In this document: positions 1 through 64,000 of the stretch, piece after piece | Layout: each line of letters starts with the position of its first letter | Position numbering within the stretch: position 1 is the stretch's first letter | From: an uncultured Paracoccaceae bacterium | Lineage (GTDB): Bacteria; Pseudomonadota; Alphaproteobacteria; Rhodobacterales; Rhodobacteraceae | Length of the DNA stretch: 64,000 nucleotides | Assembly (NCBI GenBank): GCA_947497985.1 | Contig: CANMIX010000006.1 | Location: 62,001 to 126,000, forward strand | Direction of reading: 5' to 3' | Made by a program: the position numbers and the translations under genes | Notes under the pieces: model-generated | The model's input: only the letters and a program-made list of their open reading frames with translations | The model's database searches: none | Told to the model about the DNA's origin: nothing

Positions 1-1
1 T

Positions 2-1060
2 TTGATTCGAGATGCGCTGAATCGCTTACCCTACCCGGGTGAGGGAACGTTGATTTCCAACGACATCGTGCGTGCGCTACGTGTCGAGGGCGGTCAGGTC
101 TCTATGGTGCTTGAGGCGCCAAATGCGGCTGTTGCGGCACAGATGGAGCCTTTGCGTCGCGCGGCCGAAGCTGCGGTTCTTGCGGTTGAGGGGGTCGTGG
201 CGGTTTCTGTTGTGTTGACGGCGCATCAATCCAGTGCTCCGGCGCCTGCGCCAAAGGGCGGGTTAAAGGTCGGCGGGCATATGTCACCGCAGTCAGGGCA
301 GATGCGCCCATCGGGTGTGGACCGCATTCTTGCTATTGGGTCAGGCAAGGGGGGCGTCGGTAAATCCACCGTCAGCGCAAACCTTGCAGTGGCATTGGCC
401 CGGCAGGGGCGGCGGGTTGGATTGCTGGATGCTGATATCTATGGGCCGAGCCAGCCGCGGATGATGGGTGTGTCTAAACGCCCTGCGAGCCCGGATGGAA
501 CGACCATCGAGCCGCTACAGGCGCATGGCGTAACGGTGATGTCGCTTGGTTTGATGGTTGAGGAGAAAGAGGCGATCATTTGGCGCGGGCCAATGCTGAT
601 GGGGGCCTTGCAGCAGTTGATGACCCAGGTGAACTGGGGTGAGTTGGACGTTCTGCTGGTGGATTTGCCTCCTGGCACTGGCGATGTGCAGCTGACTCTA
701 TGCAGCAAGTCCGAACCCACCGGAGCGATCGTCGTGAGCACGCCGCAGGATGTGGCGTTGCTGGATGCGCGCAAGGCGTTGGATATGTTTTCCAAGCTTA
801 AGACGCCCGTGCTGGGGCTGATCGAGAATATGTCCTTCTTTACTTGTCCTGACTGTGGTGGTGAGCACCACATCTTTGGTCACGGCGGTGTTGCCTCCGA
901 AGCCGAAGAATTGGGTATCCCGCTATTGGGCGCGTTGCCCATTGATCTGGAGACCCGTCTGGCCGGAGACGCAGGTCGCCCCGTTGCGCTTGGCGATGGC
1001 GCGATGGCTGACGCTTATATGAAAATGGCTCGGGGTTTGGTTCAGGGTGGCATGGCCTAA
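2..1060 (+). CDS. Mrp/ApbC/NBP35-family iron-sulfur carrier P-loop ATPase (5' end probably truncated by window)
   Basis: ORF with [21 protein letters not shown] Walker [15 protein letters not shown], and CPDCGG motif typical of Mrp/ApbC. Confidence 0.93.
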
Positions 1061-1086
1061 CGTTCACGCGTTTCTTGTCCCGCAAA

Positions 1087-1370
1087 TGGGCTGAAATGGG
1101 ACGCGCTGGTGAATTTGGGAATTTACGGCACTTTTGGGAAAGCATGGGAACCCGTCGCACAGTAGTGGGGCGGGTTCTTTCTATTGCCTGCTGGGAAAAA
1201 ATGGGCGGCATGGGAAAGCCTGGGATTTTCGGATAATTCGATTAAACGAATCACCCGTTCCGGCCTGGTTGGGTGGTTTTGGGCCGAAAATCAGGAACCT
1301 TTAGTGAACATGTGTTTCGCTGACCTGCTTCAGAATCCAGTCTTGGGAATTTATGGGAAAATTTTGGGCT
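1087..1370 (+). promoter_or_regulatory. Array of phased TGGG(A) direct repeats, putative MraZ-binding boxes
   Basis: TGGG at 1087,1097,1116,1135,1145,1166,1192,1202,1211,1221,1270,1280,1344,1354,1365; many spacings 9-11 bp; no CCCA in the same interval; located upstream of mraZ. Confidence 0.65.
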
Positions 1371-1509
1371 GCTTCGTGTTGGTCTATATGTAGTGAATTA
1401 TTTCAAATTCCCTACTATATTAGCTGAAATGTGACCGAATTGGGGCATCCAGCTTGATTGCTCTGTCGAGAGATGAGCCTCTGATGGGGGCTTGTTCTGA
1501 AAATAACAG

Positions 1510-1536
1510 TTGTCAGCCCATTAATTCCCATAGTAT
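1510..1536 (+). promoter_or_regulatory. Candidate promoter for the mraZ leader (TTGTCA-N15-TAGTAT)
   Basis: -35-like TTGTCA at 1510 and -10-like TAGTAT at 1531; short spacer, so tentative. Confidence 0.3.
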
Positions 1537-1544
1537 CCCTATCT

Positions 1545-1754
1545 ACATCGAGAGACGGAGAGCTGGGGCAACGAACGACCCCGACCAAAACTAAAAATAG
1601 CAGGTTTCATACAGGCCTTCGCTTTTTCGAAAAAAGAGAGATCCGGCGCGCGGGCGAGCAGACATCCCCCCAGGTGGCGCGCGCAGTCGGACACCCGCTC
1701 AGCGGGACGTGGAGGCGGGTTGATCAGTGGCAGCAGATCAACCCGCCCCTTTTC
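1545..1754 (+). ncRNA. Candidate UpsM-like sRNA / extended dcw 5' leader ending in an intrinsic terminator
   Basis: ~210-nt non-coding GC-rich leader ending at a perfect 12-bp hairpin plus CCTTTT, directly upstream of mraZ, matching the layout of UpsM in R. sphaeroides; 5' end is an estimate. Confidence 0.5.
1714..1753 (+). terminator. Intrinsic terminator/attenuator in mraZ leader
   Basis: GGCGGGTTGATC (1714-1725) / GATCAACCCGCC (1736-1747), 10-nt loop, followed by CCTTTT. Confidence 0.7.
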
Positions 1755-1803
1755 ATTCTGGGGGACGGGACAGCGCCAAAGGCGCGATATAAGGAGCGGT
1801 CGT

Positions 1804-2295
1804 TTGGGTCGCAGGTTCAGAGGCGAAGGCCACCATAAGGTGGACACGAAGGGGCGGGTCTCAATTCCGGCTTCCTTTCGCCGTGTGCTTGAGGCTTCAG
1901 ACCCCAATTGGCAGCCCGGCGGCAATCCTGAACTGGTTATTGTGTACGGCGACCAGCGTCGTAAATTCTTAGAAGTCTATACGATCGACGCCATCAACGA
2001 GGTGGACGACAAGATCGACGCCTTGCCGCGCGGCTCAATGCAGCGCAAGATGTTACAGCGCATGTTCCACGGCCAATCTTTCCCGACCAATGTGGATGAG
2101 ACGGGCCGCTTGGTCCTGCCTGCAAAGCTGCGCAACAAGATCGAGCTGGATAAAGAGGCGTTCTTTATTGCGGCGGGTGATACGTTCCAGATTTGGAACC
2201 CTGAGACTTATGACGCTGAAGAGCTGGCTCAGGAAGAAAAGTGGATGGAAGAGCTGCCCGAAAATTTTGATCCGATGGAGTTTCTTGATGGCTAA
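1804..2295 (+). CDS. mraZ: Transcriptional regulator MraZ
   Basis: RRFRGEGHHKVDTKGRVSIPASFRRVLE N-terminal MraZ motif; TTG start at 1804 with AAGGAG at 1791; next to rsmH. Confidence 0.93.
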   Translation: MGRRFRGEGHHKVDTKGRVSIPASFRRVLEASDPNWQPGGNPELVIVYGDQRRKFLEVYTIDAINEVDDKIDALPRGSMQRKMLQRMFHGQSFPTNVDETGRLVLPAKLRNKIELDKEAFFIAAGDTFQIWNPETYDAEELAQEEKWMEELPENFDPMEFLDG

Positions 2296-2307
2296 GGTGA
2301 CTGGGCT

Positions 2308-3294
2308 ATGACGCAGACCGGGGGGAATGCACCGCATATACCAGTGTTGTTGAAGCCGCTTTTGGCTGCGGTTGCCCCCGTTTCGGGGACTTGGCTTGAT
2401 GGGACATTTGGCGCCGGTGGTTATAGCCGTGGCCTGTTGGAGGCCGGAGCAGATCATGTCATCGGAGTGGACCGCGACCCGCTTGCCATTGAAATTGCCG
2501 CAGGTTGGAAGGATCAATACGGCGAACGCCTGACGTTGCAGCCGGGCGTGTTTTCCAAGATGGACAGCTATGCATCTGATTTGGACGGCGTGGTGTTGGA
2601 TCTTGGCGTGTCCTCGATGCAGCTTGATCTGGCGGAGCGCGGGTTTTCTTTCATGCGCGACGGCCCACTTGATATGCGCATGTCGCAAGAGGGGCCAAAT
2701 GCGGCAGATCTTGTGGCTGAGCTGGATGAAGTGCAACTGGCTGAAATTCTGTTCATCTTTGGTGAGGAACGTGCGAGCCGCCGCATCGCCAAAGCGATCG
2801 TGCGCGAGCGCGAAATTGAACCGATCACCACGACGCTGCGCCTTGCTGGGATCATCGAGGGATGTCTGCCGCGGCCCAAACCGGGGCAGTCCCATCCTGC
2901 GACGCGCAGCTTTCAAGCGTTACGCATTGCGGTGAACCGCGAATACGAAGAGCTTTTTGAAGGCATGTTGGCCGCGGAGCGTGCTTTGAAACCGGGTGGC
3001 CTATTGGCTGTGGTGACATTCCATTCGGTCGAAGATCGCATGGTGAAACGGTTTTTCCAGCATCGTGCCGGACGCACCGGGCGGGCCAACCGCTATGCGC
3101 CTGAACTGGAAGAAACCCCAAATCAGTTTGAACTTGTCACGCGCAAGGCCGTTGGGCCGGATGACGATGAGCTTGCGGAAAACCCGCGGGCACGGTCGGC
3201 ACGGTTGCGCGTGGGGCGTCGCACAGCTGCTGAGCCCGAGGGCATTTCCGCCAAAGAGCTCGGCATGCCGCAACTGAAAGGCGCGCGCCGATGA
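2308..3294 (+). CDS. rsmH: 16S rRNA (cytosine(1402)-N(4))-methyltransferase RsmH
   Basis: [45 protein letters not shown] motifs; dcw synteny. Confidence 0.97.
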
Positions 3295-3638
3295 GAACAC
3301 TTCTTTATATGGCCACTGCGATCTGCGTTTTTGGACTGGCGTTTTGGGCCTATCAGGAAAATTACGCCACGCAGCAGGCCTTGAAGGATACGCGCAGTTT
3401 GCAACGTCAGATTGGGGCTGCTCAGGCGCGCCTAAGCGTGTTGCGTGCGGAATGGGCCTATCTGAACCGGCCAGACCGTCTGCGTGAACTGGCCGAGTTG
3501 AACTTTGACCGGCTGGGTCTGTTGCCGTTGCGCCCTGATCAATTTGGTCGCGTAGACGAGATTGCCTTTCCTGAGACAGAGCTGGAAATCGAAAACGGCG
3601 TCGTCGTCTCAACCCTAAACGCGGAGCGAGAGCCATGA
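3291..3638 (+). CDS. ftsL: Cell division protein FtsL
   Basis: Small single-TM bitopic protein between rsmH and ftsI; 4-nt overlaps with both neighbours. Confidence 0.85.
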
Positions 3639-5419
3639 TCCGCAAACCTCTGCGCCCACTGGCGCGTGTGCTGGCTGCGCGTGCAAACGGGGAAAACCCG
3701 GATGCGATTGAGCGCGAAAACCTGCGCGAACGCCATGCCGAAATGGCGGTGAAATCCCGCCAGCGCGCAGAAGGGCGGCTTTTGGTTTTGGGTGTTTTCT
3801 TTGTCTGTGCTTTTGCGGCAATTGCCGCCCGGATGGGAATGATGGCCACGGCCGAACCACAAGAACCGCTGGCCAATGTGGTGGGCGGCAGCATCGCCAT
3901 GCAGCGTGCGGACATTGTGGATCGTCAGGGGCGAATTCTGGCAACCAATTTCGAGACCCACTCTCTTTATGCGCAGCCGCCGCAGATGATCGATCCGGCC
4001 TATGCGGCCGATGAGCTGGTCAAAATCTTCCCGGACTTAGAACGCGACGACCTGCTGAAGGACTTCACCGGGAAGCGCAAATTCCTTTGGATCAAGAAAA
4101 AAATCAGCCCGGAACAAAAGCAAGCCGTACATGATATCGGCGACCCCGGTTTGATGTTTGGCCCACGCGAAATGCGGTTGTATCCCAATGGCCGTCTTGC
4201 ATCCCATGTGCTGGGTGGTGCGGGTTTTGGCAAAGAAGGGGTCAGCGCGGCCGAAGTGATTGGCGTGGCGGGGGTCGAAAAGCAGTTCGATAACTATCTG
4301 CGCGATCCGGCTAACGGCAATGCGCCGCTGCAGTTATCGCTCGACCTGACGGTGCAAACAGCGGCCGAACAGGTTTTGAGCGGCGGCATGGAATTGATGA
4401 ACGCCAAGGGTGCGACATCGATTGTGATGGACGTGCACACAGGCGAAGTGGTCTCGGTTGTCTCTTTCCCGGATTTCGATCCCAACGACCGTCCCCGTCC
4501 GCCGACAGACGGGTTTGATCCCTCGGTCAGCCCCTTGTTTAACCGCGCGGTTCAAGGCGTCTATGAGCTTGGCTCCACCTTCAAGATCTTTGCCGCAGCA
4601 CAGGCGTTGGATCTTGGGTTGGTAACGCCTGAAACGGTGATTGATATTCGCGGGCCCCTGCGCTGGGGAAAACATGCGATCCGCGACTTCCATTATTATG
4701 GTAAGGAAATGACGGTCTCAAAGATCATCGTCAAATCTTCCAATATCGGCACCGCGCGTCTGGCGCAGCAGATCGGTGTCGCGCAGCAAAAGTCTTTCTT
4801 GGATCGTTTGGGCCTGTTGGAGCCCACCCCGTTTGAAATCGTCGAAGCCCAGGGCGGCCAGCCTCTGTTGCCACCTAACTGGTCCGAACTTTCGGCCATG
4901 ACGATTTCCTACGGTCACGGTATCTCGACCACGCCGATGCATCTCGCGGCTGGCTATGCGGCTATTGCCAACGGCGGGCATTACGTGGCGCCCACCGTGT
5001 TGAAACAGAAGGGGCCGCAATACGGGCATCGCGTGATGTCCGAACAGGCTGCTGCGGCCTCGCGCGATATGCTGCGCAAAGTGGTCACCGAGGGCACCGC
5101 CTCTTTTGCCGAAGTGCCAGGGTATCAGGTTGCCGGTAAAACAGGGACAGCAGACAAGCCGCGCCCACGCGGTGGCTATTATGATGACAAAGTCATCGCG
5201 ACCTTTGCCACCATGTTCCCGGTCGATGATCCACAATATGTTCTCGTCGTGACCTTGGATGAGCCAGAAATCGTCGCACATGGCGAAGAGCGGAGAACCG
5301 CCGGTTGGACCGCTGTTCCTGTCGCGGCTGAGATGGTTTCGCGCCTTGCGCCATTGCTGGGCGTCCGTCCACGCGTTGAACCTGCAAAAGTTACAGGTAT
5401 AACGCTGACCTCAAACTGA
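3635..5419 (+). CDS. ftsI: Peptidoglycan D,D-transpeptidase FtsI (PBP3)
   Basis: Class B PBP; STFK, SSN, KTGTA motifs. Confidence 0.95.
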   Translation: MIRKPLRPLARVLAARANGENPDAIERENLRERHAEMAVKSRQRAEGRLLVLGVFFVCAFAAIAARMGMMATAEPQEPLANVVGGSIAMQRADIVDRQGRILATNFETHSLYAQPPQMIDPAYAADELVKIFPDLERDDLLKDFTGKRKFLWIKKKISPEQKQAVHDIGDPGLMFGPREMRLYPNGRLASHVLGGAGFGKEGVSAAEVIGVAGVEKQFDNYLRDPANGNAPLQLSLDLTVQTAAEQVLSGGMELMNAKGATSIVMDVHTGEVVSVVSFPDFDPNDRPRPPTDGFDPSVSPLFNRAVQGVYELGSTFKIFAAAQALDLGLVTPETVIDIRGPLRWGKHAIRDFHYYGKEMTVSKIIVKSSNIGTARLAQQIGVAQQKSFLDRLGLLEPTPFEIVEAQGGQPLLPPNWSELSAMTISYGHGISTTPMHLAAGYAAIANGGHYVAPTVLKQKGPQYGHRVMSEQAAAASRDMLRKVVTEGTASFAEVPGYQVAGKTGTADKPRPRGGYYDDKVIATFATMFPVDDPQYVLVVTLDEPEIVAHGEERRTAGWTAVPVAAEMVSRLAPLLGVRPRVEPAKVTGITLTSN

Positions 5420-5433
5420 TCGTCGAGGGTACA

Positions 5434-6918
5434 ATGACCGTAGCGAGTGAAGTGCCGCTGAGCCAATTGGGGCTGACAGCCCGTGGAGGAGCGGACCCGA
5501 TGATCCGTGGTCTCGCAACGGACAGTCGAAAAGTGGCCAAAGGGTTTGTGTTTGCGGCACTTCCGGGCAGCCAGGTTCACGGCGCGAGGTTTATTGAAGT
5601 CGCGATTGAACAGGGCGCTGCTGCCATTTTGACCGATGTCGAAGGGGCTGCGATGGCTGCGGATGTGCTGGATAAGGCGTGCGTCGCGCAGGCCATCGTC
5701 GAAGATCCACGTCAGGCTTTGTCCGGTGCGGCGGCGCTTTGGTTCGGTGGTCAGCCCCAGACGATGGTAGCTGTGACTGGAACCAACGGCAAAACTTCTG
5801 TGGCGACTTTTGTGCGCCAGATTTGGTCCGAGCTGGGCTATAAGGCGATCAACGTCGGCACCACCGGCATCGAAGGCGCCTGGAGCCGCAAGCTTCATCA
5901 CACGACCCCAGACCCGATCACGCTGCATGCGGCCCTTGCAGAAGCTGCGGCGGCTGGCGTGACACATGCGGCAATGGAGGCCTCGTCTCATGGGCTGGAC
6001 CAGCGCCGCCTGCACGGCGTGCATCTGTCGGCGGCGGGATTTACGAATTTCACCCAGGACCATCTGGATTACCATGAAAGCTTTGATGCTTACTTCGCCG
6101 CCAAAGCCAGCCTATTCCGCAGCGTTCTGCCCGAGGACGGCGTCGCGGTTTTGAACATGAATGATCCGCGCGGTGTGGAAATGCGCGCCGTTGCCGCTGC
6201 AAAAGGGCAGGAAATCCTGTCGATAGGTCTTGGCCTGGGCGATCTGGCGCTCATTGGAACGCGCTATGATGCAAGTGGTCAGGACATCCGTTTTTCTTGG
6301 CACGACAAGCCGCATGTGGTGCGGCTGAACCTGATCGGAGGCTTTCAGGCTGAGAATGTCTTGTTGGCTGCGGGGCTGGTGATTGCCAGCGGCGAGGAAC
6401 CTGAAAAGGTCTTTGAGACCCTTCCACATCTAACAACCGTGCGCGGCCGCATGGAGCTGGCGGCGACACGTACAAATGGCGCAGCTGTTTTTGTTGATTA
6501 TGCTCATACACCTGACGCGATTGCGACGGCGGTCAAAGCGCTGCGCCCACATGTGTTGGGGCGGTTGATTGCAATTGTCGGTGCAGGCGGTGATCGCGAC
6601 ACCAGCAAACGCGCGCTGATGGGCGAGGCGGCGCAGGCCAATGCGGATGTGGTGATTGTCACCGATGACAACCCGCGCAGCGAAGATCCCGACGTGATCC
6701 GTGCGGCGGTGATGTCCGGTGCGCCTGATGCATATAATGTCGGTGACCGCGCCGAGGCGATTTTGCGTGGCGTTGATATGCTGGCCCCTGGCGATGCGTT
6801 GATTATCTGCGGCAAAGGCCACGAAAGCGGTCAGATCGTCGGTGACACCGTTCTGCCCTTTGATGACGTGGAGCAAGCAAGCATTGCCGTTGCGGCACTG
6901 GACGGAGGGATCGCCTGA
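5434..6918 (+). CDS. murE: UDP-N-acetylmuramoyl-L-alanyl-D-glutamate--2,6-diaminopimelate ligase
   Basis: TGTNGKTSVATF, DNPRSEDP motif typical of MurE. Confidence 0.96.
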   Translation: MTVASEVPLSQLGLTARGGADPMIRGLATDSRKVAKGFVFAALPGSQVHGARFIEVAIEQGAAAILTDVEGAAMAADVLDKACVAQAIVEDPRQALSGAAALWFGGQPQTMVAVTGTNGKTSVATFVRQIWSELGYKAINVGTTGIEGAWSRKLHHTTPDPITLHAALAEAAAAGVTHAAMEASSHGLDQRRLHGVHLSAAGFTNFTQDHLDYHESFDAYFAAKASLFRSVLPEDGVAVLNMNDPRGVEMRAVAAAKGQEILSIGLGLGDLALIGTRYDASGQDIRFSWHDKPHVVRLNLIGGFQAENVLLAAGLVIASGEEPEKVFETLPHLTTVRGRMELAATRTNGAAVFVDYAHTPDAIATAVKALRPHVLGRLIAIVGAGGDRDTSKRALMGEAAQANADVVIVTDDNPRSEDPDVIRAAVMSGAPDAYNVGDRAEAILRGVDMLAPGDALIICGKGHESGQIVGDTVLPFDDVEQASIAVAALDGGIA

Positions 6919-8321
6919 TGTTGTGGACCGCAGAAGAAGCGCGCACCGCCACCGGCGGTCACACACCGGTGGACTGGTCCGTGAACGGGATCTCAATCGA
7001 CACCCGCACATTGCAGCCGGGTGATTTGTTCGTGGCCCTCAAAGCGGCACGTGACGGGCATGATTTTGTGGCGCAGGCCCTGGAGAAGGGGGCAGGCGCT
7101 GCATTGGTGACCCATGTTCCCGAAGGGGTAGACGCCGACGCGCCGTTGTTGATTGTAGATGATGTTCAAAGTGCGCTCGAAGCCTTGGGGCAGGCGGCGC
7201 GGTTGCGCACAAATGCCAAAGTGGTTGCCGTGACCGGTTCGGTTGGCAAAACCTCAACTAAAGAAATGTTGACGTCGATGTTGGGGGATCAAGGCAAAAC
7301 CCATGCCGCTGTCGCAAGTTACAACAACCACTGGGGGGTACCTCTGACCTTGGCGCGGATGCCACGCGATACTGAATTTGCAGTGATCGAAATTGGCATG
7401 AACCACCCCGGCGAAATTGCCCCATTGGCGCAACAGGCGCGCCCGCATGTGGCGATGGTCACAACCGTGGCTGCGGTGCATCTGGAAGCTTTTGAGGATG
7501 TCGAAGGAATTGCGCGTGAAAAAGCTGCGATACTGACCGGGTTGGAGCCCGGCGGAACCGCTGTGTTGAATGGGGACGTTGCGACATCAAGTGTCCTGGC
7601 AGAAGCCGCGAAGGCGCAGGGCTGCGCCACGCAATGGTTCGGCAAAACCTCTGCAACGCACAAGCTGGTGTCGGTTGCGGCCGAGGGGGAAGCCACCTTG
7701 GCGCAGGTCTCAATCGCGGATCAGGCTTATGCGCTTTCGATCCAATCCTTGGGCGCGCATTTTGCGATGAACGCGCTTGGCGCTTTGGCATGTGTTGATG
7801 CTTTGGGCGCAGATCTGGACCGCGCTGTGCAAAGCCTTGCAATGTGGTCACCGGTGCCAGGGCGCGGCGCGCGCTTGCAGCTTCCGTGGGACGACGGAAC
7901 GCTCACGGTCCTCGATGACAGTTATAATGCCAACCCCACATCTATTGCCGCCGCACTTGGCGTTCTTGCGCTGGTGCCAGCAGGTGGGCGCAAAATCGCC
8001 GTGTTGGGCGATATGAAAGAACTGGGCCCGGATGAAGTTGCGATGCATCAGGCGCTGGCTGACCTTGATGCCCTGGCTGAAATCGACACCGTGCACGGGG
8101 TCGGCCCCTTGATGACACATCTGCATGCGGTTTTGCCAACGGGTAAACGCGGCCAGCATTGGGCCTCAACCAAAGATGTGATCGCTCAGCTGCCCTCACA
8201 ACTAAAGGCGGGCGATGTGCTGCTGGCCAAAGGGTCTTTGAGCATCGGACTGGGAAAGCTTATTGACGCGCTGCGTGATATAAGCGATGCCCGCCCGAAT
8301 TCCAAAAATAACCATTCGTGA
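6918..8321 (+). CDS. murF: UDP-N-acetylmuramoyl-tripeptide--D-alanyl-D-alanine ligase
   Basis: TGSVGKTSTKEM, DDSYNANPTS motif; overlaps murE stop. Confidence 0.96.
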   Translation: MLWTAEEARTATGGHTPVDWSVNGISIDTRTLQPGDLFVALKAARDGHDFVAQALEKGAGAALVTHVPEGVDADAPLLIVDDVQSALEALGQAARLRTNAKVVAVTGSVGKTSTKEMLTSMLGDQGKTHAAVASYNNHWGVPLTLARMPRDTEFAVIEIGMNHPGEIAPLAQQARPHVAMVTTVAAVHLEAFEDVEGIAREKAAILTGLEPGGTAVLNGDVATSSVLAEAAKAQGCATQWFGKTSATHKLVSVAAEGEATLAQVSIADQAYALSIQSLGAHFAMNALGALACVDALGADLDRAVQSLAMWSPVPGRGARLQLPWDDGTLTVLDDSYNANPTSIAAALGVLALVPAGGRKIAVLGDMKELGPDEVAMHQALADLDALAEIDTVHGVGPLMTHLHAVLPTGKRGQHWASTKDVIAQLPSQLKAGDVLLAKGSLSIGLGKLIDALRDISDARPNSKNNHS

Positions 8322-8337
8322 ATAGGACCACTAAGGC

Positions 8338-9420
8338 ATGTTATATTGGCTGACTGCGCTGTCAGATGGGGGCGACTTCTTCAACCTGTTCCGCTACATC
8401 ACCTTCCGAGCAGGTGGTGCGTTCCTGACGGCGTTGATCTTTGGCTTCCTGTTTGGCAAACCGCTGATCAACGTGCTGCGTAAAAGGCAGGGCAAAGGCC
8501 AGCCAATCCGTGATGATGGTCCCGAAAGCCATCTGTCCAAAGCGGGCACGCCGACAATGGGTGGATTGCTGATCGTCGGCGCTTTGGTCACCAGCACCTT
8601 GATGTGGGGCCGCTGGGACAATCCGTTCATCTGGATGGTGCTTTTGGTGACGCTTGGCTTTGGTCTGATTGGCTTTGCCGATGACTACGCCAAAGTATCC
8701 AAACAAAATACCAAAGGTGTCTCTGGCAAGGTCCGTCTGGCGCTTGGTGTTTTGATCGCGATTTTGGCCACGATGTGGGCGACGTATTTCCATCCCGAAG
8801 GGCTGCAGAACCAACTGGCCTTGCCGATCTTCAAAGACACTCTGATCAATATGGGGCTGTTGTATATCCCCTTTGGGATCTGTGTGATCGTGGGCTCGGC
8901 CAATGCGGTGAACCTGACCGATGGTTTGGATGGTCTGGCGATCATGCCTGCGATGATCGCGGGCGTAACCTTGGGTGTTATTGCCTACGTGGTTGGGCGC
9001 GCTGACTTTACCCAATACCTTGACGTGCACTACGTGGAAAACACTGGCGAGATCTTTATCTTTACTATGGCGTTGTTTGGCGCGGGCCTTGGCTTCCTGT
9101 GGTATAATGCGCCCCCCGCGGCTGTGTTCATGGGCGACACCGGCTCGCTGGCCTTGGGCGGTGCGCTTGGCGCAATCGCCGTTGCCACCAAACACGAACT
9201 GGTGCTGGCCATTGTTGGCGGTCTCTTTGTGGTCGAGGCGCTGTCGGTCATTATTCAGGTCTTCTACTTCAAACGCACCGGCAAACGCGTCTTCCTGATG
9301 GCGCCGATCCACCACCATTATGAGAAGAAGGGCTGGGCCGAACCCACCATCGTGATCCGCTTTTGGATCATTGCCCTGATCCTGGCCATGATCGGACTTG
9401 CCACCCTCAAGGTACGCTAA
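8338..9420 (+). CDS. mraY: Phospho-N-acetylmuramoyl-pentapeptide-transferase
   Basis: Polytopic membrane protein; [29 protein letters not shown] motifs. Confidence 0.97.
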
Positions 9421-9442
9421 CGCCTCGAACAAACGGACAAAA

Positions 9443-9468
9443 GGGTCGCCAATTGGCGGCCCTTTTTT
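9443..9468 (+). terminator. Intrinsic terminator downstream of mraY
   Basis: GGGTCGCC-AATT-GGCGGCCC followed by TTTTTT. Confidence 0.85.
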
Positions 9469-9551
9469 GATGCGCTCCCTTGCAAGTTTTTGCGTTCTCG
9501 GTACAGGGTGGCCGCGAATGAGACGGCAGCGCAAAAGAAAAGGGGAACCGC

Positions 9552-10949
9552 ATGATCCCGGTGGTTGGTTTTAAGGGCGAAAAAGTTGCGGTTCTGGGAC
9601 TGGGTCGGTCAGGCCTGGCCACCGCACGTGCCCTGCGCGAAGGCGGGGCAGAGGCGGTTTGCTGGGACGACAACCCTGCCGCGCGTGACGCGGCCGAGGC
9701 TGAGGGTTTCGCCTGCCGCAGCCTCACCCGTGATGACGCTTTTGATGATATCGCAAGCCTCATTGTGTCGCCGGGTATTCCGCATCTCTACCCCACTCCC
9801 AATCCGGTTGTAAAAAAGGCGCTGATGGCTGGCGTGCCGGTCGACAATGACATTGGCCTGTTTTTCCGTTCCTTTGCCACGCGGGATTGGGACAAGTTTG
9901 AACAGATGCCCAAAGTCGTCGCGGTGACTGGATCTAATGGTAAATCCACCACGGTTGCACTGCTGCATCACATTTTGGAAGAGGCCGGGCGTGACAGTCA
10001 GTTGGCTGGCAATATCGGGCGCGGGGTGCTGGACATTGACCCGCCCGGCGATGGCGGTGTGGTGGTGTTGGAATTGTCCAGCTACCAGACCGACCTTGCG
10101 CGCGCGCTCACTCCGGATATCGCGGTTTTCACCAATCTTTCGCCAGATCATCTGGACCGTCACCACGGCATGGGCGGATACTTCGCAGCCAAACGACGCC
10201 TCTTTGCCGAAGGGGGACCAGATCGCGCGGTCATTGGCGTGGACGAAGATGAAGGGCTGTTCCTGGCGGGGCAACTGTCCGAAGGGGCCGCAGATGATCG
10301 CGTCTTGCGGATCTCATCAGGGCAAAAGCTGACAGGGCCGGGCTGGCAGGTCTTTGCCCGCAAAGGGTTCCTGAGTGAATACCGCAAAGGGCGGCAAGCG
10401 GCCTCTATCGACCTGCGCGACATGACCGGGCTGCCGGGCGCGCATAACCATCAAAATGCCTGTGCCGCCTATGCGGCCGCGCGCGCGCTTGGGCTTGCGC
10501 CACGTCAGATCGAAGGTGCCTTGGCCAGTTACCCCGGCCTGCCGCATCGCAGCCAAACCATCGCCGAGGTCGGCGGCGTGCGCTATGTCAACGACAGCAA
10601 GGCCACCAATGTCGACAGCGCGATCAAGGCCCTAAGCGCCTTCAAAAACATCCGCTGGATCTGCGGTGGTCTTGAAAAAGAAGGCGGGCTGGACGCCCTG
10701 AAAGGGCAGACCGGCAACGTACAAAAGGCCTATGTGATCGGTCGCGAAGCCGCCAATTTCGCCATGCAGCTAGATGTAGAGAGCGAGGTCTGCACCACGA
10801 TGGAACAGGCGGTTGCGCAGGCCATGCGTGATGCCAACGCCGGTGAAACAGTCCTGCTTGCTCCGGCTGCGGCGAGTTTTGATCAATACAACAGCTTCGA
10901 AAAACGTGGTGAGGACTTTATCGCCGAGGTACAGACACGGTTGGCATGA
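9552..10949 (+). CDS. murD: UDP-N-acetylmuramoylalanine--D-glutamate ligase
   Basis: [28 protein letters not shown] motif. Confidence 0.96.
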
Positions 10950-11008
10950 TGTCTCGGGTGGTTACCGTTCTCTAGGGGGGTAACTGTTCCGTGTGAGCGA
11001 CGCGGTTC

Positions 11009-11518
11009 TTATGTCGCGTGCCGCGAATAAACGTTGTTCAGATATTGCTGGTCATCAATGCAAAAATACGTCTCACCCACATGCTCAAAGCCCTGTGAAC
11101 GATAGAACCGGATGGCAGGATCATTCTCAGCGTTGGTAGCAAGCCAAATGGACTTCGCTTGCAAGTGGCGACATTCGGTGAGAGCGGCTTGAAGTAGGCG
11201 TTTCCCGATGCCTTTTCCATGGTGGCGTGGCTGTACATAAAAGGTCGAGATTTCCACATCTGAGCACCCTTCTACCGGAGCTGTGCTTCCTGTGGAAAGG
11301 TGTATGAAGCCATCTATGCCTTCTGCATTATCCGAAACGATGAAGTGCTGAGTGGGGTCAAGTATGAGGGCCTTGATCTTGGACGGTGTGAACTCGTTGA
11401 GCGCGTAATCCGCAAACAAAGAATTCACGCCCTTTTTCAAGTAAGTTCCAACCCATACCTGGATGGAGATTGCAGCAATGCTGGAGGCATCGTCAACATG
11501 TGGCTTGCGGAGTGTCAT
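11009..11518 (-). CDS. GNAT family N-acetyltransferase
   Basis: MTLRKPHVDDASSIAAISIQVW...YVQPRHHGKGIGKRLLQAAL acetyl-CoA binding motif, NAENDPAIRFYRSQGFEHVGE. Confidence 0.85.
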   Translation of the reverse strand: MTLRKPHVDDASSIAAISIQVWVGTYLKKGVNSLFADYALNEFTPSKIKALILDPTQHFIVSDNAEGIDGFIHLSTGSTAPVEGCSDVEISTFYVQPRHHGKGIGKRLLQAALTECRHLQAKSIWLATNAENDPAIRFYRSQGFEHVGETYFCIDDQQYLNNVYSRHAT

Positions 11519-11610
11519 TGCCCAAAGATGGCATGTCATTCTCTGAAATCAATGAGAGATTGAGGCGGTTGGCAAACCAGTGCCACTGAAAGGTTCCAAC
11601 TCCGCGTATC

Positions 11611-12789
11611 CTATCCTTGCGCTATTGCCGTACCCGCTGCAAAACCTGACGCCCAGGCCCATTGGAAATTGAACCCGCCAAGCCATCCCGTTACGTCCAC
11701 GGCTTCGCCAATTGCGTAAAGGCCCGGTTGGGTTTTGGCTTCCATTGTTTTGGACGATAGGGCGTCGGTTGAAATGCCACCCAGCGTCACCTCGGCGGTG
11801 CGGTAGCCTTCGGTGCCGGAAGGTTTCAAGTCCCACGACGACAGCGCGTCGCATAGTTCTTGCAGGGCTGCGTCGGAATGGTCTGCGAGGCGACCTGAAA
11901 TTTTTAGTTGAGGTGTCAGATGATCCACCAAGCGGGCAGGCAGGTGTTTGGCCAGCTCGGTCGTCAGCGCCTTGCGTCCAGAGGCTTGTCGTTGGCTGCG
12001 CAGTTTTTCATAAAGGGTCCCGTCGGGGATCAGGTTGACCATGATCTCCTCCCCTTCGTGCCAATAGGACGACAGCTGCAGCACTGATGGGCCTGACAGG
12101 CCGCGATGGGTGAACAGCAGCGCTTCGTCAAAGCTTTTGCGTTGGTTGGACAGGCGGGCGGGCAGGGCGACACCAGCCAAAGGTTTGAAACGGTCCTCGG
12201 CAAAGGTAAAGGGGACAAGGCCCGCGCGGGTGTCAATCAGCGGCAAGTCAAACTGGCGCGCCAGATCATAGGCAAGGCCGGTGGCGCCCATTTTCGGAAT
12301 GGACTTCCCGCCCGTTGCCAGCACCAGGTTGCGGCATGCAACCTTGACTGCTTTGCCGCCCGTCACAAGGGAGAGGTCAAAACCATCGGGCGTTTGGGTG
12401 ACTGATTGAACGGACGTCTCAAGCCAGAGATCAGCACCAGCCTGTTTCAGCTCCTGCACCAGCATCGCTACGATTTGTTTCGCCGAGCCATCGCAAAACA
12501 ACTGGCCCAGTGTCTTTTCATGCCAAGCGATCCCGTGGCGGTCCACCAGTTCGACAAAGTCCCACTGGGTGTATCGCGCCATCGCTGATTTGCAGAAATG
12601 CGGGTTTCCCGACAGGTAGTTTTCGGCGCTGGCATACATATTGGTGAAATTACAGCGCCCCCCGCCGGAGATACGGATCTTCTCGCCAGGGTTCTTGGCG
12701 TGATCCACCACCAGAACATCACCGCCGGCGTGGGCCGCACACATCATGCCAGCTGCGCCAGCGCCAAGAATGACTGTTTGATACTGCAT
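11611..12789 (-). CDS. NAD(P)/FAD-dependent oxidoreductase, HI0933/YhiN-like flavoprotein
   Basis: VILGAGAAGMMCAAHAG Rossmann; GGGRCNFTN; C-terminal GEAVDVTGWLGGFNFQWAWASGFAAG. Confidence 0.88.
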   Translation of the reverse strand: MQYQTVILGAGAAGMMCAAHAGGDVLVVDHAKNPGEKIRISGGGRCNFTNMYASAENYLSGNPHFCKSAMARYTQWDFVELVDRHGIAWHEKTLGQLFCDGSAKQIVAMLVQELKQAGADLWLETSVQSVTQTPDGFDLSLVTGGKAVKVACRNLVLATGGKSIPKMGATGLAYDLARQFDLPLIDTRAGLVPFTFAEDRFKPLAGVALPARLSNQRKSFDEALLFTHRGLSGPSVLQLSSYWHEGEEIMVNLIPDGTLYEKLRSQRQASGRKALTTELAKHLPARLVDHLTPQLKISGRLADHSDAALQELCDALSSWDLKPSGTEGYRTAEVTLGGISTDALSSKTMEAKTQPGLYAIGEAVDVTGWLGGFNFQWAWASGFAAGTAIAQG

Positions 12790-12966
12790 AAAGGGGCATT
12801 GGCGCGGATTACTGCCAAACGCAAGAGGAAGAGACTGGCCTGAGACGAAGTTTGTGGTTACAGTCCCCTTAATGACCCTCACAAGAGGGCGTATTTGAGG
12901 CAGATATAAACAGACTACCCCGCAGAATTACGTAAATGGGGTGGCAGAAACGGCGGCGGTGATCCC

Positions 12967-14136
12967 ATGACTGAAATGGTCTATGGAGCGGTTCCGGTAC
13001 AAACCGGTGAACCTATTCTTCCCAAATGGTGGCGGACACTGGACAAGTGGACGATGACCTGCATCCTCATCTTGTTTGTGGTTGGGCTGCTGTTGGGGCT
13101 TGCGGCCTCGGTGCCCTTGGCGGCGCGCAACGGGTTTGACAATTTCCACTATGTGCAACGGCAGGCCGCCTTTGGCCTGATGGCGTTGATGGCGATGGTG
13201 GTGACGTCGATGATGTCGCCAACCATGGTGCGGCGGGCAGCGGTTTTGGGGTTTGCAGGCGCGTTTGTGGCCTTGATGCTATTGCCATTTTTGGGCACCG
13301 ATTTTGGCAAGGGGGCCGTGCGCTGGTACAGCCTTGGCTTTGCCTCGGTGCAACCATCCGAATTTTTGAAGCCAACGTTCATTGTTGTTGCAGCCTGGCT
13401 GATTGCGTCAAGCCAACAGATTAACGGACCACCTGGTACGCTGATTTCTTTTGGTCTTTGCATCACGGTTGTGATGTTCCTGGTGATGCAGCCAGATTTT
13501 GGTCAATCCTGTCTGGTTCTGTTCGGCTGGGGCGTGATGTATTTTGTTGCGGGCGCGCCAATGCTGTTGCTTGTGGTGATGGCCAGCGTGGTCGTTTTAG
13601 GCGGCATCGTGGCCTATTCATCCTCGGAACACTTTGCCCGCCGGATCGACGGGTTTCTGAACCCGGACGTGGATCCAACCACCCAGCTTGGCTATGCGAC
13701 CAATGCGATCCGCGAAGGCGGTTTGTTTGGTGTTGGCGTCGGCGAGGGGCAGGTGAAATGGTCGCTGCCGGATGCGCATACAGATTTCATCATTGCCGTG
13801 GCGGCCGAAGAATACGGTCTGGTGCTCGTGGTGATTGTAATCGCGCTTTACATGCTTGTGGTCGTGCGTTCGTTGTTCCGCCTGATGAAGGAACGCGACA
13901 CGTTTATCCGCCTCGCCGGGACCGGTCTGGTGTGCATGTTCGGCGTGCAGGCAATGATCAATATGGGTGTTGCGGTTCGCTTGCTTCCCGCCAAAGGCAT
14001 GACGCTTCCCTTTGTTAGCTATGGCGGTTCCTCCTTGATTGCTGGCGGAATTGCAGTAGGCATGCTCTTGGCATTTACCCGCAGCAGACCCCAAGGCGAA
14101 ATCGCCGATTTCCTGCGCGGAAGTGGCCGGGGCTAA
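12967..14136 (+). CDS. ftsW: Peptidoglycan glycosyltransferase / division protein FtsW
   Basis: SEDS family polytopic protein; [36 protein letters not shown]. Confidence 0.95.
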
Positions 14137-14159
14137 CGGATTACGGAAGACGGATTGCT

Positions 14160-15251
14160 ATGGCGCAGAAATTGCTTTTGATGGCTGCTGGTGGAACAGG
14201 CGGCCACATGTTCCCCGCTCAGGCCTTGGCTGAGGCGATGTTGCGAAAAGGCTGGCGGGTCAAGCTTTCGACTGATCCACGGGGTGCCCGTTACACCGGC
14301 GCGTTTCCTCATACATGCGAAATTGTGCAAGCCGCGTCGTCCACCTTTGCGCGCGGCGGAGTGTTAGCCAAAGCTTTGGTTGGACCCAAGATCGCGATAG
14401 GAACCGCCGGGATGGCTGTGCAGATGTTGCGGGACAAGCCTGACGTTGTTGTTGGATTTGGCGGCTACCCGTCGATCCCGGCGCTTGGTGCTGCGACACT
14501 GTTGAAGCTGCCGCGGATGATCCACGAACAAAATGGCGTGCTTGGTCGGGTTAATCAGATCTTTGCCAAACGCGTGGCGCAGGTCGCTTGTGGCGTCTGG
14601 CCGACGGAATTGCCCGAAGGGGCTGTTGGCGTACATGTGGGCAACCCCGTACGCTCGGCTGTTTTGGAGCGTGCCGGTGCCGGATATATTGCCCCCGGTG
14701 ACTATCCGATGGAGATTCTGGTGATGGGGGGAAGCCAAGGGGCGCGGATCTTGTCCGATGTTGTCCCACCGGCGATCGCAAATCTGCCCATGGAAATTCT
14801 GCAGCATCTGCGTGTTTCCCATCAGGCCCGCGCCGAGGATCACGACCGGGTGTCAGCCTATTACGCAGAACATGCAATCAACGCGGATGTGCAGCCGTTC
14901 TTTAGCGACGTGCCCAAGCGATTGACCGAGGCGCAGCTGGTGATCTCTCGCTCTGGCGCATCGTCGGTGGCAGATATTTCCGTCATCGGGCGCCCGTCGA
15001 TCCTGATCCCCTTTGCGGCGGCGGCTGGCGACCATCAATCCGCCAACGCACGTGGTCTGGTTGACGCAAGTGCCGCTGTATTGATGCCCGAAAGCGCCCT
15101 TGACGTTTCTGTCCTGACAGAGCACATGACCGCAATTCTGAGTAACCCCATGGCCGCACTGCAAATGGCCAACGCAGCGCTCTCCACCGGTATCCCCGAC
15201 GCAACCGATCGTCTGGTGGCTGAGGTTGAGCGTCTCGCAGAGGAAGGATAA
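14160..15251 (+). CDS. murG: UDP-N-acetylglucosamine--N-acetylmuramyl-(pentapeptide) pyrophosphoryl-undecaprenol GlcNAc transferase
   Basis: [56 protein letters not shown]. Confidence 0.97.
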
Positions 15252-15253
15252 AC

Positions 15254-16651
15254 ATGAACCCTGCAACCAAACTGCCCGGCGACGTAGGTCCGATCCATTT
15301 TGTTGGGATCGGAGGGATCGGCATGTCGGGCATTGCTGAAGTTCTGTTGAACCTAGGCTATGTGGTGCAGGGCTCTGACCTGAAATCCTCCAAGATCACC
15401 CAGCGTCTGGAGTCCTTGGGCGCAACTGTGTTCGAAGGCCAAAGCGCTGAAAATCTGGAAGACGCATCTGTTGTTGTGATCTCTTCCGCAATCAAGCCCG
15501 GCAATCCAGAGCTGGATCAGGCCCGCCTAAAGGGTCTGCCGGTGGTACGTCGCGCGGAAATGCTCGCGGAACTTATGCGCCTGAAATCCAACATCGCGAT
15601 TGCAGGCACCCACGGCAAAACCACCACCACCACGATGATGGCGGAATTGATGGTGCATGGGAAGTTCGACCCGACCGTGGTGAACGGCGGCATCATCCAC
15701 GCCTATGGCTCTAACGCGCGGATGGGGCAGGGCGAATGGATGGTCGTTGAAGCGGACGAAAGCGACGGCACCTTCAACCGGCTGCCCGCGACCATTGCCG
15801 TAGTCACAAATATCGATCCCGAACATATGGAACACTGGGGCAGCATCGAAAACCTGCGTCAGGGGTTTTATGACTTTGTCTCCAATATCCCATTCTACGG
15901 CGTCGCGGTCTGCTGCACCGACCACCCCGAAGTGCAAGCGCTTGTCGGCCGTATCTCGGACCGCCGTGTTGTGACCTATGGCTTTAACGCCCAAGCTGAC
16001 GTGCGCGCGGTAAACTTGACCTACAAAGGCGGCATAGCGCATTTTGATATCCATCTTCAGGCCGAAGACACGGTGATCGAGGGCTGCACCCTGCCAATGC
16101 CCGGCGACCACAATGTCTCAAACGCGCTGTCGGCCGTGGCCGTGTCGCGCCACCTTGGCATGCGCTCGGCTGAGATCCGCGAAGCACTGGCCAAATTTGG
16201 CGGTGTGAACCGCCGCTTTACCAAAGTGGGCGAAGTCGATGGCGTCACCATTATCGATGACTACGGCCACCACCCGGTAGAAATTGCCGCCGTCCTCAAA
16301 GCCGCGCGCCAAGCCAGCGAAGGCCGTGTCATCGCCGTGCATCAACCCCACCGTTATTCACGTCTCGCCAATCTGTTTGACGACTTCTGCGCCTGCTTTA
16401 ACGAAGCCGACGTCGTCGCCATTGCCGAAGTCTTTGCCGCCGGCGAAGAGCCGATCGAAGGGGCAGGGCGTGATGATCTGGTCGAAGGCCTCATCCGACA
16501 TGGCCACCGTCACGCACGTGCCATCCTGAACGAAGACGATTTGGAACGTCTTGTCCGCGAACAAGCCCGCCCCGGCGATATGGTTGTCTGCCTTGGCGCC
16601 GGTACCATTTCCACCTGGGCCAATGGCCTGCCCGCACGGCTTCAGGCATAG
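15254..16651 (+). CDS. murC: UDP-N-acetylmuramate--L-alanine ligase
   Basis: [44 protein letters not shown]. Confidence 0.97.
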
Positions 16652-16660
16652 GAGACGCCC

Positions 16661-16906
16661 GTGAATCTGTCCTTGATCCTCGCCTGTCTGTGGGTTGTGT
16701 CAGCAAACCTGATCGCCATGCTGCCGAGCAAGGACAACCACTGGACCTATGCCTATATCCTGATCGGCATCGGCATTCCGTTGCTTGGCTATGTCACCTA
16801 TGAAAACGGCCCCTGGTGGGGGCTGGCCCTGCTGATCGCCGGCATGTCCATCCTGCGCTGGCCAGTGATTTACCTGTGGCGGTGGATTACCAAAAGCGGT
16901 CGTTGA
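16661..16906 (+). CDS. DUF2484 family small membrane protein
   Basis: 81 aa, GTG start, three hydrophobic segments, located between murC and murB as in other Rhodobacteraceae (from memory). Confidence 0.75.
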   Translation: MNLSLILACLWVVSANLIAMLPSKDNHWTYAYILIGIGIPLLGYVTYENGPWWGLALLIAGMSILRWPVIYLWRWITKSGR

Positions 16907-17208
16907 ATTTGGGGCATTCTCCTTTGCTCCTGATTTTCGCATGTACCGTTTCAAGTTTCCTTGGAACAGCATTCTTGGGATGCAAAGACTGGCGGCGCGG
17001 AGCACGGGTCCTATTCGGCGCTGCATGTATGTTGCTGCTGTTGCTCATTGGATTAAGGGGTGTCTCTGATTGGGGTATTGACCGAGCGGCACTTGGCATT
17101 TTCATCATCTTCCATTTGGTATACATGCTCACGGGGCGTTTGGGGTGGCTGGCAGGACGTCAGTGGAGAAAAGGAATTCGCAGTGAACATCGAAGGTCTA
17201 AAAGGTAA
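16903..17208 (+). CDS. Putative small three-TM membrane protein (TTG start, coupled to DUF2484 stop)
   Basis: Open frame within ORF 16816..17208; [21 protein letters not shown]...[17 protein letters not shown]...[24 protein letters not shown]; start overlaps DUF2484 stop and end overlaps murB start. Confidence 0.45.
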
Positions 17209-18100
17209 GCTTACAGAAAATCGCGCGCTCTCAAGCCTGACGTGGCTGCGTGTGGGTGGTCCTGCGGATTATCTGTTTCAGCCGGCGGACGTCGATGATC
17301 TGGCGCTGTTTCTGCGGGAGCTGGACCCAAGCATTGCTGTCTTTCCCATGGGCGTTGGCTCCAACCTCATCGTGCGGGACGGCGGCTTGCGCGCGGTTGT
17401 GATCCGCTTGGGGCGTGGGTTTAACGGGATTGAGGTCGACGGCCAGATCGTGACCGCCGGTGCCGCAGCCCTTGACGCGCATGTGGCAAAGAAGGCGGCG
17501 GATGCGGGTGTGGATCTGACATTTTTGCGCACAATCCCGGGCTCGATTGGTGGTGCGGTCCGTATGAACGCAGGCTGTTATGGGTCCTATGTGGCGGATG
17601 TCTTTCAATCCGCGACCATTGTCACCCGGCAGGGCGAGATCCGCGAGATCGGCGCTGACGAGCTGAACTTTCAATACCGCCAGTCTGATCTGTCTGAGGG
17701 CGCGGTGCTGGTTTCGGCCACGCTCAAAGGTCCCATTGGGGATGCGGCTGAGCTGACCGCGCGCATGGATGCGCAGGTCAAAAAACGCGATGAGACCCAG
17801 CCCACCAAAGAGCGCAGCGCAGGCTCGACCTTTCGCAACCCGGCAGGGTTTTCGTCGACGGGGCGCGCCGATGATGTGCATGATTTGAAGGCTTGGAAGG
17901 TCATCGACAACGCAGGTTTGCGCGGCGCCACACGCGGAGGCGCGCAGATGAGCGAGAAACATTCCAATTTCATGATCAATACCGGTGGCGCAACTGCCGC
18001 AGACCTTGAAGGTTTGGGCGAAGAGGTGCGAAAAACTGTTTACGACGATTCTGGCATCACGCTAGAATGGGAAATCATGAGAATTGGCGAGCCGCTTTAA
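17183..18100 (+). CDS. murB: UDP-N-acetylmuramate dehydrogenase
   Basis: [39 protein letters not shown] start at 17183 with AAGGAA upstream. Confidence 0.95.
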
Positions 18101-18306
18101 CGTGATATTGCCCAAACAGGCATCTTGGTTAATGGGCGTTAGGTTTTTGCTAACTTTCGTGGCCTAATGGTTAACGGGTCGCCCGCAGTGCGTTAGTATT
18201 TGCATGCATCAAGGTGTGAGGCGACTGGGGGAAACCCCACAATATTTGCCCAAAAGGGCACTAACAATAAGGGGCGCAAATGCCCCGTAAGCTTTTGAGG
18301 CGCGGT

Positions 18307-19230
18307 ATGGTGAGTGGGACGAGCACGGCACTCCCAAAAGTCGCAGTATTGATGGGTGGACCTTCGGCGGAACGCGAAGTGTCCTTGTCATCAGGTCGTG
18401 AATGTGCGGCCGCACTGCGCGGGGAAGGATTTGAGGTTGTCGAAACCGACGCTGGCGTCGATCTGGTCGATCGACTGACTGGCGTAAAACCGGATGTTGT
18501 TTTTAATGCGCTTCACGGTCGGTGGGGTGAAGATGGCTGCGTTCAAGGCGTTCTGGAATGGCTGAAGATCCCTTACACGCACTCTGGCGTCTTGGCCTCG
18601 GCGCTTGCGATGGACAAACAACGGTCCAAGGAAGCGTTTCGCGCGGCTGGATTGCCGGTCGCGCAAAGCGGTCTGTATGCCAAGGACGATGTCGCCCGTA
18701 CCCACGTTATGCCCGCGCCTTACGTGGTGAAGCCGAACAACGAAGGCTCAAGCGTTGGCATCTATCTGGTGCATGAAAACAGCAACACTCCGCCACAGCT
18801 GGATGACACGATGCCCGACCAGGTCCTGGTTGAAGCCTTTGTGCCCGGGCGCGAGTTGACCGTCTCTGTCCTTGAGGATCGCGCGCTAACCGTGACGGAT
18901 ATCCTGACGGACGGTTGGTATGACTATGATGCGAAGTACAAACCGGGCGGATCGCGCCATGTAGTGCCAGCGAACCTCCCGGCTGAGATTTTTGACCTGT
19001 GCATGGATTATGCGGTCAGGGCCCATCAGGCGCTTGGCTGCCGTGGTCTCAGTCGAACCGATTTCCGGTGGGACGAGGGCAAAGGCAAGGACGGTTTGAT
19101 CCTTCTCGAGGTCAACACCCAACCTGGAATGACGCCGACCTCATTGTCGCCAGAACAGGCGGTGCACTGCGGTCTGACCTTTGGCCAGCTGTGTGCCGCT
19201 CTGGTGGAGGATGCCTCGTGCGATCGCTGA
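18307..19230 (+). CDS. ddl: D-alanine--D-alanine ligase
   Basis: VAVLMGGPSAEREVSLSSG; ATP-grasp motifs; EVNTQPGMTPTSLSPEQA. Confidence 0.96.
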   Translation: MVSGTSTALPKVAVLMGGPSAEREVSLSSGRECAAALRGEGFEVVETDAGVDLVDRLTGVKPDVVFNALHGRWGEDGCVQGVLEWLKIPYTHSGVLASALAMDKQRSKEAFRAAGLPVAQSGLYAKDDVARTHVMPAPYVVKPNNEGSSVGIYLVHENSNTPPQLDDTMPDQVLVEAFVPGRELTVSVLEDRALTVTDILTDGWYDYDAKYKPGGSRHVVPANLPAEIFDLCMDYAVRAHQALGCRGLSRTDFRWDEGKGKDGLILLEVNTQPGMTPTSLSPEQAVHCGLTFGQLCAALVEDASCDR

Positions 19231-20114
19231 TCCAAAGAGTTCTGTCCAAGGCCACAGCCCACAAGATCGATCCCGCACCTTCGCGTCTGAAGTATCGTAT
19301 CCAGCGCTGGATGTTGACCCCTGGTATTCGCATGGGGGTGCGTTTTGGTGTGCCGATCTGTGCGGTGGCTGTCGGGCTCAGCATCTTCTTGGCGGATGAT
19401 GCGCGCCGCGATCTGATTGTCAGCACCGCCAATGAATTGCGCGCAGAATTTGAAAACCGGCCTGAGTTTCTGGTTAACGTCATGGCCATCGACGGTGCAG
19501 GGCGGGATCTATCCGAAGACATTCGCGAAGTCATGTCGATTGATTTTCCGCTTAGTTCCTTTGACTTGGAATTGAGCGACTTGCGCGAGCTGGTGGAAGG
19601 GCTTGACCCTGTGAAATCCGCCAAGGTCCGGATCCGCCCTGGCGGGATATTGCAGGTCGACGTTGTAGAGCGCACCCCGGCTGTGGTGTGGCGTACCCAT
19701 GACGGTCTGGCGTTGCTGGATGAAACTGGGGCATTCGTTGCTGAACTGGGGAGCCGTGATCTGCATCCCTTGCTGCCGTTGATTGTAGGGCAGGGTGCGG
19801 ATGAATACGTGGCGGAAGCCTTGCAGTTGGTGGACGCGTCTCGCCCGTTAAGCGGGCGTCTGCGTGGTTTGGTGCGCATCGGCGAGCGGCGCTGGGATGT
19901 GGTTCTGGATCGAGAACAGCGCATTTTGCTGCCGACCGGTGACCCACTGTCCGCACTGGAGCGTGTGATTGCCGTCAGCGAGGTGCAGGAGCTGCTTGAA
20001 CGGGACGTGGCTGTGGTCGATATGCGCTTGGCGGCGCGTCCAACTGTGCGTATGACCGAATACGCAGTCGAAAATTGGTGGCACATTAAACAAACCAACG
20101 CAGGCAACCCGTAA
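19218..20114 (+). CDS. ftsQ: Cell division protein FtsQ
   Basis: Within ORF 18999..20114; GTG at 19218 overlapping ddl; single N-terminal TM then POTRA-like region; between ddl and ftsA. Confidence 0.9.
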   Translation: MRSLIQRVLSKATAHKIDPAPSRLKYRIQRWMLTPGIRMGVRFGVPICAVAVGLSIFLADDARRDLIVSTANELRAEFENRPEFLVNVMAIDGAGRDLSEDIREVMSIDFPLSSFDLELSDLRELVEGLDPVKSAKVRIRPGGILQVDVVERTPAVVWRTHDGLALLDETGAFVAELGSRDLHPLLPLIVGQGADEYVAEALQLVDASRPLSGRLRGLVRIGERRWDVVLDREQRILLPTGDPLSALERVIAVSEVQELLERDVAVVDMRLAARPTVRMTEYAVENWWHIKQTNAGNP

Positions 20115-20115
20115 C

Positions 20116-21450
20116 ATGGCAGATCTCTATCAATCACAACGTGCAATGCGGCAGATGCGTCGGTTGGCGATGCAGCGTGGTGTGGTGGCGATCCTGGATG
20201 TCGGAAGTTCCAAAATCGCCTGCCTGATTCTGCGCTTTGACGGTCCGGATCGTCTGGGCGAAGATGGTTCTGTGGGCTCCCTTGCTGGACAGTCCGGATT
20301 TCGCGTCATCGGTGCCAACACAACCCGGTCACGCGGTGTGCAATTCGGTGAAATCTCCGCGATGCAGGAAACCGAACGTGCGATCCGTACCGCCGTTCAA
20401 GGTGCGCAGAAAATGGCCGCCGTGCGGGTTGATCATGTCATCGCCTGTTTCTCAGGCGCGCATCCCCGGTCTTATGGCCTTAATGCGCAGGTCGATCTGG
20501 AAGGGCAGGAGGTCACCGAAAATGAGGTGGCACGGGTTCTTGCGGCCTGCGAAGTTCCGGAATACGGCGGCGACCGCGAAGTTTTGCACGCCCAACCGAT
20601 CAACTTTGCCTTGGATCACCGCTCTGGCCTCAGCGATCCGCGTGGTCAGATTGGTCATGCGCTGGAAGTTGACATGCATATGTTGACCGTTGATGCGCCG
20701 ATTGTTCAAAACCTCGTCCATTGTATCAAGCGCTGCGACCTTGAACTGGCGGGGATTGCGTCTTCGGCCTATGCCTCGGGTTTTTCCGCTCTCGTGGAAG
20801 ATGAGCAGGAACTGGGCGCGGCCTGTATCGATATGGGGGGCGGTTCTACCTCCATCTCGGTCTTTATGAAGAAACACATGATCTATGCCGATGCCGTGCG
20901 CATGGGGGGAGATCACATCACCAGCGACATTTCCATGGGGTTGAGCGTTCCAACGGCCAACGCCGAGCGGATCAAGACCTTTTGTGGCGGCGTTCAGGCC
21001 ACCGGTGCAGACGATCGCGACATGATTGATATCGGCGGGGATACAGGTGACTGGGAGCATGACCGGCGCACGGTCAGTCGGGCAGAACTGATCGGCATAA
21101 TGCGTCCGCGTGTGGAAGAAATCCTCGAGGAAGTCCGCGCGCGTCTGGATGCGGCCGGGTTTGAACATTTGCCTAGCCAACAGATCGTTTTGACCGGGGG
21201 CTCCAGCCAGATCATGGGGCTTGACGGTTTGGCCACACGTATTTTGGGTCATCAGGTGCGTCTGGGGCGTCCGCTTCGGGTGCATGGTCTGCCGCAATCC
21301 GCGACGGGCCCCAGTTTTGCGTCATCTGTCGGGCTTTGCCTTCTGGCAGCTCATCCCCAGGATGAATGGTGGGATTTTGAAATGCCCGTTGATAAGCACA
21401 CCCGTGGCACATTCCGCCGTGCGGTGCGTTGGTTCAAAGAGAATTGGTAA
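20116..21450 (+). CDS. ftsA: Cell division protein FtsA
   Basis: Actin-like ATPase; VVAILDVGSSKIACLI; ACIDMGGGSTSISVF; LTGGSSQIMGL; amphipathic C-terminus. Confidence 0.96.
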   Translation: MADLYQSQRAMRQMRRLAMQRGVVAILDVGSSKIACLILRFDGPDRLGEDGSVGSLAGQSGFRVIGANTTRSRGVQFGEISAMQETERAIRTAVQGAQKMAAVRVDHVIACFSGAHPRSYGLNAQVDLEGQEVTENEVARVLAACEVPEYGGDREVLHAQPINFALDHRSGLSDPRGQIGHALEVDMHMLTVDAPIVQNLVHCIKRCDLELAGIASSAYASGFSALVEDEQELGAACIDMGGGSTSISVFMKKHMIYADAVRMGGDHITSDISMGLSVPTANAERIKTFCGGVQATGADDRDMIDIGGDTGDWEHDRRTVSRAELIGIMRPRVEEILEEVRARLDAAGFEHLPSQQIVLTGGSSQIMGLDGLATRILGHQVRLGRPLRVHGLPQSATGPSFASSVGLCLLAAHPQDEWWDFEMPVDKHTRGTFRRAVRWFKENW

Positions 21451-21785
21451 TCGGGCGTGACAGCGCCTTCGATTATCGCTAATACTTCATTAATTGCCGC
21501 AGAATGCCGGCACACAGGCGGTCGAGCAGGCCTCCATTTTACCGAAAGATGTTCACCGTAGGTCTGCCCTGCGGCGCTCTCGTTCGTTGTGTCTGCTCTG
21601 GCTGTCTCCGCAATATCTGCCCTGATCGGCGAAATGCCGCGTTTTTTTACCCTTAAATCGGCCATATTTTGTGGTCGCTTGTGCATTAGGGGATGACGCG
21701 TCAACTGTCGTTGGGTAGACTTGATGTAATGTAGGACAGGAAAATGCCCTTTGCGGGAGGGCTATAAAACACAGGCGGATAGATC

Positions 21786-23453
21786 ATGGCTTTGAACCTT
21801 TCGATGCCCGGACAAGAAGAACTGCGGCCGCGGATCACGGTGTTTGGTGTCGGCGGGGCCGGCGGCAATGCTGTGAACAATATGATTGCCAAGGAGCTGG
21901 ATGGCGTCGAATTCGTCGTTGCCAACACAGACGCACAGGCGCTGCAACAAAGTTCAGCCAAAAGCCGCGTGCAGCTTGGTGTCAAAGTCACCGAAGGTCT
22001 TGGCGCCGGCGCGCGCCCCTCGGTTGGCTCAGCCGCAGCTGAAGAAAGCATTGAACAGATTGTCGACCATCTGGCGGGGGCACATATGTGCTTTATCACC
22101 GCTGGTATGGGCGGCGGCACCGGAACCGGAGCAGCCCCAATCATCGCGCAGGCCGCGCGTGAGCTGGGTGTGCTGACCGTCGGTGTGGTGACCAAACCCT
22201 TCCAGTTCGAAGGCGGCAAACGCATGCGCCAGGCCGAAGAGGGTGTGGAATCGCTGCAAAAAGTTGTCGATACCCTGATTATCATTCCGAACCAAAACTT
22301 GTTCCGTCTGGCAAATGAGAAAACAACCTTCACCGAAGCCTTCTCGATGGCGGACGATGTCCTTTATCAAGGTGTCAAAGGCGTGACCGACTTGATGGTC
22401 CGTCCGGGTCTCATCAACCTCGACTTTGCGGACGTACGTGCCGTGATGGACGAGATGGGCAAAGCGATGATGGGCACCGGCGAAGGCGAAGGCGAAGATC
22501 GTGCGGTTCAGGCGGCCGAAAAGGCCATCGCGAACCCGCTGTTGGACGAGATTTCGCTGCGCGGCGCAAAAGGTGTGTTGATCAACATCACCGGCAGCCA
22601 CGACCTGACCCTGTTCGAATTGGACGAAGCTGCCAACCGCATCCGCGAGGAAGTGGACCCCGAGGCGAACATCATTGTGGGTTCCACTCTGGACACCGAA
22701 ATGGACGGCAAGATGCGCGTCTCTGTCGTGGCCACTGGTATTGATGCAACCGACGTGAACACCGACATGCCGGTGCCGCGTCGTCCGATGTCTGCGCCAC
22801 TGACGCAAACCGTTTCTGTTGAAGCCAAAGCACCTGAGGCCGCGCCTCTGGAGCTGAACAATGTGGCGACACGTGTCGAAGAGCCTGTTGCACAGCCCCA
22901 AGAGCCGTCGTTGTTTGAAGGTATGGAGCCTGCCGCAAGCGCAGAGCCCGAGCCGGAAGTGATTGAACACAGCGAACCAATGGGCGACGACGGCTTGCCG
23001 CCGCCAGCCTATCGTCCCGCTGTATCGGACTTCCAGCCGCAACCTGATACCATGCAAGAAACCAACCCAGGTTTTGTTGCGCCCAAAGCACCAGCGCCCG
23101 GCACACCGTCGCCCGAAGCTTTGCAACGTCTTCAGGCCGCCGCCGCCGCAGCGCAACCCCAGCAGCGTATGAACCCGCAGGTTCAGCAACCCGTAGCCGC
23201 GCCACAGGCAGAACAGCCTGCACAGCAGCAGGATGCTGCAGAACAGCGCCGTTTCGGGCTGAATTCGCTGATCCACCGGATGACCAATAATAATCAACCG
23301 GATCATGGTCAAAACGCTCCGATGCGACAGCAACCACCGGTGCAGCAGGCAGCTGCGCCACAGGCCGCTCCGGCGCCGCAACCGCAGCGCCAAGGCGACC
23401 CGGATCAGGAGCGGATTGAAATTCCGGCGTTTCTCCGCCGTCAGGCCAACTAA
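21786..23453 (+). CDS. ftsZ: Cell division protein FtsZ
   Basis: Tubulin signature [12 protein letters not shown]; long P/Q/A-rich linker; C-terminal [13 protein letters not shown] peptide. Confidence 0.98.
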
Positions 23454-23479
23454 ATATTTCAGATGTTACGGATCGAAAG

Positions 23480-23499
23480 GCCGCCGGAAGGCGGCTTTT
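23480..23499 (+). terminator. Intrinsic terminator downstream of ftsZ
   Basis: GCCGCC-GGAA-GGCGGC-TTTT. Confidence 0.8.
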
Positions 23500-23631
23500 C
23501 TGTTTTTAAACAGGTGCTTAGGTCAGTGTGAGCGAGGTTTTGCCTATTGGTTTCACCCGTGTTTCAATCCGTTACAAAGATTGAATTGTGACTTTTCTGC
23601 GAAACTCTTAACTCTTTTGAACAGGCGATCT

Positions 23632-24597
23632 ATGCGATCGTTGCAACGAACGAGGCACAGTGTGCAAAATACGCTTAAAGCATCGGTGACTTTCGACGGC
23701 GTGGGCCTTCACTCAGGCAAACCTGTTCGTATGAAGCTCATCCCGGCTCCTGCGGGACATGGCATCGTATTTAAGCGCACTGATATCGCTTTGGGTAACA
23801 CAGTTGTTCCAGCCATCTGGAATTTGGTTGAACGCTCGCCGCTGTGTACGCGCCTCGTCAATACGTCCAAAGTATCAGTTTCAACTGTCGAACATATCAT
23901 GGCCGCGCTTGCAGGCTGTGGGGTCCATAACGCTCTGGTCGAGCTTGACGGTCCGGAAGTTCCGATCATGGATGGCTCCTCTGCGCATTTTGTTCGTGGG
24001 ATCATGAAACACGGTGTGGCTCGTCAGACCCAGCCGATCACCGCTTATCGTGTAAAGAAAGAAGTCAGCGTGACCAACGCCGAAGGCGCACGGGCGACGC
24101 TGAAGCCTTCAGATCGTTTGAAAATCGAATTCCATATTGATTTTGCGGATCAGGCCATCGGCCAGCAGACCCGCAGCATGGATATGCGCAATGGCGCCTT
24201 TGCTCGTGAGCTGTGCGAATGTCGTACGTTCTGCCGCCGCTCTGATGTGGACGCGATGCAGGCGGCTGGTTTGGCTTTGGGTGGCGTGCCCGGTGAAAAT
24301 GCGGTTGTCTTTGACGGAATGTCAGTCGAAAGCGGAGGTGGTCTACGCCACTCTGACGAACCTGTGCGCCACAAAATGCTGGACGCATTGGGCGATCTGG
24401 CACTGGCTGGTGGGCCGATCTTTGGTCACTACATTGGCGATCGTGCCGGTCATTCGTTGACCAATACTTTGCTGCGCGCATTGTTTGATATGCCCGGTGC
24501 AGTTGAGCAGGTGCTGTGTGATCCAATCATGATTTCCCGCCTTCCGGGGCAAGGGCTTGTCTGGGATGAAATCCCACAACAACGCCGGGTTGCATGA
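23632..24597 (+). CDS. lpxC: UDP-3-O-acyl-N-acetylglucosamine deacetylase
   Basis: SVTFDGVGLHSGKPVRM; VSTVEHIMAALAGCGVHNALVELDGPEVPIMDGSS; HKMLDALGDLALAG; start could also be GTG 23662. Confidence 0.95.
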   Translation: MRSLQRTRHSVQNTLKASVTFDGVGLHSGKPVRMKLIPAPAGHGIVFKRTDIALGNTVVPAIWNLVERSPLCTRLVNTSKVSVSTVEHIMAALAGCGVHNALVELDGPEVPIMDGSSAHFVRGIMKHGVARQTQPITAYRVKKEVSVTNAEGARATLKPSDRLKIEFHIDFADQAIGQQTRSMDMRNGAFARELCECRTFCRRSDVDAMQAAGLALGGVPGENAVVFDGMSVESGGGLRHSDEPVRHKMLDALGDLALAGGPIFGHYIGDRAGHSLTNTLLRALFDMPGAVEQVLCDPIMISRLPGQGLVWDEIPQQRRVA

Positions 24598-24634
24598 TCC
24601 CTGCGACTTTCTGAAAGCTGTCGAAATTTATCTA

Positions 24635-24655
24635 GGCCCGCAACGCGGGCCTTTT
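24635..24655 (+). terminator. Intrinsic terminator downstream of lpxC
   Basis: GGCCCGC-AAC-GCGGGCC-TTTT. Confidence 0.8.
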
Positions 24656-24849
24656 GCGTGCGGCGTATGTTTTCAGTGACAAAAGGGGGCAAAGGTCGCG
24701 TTCTCTTGACCAGCATACCCTTGACCAAGCGGCATATTCCGGGCCAAGTGAACGTGATAGGGGCGAAAGGCATTTTGTCCTACAAATGATTGTGCTAGAC
24801 CCTGCACGGTGGGGTGCGCCCCGGTTGGAATGACGACGAGGTTAGACAT

Positions 24850-25701
24850 ATGTTCGGCATCAGAGCGGCCACAAAATTCGCGGGTTCAGTTCTTCTGGTG
24901 GCGGTCCTTGCAGGCTGCGGTGGCGCAGACGGGGACGCAGCAGCACGTTCGGAAAACCTTGAAATCTTTACGCCTCAGCAGATCTTTGAACGGGGCGAAT
25001 TTGAGCTTGCGCGCAAACGCAACAAGGACGCGGCCTATTTCTTTTCCGAAGTTGAACGCCTCTACCCCTATTCCGATTGGGCCCGGCAGGCCTTGATTAT
25101 GCAGGCCTTTACCTTCCACGGTGGCAAAGATTACGAGAGCAGCCGCGGTGCTGCGCAACGGTTCATCGACTTCTACCCAACTGATGACGATGCGGCCTAT
25201 GCGCAATACCTGCTGGCGCTCAGCTACTATGATCAGATCGACGAGATTGGCCGCGACCAGGGACTGACCTTCCAGGCGCTACAGGCGCTGCGCACCGTGA
25301 TCGAAGTCTATCCAGACAGCGAATATGCAAGCTCGGCGATTCTAAAATTTGACCTGGCTTTTGACCACCTCGCGGCCAAGGAGATGGAAATCGGGCGCTA
25401 TTATCTGCGCCAGGGGCACTTCACCTCGGCGATCAACCGCTTCCGCGTGGTTGTCGAAGATTTCCAGACCACATCTCACACCGCTGAAGCACTGCACCGT
25501 CTGGTTGAGGCCTATCTGTCCCTCGGCCTCACCAATGAGGCACAGACTGCAGGTGCCGTTCTGGGTCACAACTATCAATCGACCGAATGGTACGAGGATA
25601 GCTTCAAACTTCTCACGGCCAATGGGCTCAAACTCAAAGACCGTGGTGGCAATTGGTTGAGCCAAATTTACCGCCAATCGGTCAAAGGGGAATGGTTGTA
25701 A
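24850..25701 (+). CDS. bamD: Outer membrane protein assembly factor BamD
   Basis: Lipoprotein signal with LAGC lipobox; TPR-like repeats AEVERLYPYSDWARQALIMQAF; between lpxC and recN. Confidence 0.92.
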   Translation: MFGIRAATKFAGSVLLVAVLAGCGGADGDAAARSENLEIFTPQQIFERGEFELARKRNKDAAYFFSEVERLYPYSDWARQALIMQAFTFHGGKDYESSRGAAQRFIDFYPTDDDAAYAQYLLALSYYDQIDEIGRDQGLTFQALQALRTVIEVYPDSEYASSAILKFDLAFDHLAAKEMEIGRYYLRQGHFTSAINRFRVVVEDFQTTSHTAEALHRLVEAYLSLGLTNEAQTAGAVLGHNYQSTEWYEDSFKLLTANGLKLKDRGGNWLSQIYRQSVKGEWL

Positions 25702-25728
25702 CCGCTGGTACAGGAATAGGGCGGGGCC

Positions 25729-27381
25729 ATGCTTCGAGCGCTTGAAATCCGAGACATGTTGATCATTGATCACCTGGAGCTGCAGTTTCAGCCCGGGCTC
25801 AATGTGTTGACTGGTGAAACGGGTGCAGGGAAATCTATCCTTCTGGATTCACTGGGTTTTGTTCTGGGGTGGCGTGGCCGGTCCGAATTGGTGCGGCAGG
25901 GTGCCAAACAGGGCGAAGTGCTGGCCGAATTCGACCTGCCGGAGGATCACCCGGCCCACGCTGTTCTCGAAGAGGCTGGATTGCCGGTTAGTGATGAACT
26001 GTTGCTGCGGCGCGTAAACACGGCAGACGGGCGCAAGACGGCATGGGTCAATGATCGACGCTGTTCCGGCGACGTTCTGCGTGCCCTTTCTGCGACCCTT
26101 CTGGAACTTCACGGCCAACATGATGACAGGGGGCTTTTGAACCCACGCGGTCACCGGGGCATGTTGGATCACTTTGCCAAAGCAGACACGCTGTTGGCCA
26201 AGACCCGGAAAACTTGGACTGCGGTATCTTTGGCGCGCAAGGCTGTTGAGGCGACACGCAGCGCATTGGAGGCTGCCCGAGCCGAGGAAGAATTCCTACG
26301 CCACGCTGTGGCTGAACTGGACAAGCTGGCGCCGGAACCGGGGGAGGAGGAGACCCTCGATATCCGCCGTCGGCAGATGCAAAATGCAGAGAAAATTCGC
26401 GGCGATATTGCCCGCGCCTATGCCTTGCTGACCGAAGGTGCGGAGCAAACAACATCCGAGGCCTATCGTTGGCTCGAAAGTGTCAGCGGCGAGGGGACAG
26501 AGGGTCTGGCGGCACCTCTGGCGGCTTTGGACCGTGCGTTGGCAGAGCTCGGCGAAGCGGAATCCTCTGTGGGTCGTATCCTGAACAGCCTTGATTTCGA
26601 CCCAACGGAGCTAGAGACCTGCGAAGAACGCCTTTTTGACATCCGGGCTTTGGCGCGCAAGCATGATGTTCTGCCGGATGAGCTGGCGACCTATGCGGAT
26701 CGTCTGCGTGAAAAGTTGATGGCGCTGGATGCTGGGGATGATAATCTCGAAGAGCAGGAGCAGGCTCTGAGGGCGGCGCAGGCGGCCTATGATGCAGCAG
26801 CCGAAAAACTCAGTGCGGCGCGGCGCAAACATGCCGCCAAGCTGGATAAGGCCGTCATGGCGGAACTTGCCCCGCTCAAGATGGAGCGTGCTGTTTTCCA
26901 GACTGAAATCACGTCCGCAGAACCGAGCGCAGAAGGGACTGATGGCGTCGCCTTTACTGTGGCCACCAACCCAGGTGCTCCTTCGGGGCCGCTGAACAAG
27001 ATTGCATCAGGCGGGGAACTCAGCCGGTTTCTGCTCGCGCTCAAGGTCTGTCTGCGCGGCGAAGACGCCAGTAAAACACTGATCTTTGATGAGATCGACC
27101 GCGGCGTCGGTGGTGCAACCGCTGATGCGGTTGGCCGTCGCCTGCGTGCACTTGCCGACGGCAGCCAGGTTCTGGTGGTCACCCACTCGCCGCAGGTTGC
27201 CGCCCAGGGCGCGCATCACTGGCGGGTGCAGAAACGGGTCACAAACGGCATTACCTTGTCACAGGTGGTTCCTCTGCCGGATGACGCGCGCGTGGATGAG
27301 ATCGCGCGTATGGTTGCTGGTGACACGATCACGGATGAGGCGCGCGGTGCGGCCAAAGCTCTGCTCCTGCAGGAGAGCTGA
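25729..27381 (+). CDS. recN: DNA repair protein RecN
   Basis: LTGETGAGKSILLDSLGFVLG; LHGQHDDRGLL; ASGGELSRFLLALKV; FDEIDRGVGG. Confidence 0.96.
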   Translation: MLRALEIRDMLIIDHLELQFQPGLNVLTGETGAGKSILLDSLGFVLGWRGRSELVRQGAKQGEVLAEFDLPEDHPAHAVLEEAGLPVSDELLLRRVNTADGRKTAWVNDRRCSGDVLRALSATLLELHGQHDDRGLLNPRGHRGMLDHFAKADTLLAKTRKTWTAVSLARKAVEATRSALEAARAEEEFLRHAVAELDKLAPEPGEEETLDIRRRQMQNAEKIRGDIARAYALLTEGAEQTTSEAYRWLESVSGEGTEGLAAPLAALDRALAELGEAESSVGRILNSLDFDPTELETCEERLFDIRALARKHDVLPDELATYADRLREKLMALDAGDDNLEEQEQALRAAQAAYDAAAEKLSAARRKHAAKLDKAVMAELAPLKMERAVFQTEITSAEPSAEGTDGVAFTVATNPGAPSGPLNKIASGGELSRFLLALKVCLRGEDASKTLIFDEIDRGVGGATADAVGRRLRALADGSQVLVVTHSPQVAAQGAHHWRVQKRVTNGITLSQVVPLPDDARVDEIARMVAGDTITDEARGAAKALLLQES

Positions 27382-27493
27382 ACGTTGCACCCCCCCTGTC
27401 ACCTCGAAACTTCGGATAAAAACGCGTTTTTTTACGATGTCTTAGAGGTGCTCTGGTTGACAGTGAAGGACAACACACAACGCACTGTCTCTT

Positions 27494-29182
27494 ATGCTCC
27501 GCTCCATTAACGCATTTCTGCATACCCTTTATCAGGATTGGCGCGCGTCCATGCGCTCATCCTGGCGCGTGTTGCGTCAACGGGGGCCGAGCCAATTTCA
27601 GTTCTGGTTGATCGCCCTCGTCATTGGGATTTCCGCTGGTGCGGCCGCCTTGTTCTTTCGCAAGGCCATTAACGGGCTGCAAGCCTGGGCTTATGGGGCC
27701 GAGGACGTGGACTTTATTCATTCCTTCGCCGATGGATTGCCTTGGTACATGTTGCTGCTGATCCCGACCTGTGGCGGATTGATCGTTGGGATCGTGCTGC
27801 ACCACTTCACGCCTGACGCGCGTGTGCGGTCCGTGGCAGATGTGATTGAAGGGGCTGCACTGCATGACGGTCGAGTCGAACGGCGCGCGGGCCTTGCCTC
27901 TGCTTTTGCCTCGCTTGTAACGCTCAGCACCGGCGGCTCCTCGGGGCGAGAGGGGCCGGTGGTGCATTTGGCCGGTGTGATCTCCACCTGGGTCAGCAAT
28001 TGGATCCGTGCGGACGCGATCACCGGGCGTGATCTTCTGGGCTGCGCCGTTGCAGGTGCCGTGTCGGCCAGTTTCAACGCACCGATTGCGGGAGCGCTGT
28101 TCGCGCTTGAAGTTGTACTGCGCCACTTTGCGGTGCACGCCTTTGCCCCCATCGTCATTGCCTCGGTTGCAGGTACCGTGATCAACCGTCTGGAGTTCGG
28201 AAATGTCGCCGAATTCGACCTGGTCACACCGGGTGAGTTGCAATTCTACGTGGAGCTGCCAGCGTTCTTGTTACTGGGCGCGGTTTGCGGCGTTGTGGCC
28301 GTGGTCTTGATGCGGTCGATCTTTTTTACCGAGCAATTGGTGAATACCATTCAGGACGCATCCGGTCTGCCGCGCTGGTTACGCCCGGCGATATCTGGGG
28401 CCTTGCTGGGCTTCATCGCAATCTGGTTCCCGCATATCATTGGGGTGGGATATGAGACCACCGCGCTTGCCTTGATGGGGCAGTTGACCGTGCAGCAGTG
28501 TATTCTGTTTGTGTTCATCAAAACTGCGGCCGTTGCAATTACCATGGGCGGCCGCATGGGGGGCGGCGTGTTCTCGCCCGCTTTGATGATTGGTGCGTTG
28601 ACCGGGCTGGCCTTTGGCTGGATCGCCACAAGTATTCTACCCGAGGTTTCTGGCGTTCACACGCTTTACGCCTTTGCTGGGATGGGCGCTGTGGCGGCCG
28701 CTGTTTTGGGTGCGCCGATTTCCACGACGCTGATTGTGTTTGAACTGACCGGAGATTGGCAGATTGGCCTCGCGGTGATGGTGGCCATTTCCGTGTCTAC
28801 GGCTTTTGCATCCCAGGTCGTCGACCGCTCATTCTTTTTGACCCAGCTGGAAAACCGTGGGATTCACTGTGCGGCGGGACCGCAGGACTATGTCTTGGCG
28901 TTACAGAATTGCGGCGGGCTGATGCGCCCGTTGGGCGATGCACGTGGCCCGTCTGAGGCGCTGTGCCGGACCTTGATGGCGGATGGTGTGCTTCTTCCCG
29001 TCACTGCGACCCTCGACAGTGCCATGCCGTTATTTGAGCGAGAGCAAGATCTGGAATACATCCCGATCATTGAGGCAGCTGAAGACGGCAGTCCTGAGCT
29101 TTTGGGGGCTCTGTACCATATTGATGCACTCAAGGCCTATAACACGGCCCTCGCGGCGGCGGCAGCAGAAGAACACAGCTGA
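27494..29182 (+). CDS. ClC family chloride channel/transporter with C-terminal CBS domains
   Basis: GGSSGREGPVVHLAG; FNAPIAGALFALEVVL; polytopic; CBS-like C-terminus. Confidence 0.92.
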   Translation: MLRSINAFLHTLYQDWRASMRSSWRVLRQRGPSQFQFWLIALVIGISAGAAALFFRKAINGLQAWAYGAEDVDFIHSFADGLPWYMLLLIPTCGGLIVGIVLHHFTPDARVRSVADVIEGAALHDGRVERRAGLASAFASLVTLSTGGSSGREGPVVHLAGVISTWVSNWIRADAITGRDLLGCAVAGAVSASFNAPIAGALFALEVVLRHFAVHAFAPIVIASVAGTVINRLEFGNVAEFDLVTPGELQFYVELPAFLLLGAVCGVVAVVLMRSIFFTEQLVNTIQDASGLPRWLRPAISGALLGFIAIWFPHIIGVGYETTALALMGQLTVQQCILFVFIKTAAVAITMGGRMGGGVFSPALMIGALTGLAFGWIATSILPEVSGVHTLYAFAGMGAVAAAVLGAPISTTLIVFELTGDWQIGLAVMVAISVSTAFASQVVDRSFFLTQLENRGIHCAAGPQDYVLALQNCGGLMRPLGDARGPSEALCRTLMADGVLLPVTATLDSAMPLFEREQDLEYIPIIEAAEDGSPELLGALYHIDALKAYNTALAAAAAEEHS

Positions 29183-29275
29183 TTTGTGCCGGTCTGGCTG
29201 TGTCCGATCAGCGGAAAAACACTCACATCACGCGCGATCACAATATGTGATCTTTTTGCACCGTACACTGGTTAA

Positions 29276-29551
29276 ATGTTTCTTTCATTTGATTTGGAAG
29301 CGTTAACCAAGAAAAATAATTGTGAACGAGCAGTTAATCACAATTTTGCGGAAAACAGCGAAATGTGCCCACAAGACATAAGCCCCAAGCGGGTTGATAT
29401 AAAAAAAGTGAATTCGGACAGTGATCACGCGCGTAGAGCGTTGGATTCACTCATAGATTTCGCAATTGAATGTGCGATGGAATTCCATCAGCCATCGTCA
29501 GACGAACGTATGTCGTCCGTTAAACGCGATTTGTGTTGTAAGATTTATTGA
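29276..29551 (+). CDS. Hypothetical small protein (uncertain ORF)
   Basis: 91-aa ORF in otherwise non-coding AT-richer region, no recognisable domain. Confidence 0.2.
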   Translation: MFLSFDLEALTKKNNCERAVNHNFAENSEMCPQDISPKRVDIKKVNSDSDHARRALDSLIDFAIECAMEFHQPSSDERMSSVKRDLCCKIY

Positions 29552-29563
29552 AACAAACGGGTC

Positions 29564-29605
29564 ACAAATTCGCGCGAAACCACTCCAGATAGATCGCGAA
29601 TTTGT
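29564..29605. repeat. Inverted repeat ACAAATTCGCG-N20-CGCGAATTTGT
   Basis: Perfect 11-bp arms at 29564-29574 and 29595-29605. Confidence 0.7.
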
Positions 29606-29662
29606 TGATGTTTGTTAATAGACGGCAGACGTTGAGTTAATGATCTGCAATGGTTGCATCAA

Positions 29663-29698
29663 AAAAGCGCAGCTCCAATGGAGCGCGCTTTTGTTTTA
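29663..29698. terminator. Bidirectional intrinsic terminator
   Basis: AAAAGCGC-A-GCTCC-AAT-GGAGC-GCGCTTTT with T-rich tracts on both strands. Confidence 0.75.
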
Positions 29699-29719
29699 GC
29701 CAATCATGTCAGCCTGGGT

Positions 29720-30061
29720 TTAGACCTTTTCGACCTTCAGGCTTTCGATCGCGGCAAAGGCAACAAAGTCTTTCACCTCGGCCAAAGCTGGTGTCGGTTT
29801 CTCAAAAGACCAAGCGGCATCGCGCGTGGTGGAGGACAGGTTGACGATGTCGAAAAAGATCGCCGTGCCTTTGTCCGCTTCTTCCACGGTCTTGCCGTTC
29901 TCATCCAACATCGCCATGGCAATGTCTTCGCGAGGGAAGAAATGTACAGGAGCAGACTCGCCATCGGTCAGTTCCAGAACCCGTGTGCTCTCTCCCAGAA
30001 CAGCCCCCCCGGAGCGTACAACCCAGGTGCCTTCGGTCTTGCGAATGCGGATATCGCTCAT
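29720..30061 (-). CDS. DUF427 domain-containing protein
   Basis: MSDIRIRKTEGTWVVRSGGAVLGESTRVLEL...VHFFPREDI small beta-rich protein pattern typical of DUF427. Confidence 0.7.
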   Translation of the reverse strand: MSDIRIRKTEGTWVVRSGGAVLGESTRVLELTDGESAPVHFFPREDIAMAMLDENGKTVEEADKGTAIFFDIVNLSSTTRDAAWSFEKPTPALAEVKDFVAFAAIESLKVEKV

Positions 30062-30125
30062 GTTATGATCCCTCAATCGTTCAGAGTGTTACAGGCTTGT
30101 GCCCGTTATTTGTAACAGGAAGGTT

Positions 30126-31916
30126 TCAAACTTCCCGCGTCGCTTCGGCCAGCCATGCTTTTGCATGCGGTGTCAGATACGGCGCAAGCTTTTCTGCGAC
30201 TTGGGAATGATAGGTGTTCAACCATTCCTTTTCATCTGCGCTCAACATATCTGCGACAATCAGTCGTTGATCTATCGGAGCGTAAGTCAGAGTACGCCAT
30301 GACAGAAAGTCGCGCTCTGGATCACCGCCTGGCAGGGCAGTGGCTTTCTCTACCACCACAAGGTTCTCAATGCGAATACCAAATGCACCCTCGCGGTAAT
30401 AACCCGGCTCATTGGACAGGATCATACCCTCTTGTAACGCAACGTCACTGACACGGCTCAACCGTTGCGGACCCTCGTGAACACTAAGGTAGGCGCCAAC
30501 ACCGTGGCCAAGCCCATGGTTAAAGTCCTGTTCTGCGAGCCACAGCGGCATGCGCCCGACGCATTCGATGTCACGTCCGGCCAACCCGCGCGGCCAGCGC
30601 AGCCGCGACATGGCGATCATGCCCTGCAGAACACGGGTGAAACAGGCGCGTTCCTCTGTGCCCGGTGTGCCAATGGCAATCGTACGTGTGATGTCAGTGG
30701 TGCCGTCCAGATACTGGCCGCCGCTGTCTAGAACCAACAGTTGGCCGTCTTCTAAGGTGGCGTTGGTCTCTTCGGTCACACGGTAATGCATGATCGCGCC
30801 GTTAGGGCCGGTGCCGGCAATGGTGTCAAAGCTGATTTCGCGCAAGCCGGGATCGCGACGGCGCAGCTCTTCCAGCCGTTTGACCACATCTATTTCAGTG
30901 CAATTGCTTGGCGCTTGCGCGTCAAGCCAGGCCAACAGCTCTACCACAGCGGCCCCATCCCGCAGGTGCGCCGCAGCGCTGCCCTCGATCTCAGCCTTGT
31001 TCTTGATTGCCTTGGGGAGAGCACAGGGATCATTACCAAGCTGCATGCGCGCGCCCAGTCGATCCGCAATGATTTGTGGCACCGTGGCTTTGTCGACCAG
31101 AACCGATCCGTTCAACCCGCCCAGAAAGTCGAGGAACTCTGCCGGGTCGTGTTGGATGACGCCCTGTCCGAAATTCACTGCGGACTGGGCCAGCTTGTCT
31201 GCTTTGATAAAGAGGTCTACGTGACCTGTGTCCTGCAAAACAGCAAAACACAGCGCCACCGGATTATGGGCGACATCAGAGCCACGGATATTCAACAGCC
31301 ACATAATGCTGTCAGGCAATGTTAAAACCGCGGCGGAATGTCCGGCGGACTTAAGCTCTGCAGACAAGCGTTGTGTTTTTTGTTCGATGGTCTCACCCGC
31401 ATGGCTGTCCGGGTGGTGTGTCACCGGCTGTGCGGGCGCATCTGGCTGGTCGTTCCAAATCAGATCGACCAGGTTTTCGCTTTGGCTCAAGGTGATACCA
31501 CTGTCGGCCAGTGCACTCTCCAACTGTGCGATTTGCCCTGCTGAATACAACCAAGGATCAAAGCCGATTTTGCCGCCTTGGGGGAGCTGCTCTTTGAGCC
31601 AGTGGGCAAGGGACACTTCGGGCCACGGCACAGGAGTGAACTCGGTTGCCACTTGTTGCTTCACCTGGGAGCGGTAGCGTCCGTCGATGAAAACCCCGGC
31701 ACTGTGACGTAAGGCGGCGCAAAAGCCAGCCGATCCGGTGAAACCCGTAAGCCATGCCAAACGTTCGTCCCGTTCAGACACATACTCCCCCTGATGGGCG
31801 TCCGCGCGTGGAACCAAGAACCCGTCGAGATCAGCACGCGCCATCTCGCGACGTAGCTTTTCCAGGCGCGGAGGCCCTTGTTCAGGACGGGCAGTCACGT
31901 CAAAGCTTTGGTACAT
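30126..31916 (-). CDS. Aminopeptidase P family protein (M24 metallopeptidase, Xaa-Pro aminopeptidase)
   Basis: LDSGGQYLDGTTDITRTIAIG; GHGVGAYLSVHEGPQ; EPGYYREGAFGIRIENL. Confidence 0.95.
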   Translation of the reverse strand: MYQSFDVTARPEQGPPRLEKLRREMARADLDGFLVPRADAHQGEYVSERDERLAWLTGFTGSAGFCAALRHSAGVFIDGRYRSQVKQQVATEFTPVPWPEVSLAHWLKEQLPQGGKIGFDPWLYSAGQIAQLESALADSGITLSQSENLVDLIWNDQPDAPAQPVTHHPDSHAGETIEQKTQRLSAELKSAGHSAAVLTLPDSIMWLLNIRGSDVAHNPVALCFAVLQDTGHVDLFIKADKLAQSAVNFGQGVIQHDPAEFLDFLGGLNGSVLVDKATVPQIIADRLGARMQLGNDPCALPKAIKNKAEIEGSAAAHLRDGAAVVELLAWLDAQAPSNCTEIDVVKRLEELRRRDPGLREISFDTIAGTGPNGAIMHYRVTEETNATLEDGQLLVLDSGGQYLDGTTDITRTIAIGTPGTEERACFTRVLQGMIAMSRLRWPRGLAGRDIECVGRMPLWLAEQDFNHGLGHGVGAYLSVHEGPQRLSRVSDVALQEGMILSNEPGYYREGAFGIRIENLVVVEKATALPGGDPERDFLSWRTLTYAPIDQRLIVADMLSADEKEWLNTYHSQVAEKLAPYLTPHAKAWLAEATREV

Positions 31917-32049
31917 GCAATAGGCTCCTGTCGCGGAATAATGGCCAAATCAGCGCGCTAAGTTAGGCGGGCATTCGGGGTCCGAAAGTTGTTCCATGTT
32001 GCCCAAGAAGGCGCAAGCCACAGATCAAGGGGCCGCATTAAAAACAAGA

Positions 32050-32232
32050 GCTCCCGCCCGTTTTTGTACATCAAATAGATGCCCAAATCCCCGTTGGGCG
32101 TAGCGCCGCGCTGATGCGCGGCGCGGGCACTGTCGCAAGGGCAGCGTATACCAACCCGCCGCGCGTTAGCGCGGCCCGGCCCAACGCTTGGCCTTGCATC
32201 TGTGATGCACGTGCCCAAGGGGCGGGAGCCCC
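32050..32232. repeat. Hairpin-dense intergenic element bounded by 10-bp inverted repeats
   Basis: GCTCCCGCCC (32050-32059) / GGGCGGGAGC (32220-32229) enclosing hairpins at 32069-32081, 32081-32099, 32103-32124, 32159-32174, 32178-32193, 32195-32209; GGGGC-GGGA-GCCCC at 32219-32232. Confidence 0.7.
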
Positions 32233-32259
32233 CTGTCAGTTGCATGGAGCACCTTATTT

Positions 32260-34140
32260 CTAGCTTACTTTGCGCATTCCCATCACGCGCGCGCGGGCGC
32301 GTGGGTCGCTGTCGAACAAGGCCGCCAGCTGTTCGGTCATGGCACCGGCCAGTTGTTCCACATCCGTGATGGTTACCGCACGGTCATAATATCGCGTCAC
32401 GTCGTGCCCAATGCCGATCGCAAGTAGCTCCACCTGACGGCGGCGTTCCACCATTGCGATCACGTCCCGCAGGTGCTTCTCCAAATAGTTCGCGGGGTTC
32501 ACCGACAGGGTGGAATCATCCACCGGTGCGCCGTCTGAGATGACCATCAAGATTTTACGCGCCTCAGGGCGACCAACCATACGTCGATGTGCCCATTCCA
32601 GCGCTTCGCCGTCGATGTTTTCCTTCAGCAGGCCTTCTTTCATCATCAGGCCCAAATTGGCACGGGTCCGGCGCATAGGTGCGTCAGCGGATTTATAGAT
32701 GATGTGGCGCAGATCGTTCAGACGGCCGGGTTGTTGCGGACGCCCGTCGTTCAGCCAGGCCTCACGCGCCTGTCCACCTTTCCAAGCACGGGTGGTAAAG
32801 CCGAGCACTTCGACCTTTACGTTGCACCGCTCCAGCGTGCGCGCCAAAACATCGGCGCAGATCGCAGCGATGGAAATTGGACGTCCCCGCATCGAGCCGG
32901 AATTGTCCAGCAGCAGCGTCACCACTGTATCGCGGAACTCTGTGTCATGTTCGATCTTGAACGACAGAGGCGTCGTTGGATTGGCAACCACGCGCGCCAG
33001 ACGGCCTGCATCGAGAATGCCTTCCTCGAGGTCAAATTCCCACGACCGGTTTTGTTGCGCCTGCAGACGGCGTTGCAGCTTGTTGGCCAGACGGCTTACG
33101 GCACCTTTTAAGGGTTCCAGCTGCTGGTCGAGATAGGCGCGCAGACGCTCCAGCTCGGCAGGTTCAGCCAGATCTTCCGCGGCGATTTCCTCATCATGGG
33201 CGTCAAGGAACACTTTGTAGTCCGGATCGGCCTCAGACACCGGTGGCGGTGGTGGCGGATCAAGCGGTGCCTCGCCTTCGGGCATCTCGGTCTCGTCCGT
33301 CATCTCCTCTTCGGCCATGTCGTCCATATTGACCTGCGCCTGACTTTCGTCCTGCTGCTGTTCCTGGGCCTGTTCCGGAGAGGCGTCGGTGTCGTCCTGC
33401 TCCTCTTCGTCCTGACCCGAGGAATCTGGGTCTTCCTGATCGTCGGTATCTTCTTCTTCGGCGTCGACGTCTTCATCTTCGCCCAGGTCATCGGGGTCGT
33501 CGCCCAGCTGGTCGCCATAGCCGAGGTCGTCAATCATCCGGCGCGCAAACTTGGCAAAGGCCGATTGATCGGCCAGCGTCTCGTCCAGGTTTTCCAAAGT
33601 TTCGCCAGCTTGGGATTCGATGAACCCACGCCACAGCTCCATCACGTTTGCAGCGGCGGCTGGCAGGGGGCGGCCGGTGGCCAAATGCCGGATCAGATAG
33701 CCCGCAGAAACCGCAAGCGGAGCCTCGGCCGAGGTTTTGACCTGATCGTAGCCTTTGCGCAGCGCTTCGTGGGTGATCTTGACGTCGATGTTGGAGGCCG
33801 TGCCGGGCATGTCGCGCGCGCCCATTGCCTCACAGCGGGCGGTTTCCATCGCCTCGTAAAGCTCACGCGCTATGTCGCCGGGAGGGGCGTATTTCGCGTG
33901 CAGCTGATCATTGTGATAACGGCGCTTTAACGCCAGCGCATCAGCCGTGCCGCGTGCCAGCAGAACCTCATCCCGGGTCATCCGGCGCGAGACTTGTGGC
34001 AGGCGCATGGTGTCGCCCGACAGGCCCGCCGGGTCGACGGTGTAATTGACCGAAAGCTCCGCATCATCGGCCATGACCTTGGTGGCTTCAGCCAGAGCTT
34101 TTTTGAACGGATCCGCCGGGTTGTCGTTTGGTTTGCTCAC
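32260..34140 (-). CDS. cobT: Cobaltochelatase subunit CobT
   Basis: Acidic central region; C-terminal VWA-like [34 protein letters not shown] start; cobS nearby. Confidence 0.95.
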
Positions 34141-34838
34141 GTCTTCATAGCCACTTCATCTAGACTTTTGCTGCCACATGCGAGATCGGATAGAACCGCC
34201 ACATGCACATCAAGCGCATCTATTACTGTATACCCCGGATCCTGTCCGTCAAAGGCAAGGTTCAGATCTGTCCCCGCTAGAACAACCGCGTTCGCACCAT
34301 GGTCTTGGACCATACGTTTGCCCGCATCCAGCAACAGGGCACGTTGCTCGGAGTCGCATCGTCCGGCTACGGCCATATCCAAATAGGTCTGGCCAAGGAG
34401 ATCGATTTCATCATCCAGCGCAACTGCGTCCGTCTTGTACAACTGGCCAAAAAGTCTGGTGCGCATTGCAACCCGCGTTCCTAAAAGCCCAACCTTGTAG
34501 ATGCCTTCGGTTACAAAAAAATTGTCCAAAGGTGCCAAGCCCGAGACGATGGGCAGCGAAGAAAGGGCTGCCAATTCGTTGACACAAAAATGCGCACCCA
34601 GAGACGTTAGGGCCACACAATCACATCCGGCGCTTTTCAGGCTGTCGATCTGGCGCGCAAAAATCTCGGCCTGTGCACCACGTTCATCGGCCAGGTTGTT
34701 GCGGATCAGGGTCTGGATATCGCCATGGCTGATAGTGAGATCAAGCTTTGAACCGCGCGCGTCCACCGCAGTGGTGAGCCGCTGATAGTAGACGATTGTC
34801 GCTGCAACGCCGATCCCGCCGATTAGGCCAATATGCAT
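34137..34838 (-). CDS. Aspartate/glutamate racemase family protein
   Basis: [46 protein letters not shown] active-site-like segments; GTGA overlap with cobT. Confidence 0.8.
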
Positions 34839-34857
34839 ATCCGCTATCCCTTGTGTC

Positions 34858-35844
34858 TTATCCCAAGCTCACGCTTGCGGCGCTTTCGGGCAGCTCTTCG
34901 TCAAAGCAGCGCTGGTAGAATTCCGCTACGGTCTGGCGTTCCAGCTCGTCGCATTTGTTCAGGAACGACAGGCGGAAGGCATAGCCGACGTCACGGAAGA
35001 TCTCGGCGTTTTGGGCCCAGTTGATCACAGTCCGCGGCGACATAACCGTCGACAGATCGCCGTTCATGAATGCAGTCCGGGTCAGATCGGCGACCGTCAC
35101 CATCTGGCTGATCTTTTTGCGGCCTTCGGCGGTGTTGTAATGGGGCGCTTTGGACAGAACGATATTGGTTTCCGCATCAATGCTGAGGTAGTTCAGCGTC
35201 GCGACCAGCGACCAACGGTCCATCTGGGCCTGGTTGATCTGTTGGGTGCCGTGGTACAGGCCCGTGGTATCCCCCAAGCCAACGGTGTTGGCGGTCGCAA
35301 ACAGGCGGAAGTTCGGGTTCGGCGTAATGATCTCATTCTGGTCGAGAAGCGTCAGCTTACCGTCTGTTTCCAGAACCCGCTGGATCACGAACATCACATC
35401 CGCACGGCCTGCATCATATTCGTCGAAAACAATCGCAACCGGGTTGCGCAGCGCCCAGGGCAGGATACCTTCGTGGAATTCGGTGACCTGCTTGCCGTCA
35501 CGCAGTTTGATTGCGTCCTTACCGATCAAGTCGATCCGGCTGATGTGGCTGTCAAGGTTCACACGCACCGACGGCCAGTTCAGGCGCGAGGCGACCTGTT
35601 CAATGTGGGTCGACTTACCCGTGCCGTGGTAACCTTGGATCATGACACGGCGGTTGTGGCTGAAGCCTGCCAGAATTGCGAGCGTGGTGTCGGGGTCGAA
35701 TTTGTATGTTGGGTCCAGCTCTGGCACGCGATCTGTGCGCTCAGCAAAGCCTTTGACGGTCATATCCGTATCAATGCCAAATACATCACGTACCGAAATT
35801 GTCTCAGTCGGTTTTGCGTCGATGTCCAGAAATCCGTCGCTCAT
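34858..35844 (-). CDS. cobS: Cobaltochelatase subunit CobS
   Basis: AAA+ MoxR-like; [42 protein letters not shown]; start at [12 protein letters not shown]. Confidence 0.95.
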
Positions 35845-36055
35845 TGCCGTCGTCCTTGTTCTCACGCCGCCCCGGTGGGCAGATCTTTCCCGCCGATTGG
35901 TGCCCGATCTGGACGCCAAGGGCAAGAGGATCAAACGTCCCAGTACAATTCAATTTCGATTTCTGATCTGTGGTTGATCTTTCGTTGCGTCAAAGACGAA
36001 AAACCCGCTCACTGGGCAGGCAGTGAACGGGGCGAAATCCGACGGTCTGACGTGC

Positions 36056-36667
36056 TCAGAGCGCTTCTTTGATGTTTTGATGCACCCGCAGCAGGCTGCG
36101 TTCATCGACAAACCGTGGGGTGGTTTTCATATACTCAGCAAACGCACGACCGTAGCCTTGCAGCAACCAGCGTTCTTCGTTCAGGACAAACAGGAAGTAG
36201 AGCGCGAAAAGCGCGGCGGCAAAACCCAGCGTGATCAGCGAACCCGATGTGATGCCGAGACCCACCGTTGCCAGGACCGAGGTCACATATTGGGGATTGC
36301 GCGAGTAGGCATACATGCCGCCCGTCACCAACCCGTCGCTCTCGCAGTAGGTGTTGTCGAGACCAAGAAATTTGTAGCCCCGCAGCGTGATGCCAAAGGC
36401 CACGATCATAATGGGCAGGCCAATCGCATAGCGTGCCCAATGGCCAAACCCACCTACAAAGACCTCACAGATCGCAAAGACCACAGTTGCACCGCAAAAA
36501 ACGCGGAAGATGCCAAAGGCCAGGTGATGACGCCAACCTTCTGCTGCGGGCCACAGGCCAAGCTCGGGGCATCGCAGGCTCAATGTCAGATGTGCGCCCA
36601 GTGAAAGGGCCGAAATAATCGCGGTCCAGAGTGCGATTTGATGAAGGCTGTTAAAAAGATCTGTCAT
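36056..36667 (-). CDS. Isoprenylcysteine carboxylmethyltransferase/PEMT-like membrane methyltransferase family protein
   Basis: Polytopic; GGMYAYSRNPQYVTSVLATVGLG and C-terminal NEERWLLQGYGRAFAEYMKTTPRF. Confidence 0.78.
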   Translation of the reverse strand: MTDLFNSLHQIALWTAIISALSLGAHLTLSLRCPELGLWPAAEGWRHHLAFGIFRVFCGATVVFAICEVFVGGFGHWARYAIGLPIMIVAFGITLRGYKFLGLDNTYCESDGLVTGGMYAYSRNPQYVTSVLATVGLGITSGSLITLGFAAALFALYFLFVLNEERWLLQGYGRAFAEYMKTTPRFVDERSLLRVHQNIKEAL

Positions 36668-36828
36668 CGGCCCCGTCCGCACGCCCACCGGGAGCGGCCC
36701 ATTGCTGTGTTTCAGGAATAGCTGCAGCGCAACCTGCGCCGCTCCTTCGCTGGTACCAATTGAGTGTAACAAAAAATCGGACGTTTTGAGACAGCAGTGC
36801 TGCACTGTATCTGGTTCACGTCGAAAAC

Positions 36829-36862
36829 AACAAAGCCCCGACCTTGGGATCGGAGCTTTGTT
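36829..36862 (-). terminator. Intrinsic terminator downstream of DnaJ-like gene
   Basis: AACAAAGCCCCGA / TCGGAGCTTTGTT with one mismatch; U-rich tract on minus strand. Confidence 0.7.
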
Positions 36863-36891
36863 GAATTTCGCGGCAGTGGGCGTCGTTGTTA

Positions 36892-37518
36892 CTATTTGAA
36901 CGAGCGGCTGTCTTTGACCTGATCCCAGGCCCACATGACTTCTTGCAGCTGTTCCTCCTGGCTGCGGTCACCGCCATTCATGTCGGGGTGCAGCACTTTG
37001 ATCAGCTTTTTATAGGCTTTGCGGATGTCGGCCTTGGTCCAATCGTCCTTGGCCTCCAGAACCTCTAGCGCGCGACGCTCGGTTGGGGGCAGGCGACGGC
37101 CAACGGCACCACCGCTGCGACCCGGGTTCTGTGTTGCATTGCCACCCAGCACCTGATGCGGGTCCTCAATGCCGAGCCGCGCCCAGGCGCGCGCTTCGGG
37201 GTCACCCAGCGGTTTGGTCTCGCGTTCCCAGACTTTGTCTTTGGAACGTTGTGCGTTCAGCTCGGCCTCTGTGGTGCCTTCAAAGAAGTTCCACTTTTGA
37301 TTGTACTCGCGGATGTGGTCCTGGCAGAACCAGTAGAAATCATCCAATACATCGGGCGCCTTGGGGGCGCGGAATTTTCCCGCCAGCTCACACCCTGGAT
37401 GGTCGCATTGACGAACCGAGGTTTCCGAGGCACCAGACGCGCTGCGACGGCCCCGCGGGTTCTTCTTCTTGGAAGTGCTGACGGACATATCAAAACCGAA
37501 AGGATCTGACTTGCTCAT
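36892..37518 (-). CDS. J domain-containing protein (DnaJ-like)
   Basis: RRALEVLEAKDDWTKADIRKAYKKLIKVLHPDMNGGDRSQEEQLQEVMWAWDQVK with HPD motif. Confidence 0.9.
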   Translation of the reverse strand: MSKSDPFGFDMSVSTSKKKNPRGRRSASGASETSVRQCDHPGCELAGKFRAPKAPDVLDDFYWFCQDHIREYNQKWNFFEGTTEAELNAQRSKDKVWERETKPLGDPEARAWARLGIEDPHQVLGGNATQNPGRSGGAVGRRLPPTERRALEVLEAKDDWTKADIRKAYKKLIKVLHPDMNGGDRSQEEQLQEVMWAWDQVKDSRSFK

Positions 37519-37625
37519 GGGGGGTCACCTTCTGGACGCATCTATTCGACTCGGGATTGGCATTCTAATCTACGGTGCAGGAGATAGAAGGGGGGTAGAG
37601 GAATTTTTATGGAGATAAGCGGAAA

Positions 37626-37880
37626 ATGAGCATGCGAGACGAAATCGAAAACCAGCTGCGTGCAGCCTTTGCCCCAAGCGAGTTGGAGGTGGTGGACGAC
37701 AGTGACAGCCATCGCGGCCATGCAGGGCATGACGGACGTGGTGAAAGCCACTTTAACGTGCGTATTCGCGCCGAAAGCTTTGCCGCGCAAAATCGGGTGG
37801 CCCAGCATCGCGCAATTCATAAAGCTCTCAAAGATGTGATGCCCAAAATCCACGCATTGGCGCTGGATGTAGGCGCCTGA
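37626..37880 (+). CDS. BolA family protein
   Basis: 84 aa; LEVVDDSDSHRGHAG...ESHFNVRIRAESFAAQNRVAQHRAIHKAL. Confidence 0.92.
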   Translation: MSMRDEIENQLRAAFAPSELEVVDDSDSHRGHAGHDGRGESHFNVRIRAESFAAQNRVAQHRAIHKALKDVMPKIHALALDVGA

Positions 37881-37920
37881 CCAGGCGCCTAACCCATTGA
37901 TCGCACGCGTGACTGGCGGA

Positions 37921-38451
37921 TCAGCTGTCGCCGTCGGTCTGCTGAGTCGCGCGCCGTTTCAACGCAGTGGTGAGGCCGGACACCGGGCTCACTTCCTCCA
38001 CGCCATCATCTTTGAGCATCCGCACAGCGCCTGGACCCGGCACGGATGGCGCGGTGGGCGAAGCCTCAGGATCTCCAGCAAAAGCGATTTCATCTTCCTC
38101 AAGCGATAAAGGTGGCTCAGCAGGTAAATCCGGCTGAGCTTCTGCGCGCGGCGTCTCAACAACGGGTGTGGTCGGCGCCGAGACTGCCTCAGATGCCATC
38201 ACGTTTTGCACGGATTGCTCAATTGCGCGGCGAAACACCAACACATTGCGCCAGTTGGTGGTCGAGCTTGTCAGCCCGGACCGTTCCTCGGATGGCAGCA
38301 ATTCAGCCCGCAGGTATTCCCACCCTTCTGCAGCCATTTCATTCAGCGTAATCTCCACCGAATTGGCAAAACGTGCCTCGGGCGTTTTTACCCCCTTGGC
38401 CTTGGTGCCTTTTGCAGGCGCGGGAACGACCTTGTATTCAAATGCGGACAT
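37921..38451 (-). CDS. DUF4177-like domain-containing protein
   Basis: N-terminal FEYKVVPAP...LNEMAAEGWEYLRAELLPSEERSG followed by acidic low-complexity tail. Confidence 0.6.
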   Translation of the reverse strand: MSAFEYKVVPAPAKGTKAKGVKTPEARFANSVEITLNEMAAEGWEYLRAELLPSEERSGLTSSTTNWRNVLVFRRAIEQSVQNVMASEAVSAPTTPVVETPRAEAQPDLPAEPPLSLEEDEIAFAGDPEASPTAPSVPGPGAVRMLKDDGVEEVSPVSGLTTALKRRATQQTDGDS

Positions 38452-38932
38452 CAAATTTCTCCTGGATCTTACCTCCGAGGTTTAGCGATTGCGCCGAGTG
38501 CGTCAACTCCCGTCTCATCCACACATATGCACAGCCGCGTATTCGTCGCGTGCCAGTTGTACGGGATGCCGGTCTTGGTTTGGGAAAATTAGGCCAGGTT
38601 GCGACTGTCCCACTGCTTTAGATGCCACCTGTGGCCTTTTACCTAGGCTTTTTTAAATCCGTATTTCGCAACGATCAATGTTCAGCCGCCTAACGCGGCT
38701 CAAACCTCTGGCGCATATCGCTCGCTGCAATGGGACGTTTGGTCCAAAATCCGTTCCAACCTGCGGCATTAGGGGAGAATACTTACCGTTTTGCGAAGCT
38801 TTCCTGTCTGCGCTGTTCGAATTGTCGATGAATTTGCGATGAAGTCCGTGAGGTGAGTGAGATCTAAATGAAACAACCTTAACGATAGGCTGAATTGAAG
38901 TGTTGTTAGTATGGTGTTCGGAAGGTTGCAGG

Positions 38933-41269
38933 ATGTTCAAGTTACCCGATTGGAAACTCGCTTGGAAGTTACCACTCACAATTGCGGTGCCATCGTTGTG
39001 TTTGGTCACCGCACTTAGCGCTACGCAGCTGCGGCAAGCGTCACACGCTATCGAAGAAGATCACCGCGCCGCTTATACAAGTTACGTGCATGAAAAAGGC
39101 GCGGCTATCGAACGTTGGCTAGATGAAGCGCGGCGCGACGTGACTGCGCTTGCGGACAGTGTGGCGATAACCTCGGCGGTTACGGATTTTTCCAACGGTT
39201 GGCGGATCCATGGAAACGACGCCTCCGCCGATCTGCGTCGTATGTATATCACCGAAAATTCAAACCCGATCGGTCAAAAGGACGATCTGACAACGGCGCA
39301 AGACGGCTCCTTATGGACACAGGCCCATGAACGCCATCATGTCGGGCTAAGATCGTTTCTGCAAGCCCGAGGCTATCACGACGTGTTCTTGTTTGATACC
39401 GCTGGAAACCTCGTCTATTCGGTTGCCAAAGAAGATGACTTTGCTCTGAACTTCAACGACGGAGAATACGCCGACAGCGGTCTGGGCGAAGCGTTCAAAG
39501 AGGGAAATCGGCTTGAAGCAGGCCAGCTGCACGCGACCGAGATCTTGGCGTATGCCGCTAACGCGAGCGAACCGGTCATGTTCTTGTCCGCACCCGTGTT
39601 TGTGAACGGGCGCCGGGCTGGCGTCGTCGCCGTGCAACTGCCGCTGGATAAAATGCAGATCATCCTGTCGGAGTCTGAATTGCTCGGCGAAAGTGGTGAG
39701 ATTTACTTGGTCAGCAGCAAAGGAAAGGCACTGTCGGATTCACGTCACGAAGGCGGTCATAAAGCCCTGGATACACTGCCAGATCTGGATCAGATTGGAT
39801 ACGCCTTGTCAGGAGACGAGGTCTACACGCCGGCTTCGGCAGGTGTTCATGGATCCACCGTGATTTCCGAGACCTATCACGTGGACTCTCTTTATGGTGA
39901 AAGTTGGGGCCTTGTGTTTGAAATTGACCGCGCCGAGGCGATGAAGTTCGTCCATCGCGCCACGATTTCTGGTGTCATTGAAATGGCGGTTACCGGCGTA
40001 TTGCTTTGTTTCCTGGTGTGGTTCCTTGTGAAGCAGGTGATCAAACGGATTGAACATCTCGCGAGTGAACTGCAGCAAATTGCCGACGAGAACTATGATC
40101 AGGAAATCCTGGGCCAAGACCGTACCGACGAAGTTGGTTTCATTTCTAAAACCATCGCCAATTTGCAAGTCCGCCTGAAAGAAGGCGCCGAAGCCCAAGC
40201 GCGTGAGGAAATCGTCCAAAAGGACAACAAGCGCGTTGTGGAATTGTTGAGCTCGGCACTCATGAGCTTGTCAGAGGGTGATTTCAGAAACCAAGTACTG
40301 GAGTTCTTCCCAGTTGAGCACAAAAAGCTCCGGTACAGTATCAACGATGCTTTGACTGGCCTAAACGATGTTATCGTTACGGTGCGCGAAACAGCGCTGA
40401 ACATCGATAAAGGCGCGACAGAGGTCGCCGGTGCTGCCGATACCCTGTCAGAACGCACAGAATCGCAAGCTGCTACGCTTGAGCAGACAGTTGCCGCGTT
40501 GGAAGAAGTCACCACCAGCGTACGTTTGGCAACGGAACATGTGGAGACCGTGGAAACTACCGTTGAAACCGCGCGCAGCAAAGCCGAAGAGAGCGGCGGT
40601 GTTGTTTCTGAGACGATTGAAGCGATGACCGAAATCGAAGCGTCATCTTCTCAGATCGAGCAGATCATCGGTGTGATCGACGACATCGCATTCCAGACAA
40701 ACCTTTTGGCGCTAAATGCCGGTGTGGAAGCGGCTCGCGCGGGTGAAGCAGGGCGCGGATTTGCCGTCGTCGCCTCCGAGGTGCGTGGATTGGCGCAACG
40801 ATCTGCTGATGCGGCGCGTGAAATCAAAACTCTCATCGAATCCAGTGGCCAGCAAGTCAGCAGAGGGGTTGAGATGGTTGGTCGTACCGGCGAGGCTCTG
40901 TCAGTGATTGTCGGCCAGGTCAAAGACATCTCGGGCCTAGTGCAGCAGATCGCACAGACATCGCGTGAACAATCCACGGCTCTGTCAGAGATTAACACTG
41001 GTATCTCACAGTTGGATCAATTCACCCAACGAAACGCCGCCATGGTCGAGGAAAGCACAGCGGCGTCACACTTGCTGCGCGCTGATGTGAACAAACTGGT
41101 TGGTCACGTCGACAAGTTCAAAACCACTGAACACTCGTCGGGATCGCAGGCCGCAATAACGCAAGCCCCTCAGCCTCCGGCCCTTGCTGCACCGGCCGTG
41201 GACTTTGTCGAAGAAGATCGCAATGTGGTTGCGATGGCGGCAAATGACGACAAATGGACTTCGTTCTAA
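38933..41269 (+). CDS. Methyl-accepting chemotaxis protein
   Basis: N-terminal TM, periplasmic cache-like region, second TM, HAMP, conserved hairpin IDDIAFQTNLLALNAGVEAARAGEAGRGFAVVASEVRGLAQRSADAAREIK; C-terminal KWTSF. Confidence 0.95.
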   Translation: MFKLPDWKLAWKLPLTIAVPSLCLVTALSATQLRQASHAIEEDHRAAYTSYVHEKGAAIERWLDEARRDVTALADSVAITSAVTDFSNGWRIHGNDASADLRRMYITENSNPIGQKDDLTTAQDGSLWTQAHERHHVGLRSFLQARGYHDVFLFDTAGNLVYSVAKEDDFALNFNDGEYADSGLGEAFKEGNRLEAGQLHATEILAYAANASEPVMFLSAPVFVNGRRAGVVAVQLPLDKMQIILSESELLGESGEIYLVSSKGKALSDSRHEGGHKALDTLPDLDQIGYALSGDEVYTPASAGVHGSTVISETYHVDSLYGESWGLVFEIDRAEAMKFVHRATISGVIEMAVTGVLLCFLVWFLVKQVIKRIEHLASELQQIADENYDQEILGQDRTDEVGFISKTIANLQVRLKEGAEAQAREEIVQKDNKRVVELLSSALMSLSEGDFRNQVLEFFPVEHKKLRYSINDALTGLNDVIVTVRETALNIDKGATEVAGAADTLSERTESQAATLEQTVAALEEVTTSVRLATEHVETVETTVETARSKAEESGGVVSETIEAMTEIEASSSQIEQIIGVIDDIAFQTNLLALNAGVEAARAGEAGRGFAVVASEVRGLAQRSADAAREIKTLIESSGQQVSRGVEMVGRTGEALSVIVGQVKDISGLVQQIAQTSREQSTALSEINTGISQLDQFTQRNAAMVEESTAASHLLRADVNKLVGHVDKFKTTEHSSGSQAAITQAPQPPALAAPAVDFVEEDRNVVAMAANDDKWTSF

Positions 41270-41340
41270 CGGGGATAACTAGGCAGACGTGCCGATGCCA
41301 GCGGTGCACCGACTGAATGAAAGCCCGGTGCTAGGTCTGT

Positions 41341-41377
41341 AAAAAACAGTTAAGCCCCCAATAAGGGGGCTTAACTG
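41341..41377 (-). terminator. Intrinsic terminator downstream of gatB (minus strand)
   Basis: CAGTTAAGCCCCC-AATAA-GGGGGCTTAACTG; AAAAAA at 41341-41346 gives a U-tract on minus strand. Confidence 0.85.
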
Positions 41378-41393
41378 CGTTCTAAATAGGGCC

Positions 41394-42908
41394 TTAACTC
41401 TTAAGCTTTTGGGCCACCAGCTGGTTCACAGCTTTGGGGTTTGCTTTGCCACCGGTGGCTTTCATTACTTGGCCAACAAACCAACCCGCCAGTTTTGGGT
41501 TCTCTTTGGCTTTTTCGACTTGCGCGGGGTTTGCCGCGATTATCTCGTCCAGCGCGGCTTCGATGGCGCCGGTGTCTGTCACCTGCTTCATGCCGCGCTC
41601 TTCGACGATCTGCGCCGGATCGCCACCTTCGGTATAGACGATTTCAAACAAGTCTTTGGCAATTTTACCCGAGATCGCGTCTGATGCGATCAGGTCAATG
41701 ATGCCACCCAACTGTTCCGGAGAAACCGGGCTGTCAGTGATCGATTTGTCTTCGTCCTTGTTCAGACGACCAAACAGCTCGTTGATCACCCAGTTGGCGG
41801 CCAGCTTGCCGGAACGTGCCTTGGCCACCGCTTCAAAGTACTCGGCGGCTTCAACTTCGGCGGTCAGAACCGATGCGTCATAATCGGTCAGGCCAAAGTC
41901 TGCGATGAACCGCGCCTTTTTCGCATCCGGAAGCTCCGGCAGGTTAGCGGCGATATCGTCAACCCAAGCCTGTTCAATTTCCAGCGGCAGCAAATCAGGA
42001 TCAGGGAAATAACGATAGTCATGCGCTTCTTCTTTGGAGCGCATCGACCGTGTCTCTCCCTTGTCGGGATCATACAGGCGGGTTTCCTGCTCGATCTCAC
42101 CGCCTGCTTCGACGATCTGGATCTGACGGCGGGCTTCGACATCGATCGCTTGTTGGATGAACCGCATAGAGTTCATGTTCTTAATCTCGCAGCGGGTGCC
42201 AAGATGAGAAAAATCGCCGGTTTCCTGGAATTTCTCATATTGACCTGGAAGACAGATAGACACGTTCACATCTGCACGCAGGTTGCCGTTTTGCATGTTC
42301 CCGTCGCAGGTGCCGAGATATTGTAGGATCTGGCGCAGTTTGGCGATATAGGCAGCCGCTTCTTCGGGGCCGCGAATATCGGGGCGTGAGACGATTTCCA
42401 TCAGGCAGACGCCCGTGCGGTTCAGGTCGACAAAGGACATGTTCGGATCCATGTCGTGAACCGATTTGCCCGCGTCCTGTTCCATGTGGATGCGTTCCAC
42501 ACGTACGTTACGCGCGGTGCCGTCGCCAAGTTCAACCAGAACTTCACCTTCGCCTACGATCGGGTGATAGAGTTGCGAAATCTGATAGCCCTGTGGCAAG
42601 TCAGGGTAGAAATAGTTTTTGCGGTCAAAGGCGGACCACAGGTTGATTTCGGCCTTGAGGCCCAGGCCTGTGCGCACGGTCTGTTCCACGCAATAGTCAT
42701 TGATAACGGGCAACATGCCAGGCATTGCGGCATCAACAAAGGCCACATTGGAATTCGGCTCAGCACCGAATTTGGTGGAGGCGCCCGAGAAGAGCTTGGC
42801 GTTTGAGCTCACCTGAGCGTGCACCTCCATACCAATGACCAGTTCCCAGTCATGTTTGGCGCCCGCGATTACTTTGGGCTTGGGGAGTTCATATGTCAGG
42901 TCGAGCAT
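41394..42908 (-). CDS. gatB: Asp-tRNA(Asn)/Glu-tRNA(Gln) amidotransferase subunit GatB
   Basis: [45 protein letters not shown]-terminal GatB/YqeY domain. Confidence 0.97.
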
Positions 42909-43136
42909 GGTTTCGCCGTCTCCACTATCATCTGTTATCTTGCGTTCTAGGCCTGCACGCGCGCAGGGGCAAGGGGGAAGCGCCCGCTTCGCCTGTTCCG
43001 CTTGGTGCAAGTGTTGCACGGCAGGCGTTCGCTGGTGTCGGGGATGGTTAAGGCGCGGTCGATATTCTCTCTTGGCCAGGATTAAAGCTGGGCGTAAGTG
43101 TTATGCCCCACCGCCCCAAAAAAGGAGAGGTCGCCC

Positions 43137-45485
43137 GTGGACACCCAAACCCGAATTGCCCAGATCATTGCAACTGAAATTGGTGCTGCCGCCAAACAGG
43201 TCAATGCCGCGGTGGAGCTGTTGGATGGTGGGGCGACAGTGCCCTTTGTGGCGCGGTATCGTAAAGAGGTGACCGGAGGCTTGGATGACACACAGCTGCG
43301 CAAACTGGACGAACGGCTGGCCTATCTGCGCGAGCTGGAAGCGCGGCGGACAACGATCCTTGACTCGATCAAATCGCAAGACAAGCTGACATCGGAGCTC
43401 GCGACATCCATTGCCGGGGCGGAGACGAAGGCGCAGCTGGAGGATATCTATTTACCCTATAAGCCCAAGCGCCGCACCAAAGCGATGATCGCGCGGGAAA
43501 ACGGGTTGGAGCCTTTGGTTGAGGCGATCCTGGCCGACCGGGCTGCGGATCCAGAAACGCTGGCAGCGACATATATCTGCGACGCGGTTGCAACCACCAA
43601 GGATGCGCTGAACGGTGCGCGCGATATCTTGACCGAGCGGATGACCGAGAACGCCAGCCTGATTGGCCGTCTGCGCGACTTTATGCAGCGCGAAGCGGTT
43701 TTGACTGCACGGGTGGTCGAAGGTGAAGAGCAAAAAGGAGCAAAGTTTTCGGACTATTTTGACCATACCGAGGCTTGGTCCAAAGTGCCCTCCCACCGGG
43801 CGTTGGCGATGCTGCGGGGCGCAAACGAAGGGGTCTTGTCCGTTGACGTGACCCCGGGCGGCGAAGACGGTGTTGCGCGGGCCGAAGCCATGGTTGGTGC
43901 AGAACTGGGCGCGCGCAGTCAGGGCAAAGGGGACATTTGGCTGCGCAAAGTTGCGGGCTGGACCTGGCGGGTGAAATTGTCCTTGTCACTGATGTTGGAG
44001 CTGATGGGCGATCTGCGCGCTCGTGCGCAGGACGAGGCGATCGAAGTGTTTGCCCGCAACCTCAAAGATCTGCTTTTTGCGGCGCCAGCCGGTGCGCGAC
44101 CGACTCTTGGGTTGGACCCGGGCATTCGCACCGGCGTCAAAGCGGCGGTGGTTGATGCGACCGGGAAATTGGTGGCCACCGCAACCCTATACCCGTTTCA
44201 GCCCAAGAATGACCTGCGCGGTGCACAGGTGCAAATCCTGAAACTGATCACTGAACACGGCGTGGAACTGGTGGCCATCGGCAACGGAACCGCCAGCCGG
44301 GAAACCGAACGTATGGTGGCCGAGGTGCTGGCCAATCTGCCGGCCAAAGTCAAAGCGCCAACCAAAGTTGTTGTGTCCGAAGCCGGTGCCTCGGTCTATT
44401 CCGCGTCCGAACTTGCAGCGCGGGAATTCCCGGATCTGGATGTCTCGTTGCGCGGTGCGGTGTCGATTGCGCGTCGTTTGCAAGACCCGCTGGCGGAATT
44501 GGTGAAGATTGAGCCCAAGTCCATCGGCGTTGGGCAATACCAACATGATGTGGATCAGCACAAACTGTCCAAATCGCTGGATGCGGTGATTGAAGATGTG
44601 GTGAACGGTGTCGGAGTGGATCTGAACATGGCTTCTGCACCATTGTTGGCGCGGGTCTCTGGGCTGGGGCCGGGCTTGGCCGAAGCGGTTGTGGCACACC
44701 GCGATTTGAACGGGGCCTTTCGATCCCGTCGGGAGTTGTTGAAGGTGGCGCGTCTGGGGCCAAAAGCGTTTGAACAATGCGCAGGTTTCCTGCGGATCCG
44801 TGACGGTAAAGAGCCGCTTGATGCATCCGGTGTCCACCCGGAAGCCTATGCGGTTGCCCGCAAGATCGTGTCGGCCTGTGGCCGCGATATTCGCAGCCTC
44901 ATGGGCGACAGCGCGGCGCTGACAAAAGTGCGGGCCGAGGATTTTGTCGATGCCACCTTTGGCCTGCCGACTGTGCGGGACATCCTGTCGGAGCTGGACA
45001 AACCGGGCCGCGATCCGCGCCCATCATTCAAGACCGCGACCTTTGCCGATGGGGTGGAGGAGATCACCGACCTCAAACCCGGAATGGTGTTGGAGGGTAC
45101 CGTGACCAATGTCGCGGCCTTTGGCGCCTTTGTGGACATTGGTGTTCATCAGGATGGCCTGGTTCACGTCAGCCAGCTGGCGGATCGGTTTGTCAAAGAT
45201 CCACATGACGTGGTGAAAACCGGTCAGGTCGTCAAGGTCACGGTGACCGAGGTGGATGTGCCGCGCAAACGCATTGGTCTGACCATGCGCAAGGACGGCG
45301 GTGTCTCAGCAAAGCAGGACCGCAACGCACGCAGCGACACCGGTGGGCGCTCAAAATCAAACCCCAAACGCAACATGTCCGCCAGCCCGCAAAAGGGTTC
45401 CCCAAATAAGGGTAAATCCCAAGGTGGACAACAGGATACCGGGGCGCTGGGCGCGGCATTGATGGATGCATTCAAAAAACGCTAG
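43137..45485 (+). CDS. tex: RNA-binding transcriptional accessory protein Tex
   Basis: [18 protein letters not shown] YqgF-like domain; HhH; C-terminal S1 domain [41 protein letters not shown] start with AAAGGAGAGG. Confidence 0.95.
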
Positions 45486-45493
45486 ACCTAAAA

Positions 45494-45523
45494 GGCGCGG
45501 CGCATCACTGACATGCGCCGCGT
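45494..45523 (-). terminator. Hairpin between convergent tex and downstream minus-strand gene
   Basis: CGCGGCGCAT / ATGCGCCGCG; minus strand continues CCTTTT. Confidence 0.6.
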
Positions 45524-45529
45524 CAGCAC

Positions 45530-46834
45530 TCAGTCGGGCAACACTTCCAGACCTGATCGGGTGAATTGCACCTGATGACCCTGGGCCAGTTCTTCGCGGA
45601 AGCAGTGTTTTAGGAAACGATGTGCATTGGCACGTCCACGGGCGGCGAACCGCTGGGGCGATCGAACTTGTGCATTATTGGCAAAGCCCACCGACGCATG
45701 TGCCCAGTGGAGCGGATGGATCTCTTTTAGGTGGTCGCGTACCAACCAGTCCGAGGCCCGCGCGATTGTCTCGCGTACAATGTCCACCTCGGGGGCGGCA
45801 TCTTCACGTAGGTCCAGCCCTACCGCACAAAAGGCGATCAAGAGGTTGACGGTTTCCTGAGATGGGCGGTTTTCGACGATGTCGCGCAAACCTTCCATGA
45901 AGAACGGCACATCCAGCGATAGGCATGCCTGATCCTCAGTTGTGAGCGCGTCGAAATAGGTCCAAGTGTACCCGCCAGCTCCCCAGATTTCTTGGGTGCG
46001 TACAGCCGTACGTCGGGCCTCCAGCTCGAGCGCGTCGGACGAGCCGGTGCGTGACGGAGCCATGGCCGAACCGAGGGCGCGCATATTGCGGAAATTTAAC
46101 GGATCAAGTTCGATTAACTGGGCAAAAGCATCGGCAAGCCGCACCGGCGGTTCTTTTTGGGTGGCCATCGTTGTGCAATAGGCGGACAGAAGGAACGGGC
46201 TGTCGGCGGCCTCGTCCCGCAGTGGCTGCATCAAGGCCCAGGCCCGTTTGAAATGCGCCTGCGCGCGGTTCTCATAGGTTTGCGCCGCAAGGTTCATCGC
46301 CGCCTCGCTGCGCCAGGCCCAACCCAAATCCATATGGGTCAAAGCAACCACCGCATTCATGAACGGTGTGCAGCCCATGGACAGGCGCGCCTCTTCCAGC
46401 GCCATGATCCCTGCCAGCAAAGGAGCGTCATCCGGGTTGGGGCAGGTTTCCAGCGCCTGTTCTGTGCCATGCATCACGTCGGAGCGCGCACCAAATGCTA
46501 GAATATCGGCAATGGGCAATCCGGCTCCGGTTGCGGCGCGGGTACGGTCGGCTTGCGCAATTGCGGTAACAATATCGTCCCAACGTTCCTGGCGTGCAAG
46601 AAACAGCCCTTTGTCCCGGGCATCTTGGCTTTGTTGTTCGTCCTCGCTTTGGGTTCGAACAGCAATTGACACCGGTTCAGCGATGTCATCGCTCTCCTGC
46701 TCGACCTTGCCAGTGAAGGAAAACGGCAGCGAGGTCATCCGGGGCAGGTGAGACCGGACTGGATCGACCGCTTTTTTCAAAGGGGCAAGAGAGCGCAGCA
46801 GAACTTGGGCCGCAGGATGGGGAGCTTTGAGCAT
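45530..46834 (-). CDS. Hypothetical protein (TPR-like, no recognised family)
   Basis: 434-aa ORF with alpha-helical composition; good codon-usage-like periodicity. Confidence 0.75.
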   Translation of the reverse strand: MLKAPHPAAQVLLRSLAPLKKAVDPVRSHLPRMTSLPFSFTGKVEQESDDIAEPVSIAVRTQSEDEQQSQDARDKGLFLARQERWDDIVTAIAQADRTRAATGAGLPIADILAFGARSDVMHGTEQALETCPNPDDAPLLAGIMALEEARLSMGCTPFMNAVVALTHMDLGWAWRSEAAMNLAAQTYENRAQAHFKRAWALMQPLRDEAADSPFLLSAYCTTMATQKEPPVRLADAFAQLIELDPLNFRNMRALGSAMAPSRTGSSDALELEARRTAVRTQEIWGAGGYTWTYFDALTTEDQACLSLDVPFFMEGLRDIVENRPSQETVNLLIAFCAVGLDLREDAAPEVDIVRETIARASDWLVRDHLKEIHPLHWAHASVGFANNAQVRSPQRFAARGRANAHRFLKHCFREELAQGHQVQFTRSGLEVLPD

Positions 46835-46996
46835 TTAGTTTTTCCGCAGATTGGCAGCATCTTGGGTGTGCTCAGGATCTTCGGAATTTGGGGCGCAAAA
46901 ATGGCCTTTGTGGGGATTTCCAGAAGCGAAATCGCAAAAGTTAATGCTTTATTACACCTATTTGGCTCGAACCTCACGGATTGTTCACAAATGCGA

Positions 46997-47024
46997 AACC
47001 GTGGCGAAGTTTTTCGCCACGGTT
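46997..47024 (-). terminator. Hairpin downstream of pepN
   Basis: AACCGTGGCGAA-GTTT-TTCGCCACGGTT perfect 12-bp stem. Confidence 0.65.
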
Positions 47025-47031
47025 CAATGTA

Positions 47032-49596
47032 TTAGGCATCCAGAATGCGTGAAACCATTTCTGCTGTGTCGCGGCTTAGACCGTCGCGCGCCATGATCTG
47101 GCGCATCGCATCACCCATCATTTGTTGGCGCGGGGCGTCATAGCGTTTCCATGTCTGGAAAGCGGCACACATGCGGGCGGTTGTCTGCGGATTAAGAGAA
47201 TCCAAAGCCAGCAGTTTTTCCGCCAGCAGCGCATAGCCTGCACCATTCATATTGTGGAACCCAGCGTGATGCCCGGCAAGGGCGCCCATCACGGCACGGA
47301 ACCGGTTCGGGTTCTTAATCGTGAATAGCGAATGGTCACACAGGCCTCGTGCCACATCAGCGGTTTTTTCCGGCTTGGTGGCCGCAACCTGCAGGGCAAA
47401 CCATTTGTCCATCACAAGACGGTCGTCTTGCCATTGGTCAAAGAACGCCTGCGACTGGGTTGTCCCTTTTTCGGCCCTAAGCAAACAGGCAAGTGCCGCG
47501 TATTGCAGCGTCATGTTATCCGCAGCTTCATATTGCTTGGCCGCAGCCGCGCCGCCATCCAAACGGGTAAGCAGTGACAGGGTCGACCCGTTCAACGCGC
47601 GTTTGCCGGCCCCTTCGGCATCAGGCACGTAAGCGCCATCAACCGTGGTGTCCGCATACAGGCGGGGCAGGCTGTCAGAGAGGGCTTGCGCGAGGCTTTG
47701 GGTGAATGTTTCTGCCGCGTCATAGATCTTGGCCGGGTCCGGGGTGTGACCCTGTTCGAACAAGGCTTGCGCAATCTGTGACTGGCTGGGTGGTTGCAGG
47801 ACCAGCGCTCGGAACGCCGGGTCCTGGGTGTCATCGCGCACCAGCTTGGTCAACGCCTCCAGATACTCCGCATCCGGGGCAGCCCCCTGCAGGACCATCC
47901 GCAACCGGGTGTCCGTGGCCAGGGCATTGCCGGCTTCCCAGCGATTGAACGGATCGGTGTCATGGGCCAACAGGAAGGCACGTTCTGCATTGGTGGTGTC
48001 ACGTTGCAATGTGACCGGGGCCGAAAACTCCCGCAGGATCGAAGGCACGGGCTTTGCGGTCAAACCGTCAAAGGTAAAGCTCTGCTGTGCTTCGGTCATC
48101 TCCAAGACGGTGGTCGGTTGGATCTCATCCCCATTTTCCCCCAACAGACCAACCGCAATCGGGATCACACGCGGGGCTTTGTCCGGCTGCCCCGGTGTTG
48201 GCGCGGTTTCCTGTTCAAAGGTCAGGGTGAGCGTTCCGTCGGCATAGCTTTCGGTGACCTTCAGCTTGGGGGTGCCGGCCTGACTGTACCACAATTTGAA
48301 TTGGGTCATGTCCCGACCGGTGGAGTCTTCAAAGACTTTCAACCAATCCTCAATCGTGCAGGCCTGCCCATCATGGCGATCGAAATAAAGGTCCAGCGCT
48401 TTGTAATAGGCGTCATCCCCGACCAGCCGTTTCAGCATGCCGATCACTTCGGCACCTTTCTCGTAAACGGTCGCGGTGTAGAAGTTGTTGATCTCCTGGA
48501 ACTGCTCGGGGCGCGGCGGGTGTGCCAGCGGGCCGCCGTCTTCGGGGAACTGGCGCGCGCGCAGGGTAATCACATCGTCGATCCGCTTCACCGGGGCGGA
48601 GCGCATGTCAGAGGTGAACTGCGCATCCCGGTAGACGGTCAACCCTTCCTTGAGGCACAGCTGGAACCAATCGCGGCAGGTGATCCGGTTGCCTGTCCAG
48701 TTGTGGAAATACTCATGGGCGATGATCGCCTCAATCCGTTCGAAATTTGCATCCGTCGATGTCTCGGGCGAGGCCAAAACGCAGGATGAGTTGAAAATGT
48801 TCAACCCTTTGTTCTCCATCGCTCCCATGTTGAAGTCATCAACCGCGACAATATTGAAAATATCCAAGTCATATTCGCGACCATAGACCTCTTCGTCCCA
48901 GGTCATCGACTTTTTCAGCGCTTCCATGCCAAAGGCGCATTTCCCTTCATCGCCGGGACGGACCCAGATGTTCAGCTCAACGTCTTTGCCCGATTGCGTG
49001 GTGAAGCGATCCGGGTGATTGACCAATTCTCCGGCGACCAAGGCAAACAGATAGGCCGGTTTGGGCCAGGGATCGTGCCATTCGGCAAAGCCTTGACCAG
49101 ACGCGCCGGGGTTGCCGTTGGACAAAAGCACCGGCTCTTCGCCTTCGATCCGTACCGTGAAGGTCGACATCACATCGGGGCGGTCGGGATAAAAGGTGAT
49201 TTTGCGAAACCCTTCGGCCTCACATTGGGTGCAATACATGCCGTTCGACATATAAAGCCCTTCCAGCGCGGTGTTGCCCTTGGGGTTGATCTCGACCTCG
49301 GCTTCCCAGGTGAAGGAATGATCGGGAACCGCACATTCCAGCCCGCCGTCCACCATGTTGGGTGTTACCTCTGCGCCGTCGATCTTGGCGTGGATCAGTT
49401 TTAGCTCCTCACCGTGCAAAAAGAACCGCGGATCGGCGGCATCTGCCTTGGGTGTAAACCGGATCTTGCTGATCACCCGCGTGGATTCCGGGGCCAGTTT
49501 GAAGGTCAGCGCGACGTCTTCAACTTCAAAGCCGAATGGTTTGTAATCTTTAAGGTAAAAGGTCTGCGGGCTGCTGGCCGGAGAGGCATCTTTCAT
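47032..49596 (-). CDS. pepN: Aminopeptidase N (M1 family)
   Basis: MGAMENKGLNIFN; HEYFHNWTGNRITCRDWFQLCLKEGLTVYRD zinc motif. Confidence 0.97.
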   Translation of the reverse strand: MKDASPASSPQTFYLKDYKPFGFEVEDVALTFKLAPESTRVISKIRFTPKADAADPRFFLHGEELKLIHAKIDGAEVTPNMVDGGLECAVPDHSFTWEAEVEINPKGNTALEGLYMSNGMYCTQCEAEGFRKITFYPDRPDVMSTFTVRIEGEEPVLLSNGNPGASGQGFAEWHDPWPKPAYLFALVAGELVNHPDRFTTQSGKDVELNIWVRPGDEGKCAFGMEALKKSMTWDEEVYGREYDLDIFNIVAVDDFNMGAMENKGLNIFNSSCVLASPETSTDANFERIEAIIAHEYFHNWTGNRITCRDWFQLCLKEGLTVYRDAQFTSDMRSAPVKRIDDVITLRARQFPEDGGPLAHPPRPEQFQEINNFYTATVYEKGAEVIGMLKRLVGDDAYYKALDLYFDRHDGQACTIEDWLKVFEDSTGRDMTQFKLWYSQAGTPKLKVTESYADGTLTLTFEQETAPTPGQPDKAPRVIPIAVGLLGENGDEIQPTTVLEMTEAQQSFTFDGLTAKPVPSILREFSAPVTLQRDTTNAERAFLLAHDTDPFNRWEAGNALATDTRLRMVLQGAAPDAEYLEALTKLVRDDTQDPAFRALVLQPPSQSQIAQALFEQGHTPDPAKIYDAAETFTQSLAQALSDSLPRLYADTTVDGAYVPDAEGAGKRALNGSTLSLLTRLDGGAAAAKQYEAADNMTLQYAALACLLRAEKGTTQSQAFFDQWQDDRLVMDKWFALQVAATKPEKTADVARGLCDHSLFTIKNPNRFRAVMGALAGHHAGFHNMNGAGYALLAEKLLALDSLNPQTTARMCAAFQTWKRYDAPRQQMMGDAMRQIMARDGLSRDTAEMVSRILDA

Positions 49597-49772
49597 CGCG
49601 TCTGATCCTATTGTCTGGTCGTCACTGCGCGGCAATTGCCGGATGCTTTATCAGTAGGAGCCTTAGTGCGGCGCAGCAAGGGCAGGGTGCATTTTTGACG
49701 CTCCATTGTTCGTGCAGCGCCGGGAAGCGCGGCACATATATCGGTAATTTTTGAAAATCCTATTTTTAAATT

Positions 49773-49784
49773 GGTAAAGTTACC
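49773..49784. promoter_or_regulatory. Candidate operator GGTAA-AG-TTACC upstream of glcB
   Basis: Palindromic half sites 76 bp upstream of the glcB start. Confidence 0.35.
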
Positions 49785-49859
49785 TGACCGGTTTATGTGC
49801 AAGATGTGGGCGCTTTCCTGTAGGGAAGGGCAAATAGCGACGACGAAGGGGAACAGGAT

Positions 49860-51962
49860 ATGCGCGCGATCAACGGTTTGCAGGTGGCAGAAGAGCTGGC
49901 CACATTTATCGAAACCCAGGCATTGCCGGGAACAGACGTCACCGCCGAAGCCTTTTGGGCAGGGCTGGATGGTCTGGTAAACGGCATGGGCGACGAAAAT
50001 CGCGCGCTCCTCGCAAAACGGGCTGAGTTGCAAAGTCAGATCGACGGCTGGCACGCGGCGCGCAAAGGTCAGCCTCATGATGCCGCCGCATATGAGGCCT
50101 TCCTGCGAGAGATCGGATACCTCCTGCCTGAGGGCGATGATTTTGCCATCGACACCACAAATGTGGACCCCGAAATCGCCCAGATGTCCGGCCCACAGCT
50201 GGTGGTGCCCATCACCAACGCACGCTTTGCCCTGAATGCTGCCAATGCCCGTTGGGGCAATTTGTATGATGCGTTTTATGGCACCGATGCTTTGGGTGAT
50301 CTGCCCTCTGGCAAAGGTTATGATCTGGACCGCGGCGCCAAGGTGATTGCCGCTGCCAAAGCATTTCTGGACCAAGCCTTGCCGCTGGACGGCACAACCT
50401 GGGCCGAGGTCACAGATGTCGCCACCGCTCCCTTGCAGGACAAAGGTCAATACTTGGGCCAGATGGAGCAAGGGGGCTGGAAGGGGTTTCTGTTCCAGAA
50501 CAACGGGCTAAAGATTGAAGTTCTGGTTAATGCCGACAATGAGATCGGCAAAAGTGACCCCGCACATATCGCGGCCGTGAACCTCGAAGCGGCCCTCTCC
50601 ACCATTATGGATTGCGAAGACTCCGTGGCCTGTGTGGATGCCACCGATAAGGTTGGCGCTTATTCCAACTGGCTTGGCCTGATGAAACGCGATCTGGTTG
50701 AGACTTTTGAAAAGGGTGGCAAAACCGTCACCCGCAAACTGCATGAGGATGCGACCTATACCGGGCCGGACGGATCTGCGGTGCCGGTCAAATGCCGCTC
50801 GCTTTTGCTGGTGCGCAATGTGGGCCATCTGATGACCACACCAGCCGTGTTGGACGCAGAAGGGCGAGAAGCGGGCGAGGGCCTGTTGGACGCAATGGTC
50901 ACAGTGATGATCGCCATTCATGACCTCAACGCGGCGGGCGGCAACTCGGGACATGGCTCGGTCTATGTGGTCAAGCCTAAGATGCACGGCCCCGAGGAAG
51001 TTGCCTTTGCAACCAAGATCTTTGACCAAGTCGAAGACGTGCTGGGTCTGGCGCGCAACACGGTCAAGATCGGCATAATGGATGAGGAACGCCGCACCTC
51101 GGTGAACCTCAAAGAGTGCATTCGCGCCGCCAAATCCCGCGTGGCCTTTATCAACACCGGTTTCCTGGATCGCACCGGCGATGAAATCCACACCTCGATG
51201 GAAGCCGGCCCCATGCGCCCCAAAGGCGAGATGAAAACCACGCCCTGGATCGCCTCCTATGAGGATCGCAACGTGGACATCGGCCTGGCGTGTGGGCTGC
51301 AGGGCCGTGCACAGATCGGCAAAGGCATGTGGGCCATGCCCGATCTGATGGCAGACATGCTGGAGGCCAAAATCGGCCACCCCAAATCCGGCGCGTCCTG
51401 TGCCTGGGTGCCATCGCCGACTGCGGCCACTTTGCACGCGATGCATTATCACGCGGTTGATGTGACGGCCGTGCAAAATACGATCAAAGCGGGTGGCGCC
51501 CGTGGCTCGCTTGCGGATCTGCTGACCATCCCGGTCATGCAAGGCGAAAACCTCAGCGCGGAGCAAATCACCACAGAGATTGAAAACAATGCCCAAGGTA
51601 TCCTTGGCTATGTGGTGCGTTGGGTCGATCAGGGCGTTGGCTGTTCCAAAGTGCCGGACATCAACAACGTGGGCCTGATGGAAGACCGCGCCACCTGCCG
51701 GATTTCCTCGCAAGCGCTGGCCAACTGGCTGCACCACGGGATTGTCAGCAAAGAACAGGTGATGGCCGCGATGCAGAAAATGGCCGCCGTTGTCGATGGG
51801 CAGAACGCGGGCGATCCGTCTTATGTCCCTATGGCTCCGGGGTTTGAAGGCGTGGCTTTTCAGGCGGCCTGTGATCTGGTGTTCAAAGGGCGGGTCCAGC
51901 CTTCGGGTTACACTGAGCCAGTACTGCACAGCCGCCGCCTTCAGTTGAAGGCCGAAAGCTAA
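49860..51962 (+). CDS. glcB: Malate synthase G
   Basis: [13 protein letters not shown]-type [53 protein letters not shown]. Confidence 0.97.
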
Positions 51963-51983
51963 GGCGCGAAAAACACGGACAAA

Positions 51984-52007
51984 GGGCAGGGTGAACCTGC
52001 CCTTTTT
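51984..52007 (+). terminator. Intrinsic terminator downstream of glcB
   Basis: GGGCAGG-GTGAA-CCTGCCC-TTTTT. Confidence 0.85.
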
Positions 52008-52031
52008 GCATTGAAATAAGGGAAGAGAGAT

Positions 52032-52457
52032 ATGGGAATTTCACTGGAGCAGGCCAAGAAAATCATCGACGTTACCCGTGCCAAAGGCCGTGAGATGGCG
52101 CTGAAACCTTTGTCGGTTGTGGTGCTGGATGCAGGCGGTCATGTGCTGGCCTTTGAACGCGAAGACGGCGCTGCACCGGGGCGGTTTGGCATTGCACGGG
52201 GCAAGGCCTATGGCGCGGTCATGTTGGGCATGGCCGGCACTGCGCAGATGGCGCGCGCCGAACAGCAAGCCTATTTTATGGCCGCAGTGAATGGCGTCTA
52301 TGGTGGGCAGGTTGTGCCGGTTCCAGGGGGCATTCTGGTGCGCGATGCGGATGGCGCAGTGTTGGGCGCGGTTGGCGTCACCGGCGATACATCCGACAAT
52401 GATGCAGTTGCCGGTCAAAGCGGGATCGAGGCCGCGGGTCTGGTCGCCGAGATCTGA
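52032..52457 (+). CDS. GlcG/HbpS family heme-binding-like protein
   Basis: SLEQAKKIIDVTRAKGREMALKPLSVVVLDAGGHVLAFEREDGA; GGILVRDADGAVLGAVGVTGDTSDND. Confidence 0.85.
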   Translation: MGISLEQAKKIIDVTRAKGREMALKPLSVVVLDAGGHVLAFEREDGAAPGRFGIARGKAYGAVMLGMAGTAQMARAEQQAYFMAAVNGVYGGQVVPVPGGILVRDADGAVLGAVGVTGDTSDNDAVAGQSGIEAAGLVAEI

Positions 52458-52687
52458 TCGCAACGGGTCAAACGTACCAATTCAGGCCAAGTTAAGAGAG
52501 ATGTGCTATAGAGTTGAGGGCGCGGGTGCTGAATTTTTATGCATCTTTTGGCTTCAACGTTTGTGCATCTCTCAACACTTGCTTGCGCTGGCTTGCAGAG
52601 TTGTCACACCGCGCACCAAACTTGTAGAACCCTTCCGATGCGTGCCAAGCTGCACCACGTACCACAGGCCAAAACAATAGGTGTCAT

Positions 52688-53437
52688 ATGTCGCGTCCAC
52701 GCGTCGGGATTATCGGAAACTCATACCTGCTGGATGACAGCTACCCGGTGCATGCCAATGGCACCATGAATTCCGAGGCAATTGCCGATGTGTCTGGCTG
52801 TCTGCCATTGATGATCCCAGCGGATCCACGATTTGTGTCAGTCGATGAGCTGTTAGAGGCCTTTGATGGCTTCCTGCTGACCGGCGGACGTCCAAATGTG
52901 CACCCCAATGAATACGGCGAACCCGCAACCGAGGCGCATGGCGCCTTTGATCGGGCGCGCGACGCCATCACATTGCCTTTGGTGCGGGCCTGTGTGGAGC
53001 GTGGCCAGCCGTTCTTTGGCATCTGTCGCGGCTTCCAAGAGGTCAATGTCGCCATGGGTGGCACACTGTACCCCGAGATCCGCGATCTGCCGGGGCGTAT
53101 GAACCACCGGATGCCGCCCAACGGCACGCTGGAAGAGAAATTTGCTCTGCGTCACACTGTGAGCTTTTCCACTGACGGGCCGTTTGCCCGCCTGTTTGGT
53201 GCCGATCAGGTCATGACCAACACGTTGCACGGGCAGGGGATCAAACAGCCTGGACAGCGGGTGGTGGTGGATGGCCAGGCCGAAGATGGCACCCCAGAGG
53301 CGATCTATATCAAGGACGCGCCGGGATTTACCTTGTCGGTCCAGTGGCATCCAGAATACCGCGCGCCCACGGACCCAATCTCGCGCCCCTTGTTTGAGGC
53401 CTTTGGCGAGGCCGTTCACAATTGGGCGCAGGCCTGA
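52688..53437 (+). CDS. Gamma-glutamyl-gamma-aminobutyrate hydrolase family protein (peptidase C26, class I GATase)
   Basis: FDGFLLTGGRPNVHP; PFFGICRGFQEVNVAMGGTLY; FTLSVQWHPEY. Confidence 0.9.
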   Translation: MSRPRVGIIGNSYLLDDSYPVHANGTMNSEAIADVSGCLPLMIPADPRFVSVDELLEAFDGFLLTGGRPNVHPNEYGEPATEAHGAFDRARDAITLPLVRACVERGQPFFGICRGFQEVNVAMGGTLYPEIRDLPGRMNHRMPPNGTLEEKFALRHTVSFSTDGPFARLFGADQVMTNTLHGQGIKQPGQRVVVDGQAEDGTPEAIYIKDAPGFTLSVQWHPEYRAPTDPISRPLFEAFGEAVHNWAQA

Positions 53438-53876
53438 CCAGCCGACCTCTTCTCTCGACGAAGGTTGCGCGCGTGATATGTACTGCCAAGATCGCGCAAC
53501 CGTGGTTCTACGCCACCTGATCTATTTATCCGGGACTGGTGGTGCCTAGAAAATTGGCATCGCCTGTGGGTGGCGTGGTTACCTGCTATGAAAACTATGT
53601 GAATTTGTCCAATCGGGTCGCAAAGGGCTTGGATTGGTCGAAAAAACCAGTGTACAAATGTATGCAGCGCATTTCGAAAAGTGAAAACTGCGCTAAAATT
53701 CGACTGAAACAGAACATCAGTCGCTAGAATTGCTGCATTGCGGAAATTGTCTTCGATCTGCCGCAATTTGTATATTTTTGTTCCCTAACTCCCTTCCTGT
53801 GACAGCTTGTCGCAAGACGTGTTCGGATTTGTTCGCGAAACTATGTTGCGTGACGAATAGGGGAAAGTGACCAATT

Positions 53877-54344
53877 GTGAGTGGTAATGCGTTAAGACGG
53901 TGGCTGGACATTCCACCGTTCTGGCTCCTGTTCTCCATGGTATCTGTGTGGATCCAAGGTCGTATTTTCCCGATGGGAATGGCGGTCCGGGACTGGATTT
54001 CCCCGGTTGCCGGCTGGGTGTTATGCGCATGCGCGGCCGGGGTGACGCTGGCAGCTGTGGTGCAAATGCGCCGCTTCAGAACCACGGTTCATCCTCATGA
54101 TAACGCTAGCTTTCTTGTGACTACGGGGGTGTTTAAATTCTCCCGTAATCCGATATATCTGTCCGATGTATTGGTGTTGCTGGCCATGGTCGTATGGGCG
54201 GGCACCAGCGCGTCGATGATCATCGTGGTGGCATTCGTTTGTGTGTTGCAACACCGGTTTATTCGTATCGAGGAACAAAGGTTAAAGGCCCTGTTCCCCA
54301 GCGAATGGACCGAGTATAGGAACAAGACGCGACGATGGATTTAA
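53877..54344 (+). CDS. Isoprenylcysteine carboxylmethyltransferase/PEMT-like family protein
   Basis: GTG start; polytopic; TTGVFKFSRNPIYLSDVLVLLAMVVW; C-terminal EEQRLKALFPSEWTEYRNKTRRWI. Confidence 0.82.
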   Translation: MSGNALRRWLDIPPFWLLFSMVSVWIQGRIFPMGMAVRDWISPVAGWVLCACAAGVTLAAVVQMRRFRTTVHPHDNASFLVTTGVFKFSRNPIYLSDVLVLLAMVVWAGTSASMIIVVAFVCVLQHRFIRIEEQRLKALFPSEWTEYRNKTRRWI

Positions 54345-54476
54345 CGGCCTTTCAGCCGATACCGGACGGGTATCGGGGATCTAGCGGGACTTTGGTGATG
54401 GGTCTCGCACTCTGAATTTCGAAATTGCGATCCCAGCCCGACAGGGTGCGGACGTAACAAACGAGGGGGAACGTAC

Positions 54477-56048
54477 GTGAAATTAGGTACGCCAAAAGAA
54501 ACTTTTGCCGGGGAGGCGCGGGTCGCGATGACCCCGGACTCGGCACGCCAGTTGCAGAAGCTGGGATATGATTGTGCAATCGAAAGCGGAGCAGGCGCGG
54601 CAGCCGGCTTTAGCGACGATCTGTACAAAGAAGCCGGTGTCGAGATTATCGATGGTGCCGCGGAACTTTGGAAAGCGGTTGATATCGTTGCCAAGGTCCG
54701 TGAACCCGACGAGACCGAGCTGACATATCTGGAAGCCGGAAAGACGCTGATCTCATTCTTCAATCCCGCCGGGAATGAAGCGGGCATGGAAGCGGCAAAG
54801 TCTTCCGGTGCCAATGTGATCGCGATGGAAATGGTTCCGCGTATCTCACGTGCGCAGAAAATGGACGCCCTGTCGTCCATGGCCAATATCGCAGGCTACC
54901 GCGCTGTGATCGAAGCCGGTAACAACTTTGGCCGCTTCTTCACCGGTCAGGTGACCGCCGCGGGTAAAGTGCCCCCGGCTAAGGTTCTGGTTGTTGGTGC
55001 GGGTGTTGCGGGTCTTGCCGCAATCGGGACCTCGACCTCGCTGGGTGCGATTACCTATGCGTTTGACGTGCGCCCCGAAGTGGCAGAGCAGGTCGAATCC
55101 ATGGGCGCTGAATTCGTCTATCTGGACTTTGACGAAGAACAGCAGGATGGTGCGGCCACCGGTGGGTATGCCTCGGTTCAGTCCGAAGAATTCCGCAACG
55201 CACAGCTCGCCAAATTCCGCGAGATTGCGCCTGACATCGATATCGTGATCACCACCGCGCTGATCCCGAACCGCCCCGCGCCCAAACTCTGGCTCGAGGA
55301 TATGGTTCAGGCGATGAAGCCAGGTTCGGTTATCATTGACCTTGCGGCCGAACGTGGCGGCAACGCCGAAGGCACTGTCAAGGACGAGAAAATCGTCACC
55401 GACAACGGTGTGACCATTGTGGGCTACACCGATTTCCCAAGCCGGATGGCAACCCAGTCCTCCAGCCTGTACTCCACCAACATCCGTCACATGATGACCG
55501 ACCTAACCCCTGAAAAGGACGGTAAGGTTAATCACAACATGGAAGACGATGTGATCCGTGGGGCAACTGTCACCCACGAAGGCGAAATCACCTTCCCACC
55601 GCCGCCGCCAAAAGTGGCAGCGATTGCGGCCAAGCCCAAGGAAGTGGTCCCTGAGCTGACGCCCGAAGAAAAACGCGCCCAAGAAGTGGCCGCGTTTAAA
55701 GCGCAAACCAAGCAGCAGGTTACCCTGTTGGCAGTTGGTGCAGCGGTTCTGTTGGGGGTCGGCCTGATCGCACCCGCCAGCTTTATGCAGCACTTCATCG
55801 TCTTTGTTCTGTCGATCTTCATTGGCTTCCAGGTGATCTGGAATGTGTCGCACTCCCTGCACACGCCGCTGATGGCGGTAACCAATGCGATCTCTTCGAT
55901 CATCATTCTGGGCGCGCTGATGCAAATTGGCTCTGGCTCGTGGTTGGTGATCCTGCTGGGGGCCTTGTCGGTCTTTATGGCCGGGATCAATATCTTTGGC
56001 GGCTTCCTCGTGACACGGCGCATGCTCGCCATGTTCCAAAAATCGTAA
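54477..56048 (+). CDS. pntA: NAD(P) transhydrogenase subunit alpha
   Basis: [46 protein letters not shown]-terminal TM region. Confidence 0.96.
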
Positions 56049-56060
56049 AGGACAGGGACA

Positions 56061-57494
56061 ATGGAATTCGGATTTACGACCGCGGCCTATGTTGTCGCAG
56101 CAGTTCTCTTCATCCTGTCCCTGGGTGGTCTCTCAGGTCAGGAAAGCGCCAAGCGCGCTGTTTGGTATGGCATGGTCGGCATGGCGCTGGCGGTGTTTGC
56201 AACTCTTATCGGCCCAGGCTCCGGCCTGTGGGTGCTGTCGATCCTGCTGATCGCAGGTGGTGGCCTCATCGGGTATATGCTGGCGTCCAAGGTCGAAATG
56301 ACCCAGATGCCGGAACTGGTGGCAGGCATGCACGCCCTTGTGGGTCTGGCAGCTGTCTTTGTGGGCCTGAACGCCCATATCGAGCTGGGTCGCGTTTTGG
56401 CGATGGACGACAGCGCCAAGAAAACGCTTGAGGGGTTTGCCGCCCTTCTGGCCAAGAAAGATGGCGTGGAAATCGGCATCCTGCGGGTTGAACTGTTCCT
56501 GGGCGTCTTTATCGGTGCTGTGACCTTTACCGGTTCAGTTGTTGCTTATGGCAAACTGTCCGGCAAGCTCACCTCTGCGGCGACCAAACTGCCAGGTGGT
56601 CACCTGCTGAACATCGCAGCCGCGGTGATCTCGGTTCTGACGCTGTTCTGGTACATGGGCTCCGGTGGGTTCTTCCCGCTGTTCATCATGACACTGGCCG
56701 CGCTGTTCATCGGCTACCACCTGATCATGGGCATCGGCGGCGCGGATATGCCGGTTGTTGTCTCCATGCTGAACTCCTACTCAGGCTGGGCAGCGGCGGC
56801 GATTGGTTTCTCCCTCGGCAACGACCTCTTGATCGTTGTGGGTGCGCTTGTGGGCTCCTCAGGTGCGATCCTGTCTTACATCATGTGTAAGGCGATGAAC
56901 CGCTCGTTTGTCTCCGTGATCCTCGGCGGCTTTGGTGGCGCTTCTGGCCCAGCGATGGAAGTCGAAGGCGAGCAGATCGCAATCGACGCTGACGGTGTTG
57001 CGGCAGCTCTGGAAGATGCGGATAGCGTTGTCATCATCCCAGGCTACGGTATGGCGGTTGCACAGGCACAGCAGAATGTGGCGGAACTGACCCGTCGCCT
57101 GCGCGCCAAAGGCAAGAACGTCCGCTTTGCGATCCACCCGGTTGCCGGTCGTCTGCCAGGCCACATGAACGTTCTTCTGGCAGAAGCCAAAGTGCCTTAC
57201 GACATCGTTCTGGAAATGGAAGAGATCAACGACGACTTCCCTGAAACCGATGTTGCGATTGTCATTGGCTCCAATGACATCGTGAACCCGGCCGCACAGG
57301 AAGATCCGAACTCTCCAATCGCAGGTATGCCGGTTCTGGAATGCTGGAAAGCCAAACAGGTGTTTGTCTCCAAACGGGGGCAGGGCACCGGGTATTCCGG
57401 TATCGAGAACCCGCTGTTCTACAAAGAGAACACGCGCATGTTCTACGGTGATGCAAAAGCCTCGCTCGACAGCCTGCTGACGATGATCAGCTAA
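56061..57494 (+). CDS. pntB: NAD(P) transhydrogenase subunit beta
   Basis: Polytopic; [50 protein letters not shown]. Confidence 0.97.
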
Positions 57495-57520
57495 GCAGCA
57501 GCTTGGATCATGAATGTGAA

Positions 57521-57546
57521 AACCCCGCCTTTTGGGCGGGGTTTTT
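57521..57546 (+). terminator. Intrinsic terminator downstream of pntB
   Basis: AACCCCGCC-TTTTG-GGCGGGGTT-TTT. Confidence 0.88.
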
Positions 57547-57577
57547 GTTTGTGGAATTGACAGTCAGAGGTGGGCGT

Positions 57578-57958
57578 TCATTCCGCGGCTTGCGTGACCG
57601 GCGTGTCCGGGAAACCCTGTCCCGGCACCCATCCTTCGGCGTCCCATTTCAGCGCAACCTCATGCAAGGCGCGCAGGGCCTGATGTAAGTCACGTCCATG
57701 TTCGGTCATCTCGTAACTGACCTCTGGTGGAATCGTGGGCTTCTGGGTGCGCAGAACCAGTCCGTTTTTCTCTAGCATTCGCAGCCGGTCGGTCAAAACC
57801 TTGGCCGAGATTTCCGGCATCAATCCCATCAATTCGCCAAACCGCAGCGGGCTCTCGGTAGAGAGGTGCCACAGAATGGTGGTGGTCCAGCGACCCGTCA
57901 CCGCTCGCAACACAGGATCCATCGGGCAGGCGATACAAGACGCTCCTTTGATAGCCAT
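57578..57958 (-). CDS. HxlR family winged-helix transcriptional regulator
   Basis: CPMDPVLRAVTGRWTTTILWHLSTESPLRFGELMGLMPEISAKVLTDRLRMLEKNGLVLR; N-terminal cysteines CIAC. Confidence 0.92.
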   Translation of the reverse strand: MAIKGASCIACPMDPVLRAVTGRWTTTILWHLSTESPLRFGELMGLMPEISAKVLTDRLRMLEKNGLVLRTQKPTIPPEVSYEMTEHGRDLHQALRALHEVALKWDAEGWVPGQGFPDTPVTQAAE

Positions 57959-57976
57959 GGGCTCACTTTCTTTTTG

Positions 57977-58002
57977 GTAACCGGTTACTAAATGGTAATT
58001 AC
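57977..58002. promoter_or_regulatory. Candidate HxlR-type operator region in divergent promoter
   Basis: GTAACCGGTTAC (57977-57988) and GTAATTAC (57995-58002), with TTAC-N6-GTAA between. Confidence 0.55.
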
Positions 58003-58059
58003 TTACTTTTTGAATGTAGGTTTGCCATCTCTTCTTTGCAATCACAAAGGAGAATGCAG

Positions 58060-58635
58060 ATGGCACGGATCGAAATTATCTATTTCTCAGGCTACGGCCA
58101 CACCGCACGCCAAGCGCAGGCGGTTCTGGAAGGCGCACAGACCAAGGGAGAGGCCCGTCTGTGGGCGATCCCTGATGATGGCGTGGTCTCGGACGAATTA
58201 TGGGCGGCGGCGGATGCAGCAGACGCGCTGATCTTTGGTGCGCCGACCTATATGGGGAACGCCCCATGGCAATTTAAACGCTTTGCCGATGACAGCTCTA
58301 AACGCTGGGCGGACCGGACGTGGGCCGACAAATTTGTAGGCGGTTTCACCAATTCCGGCAGCAACCTTGGCGACAAGGGGGAGACGTTGAACTATTTCCG
58401 CGTTCTGGCGGGGCAGCACGGCATGTTGTGGGTGCCGTTGAACCAGATGCCAGCCAACACGCTGGACAGCACGTCCGACGATCGCAATTGGGGTGGCGGC
58501 ACAGCAGGCGCGGTTGCAACATCGCCCGCGGATTCTTCGCCAGAACAGGCCCCCAGCGCCGGTGATCTGAAATCGGCCCATGACTATGGCGTGCGCCTTG
58601 CGGGATTTGCGGCGGCGCGGGCTGCCCTGGTTTAA
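58060..58635 (+). CDS. Flavodoxin-like/NAD(P)H:quinone oxidoreductase family protein
   Basis: IEIIYFSGYGHTARQAQAV; LIFGAPTYMGNAPWQFKRFADDS; FVGGFTNSGSNLGDK. Confidence 0.87.
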   Translation: MARIEIIYFSGYGHTARQAQAVLEGAQTKGEARLWAIPDDGVVSDELWAAADAADALIFGAPTYMGNAPWQFKRFADDSSKRWADRTWADKFVGGFTNSGSNLGDKGETLNYFRVLAGQHGMLWVPLNQMPANTLDSTSDDRNWGGGTAGAVATSPADSSPEQAPSAGDLKSAHDYGVRLAGFAAARAALV

Positions 58636-58669
58636 GCGCTAACAGCACAGCACAAAATCCACCCAACTG

Positions 58670-58702
58670 GGGGCGTTTGCCACAAGCCAAACGTCCCTTT
58701 TT
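58670..58702 (+). terminator. Intrinsic terminator downstream of flavodoxin gene
   Basis: GGGGCGTTTG / CAAACGTCCC with one G-T pair, then TTTTT. Confidence 0.75.
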
Positions 58703-58745
58703 GCGTGTTATCAAAGGGTTAAATAGCCGCTCGCAGGCCAGGAAA

Positions 58746-58763
58746 TGTTTCGCGTGCGAAACA
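58746..58763. repeat. Palindrome TGTTTCGC-GT-GCGAAACA (parS-like arms)
   Basis: Perfect 8-bp arms; resembles chromosomal parS TGTTTCACGTGAAACA but 2 bp longer at the centre. Confidence 0.5.
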
Positions 58764-58917
58764 ATAGGGCAGGTTTGCTGACCTTGAATTCGAACCCTTA
58801 TTTGTAACTGTTTTTGCTGATGTATACTTTAGTATTCCTTTAACTCATTGAAACAGAACGGTTATTTACAAAGCGATGCGGCTTCACTAGGGTCCGTGCA
58901 AGATCAAGGAGCCACCG

Positions 58918-60198
58918 ATGACCACACTGCAGGACCACCCGCTGCGTTACCAATTGGTGAACGAGCTGCATGCACGCCCGTTCCCGACCATGCGCGCGCC
59001 AAGTACGGTGATCTATTTCGCGGTAAAACAGCCGACGGAAGCGGTGTCTCGGGATCGCGCCAAGGATGTGGAGCATCTGATCGCCCTGTTGGATCGCCAC
59101 GGCGAGCCGCATCCAACGCCGGGTGCCACCCATCATTCGGCGACGCTGGGTCGCTATCACCTCAAATGGGAGCAGCACACCGAATTTGTGAGCTACATGC
59201 TCTATTGTGACGGTGTCGGGGATCGCGCCTTTGACCCGTTGGATTTTAATGCTTTCCCTGCGGAGTGGCGGGCGCAGATACCGGGGCAGGTGATCGCTTC
59301 GGCGATGATCCGCGTGATGGTGCGCCCGGAAGAAAGTGCCATCCGCAAATCGGTCGAGGACTGGATGGTCCCCGAAAGCCTGACGGTGTCGCGGGTTCTG
59401 GATGATAGTGCCGTATTGGCTGGGGATTTCCGGATTGATGCGGCGGGCCACATGCGGTTTGCGGTCTTTGTCAGCGACGGCACCGGCCCTAAACGCATTG
59501 GCCGCGTGGTGCAGCGCTTGTGCGAGGTGGAGACTTACCGCGCCATGTCAATGTTGGGCTTCTCCCGCGCACGTGGGCTGGCACCAACAATTGGCGCGCT
59601 GGACACCCATCTGAGTGAGATGATGCAAGAAATGACAGGGCAGTCGGTGGATGCGGCGGCGACATTGAACCAATTGTTGACCGTGGCGGCTGAACTCGAA
59701 TCCCTTGGCGCGCGCTCGGCCTTTCGGTTTGGGGCAACCGGCGCCTATGAGGCCTTGGTGAACCAACGTGTCAGCCTGCTGCGTGAAGAGCGGTTTCAGG
59801 GCTACCAGACTTTTACGGAATTTATGATCCGCCGGTATGAGCCGGCGATGCGCACGGTGAAGTCCACCGAAGGGCGATTGGCGACATTGGCGGATCGGGC
59901 GCGGCGCGCAGGCGAATTGTTGCGCACCCGTGTCGATGTGGAACGCAGCGCCCAAAACCAGGCCCTGCTGGAAAGCATGGACCGGCGCGCAGACCTGGCG
60001 TTGCGTCTGCAACACACGGTCGAGGGGCTCTCTGTTGTCGCAATTAGCTATTATGCGGTCTCACTTGCCTCATATGCACTCTATCCGTTGACAAAAGCAC
60101 TGGATATTTCCAAAGGAACGTTGACAGCGATTGTCACCGTCCCGGTGATTTTCTTAGTATGGTGGTTAGTGCAGCGGATCAAAAAGAGCCTTCATTGA
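58918..60198 (+). CDS. DUF3422 family protein
   Basis: HPLRYQLVNELHARPFPTMRAPSTVIYFAV N-terminus; two C-terminal TM segments. Confidence 0.85.
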   Translation: MTTLQDHPLRYQLVNELHARPFPTMRAPSTVIYFAVKQPTEAVSRDRAKDVEHLIALLDRHGEPHPTPGATHHSATLGRYHLKWEQHTEFVSYMLYCDGVGDRAFDPLDFNAFPAEWRAQIPGQVIASAMIRVMVRPEESAIRKSVEDWMVPESLTVSRVLDDSAVLAGDFRIDAAGHMRFAVFVSDGTGPKRIGRVVQRLCEVETYRAMSMLGFSRARGLAPTIGALDTHLSEMMQEMTGQSVDAAATLNQLLTVAAELESLGARSAFRFGATGAYEALVNQRVSLLREERFQGYQTFTEFMIRRYEPAMRTVKSTEGRLATLADRARRAGELLRTRVDVERSAQNQALLESMDRRADLALRLQHTVEGLSVVAISYYAVSLASYALYPLTKALDISKGTLTAIVTVPVIFLVWWLVQRIKKSLH

Positions 60199-60274
60199 TC
60201 CACCGGGGTGTGAACTGTATCACATTCTTATCGAGTGCTTTGGTTGATACTAATACAACGTAGACAGCACATGG

Positions 60275-60595
60275 ATGATGACCATGAAACTCAAACAAGT
60301 GGAAGGTCGCCACGCGGGTATTGCGAACCGGCTGCGGCTGATCCGTGACTATTACCAGCTTTCCAGCAAGGATTTTGCCCAACAAGCTGATGTTTCTATC
60401 AAGTCTTATTCGCAATGGGAATCCGGCGATTTCCGGATCTCAATCGACGGTGCGCTTTCTATCGGTGCCCGTTTTGGCATTACATTGGACTACATCTACC
60501 TTGGGCGAATTGATACACTCCCCCTTGCCCTTGGTCTCAGTCTGAAAGATGCCGAAACCACAGCTATAAAAAAGGCCCCCATTCCTGCTGAATGA
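60275..60595 (+). CDS. Small helix-turn-helix (XRE/Cro-like) transcriptional regulator
   Basis: RLRLIRDYYQLSSKDFAQQADVSIKSYSQWESGDFRISIDGALSIGARFGITLDYIYLG. Confidence 0.85.
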   Translation: MMTMKLKQVEGRHAGIANRLRLIRDYYQLSSKDFAQQADVSIKSYSQWESGDFRISIDGALSIGARFGITLDYIYLGRIDTLPLALGLSLKDAETTAIKKAPIPAE

Positions 60596-60608
60596 GGGCC
60601 CTTTTTTT
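60568..60608. terminator. Bidirectional terminator overlapping the HTH gene 3' end
   Basis: AAAAAGGCCCCCATTC-CTGCT-GAATGAGGGCCCTTTTTTT; A/T tracts on both sides. Confidence 0.75.
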
Positions 60609-60622
60609 GCTCGTTGTATCGC

Positions 60623-61585
60623 TCAGCGGCCACGAATGCGTGGATCCAATGCGTCACGCAGACCATCGCCAAGGTAGTTCACGCTCAACACTGTGAGCGA
60701 GATCAGCAGGCCTGGAAAGATCACCCGTTCCGGGTACAAGATCATCCGATCCACGGAATCGTTCAGCAGACGGCCCCAAGTCGGAAAATCCGGTGGGAAA
60801 CCAAAGCCAAGGAACGACAGTGAGCTTTCGGCGATAATGGCTGTCGCAATACCCAGCGTCGCGGACACCATGATTGGTGACAGCACGTTTGGCAGAATGT
60901 GGCGGATCACCATCTTACTGTTGGTGGTGCCGACAGAGCGCGCGGCCAGTACGAACTCACGTTCTTTGATCGCCAGTACGTCGCCGCGCACAATCCGTGC
61001 GGTGGGCATCCAACTGGTGATGCCGATCAGGCAGACGATCAGCACAAAGACACCGCCTTCTGGGCCAATGGCCTGCGCGAGGGACTCGCGAAACAGGACC
61101 GCAGCCACCAGGATCATTGGCAGCAGGGGCAGGGCCAGAAAAAGATCGGTCAGGCGCATCAACAACCCGTCGAGCCGTTTGAAGTAACCGGCTACGACGC
61201 CAACCAATGTGCCAACCAGCAAGGCAAGAACCATAGCCGCCATACCAACGGCGATCGAAACACGGCCGCCAAACATCAGACGTGCCAGCGTATCACGGCC
61301 CAGGTTGTCAGTGCCCAACGGATAGGCCCAATCCATCTTGGCGCCGCTGTCCCAAAGGGCCGTGTAAATGGGGCGCATGTCCCGCAGCCGCAGGAAGTCC
61401 CGACCAGTTGGAACGAACTTTGCGTCGTTCCAATAGACAAAGGGCCCAACCAATACGAGCGCCAGGATCGACACAAACAGCACGCCGCCCATCAGGGCGC
61501 CGCGGTGGGATTTGAACTGGTCCCAGACATCCAGCCATTGGCTGCGTGGTGCGGCAGCGGGGGCGGGGGTGCTCAACTCAGTCAT
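60623..61585 (-). CDS. ABC transporter permease, DppC/OppC type
   Basis: LGTDNLGRDTLARLMFGGRVSIAVGMAAM; EFVLAARSVGTTNSKMVIRHILPNVLSPIMV; LGFGFPPDFPTWGRLL. Confidence 0.93.
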   Translation of the reverse strand: MTELSTPAPAAAPRSQWLDVWDQFKSHRGALMGGVLFVSILALVLVGPFVYWNDAKFVPTGRDFLRLRDMRPIYTALWDSGAKMDWAYPLGTDNLGRDTLARLMFGGRVSIAVGMAAMVLALLVGTLVGVVAGYFKRLDGLLMRLTDLFLALPLLPMILVAAVLFRESLAQAIGPEGGVFVLIVCLIGITSWMPTARIVRGDVLAIKEREFVLAARSVGTTNSKMVIRHILPNVLSPIMVSATLGIATAIIAESSLSFLGFGFPPDFPTWGRLLNDSVDRMILYPERVIFPGLLISLTVLSVNYLGDGLRDALDPRIRGR

Positions 61586-62585
61586 AACGGATCCTCGGGT
61601 CGAGAATGCCATACAGCACATCGGCGATCAGATTGAACAGCACGATGAGCACGGCAAAGATAAAGGTCAGGGTTTGCACCATTGGCAGATCGTTGGCCTG
61701 GATTGCACCAATCAACAATTGGCCGATACCGTTTACCTTGAACACTTGTTCGGTGATGATGGCTCCGCCAAAGATCGACGGGATCCCCAGCGCGATTACG
61801 GTGACCACAGGGATCATCGAATTGCGCAGCACATGGACCATCACGACGACGTATTCTCCCAAACCTTTGGCGCGCGCGGTGCGCACATAGTCCTGGTTGA
61901 GGTTGTCGAGCATGGAGGCCCGCATGAACCGTGACAGCTGTGCGGTGATCTGCAGCGCAAGGACCATGACTGGCATGATCATCTGTTTCAGCTGATACAG
62001 GAAGCTTTCCCAATCTGTGACTTTGTGGGTGGTGTCATAGATCGACGGGAACCAGCCCAGTTGGACCGAGAAGATCACAATCACCAAAACGCCGGAAAAG
62101 AACGGTGGTACCGAAAAGCCGACCATCGACACAAAGGTGCCGAGCTGGTCGAACCAGCTGTATTGTTTGTAGGCTGAATAGATACCAATCGGGATCGCAA
62201 TCAGGATGGCCACAATATAGGCCGTTCCAACAACAGACAGGGTCTGCGGCAAGCGCTGAACTACGATGTCCATCACCGGAGAACGGGTCTGCCACGAGAT
62301 GACCCGCAACTTGTCTTCAGCGAAGGATGTGCCGAACAAGGAGTCGATCAGAACCTGTGGTTCGATCCAAAAGAATTGCACAAGCCATTTCCAGAAACGG
62401 ATGTGCATCGGCTCGCCCAATCCCAGGGCAAGGCGCATTTTCTCTTTGACTTCGGCAGGCACCGTCAGAGGAACCTGCGCCATGGGATCGCCAGGGGCGA
62501 GCTCCAGAAGCAAAAAGATCGCCAGGCTGATGAAAAGCAGTGTGGGCACTGCAAGGATCAGCCGTCGTATCGTGAACGTCAGCAT
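61578..62585 (-). CDS. ABC transporter permease, DppB/OppB type
   Basis: MLTFTIRRLILAVPTLLFISLAIFLLLELAPGDP; DYVRTARAKGLGEYVVVMVHVLRNSMIPVVT. Confidence 0.93.
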   Translation of the reverse strand: MLTFTIRRLILAVPTLLFISLAIFLLLELAPGDPMAQVPLTVPAEVKEKMRLALGLGEPMHIRFWKWLVQFFWIEPQVLIDSLFGTSFAEDKLRVISWQTRSPVMDIVVQRLPQTLSVVGTAYIVAILIAIPIGIYSAYKQYSWFDQLGTFVSMVGFSVPPFFSGVLVIVIFSVQLGWFPSIYDTTHKVTDWESFLYQLKQMIMPVMVLALQITAQLSRFMRASMLDNLNQDYVRTARAKGLGEYVVVMVHVLRNSMIPVVTVIALGIPSIFGGAIITEQVFKVNGIGQLLIGAIQANDLPMVQTLTFIFAVLIVLFNLIADVLYGILDPRIRYD

Positions 62586-62690
62586 CGAAGGGGACGCCTT
62601 TATTTCTGTTATGATTATCGTTGGGTGCCAGTCAGACACGGTCCTACATGAACCGGCCGAGGCCGTGTATGCAACGTCTGAATGGCAATC

Positions 62691-62713
62691 GGCCCCGGTC
62701 AGAAACCGGGGCC
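62691..62713 (-). repeat. Intergenic hairpin between substrate-binding and permease genes
   Basis: GGCCCCGGT-CAGAA-ACCGGGGCC perfect 9-bp stem without U-tract. Confidence 0.65.
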
Positions 62714-62731
62714 GTGTAACACATCAGGCGG

Positions 62732-64000
62732 TTACTTGATGCGGTACCAGTCTGCGATGTTCCACAGCTCGCTGTCCCAGACGTTCAAATCCACACCACC
62801 CAGGGTGTTGGATACGCCGGACAGACGGCCACGGTGAACCAGCGGGATCATACCGCCTTTTTCAAAGACCATGGTGTTCAGCTGTTGGCCGATTTCCACA
62901 CGCTTTTCAAAGTCCGCAGTTTTGGTCAGTTCCAAATGCAGCGCGTCATACTCTTCGTCACAGAAACGGGAGATGTTTTCACCCTGCCACTGGCTGTCAG
63001 GCGAAGGTGCCTGTGCACACAGGCCGTTGCCGAAATAGGACTGCGGGTCGGTGCCTGCAAAGGTGTTGGCGTACATTTCCACGTCTGCATAGAACTTTTG
63101 GAAGGTATCAGGGGAGCCCGGATCGCCGCCAAAGAAGACAGATGCGTTCACGTTGCGCAGTTCGGTTTCAACACCGATCTCGCTCCACCACTGTTTGATA
63201 AGCGCTTGGAAGTCCTGACGTACAGCGTTGGTTGAGGTTTGGTACAGCATGGACAAAGGCACGCCGTCTTTTTCGCGGATGCCGTCGCCGTCGGTGTCGA
63301 CGATGCCTGCGTCATCCAGCAGCTTGTTGGCGCCAGCGATATCCTGAACGTCACAGCCTTCTGGGTGGATCGCGTAAGCTTCGGGTGCTGGAACCCAGGA
63401 ACAGGTCACTTTACCCGCTTTGCCATAGCCGATTTCAACCAGCAATGGGCGGTCGATTGCCATGGACAGTGCTTTGTAAACCGCAGGGTCACCCAAGAAC
63501 GGGTGCGGACGGATCGCTGCGCGCTCATCCGGGCCAAGCGCGGGATCGGGGTTGGTGTTGTTGATCATGATCCGCTCGACCAATGGACCAAAGCCCGCAA
63601 CCGCAACGCCTTTGCCGCCTGCTTCCATCTGGGCAATCACATCGGGTGCCAGCTGCAGGTTCCAGGCATAGTCAAACTCGCCGGTTTCCATAACAGCACG
63701 ACCCGCCGCCGCTGCGTCACCGCCACCTTTGAACAGAACGCGACCAAAGGCAGGTTTTGCCGGATCACGGTAGTTTTCATTGGCGACATAGGTGATTACG
63801 TCGTTCGGCTTGAACTCTTCAACCACAAACGGGCCGGTGCCGATGGGGCCAAAGTTCGCCTCGGTGCACTCAGGTGCCTTGGCGCCCATGCAGTCTTTGA
63901 ACTGAGCCATTTGCAGGATCGGGCTTTCGACGCCAACAAAGGGGCCATATGGCGCAGGTGTCGGGCCTTCGAAGTTCACAACAACGGTCAGATCGTCAGG
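62732..64000 (-). CDS. ABC transporter substrate-binding protein, family 5 (peptide/nickel type); N-terminus beyond window
   Basis: GPFVVEEFKPNDVITYVANENYRDPAKPAFGRVLFKG; frame stays open to window end. Confidence 0.9.
   Translation of the reverse strand, partial: PDDLTVVVNFEGPTPAPYGPFVGVESPILQMAQFKDCMGAKAPECTEANFGPIGTGPFVVEEFKPNDVITYVANENYRDPAKPAFGRVLFKGGGDAAAAGRAVMETGEFDYAWNLQLAPDVIAQMEAGGKGVAVAGFGPLVERIMINNTNPDPALGPDERAAIRPHPFLGDPAVYKALSMAIDRPLLVEIGYGKAGKVTCSWVPAPEAYAIHPEGCDVQDIAGANKLLDDAGIVDTDGDGIREKDGVPLSMLYQTSTNAVRQDFQALIKQWWSEIGVETELRNVNASVFFGGDPGSPDTFQKFYADVEMYANTFAGTDPQSYFGNGLCAQAPSPDSQWQGENISRFCDEEYDALHLELTKTADFEKRVEIGQQLNTMVFEKGGMIPLVHRGRLSGVSNTLGGVDLNVWDSELWNIADWYRIK

Follow-up and report, generated by a model that had tools for sequence, protein, structure and literature searches.

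MraZ, which forms large rings, ranks with the most conserved regulators of bacteria; its known operators consist of three or four boxes at the promoter. The question raised here is why a far longer series of TGGG boxes precedes mraZ in an uncultured Paracoccaceae bacterium, and what these boxes could do at such a distance from the gene. The stretch of DNA analysed (64,000 nucleotides of contig CANMIX010000006.1) is referred to below as the window. The array begins 27 bp past the stop codon of an ApbC/Mrp-type gene, which is the upstream neighbour in many relatives as well, and spans 717 to ~435 bp upstream of mraZ; the first-pass annotation of this DNA had put its reach at ~700 bp. Downstream of mraZ lie rsmH and then the remaining dcw cluster. 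The distance from the Mrp gene to mraZ is ~1.5 kb in seven of the sampled loci (L064, L075, L100, L105, L118, L124, and L125) vs the usual ~0.7 kb. The mraZ locus of L054, a record titled Nocardioides marinus, is Leisingera-like, and the record is probably mislabelled. The features of the region are listed in Table 1.

Table 1. Features of the mraZ upstream region and its flanking genes (positions within the window)
Feature	Positions	Strand	Details
ApbC/Mrp-type Fe-S carrier ATPase gene	2-1060	+	Upstream neighbour, runs past window start; NF008669 292 bits, below the cut-off of 348
Distal array, 12 TGGG boxes	1087-1283	+	Sub-clusters 1087/1097/1116, 1135/1145/1166, 1192/1202/1211/1221, 1270/1280
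GAATC, GANTC methylation-type site	1247-1251		Sites in this band conserved in most genera
LexA-like GAAC-N7-GAAC	1295-1309		8/66 genera including the window, ~-218 to -232
GAATC/GATTC-type site	1331-1335		Between distal and proximal arrays
Proximal cluster, TGGG at 1344, 1354, 1365	1344-1368	+	183, 173, and 162 bp upstream of core CCCA (1527)
NrdR-box-like palindrome GGTCTATATGTAGTGA	1381-1396		No further box of the series discernible here
Core promoter of UpsM leader and dcw cluster	1510-1539	+	-35 TTGTCA 1510-1515, 18-bp spacer, -10 TATCCC 1534-1539
Core operator, inverted putative MraZ boxes	1517-1540	-	CCCA at 1517 and 1527, degenerate CCCT at 1537
UpsM-type leader, start inferred	1546-1753	+	Conserved leader; intrinsic terminator 1714-1753
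mraZ, first gene of the dcw cluster	1804-2295	+	TTG start; NF001476 222 bits, cut-off 162

Between positions 1087 and 1370 the plus strand carries 15 TGGG tetramers, and no CCCA was found there, exactly as the first-pass annotation had listed them. Seven of the boxes are TGGGAA, the number claimed as a minimum, and two further ones are TGGGA, which makes nine TGGGA. The array stretch (287 bp) was compared with 5000 dinucleotide-preserving shuffles, in which TGGG occurred 5.6 times on average and 12 times at most. The many 9-11 bp spacings noted earlier were also confirmed: eight box pairs are this far apart, against a shuffle mean of 0.3 and a maximum of 3. The excess is local to the array, since the window as a whole shows no TGGG enrichment (593 observed vs 675 expected). 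Three of the nine TGGGA-N5-TGGGA occurrences in the 4.19 Mb genome are inside the array; other stretches of the genome with three TGGG are mostly inside long open frames. A small protein encoded in the array appears unlikely, as open frames there are short and a 10-bp period shifts the frame.

The mraZ loci of relatives were drawn from four sets: the genus (17 genomes), the family (197 of 199 genomes), 80 named genomes (close relatives among these are Tritonibacter and Epibacterium), and the class (133 of 154 genomes). The region is only 48-72% identical in close relatives; few alignment columns are invariant there, and the box pairs belong to them. Box pairing was counted with one locus per genus in 68 genera of the family, using the stretch from -800 to -400 before mraZ. 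There were 88 pairs at exactly 10 bp but only 8 pairs at 9 bp and 12 at 11 bp; the 108 pairs at 9-11 bp compare with 8.2 +- 3.2 in shuffles. Further peaks of pair distance were observed near 19-22 and 29-32 bp, and control words put through the same analysis across the 68 genera gave no signal of the 10-bp type. Chance and base composition are ruled out as the cause of the array by the shuffles together with this cross-genus pairing. The earlier reading had been made to depend on the repeats being conserved where mraZ is, and the boxes are indeed kept family-wide together with the gene. The array was also said to be unusually large, and it ranks first among 160 related loci (15 boxes vs a median of 7); arrays of very large size are limited to some genera. 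Among 20 genera that are more divergent, 17 have the core promoter described below, 7 have upstream boxes paired at 10 bp, and 8 have TGGG in a proximal slot. As many of these divergent genera have no paired upstream boxes, the array is not required throughout the family; the same counts indicate that the remote array is mainly a feature of Roseobacter-like members of the family and becomes sparser elsewhere. In other alphaproteobacterial families, upstream pairs on the opposite strand were detected in 9 of 41 genomes, some of them expected by chance, with 10 upstream pairs at exactly 10 bp vs 1 at 9 bp; a few other families may also possess remote boxes. We conclude that the array is a genuine regulatory element, both conserved and structured.

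The array does not lie beside the mraZ promoter; the conserved promoter is found ~140 bp downstream of the last box. A scan with the sigma-70 consensus gave no promoter, and this one was recognised by conservation: the family alignment gives the consensus TTGATTTCCATGAATTCCCATGGCATCCCT in 160 of 163 loci. The transcription start predicted from it (~1546) agrees with the start mapped in R. sphaeroides, 268 nt before mraZ, where transcription produces the UpsM sRNA, ends in part at a leaky terminator, and proceeds from the sole mraZ promoter found there (PMC5089854). The window shares with R. sphaeroides the promoter position, a predicted long mraZ leader, its intrinsic terminator, and a lone promoter ahead of the leader. 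Conservation of the UpsM-type leader is high across the family, and the leader has a predicted fold of -87.1 kcal/mol (z -2.45); no Rfam family matched the leader or the region. The R. sphaeroides study, whose text was searched for TGGG, repeats, and MraZ binding, differs in making no mention of MraZ boxes upstream (PMC5089854).

The core promoter itself bears inverted boxes across its -35 and -10 elements. At the corresponding place, 36 of 41 genomes from other alphaproteobacterial families carry CCCA boxes spaced by 10 bp, two to five in number; an inverted set of this kind is therefore the standard core operator in the class. The 10-bp-spaced inverted CCCA of the window conform to this pattern, whereas most other families lack the upstream array on the opposite strand. 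Judged by position and strand, the array is a second, remote element, oriented oppositely to the core operator.

Distances of the boxes were measured from the core CCCA (1527 in the window) in 66 genera. Proximal boxes occupy slots 160-164, 170-174, and 180-184 bp upstream, sharply centred on 162, 172, and 182 bp, with almost none between the slots. These three slots (15 positions) hold 87 of the 149 TGGG located 101-260 bp upstream of the core box, compared with 21 +- 5, and at most 37 in 1000 trials, when anchors were shifted at random. At least one proximal slot is filled in 53 of the 66 genera. The distal array of the window lies ~250-440 bp from the core box; in the family, distal boxes were taken at 255-460 bp, where positions are less fixed. 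Distal paired boxes nevertheless share a helical register with that promoter (P 0.0016 at 10.5 bp, 0.0003 at 10.75 bp), as do all distal TGGG taken together (0 of 20000 rotations), although these values are optimistic because the genera are related by descent. No helical register was detected between distal boxes and the mraZ start codon. The two separated sets of sites thus have a conserved helical phase, as is expected of a looping pair. A constant distance, together with a register that persists across 160-440 bp, suggests that the proteins involved meet on the same side of the helix.

Several other conserved elements lie between the array and the core promoter. De novo analysis of conservation revealed a family palindrome, CACTATATATAGTG, at ~-146 from the core CCCA, between the proximal cluster and the core promoter. 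With a generic NrdR matrix based on the general consensus, NrdR-like boxes were found at -146, -115, -82, and -52 in 45, 13, 24, and 20 of the 66 genera, respectively, while most control bins held 0-1. The spacings within this series in relatives are 31, 33, and 30 bp; it has been shown that functional NrdR sites consist of two palindromic boxes ~31-32 bp apart (PMC2892513). The genome possesses nrdR, and one of its ribonucleotide reductase genes is preceded by an NrdR-like pair spaced by 31 bp. The assignment of the series to NrdR is no more than suggestive, because the general consensus was adjusted in part during the analysis; a matrix built from nrd loci was partly circular and noisy and was not used as proof. 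An inverted repeat, ATCTTGTTTT...AAAACAAGAT, located at ~-82 to -45 from the core CCCA in L030, L037, L025, and others, falls on the third and fourth boxes of the NrdR-like series. A genome-wide search for tandem palindromes yielded mostly unrelated matches with two mismatches. The only strong tandem match, an NrdR-like pair 31 bp apart (L206, 1497-1544), is near a response-regulator gene and not a reductase gene. We found no report of NrdR at the dcw cluster in the literature, of which few subscription papers were covered, so that an earlier description is possible. The palindrome series and other elements in the spacer may in part keep the spacer length and the sharp proximal distance, beside any MraZ bridge.

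Sites of the GANTC methylation type are concentrated in the same region. In the band 235-335 bp before the core box, 57 of the 66 genera together have 100 GAWTC, vs 6 in a neighbouring band, and GACTC/GAGTC is not enriched between the distal and proximal arrays. Part of the GAATC/GATTC sites, as seen by eye, may belong to apbC terminator stems. The LexA-like site recurs at a common position in a minority of genera, and N6 and N8 spacer controls gave 0-1 in the same place. CtrA sites (TTAA-N7-TTAA) and DnaA boxes were rejected as candidates, being sparse and without a common position.

MraZ is the likely binder of the array, because the box logos agree with one another and with the E. coli operator. 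The logos of distal array, proximal cluster, and core operator all read TGGGA(A) with the next box ~10 bp on, and the wording TGGGAA-N4-TGGG is common to the three (the minus-strand logo of the core operator is ATGGGAATTCATGG). The mraZ operator taken from the genome sequence of E. coli MG1655, TGGGAAATTGTGGGGCAAAGTGGGA, has the wording and period of the window boxes, in agreement with the earlier claim of E. coli-like TGGGN repeats. As in known MraZ operators, direct repeats of TGGG type with a 10-bp period stand upstream of mraZ in genomes that encode MraZ. The array does not overlap or adjoin the promoter, however, since it ends ~140 bp upstream of the -35 element; only the inverted core boxes overlap the promoter. 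The array would therefore be a remote element working like, and probably with, an MraZ operator. The proposal of an extended operator accordingly holds for wording, conservation, and probably for MraZ as the binder, but not for anatomy: the operator proper is the separate inverted core set and the array is a remote module. A sequence search of solved structures returned the MraZ entries 1n0e/1n0f/1n0g, 9qlr, 9qlg, and 9sx6, which do not bear on the DNA analysed here.

Known systems resemble the region in part. The E. coli mraZ operator, reportedly the subject of a 2014 study by Eraso and colleagues, likewise has TGGGA/G boxes of 10-bp period before mraZ, but these are three plus-strand boxes between promoter and gene, whereas the window has 15 boxes located 160-440 bp upstream of a core promoter that itself bears inverted boxes. 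Long-range repression loops of the lac, gal, and ara systems are formed by a multimeric repressor on distant operators in helical phase. The phasing of distant sites is shared with the window, where looping is a proposal; in those systems there is one auxiliary operator, compared with tens of short boxes here. The Mollicute MraZ operator, AAAGTG[T/G] direct repeats (PMC8475190), is also a direct-repeat series in the mraZ promoter region but has other wording and few repeats and is confined to the promoter. No report of phasing in an MraZ array was found; few subscription papers were covered, and an earlier description is possible.

The sequences themselves show the boxes with their 10-bp spacing and conservation, a proximal cluster at a fixed distance, and the helical register. 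From these observations we infer with moderate confidence that MraZ regulates its own synthesis through the core operator and the remote, inverted, phased array, joined by a loop or wrap. MraZ would occupy the inverted boxes in the -35/-10 region and also the direct boxes of the opposite strand in the proximal cluster and distal array, and a multimeric form would bridge or wrap both sets. Bridging or wrapping appears most likely because the sets are 160-440 bp apart yet in helical phase. The shortness of the boxes speaks against this reading. As a result, repression of UpsM and dcw transcription would depend steeply on the MraZ level. It has been shown that MraZ represses the dcw cluster in M. 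genitalium and E. coli (PMC8475190) but activates it in Neisseria elongata (PMC9395523), so the sign of its effect here is not certain.

Other readings of the array have to be weighed against this one. The array could be a local reservoir or titration sink that sets the level of free MraZ without contacting the core promoter. The wide variation in box number among relatives (median 7, maximum 15) is what would be expected of a buffer, but a sink needs neither the fixed distance nor the helical register, and we regard it as rather unlikely. It is also conceivable, if quite unlikely, that the proximal cluster is an E. coli-like operator, with plus-strand boxes downstream, of a second promoter near 1230-1340 which is possibly controlled by GANTC methylation and reads through the leader. 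E. coli indeed has its boxes on the plus strand just before mraZ, GANTC sites are concentrated just upstream of the cluster, gcrA is present in the genome, and the published survey of start sites was confined to 300 nt before mraZ (PMC5089854). No conserved -35/-10 pair was seen near 1230-1340, however, and when R. sphaeroides transcripts were followed by 5' RACE from mraZ, 5 of 10 clones had the UpsM 5' end and the others random ends (PMC5089854); the register with the core promoter would also be left unexplained.

Little weight is given to a DNA-binding protein other than MraZ that reads TGGGA direct repeats. MraZ binding to the array is so far deduced from sequence, and ChIP signals of NtrX and CenR have been observed upstream of R. 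sphaeroides mraZ (PMC7240162, PMC9275681); against this, the boxes match the E. coli MraZ operator in wording and period, and the proposed NtrX site GCA-N9-TGC is not concentrated in the region in the 66 genera. Control of the promoter by G-quadruplexes of the G-rich strand is very improbable. One canonical motif is present at 1193-1224, and a precedent exists in the S. aureus mraZ promoter (PMC11796246), but a canonical motif (four G-tracts, loops 1-7) occurs in the region in only 14 of the 66 genera, and in the proximal cluster in 2. In addition, T precedes 188 of 236 box-paired GGG compared with 140 of 371 other GGG, and neither exact 10-bp spacing nor distant register is required by a quadruplex. 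Conservation and the preceding base together rule out quadruplexes as the general explanation.

Along with MraZ autoregulation by loop or wrap, a wider role of the region may tentatively be considered. It is possible, though on balance doubtful, that the dcw control region of Rhodobacteraceae is a long-range hub in which an MraZ bridge spans a 140-bp spacer with helically spaced NrdR boxes and receives inputs from GANTC methylation and, in some genera, from LexA and the SOS response. The NrdR-like series is a possible link of division genes to nucleotide supply. The remote array, conserved across the family and in register with the promoter, provides a natural substrate for testing MraZ rings, wrapping, and looping. 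The control region before the UpsM sRNA has hitherto been studied from the start site onward; it extends ~440 bp further upstream, and this upstream part may link division to nucleotide supply and the state of the chromosome. If the hub exists, MraZ level, nucleotide supply, replication, and DNA damage would together determine the setting of the division and wall genes of these bacteria.
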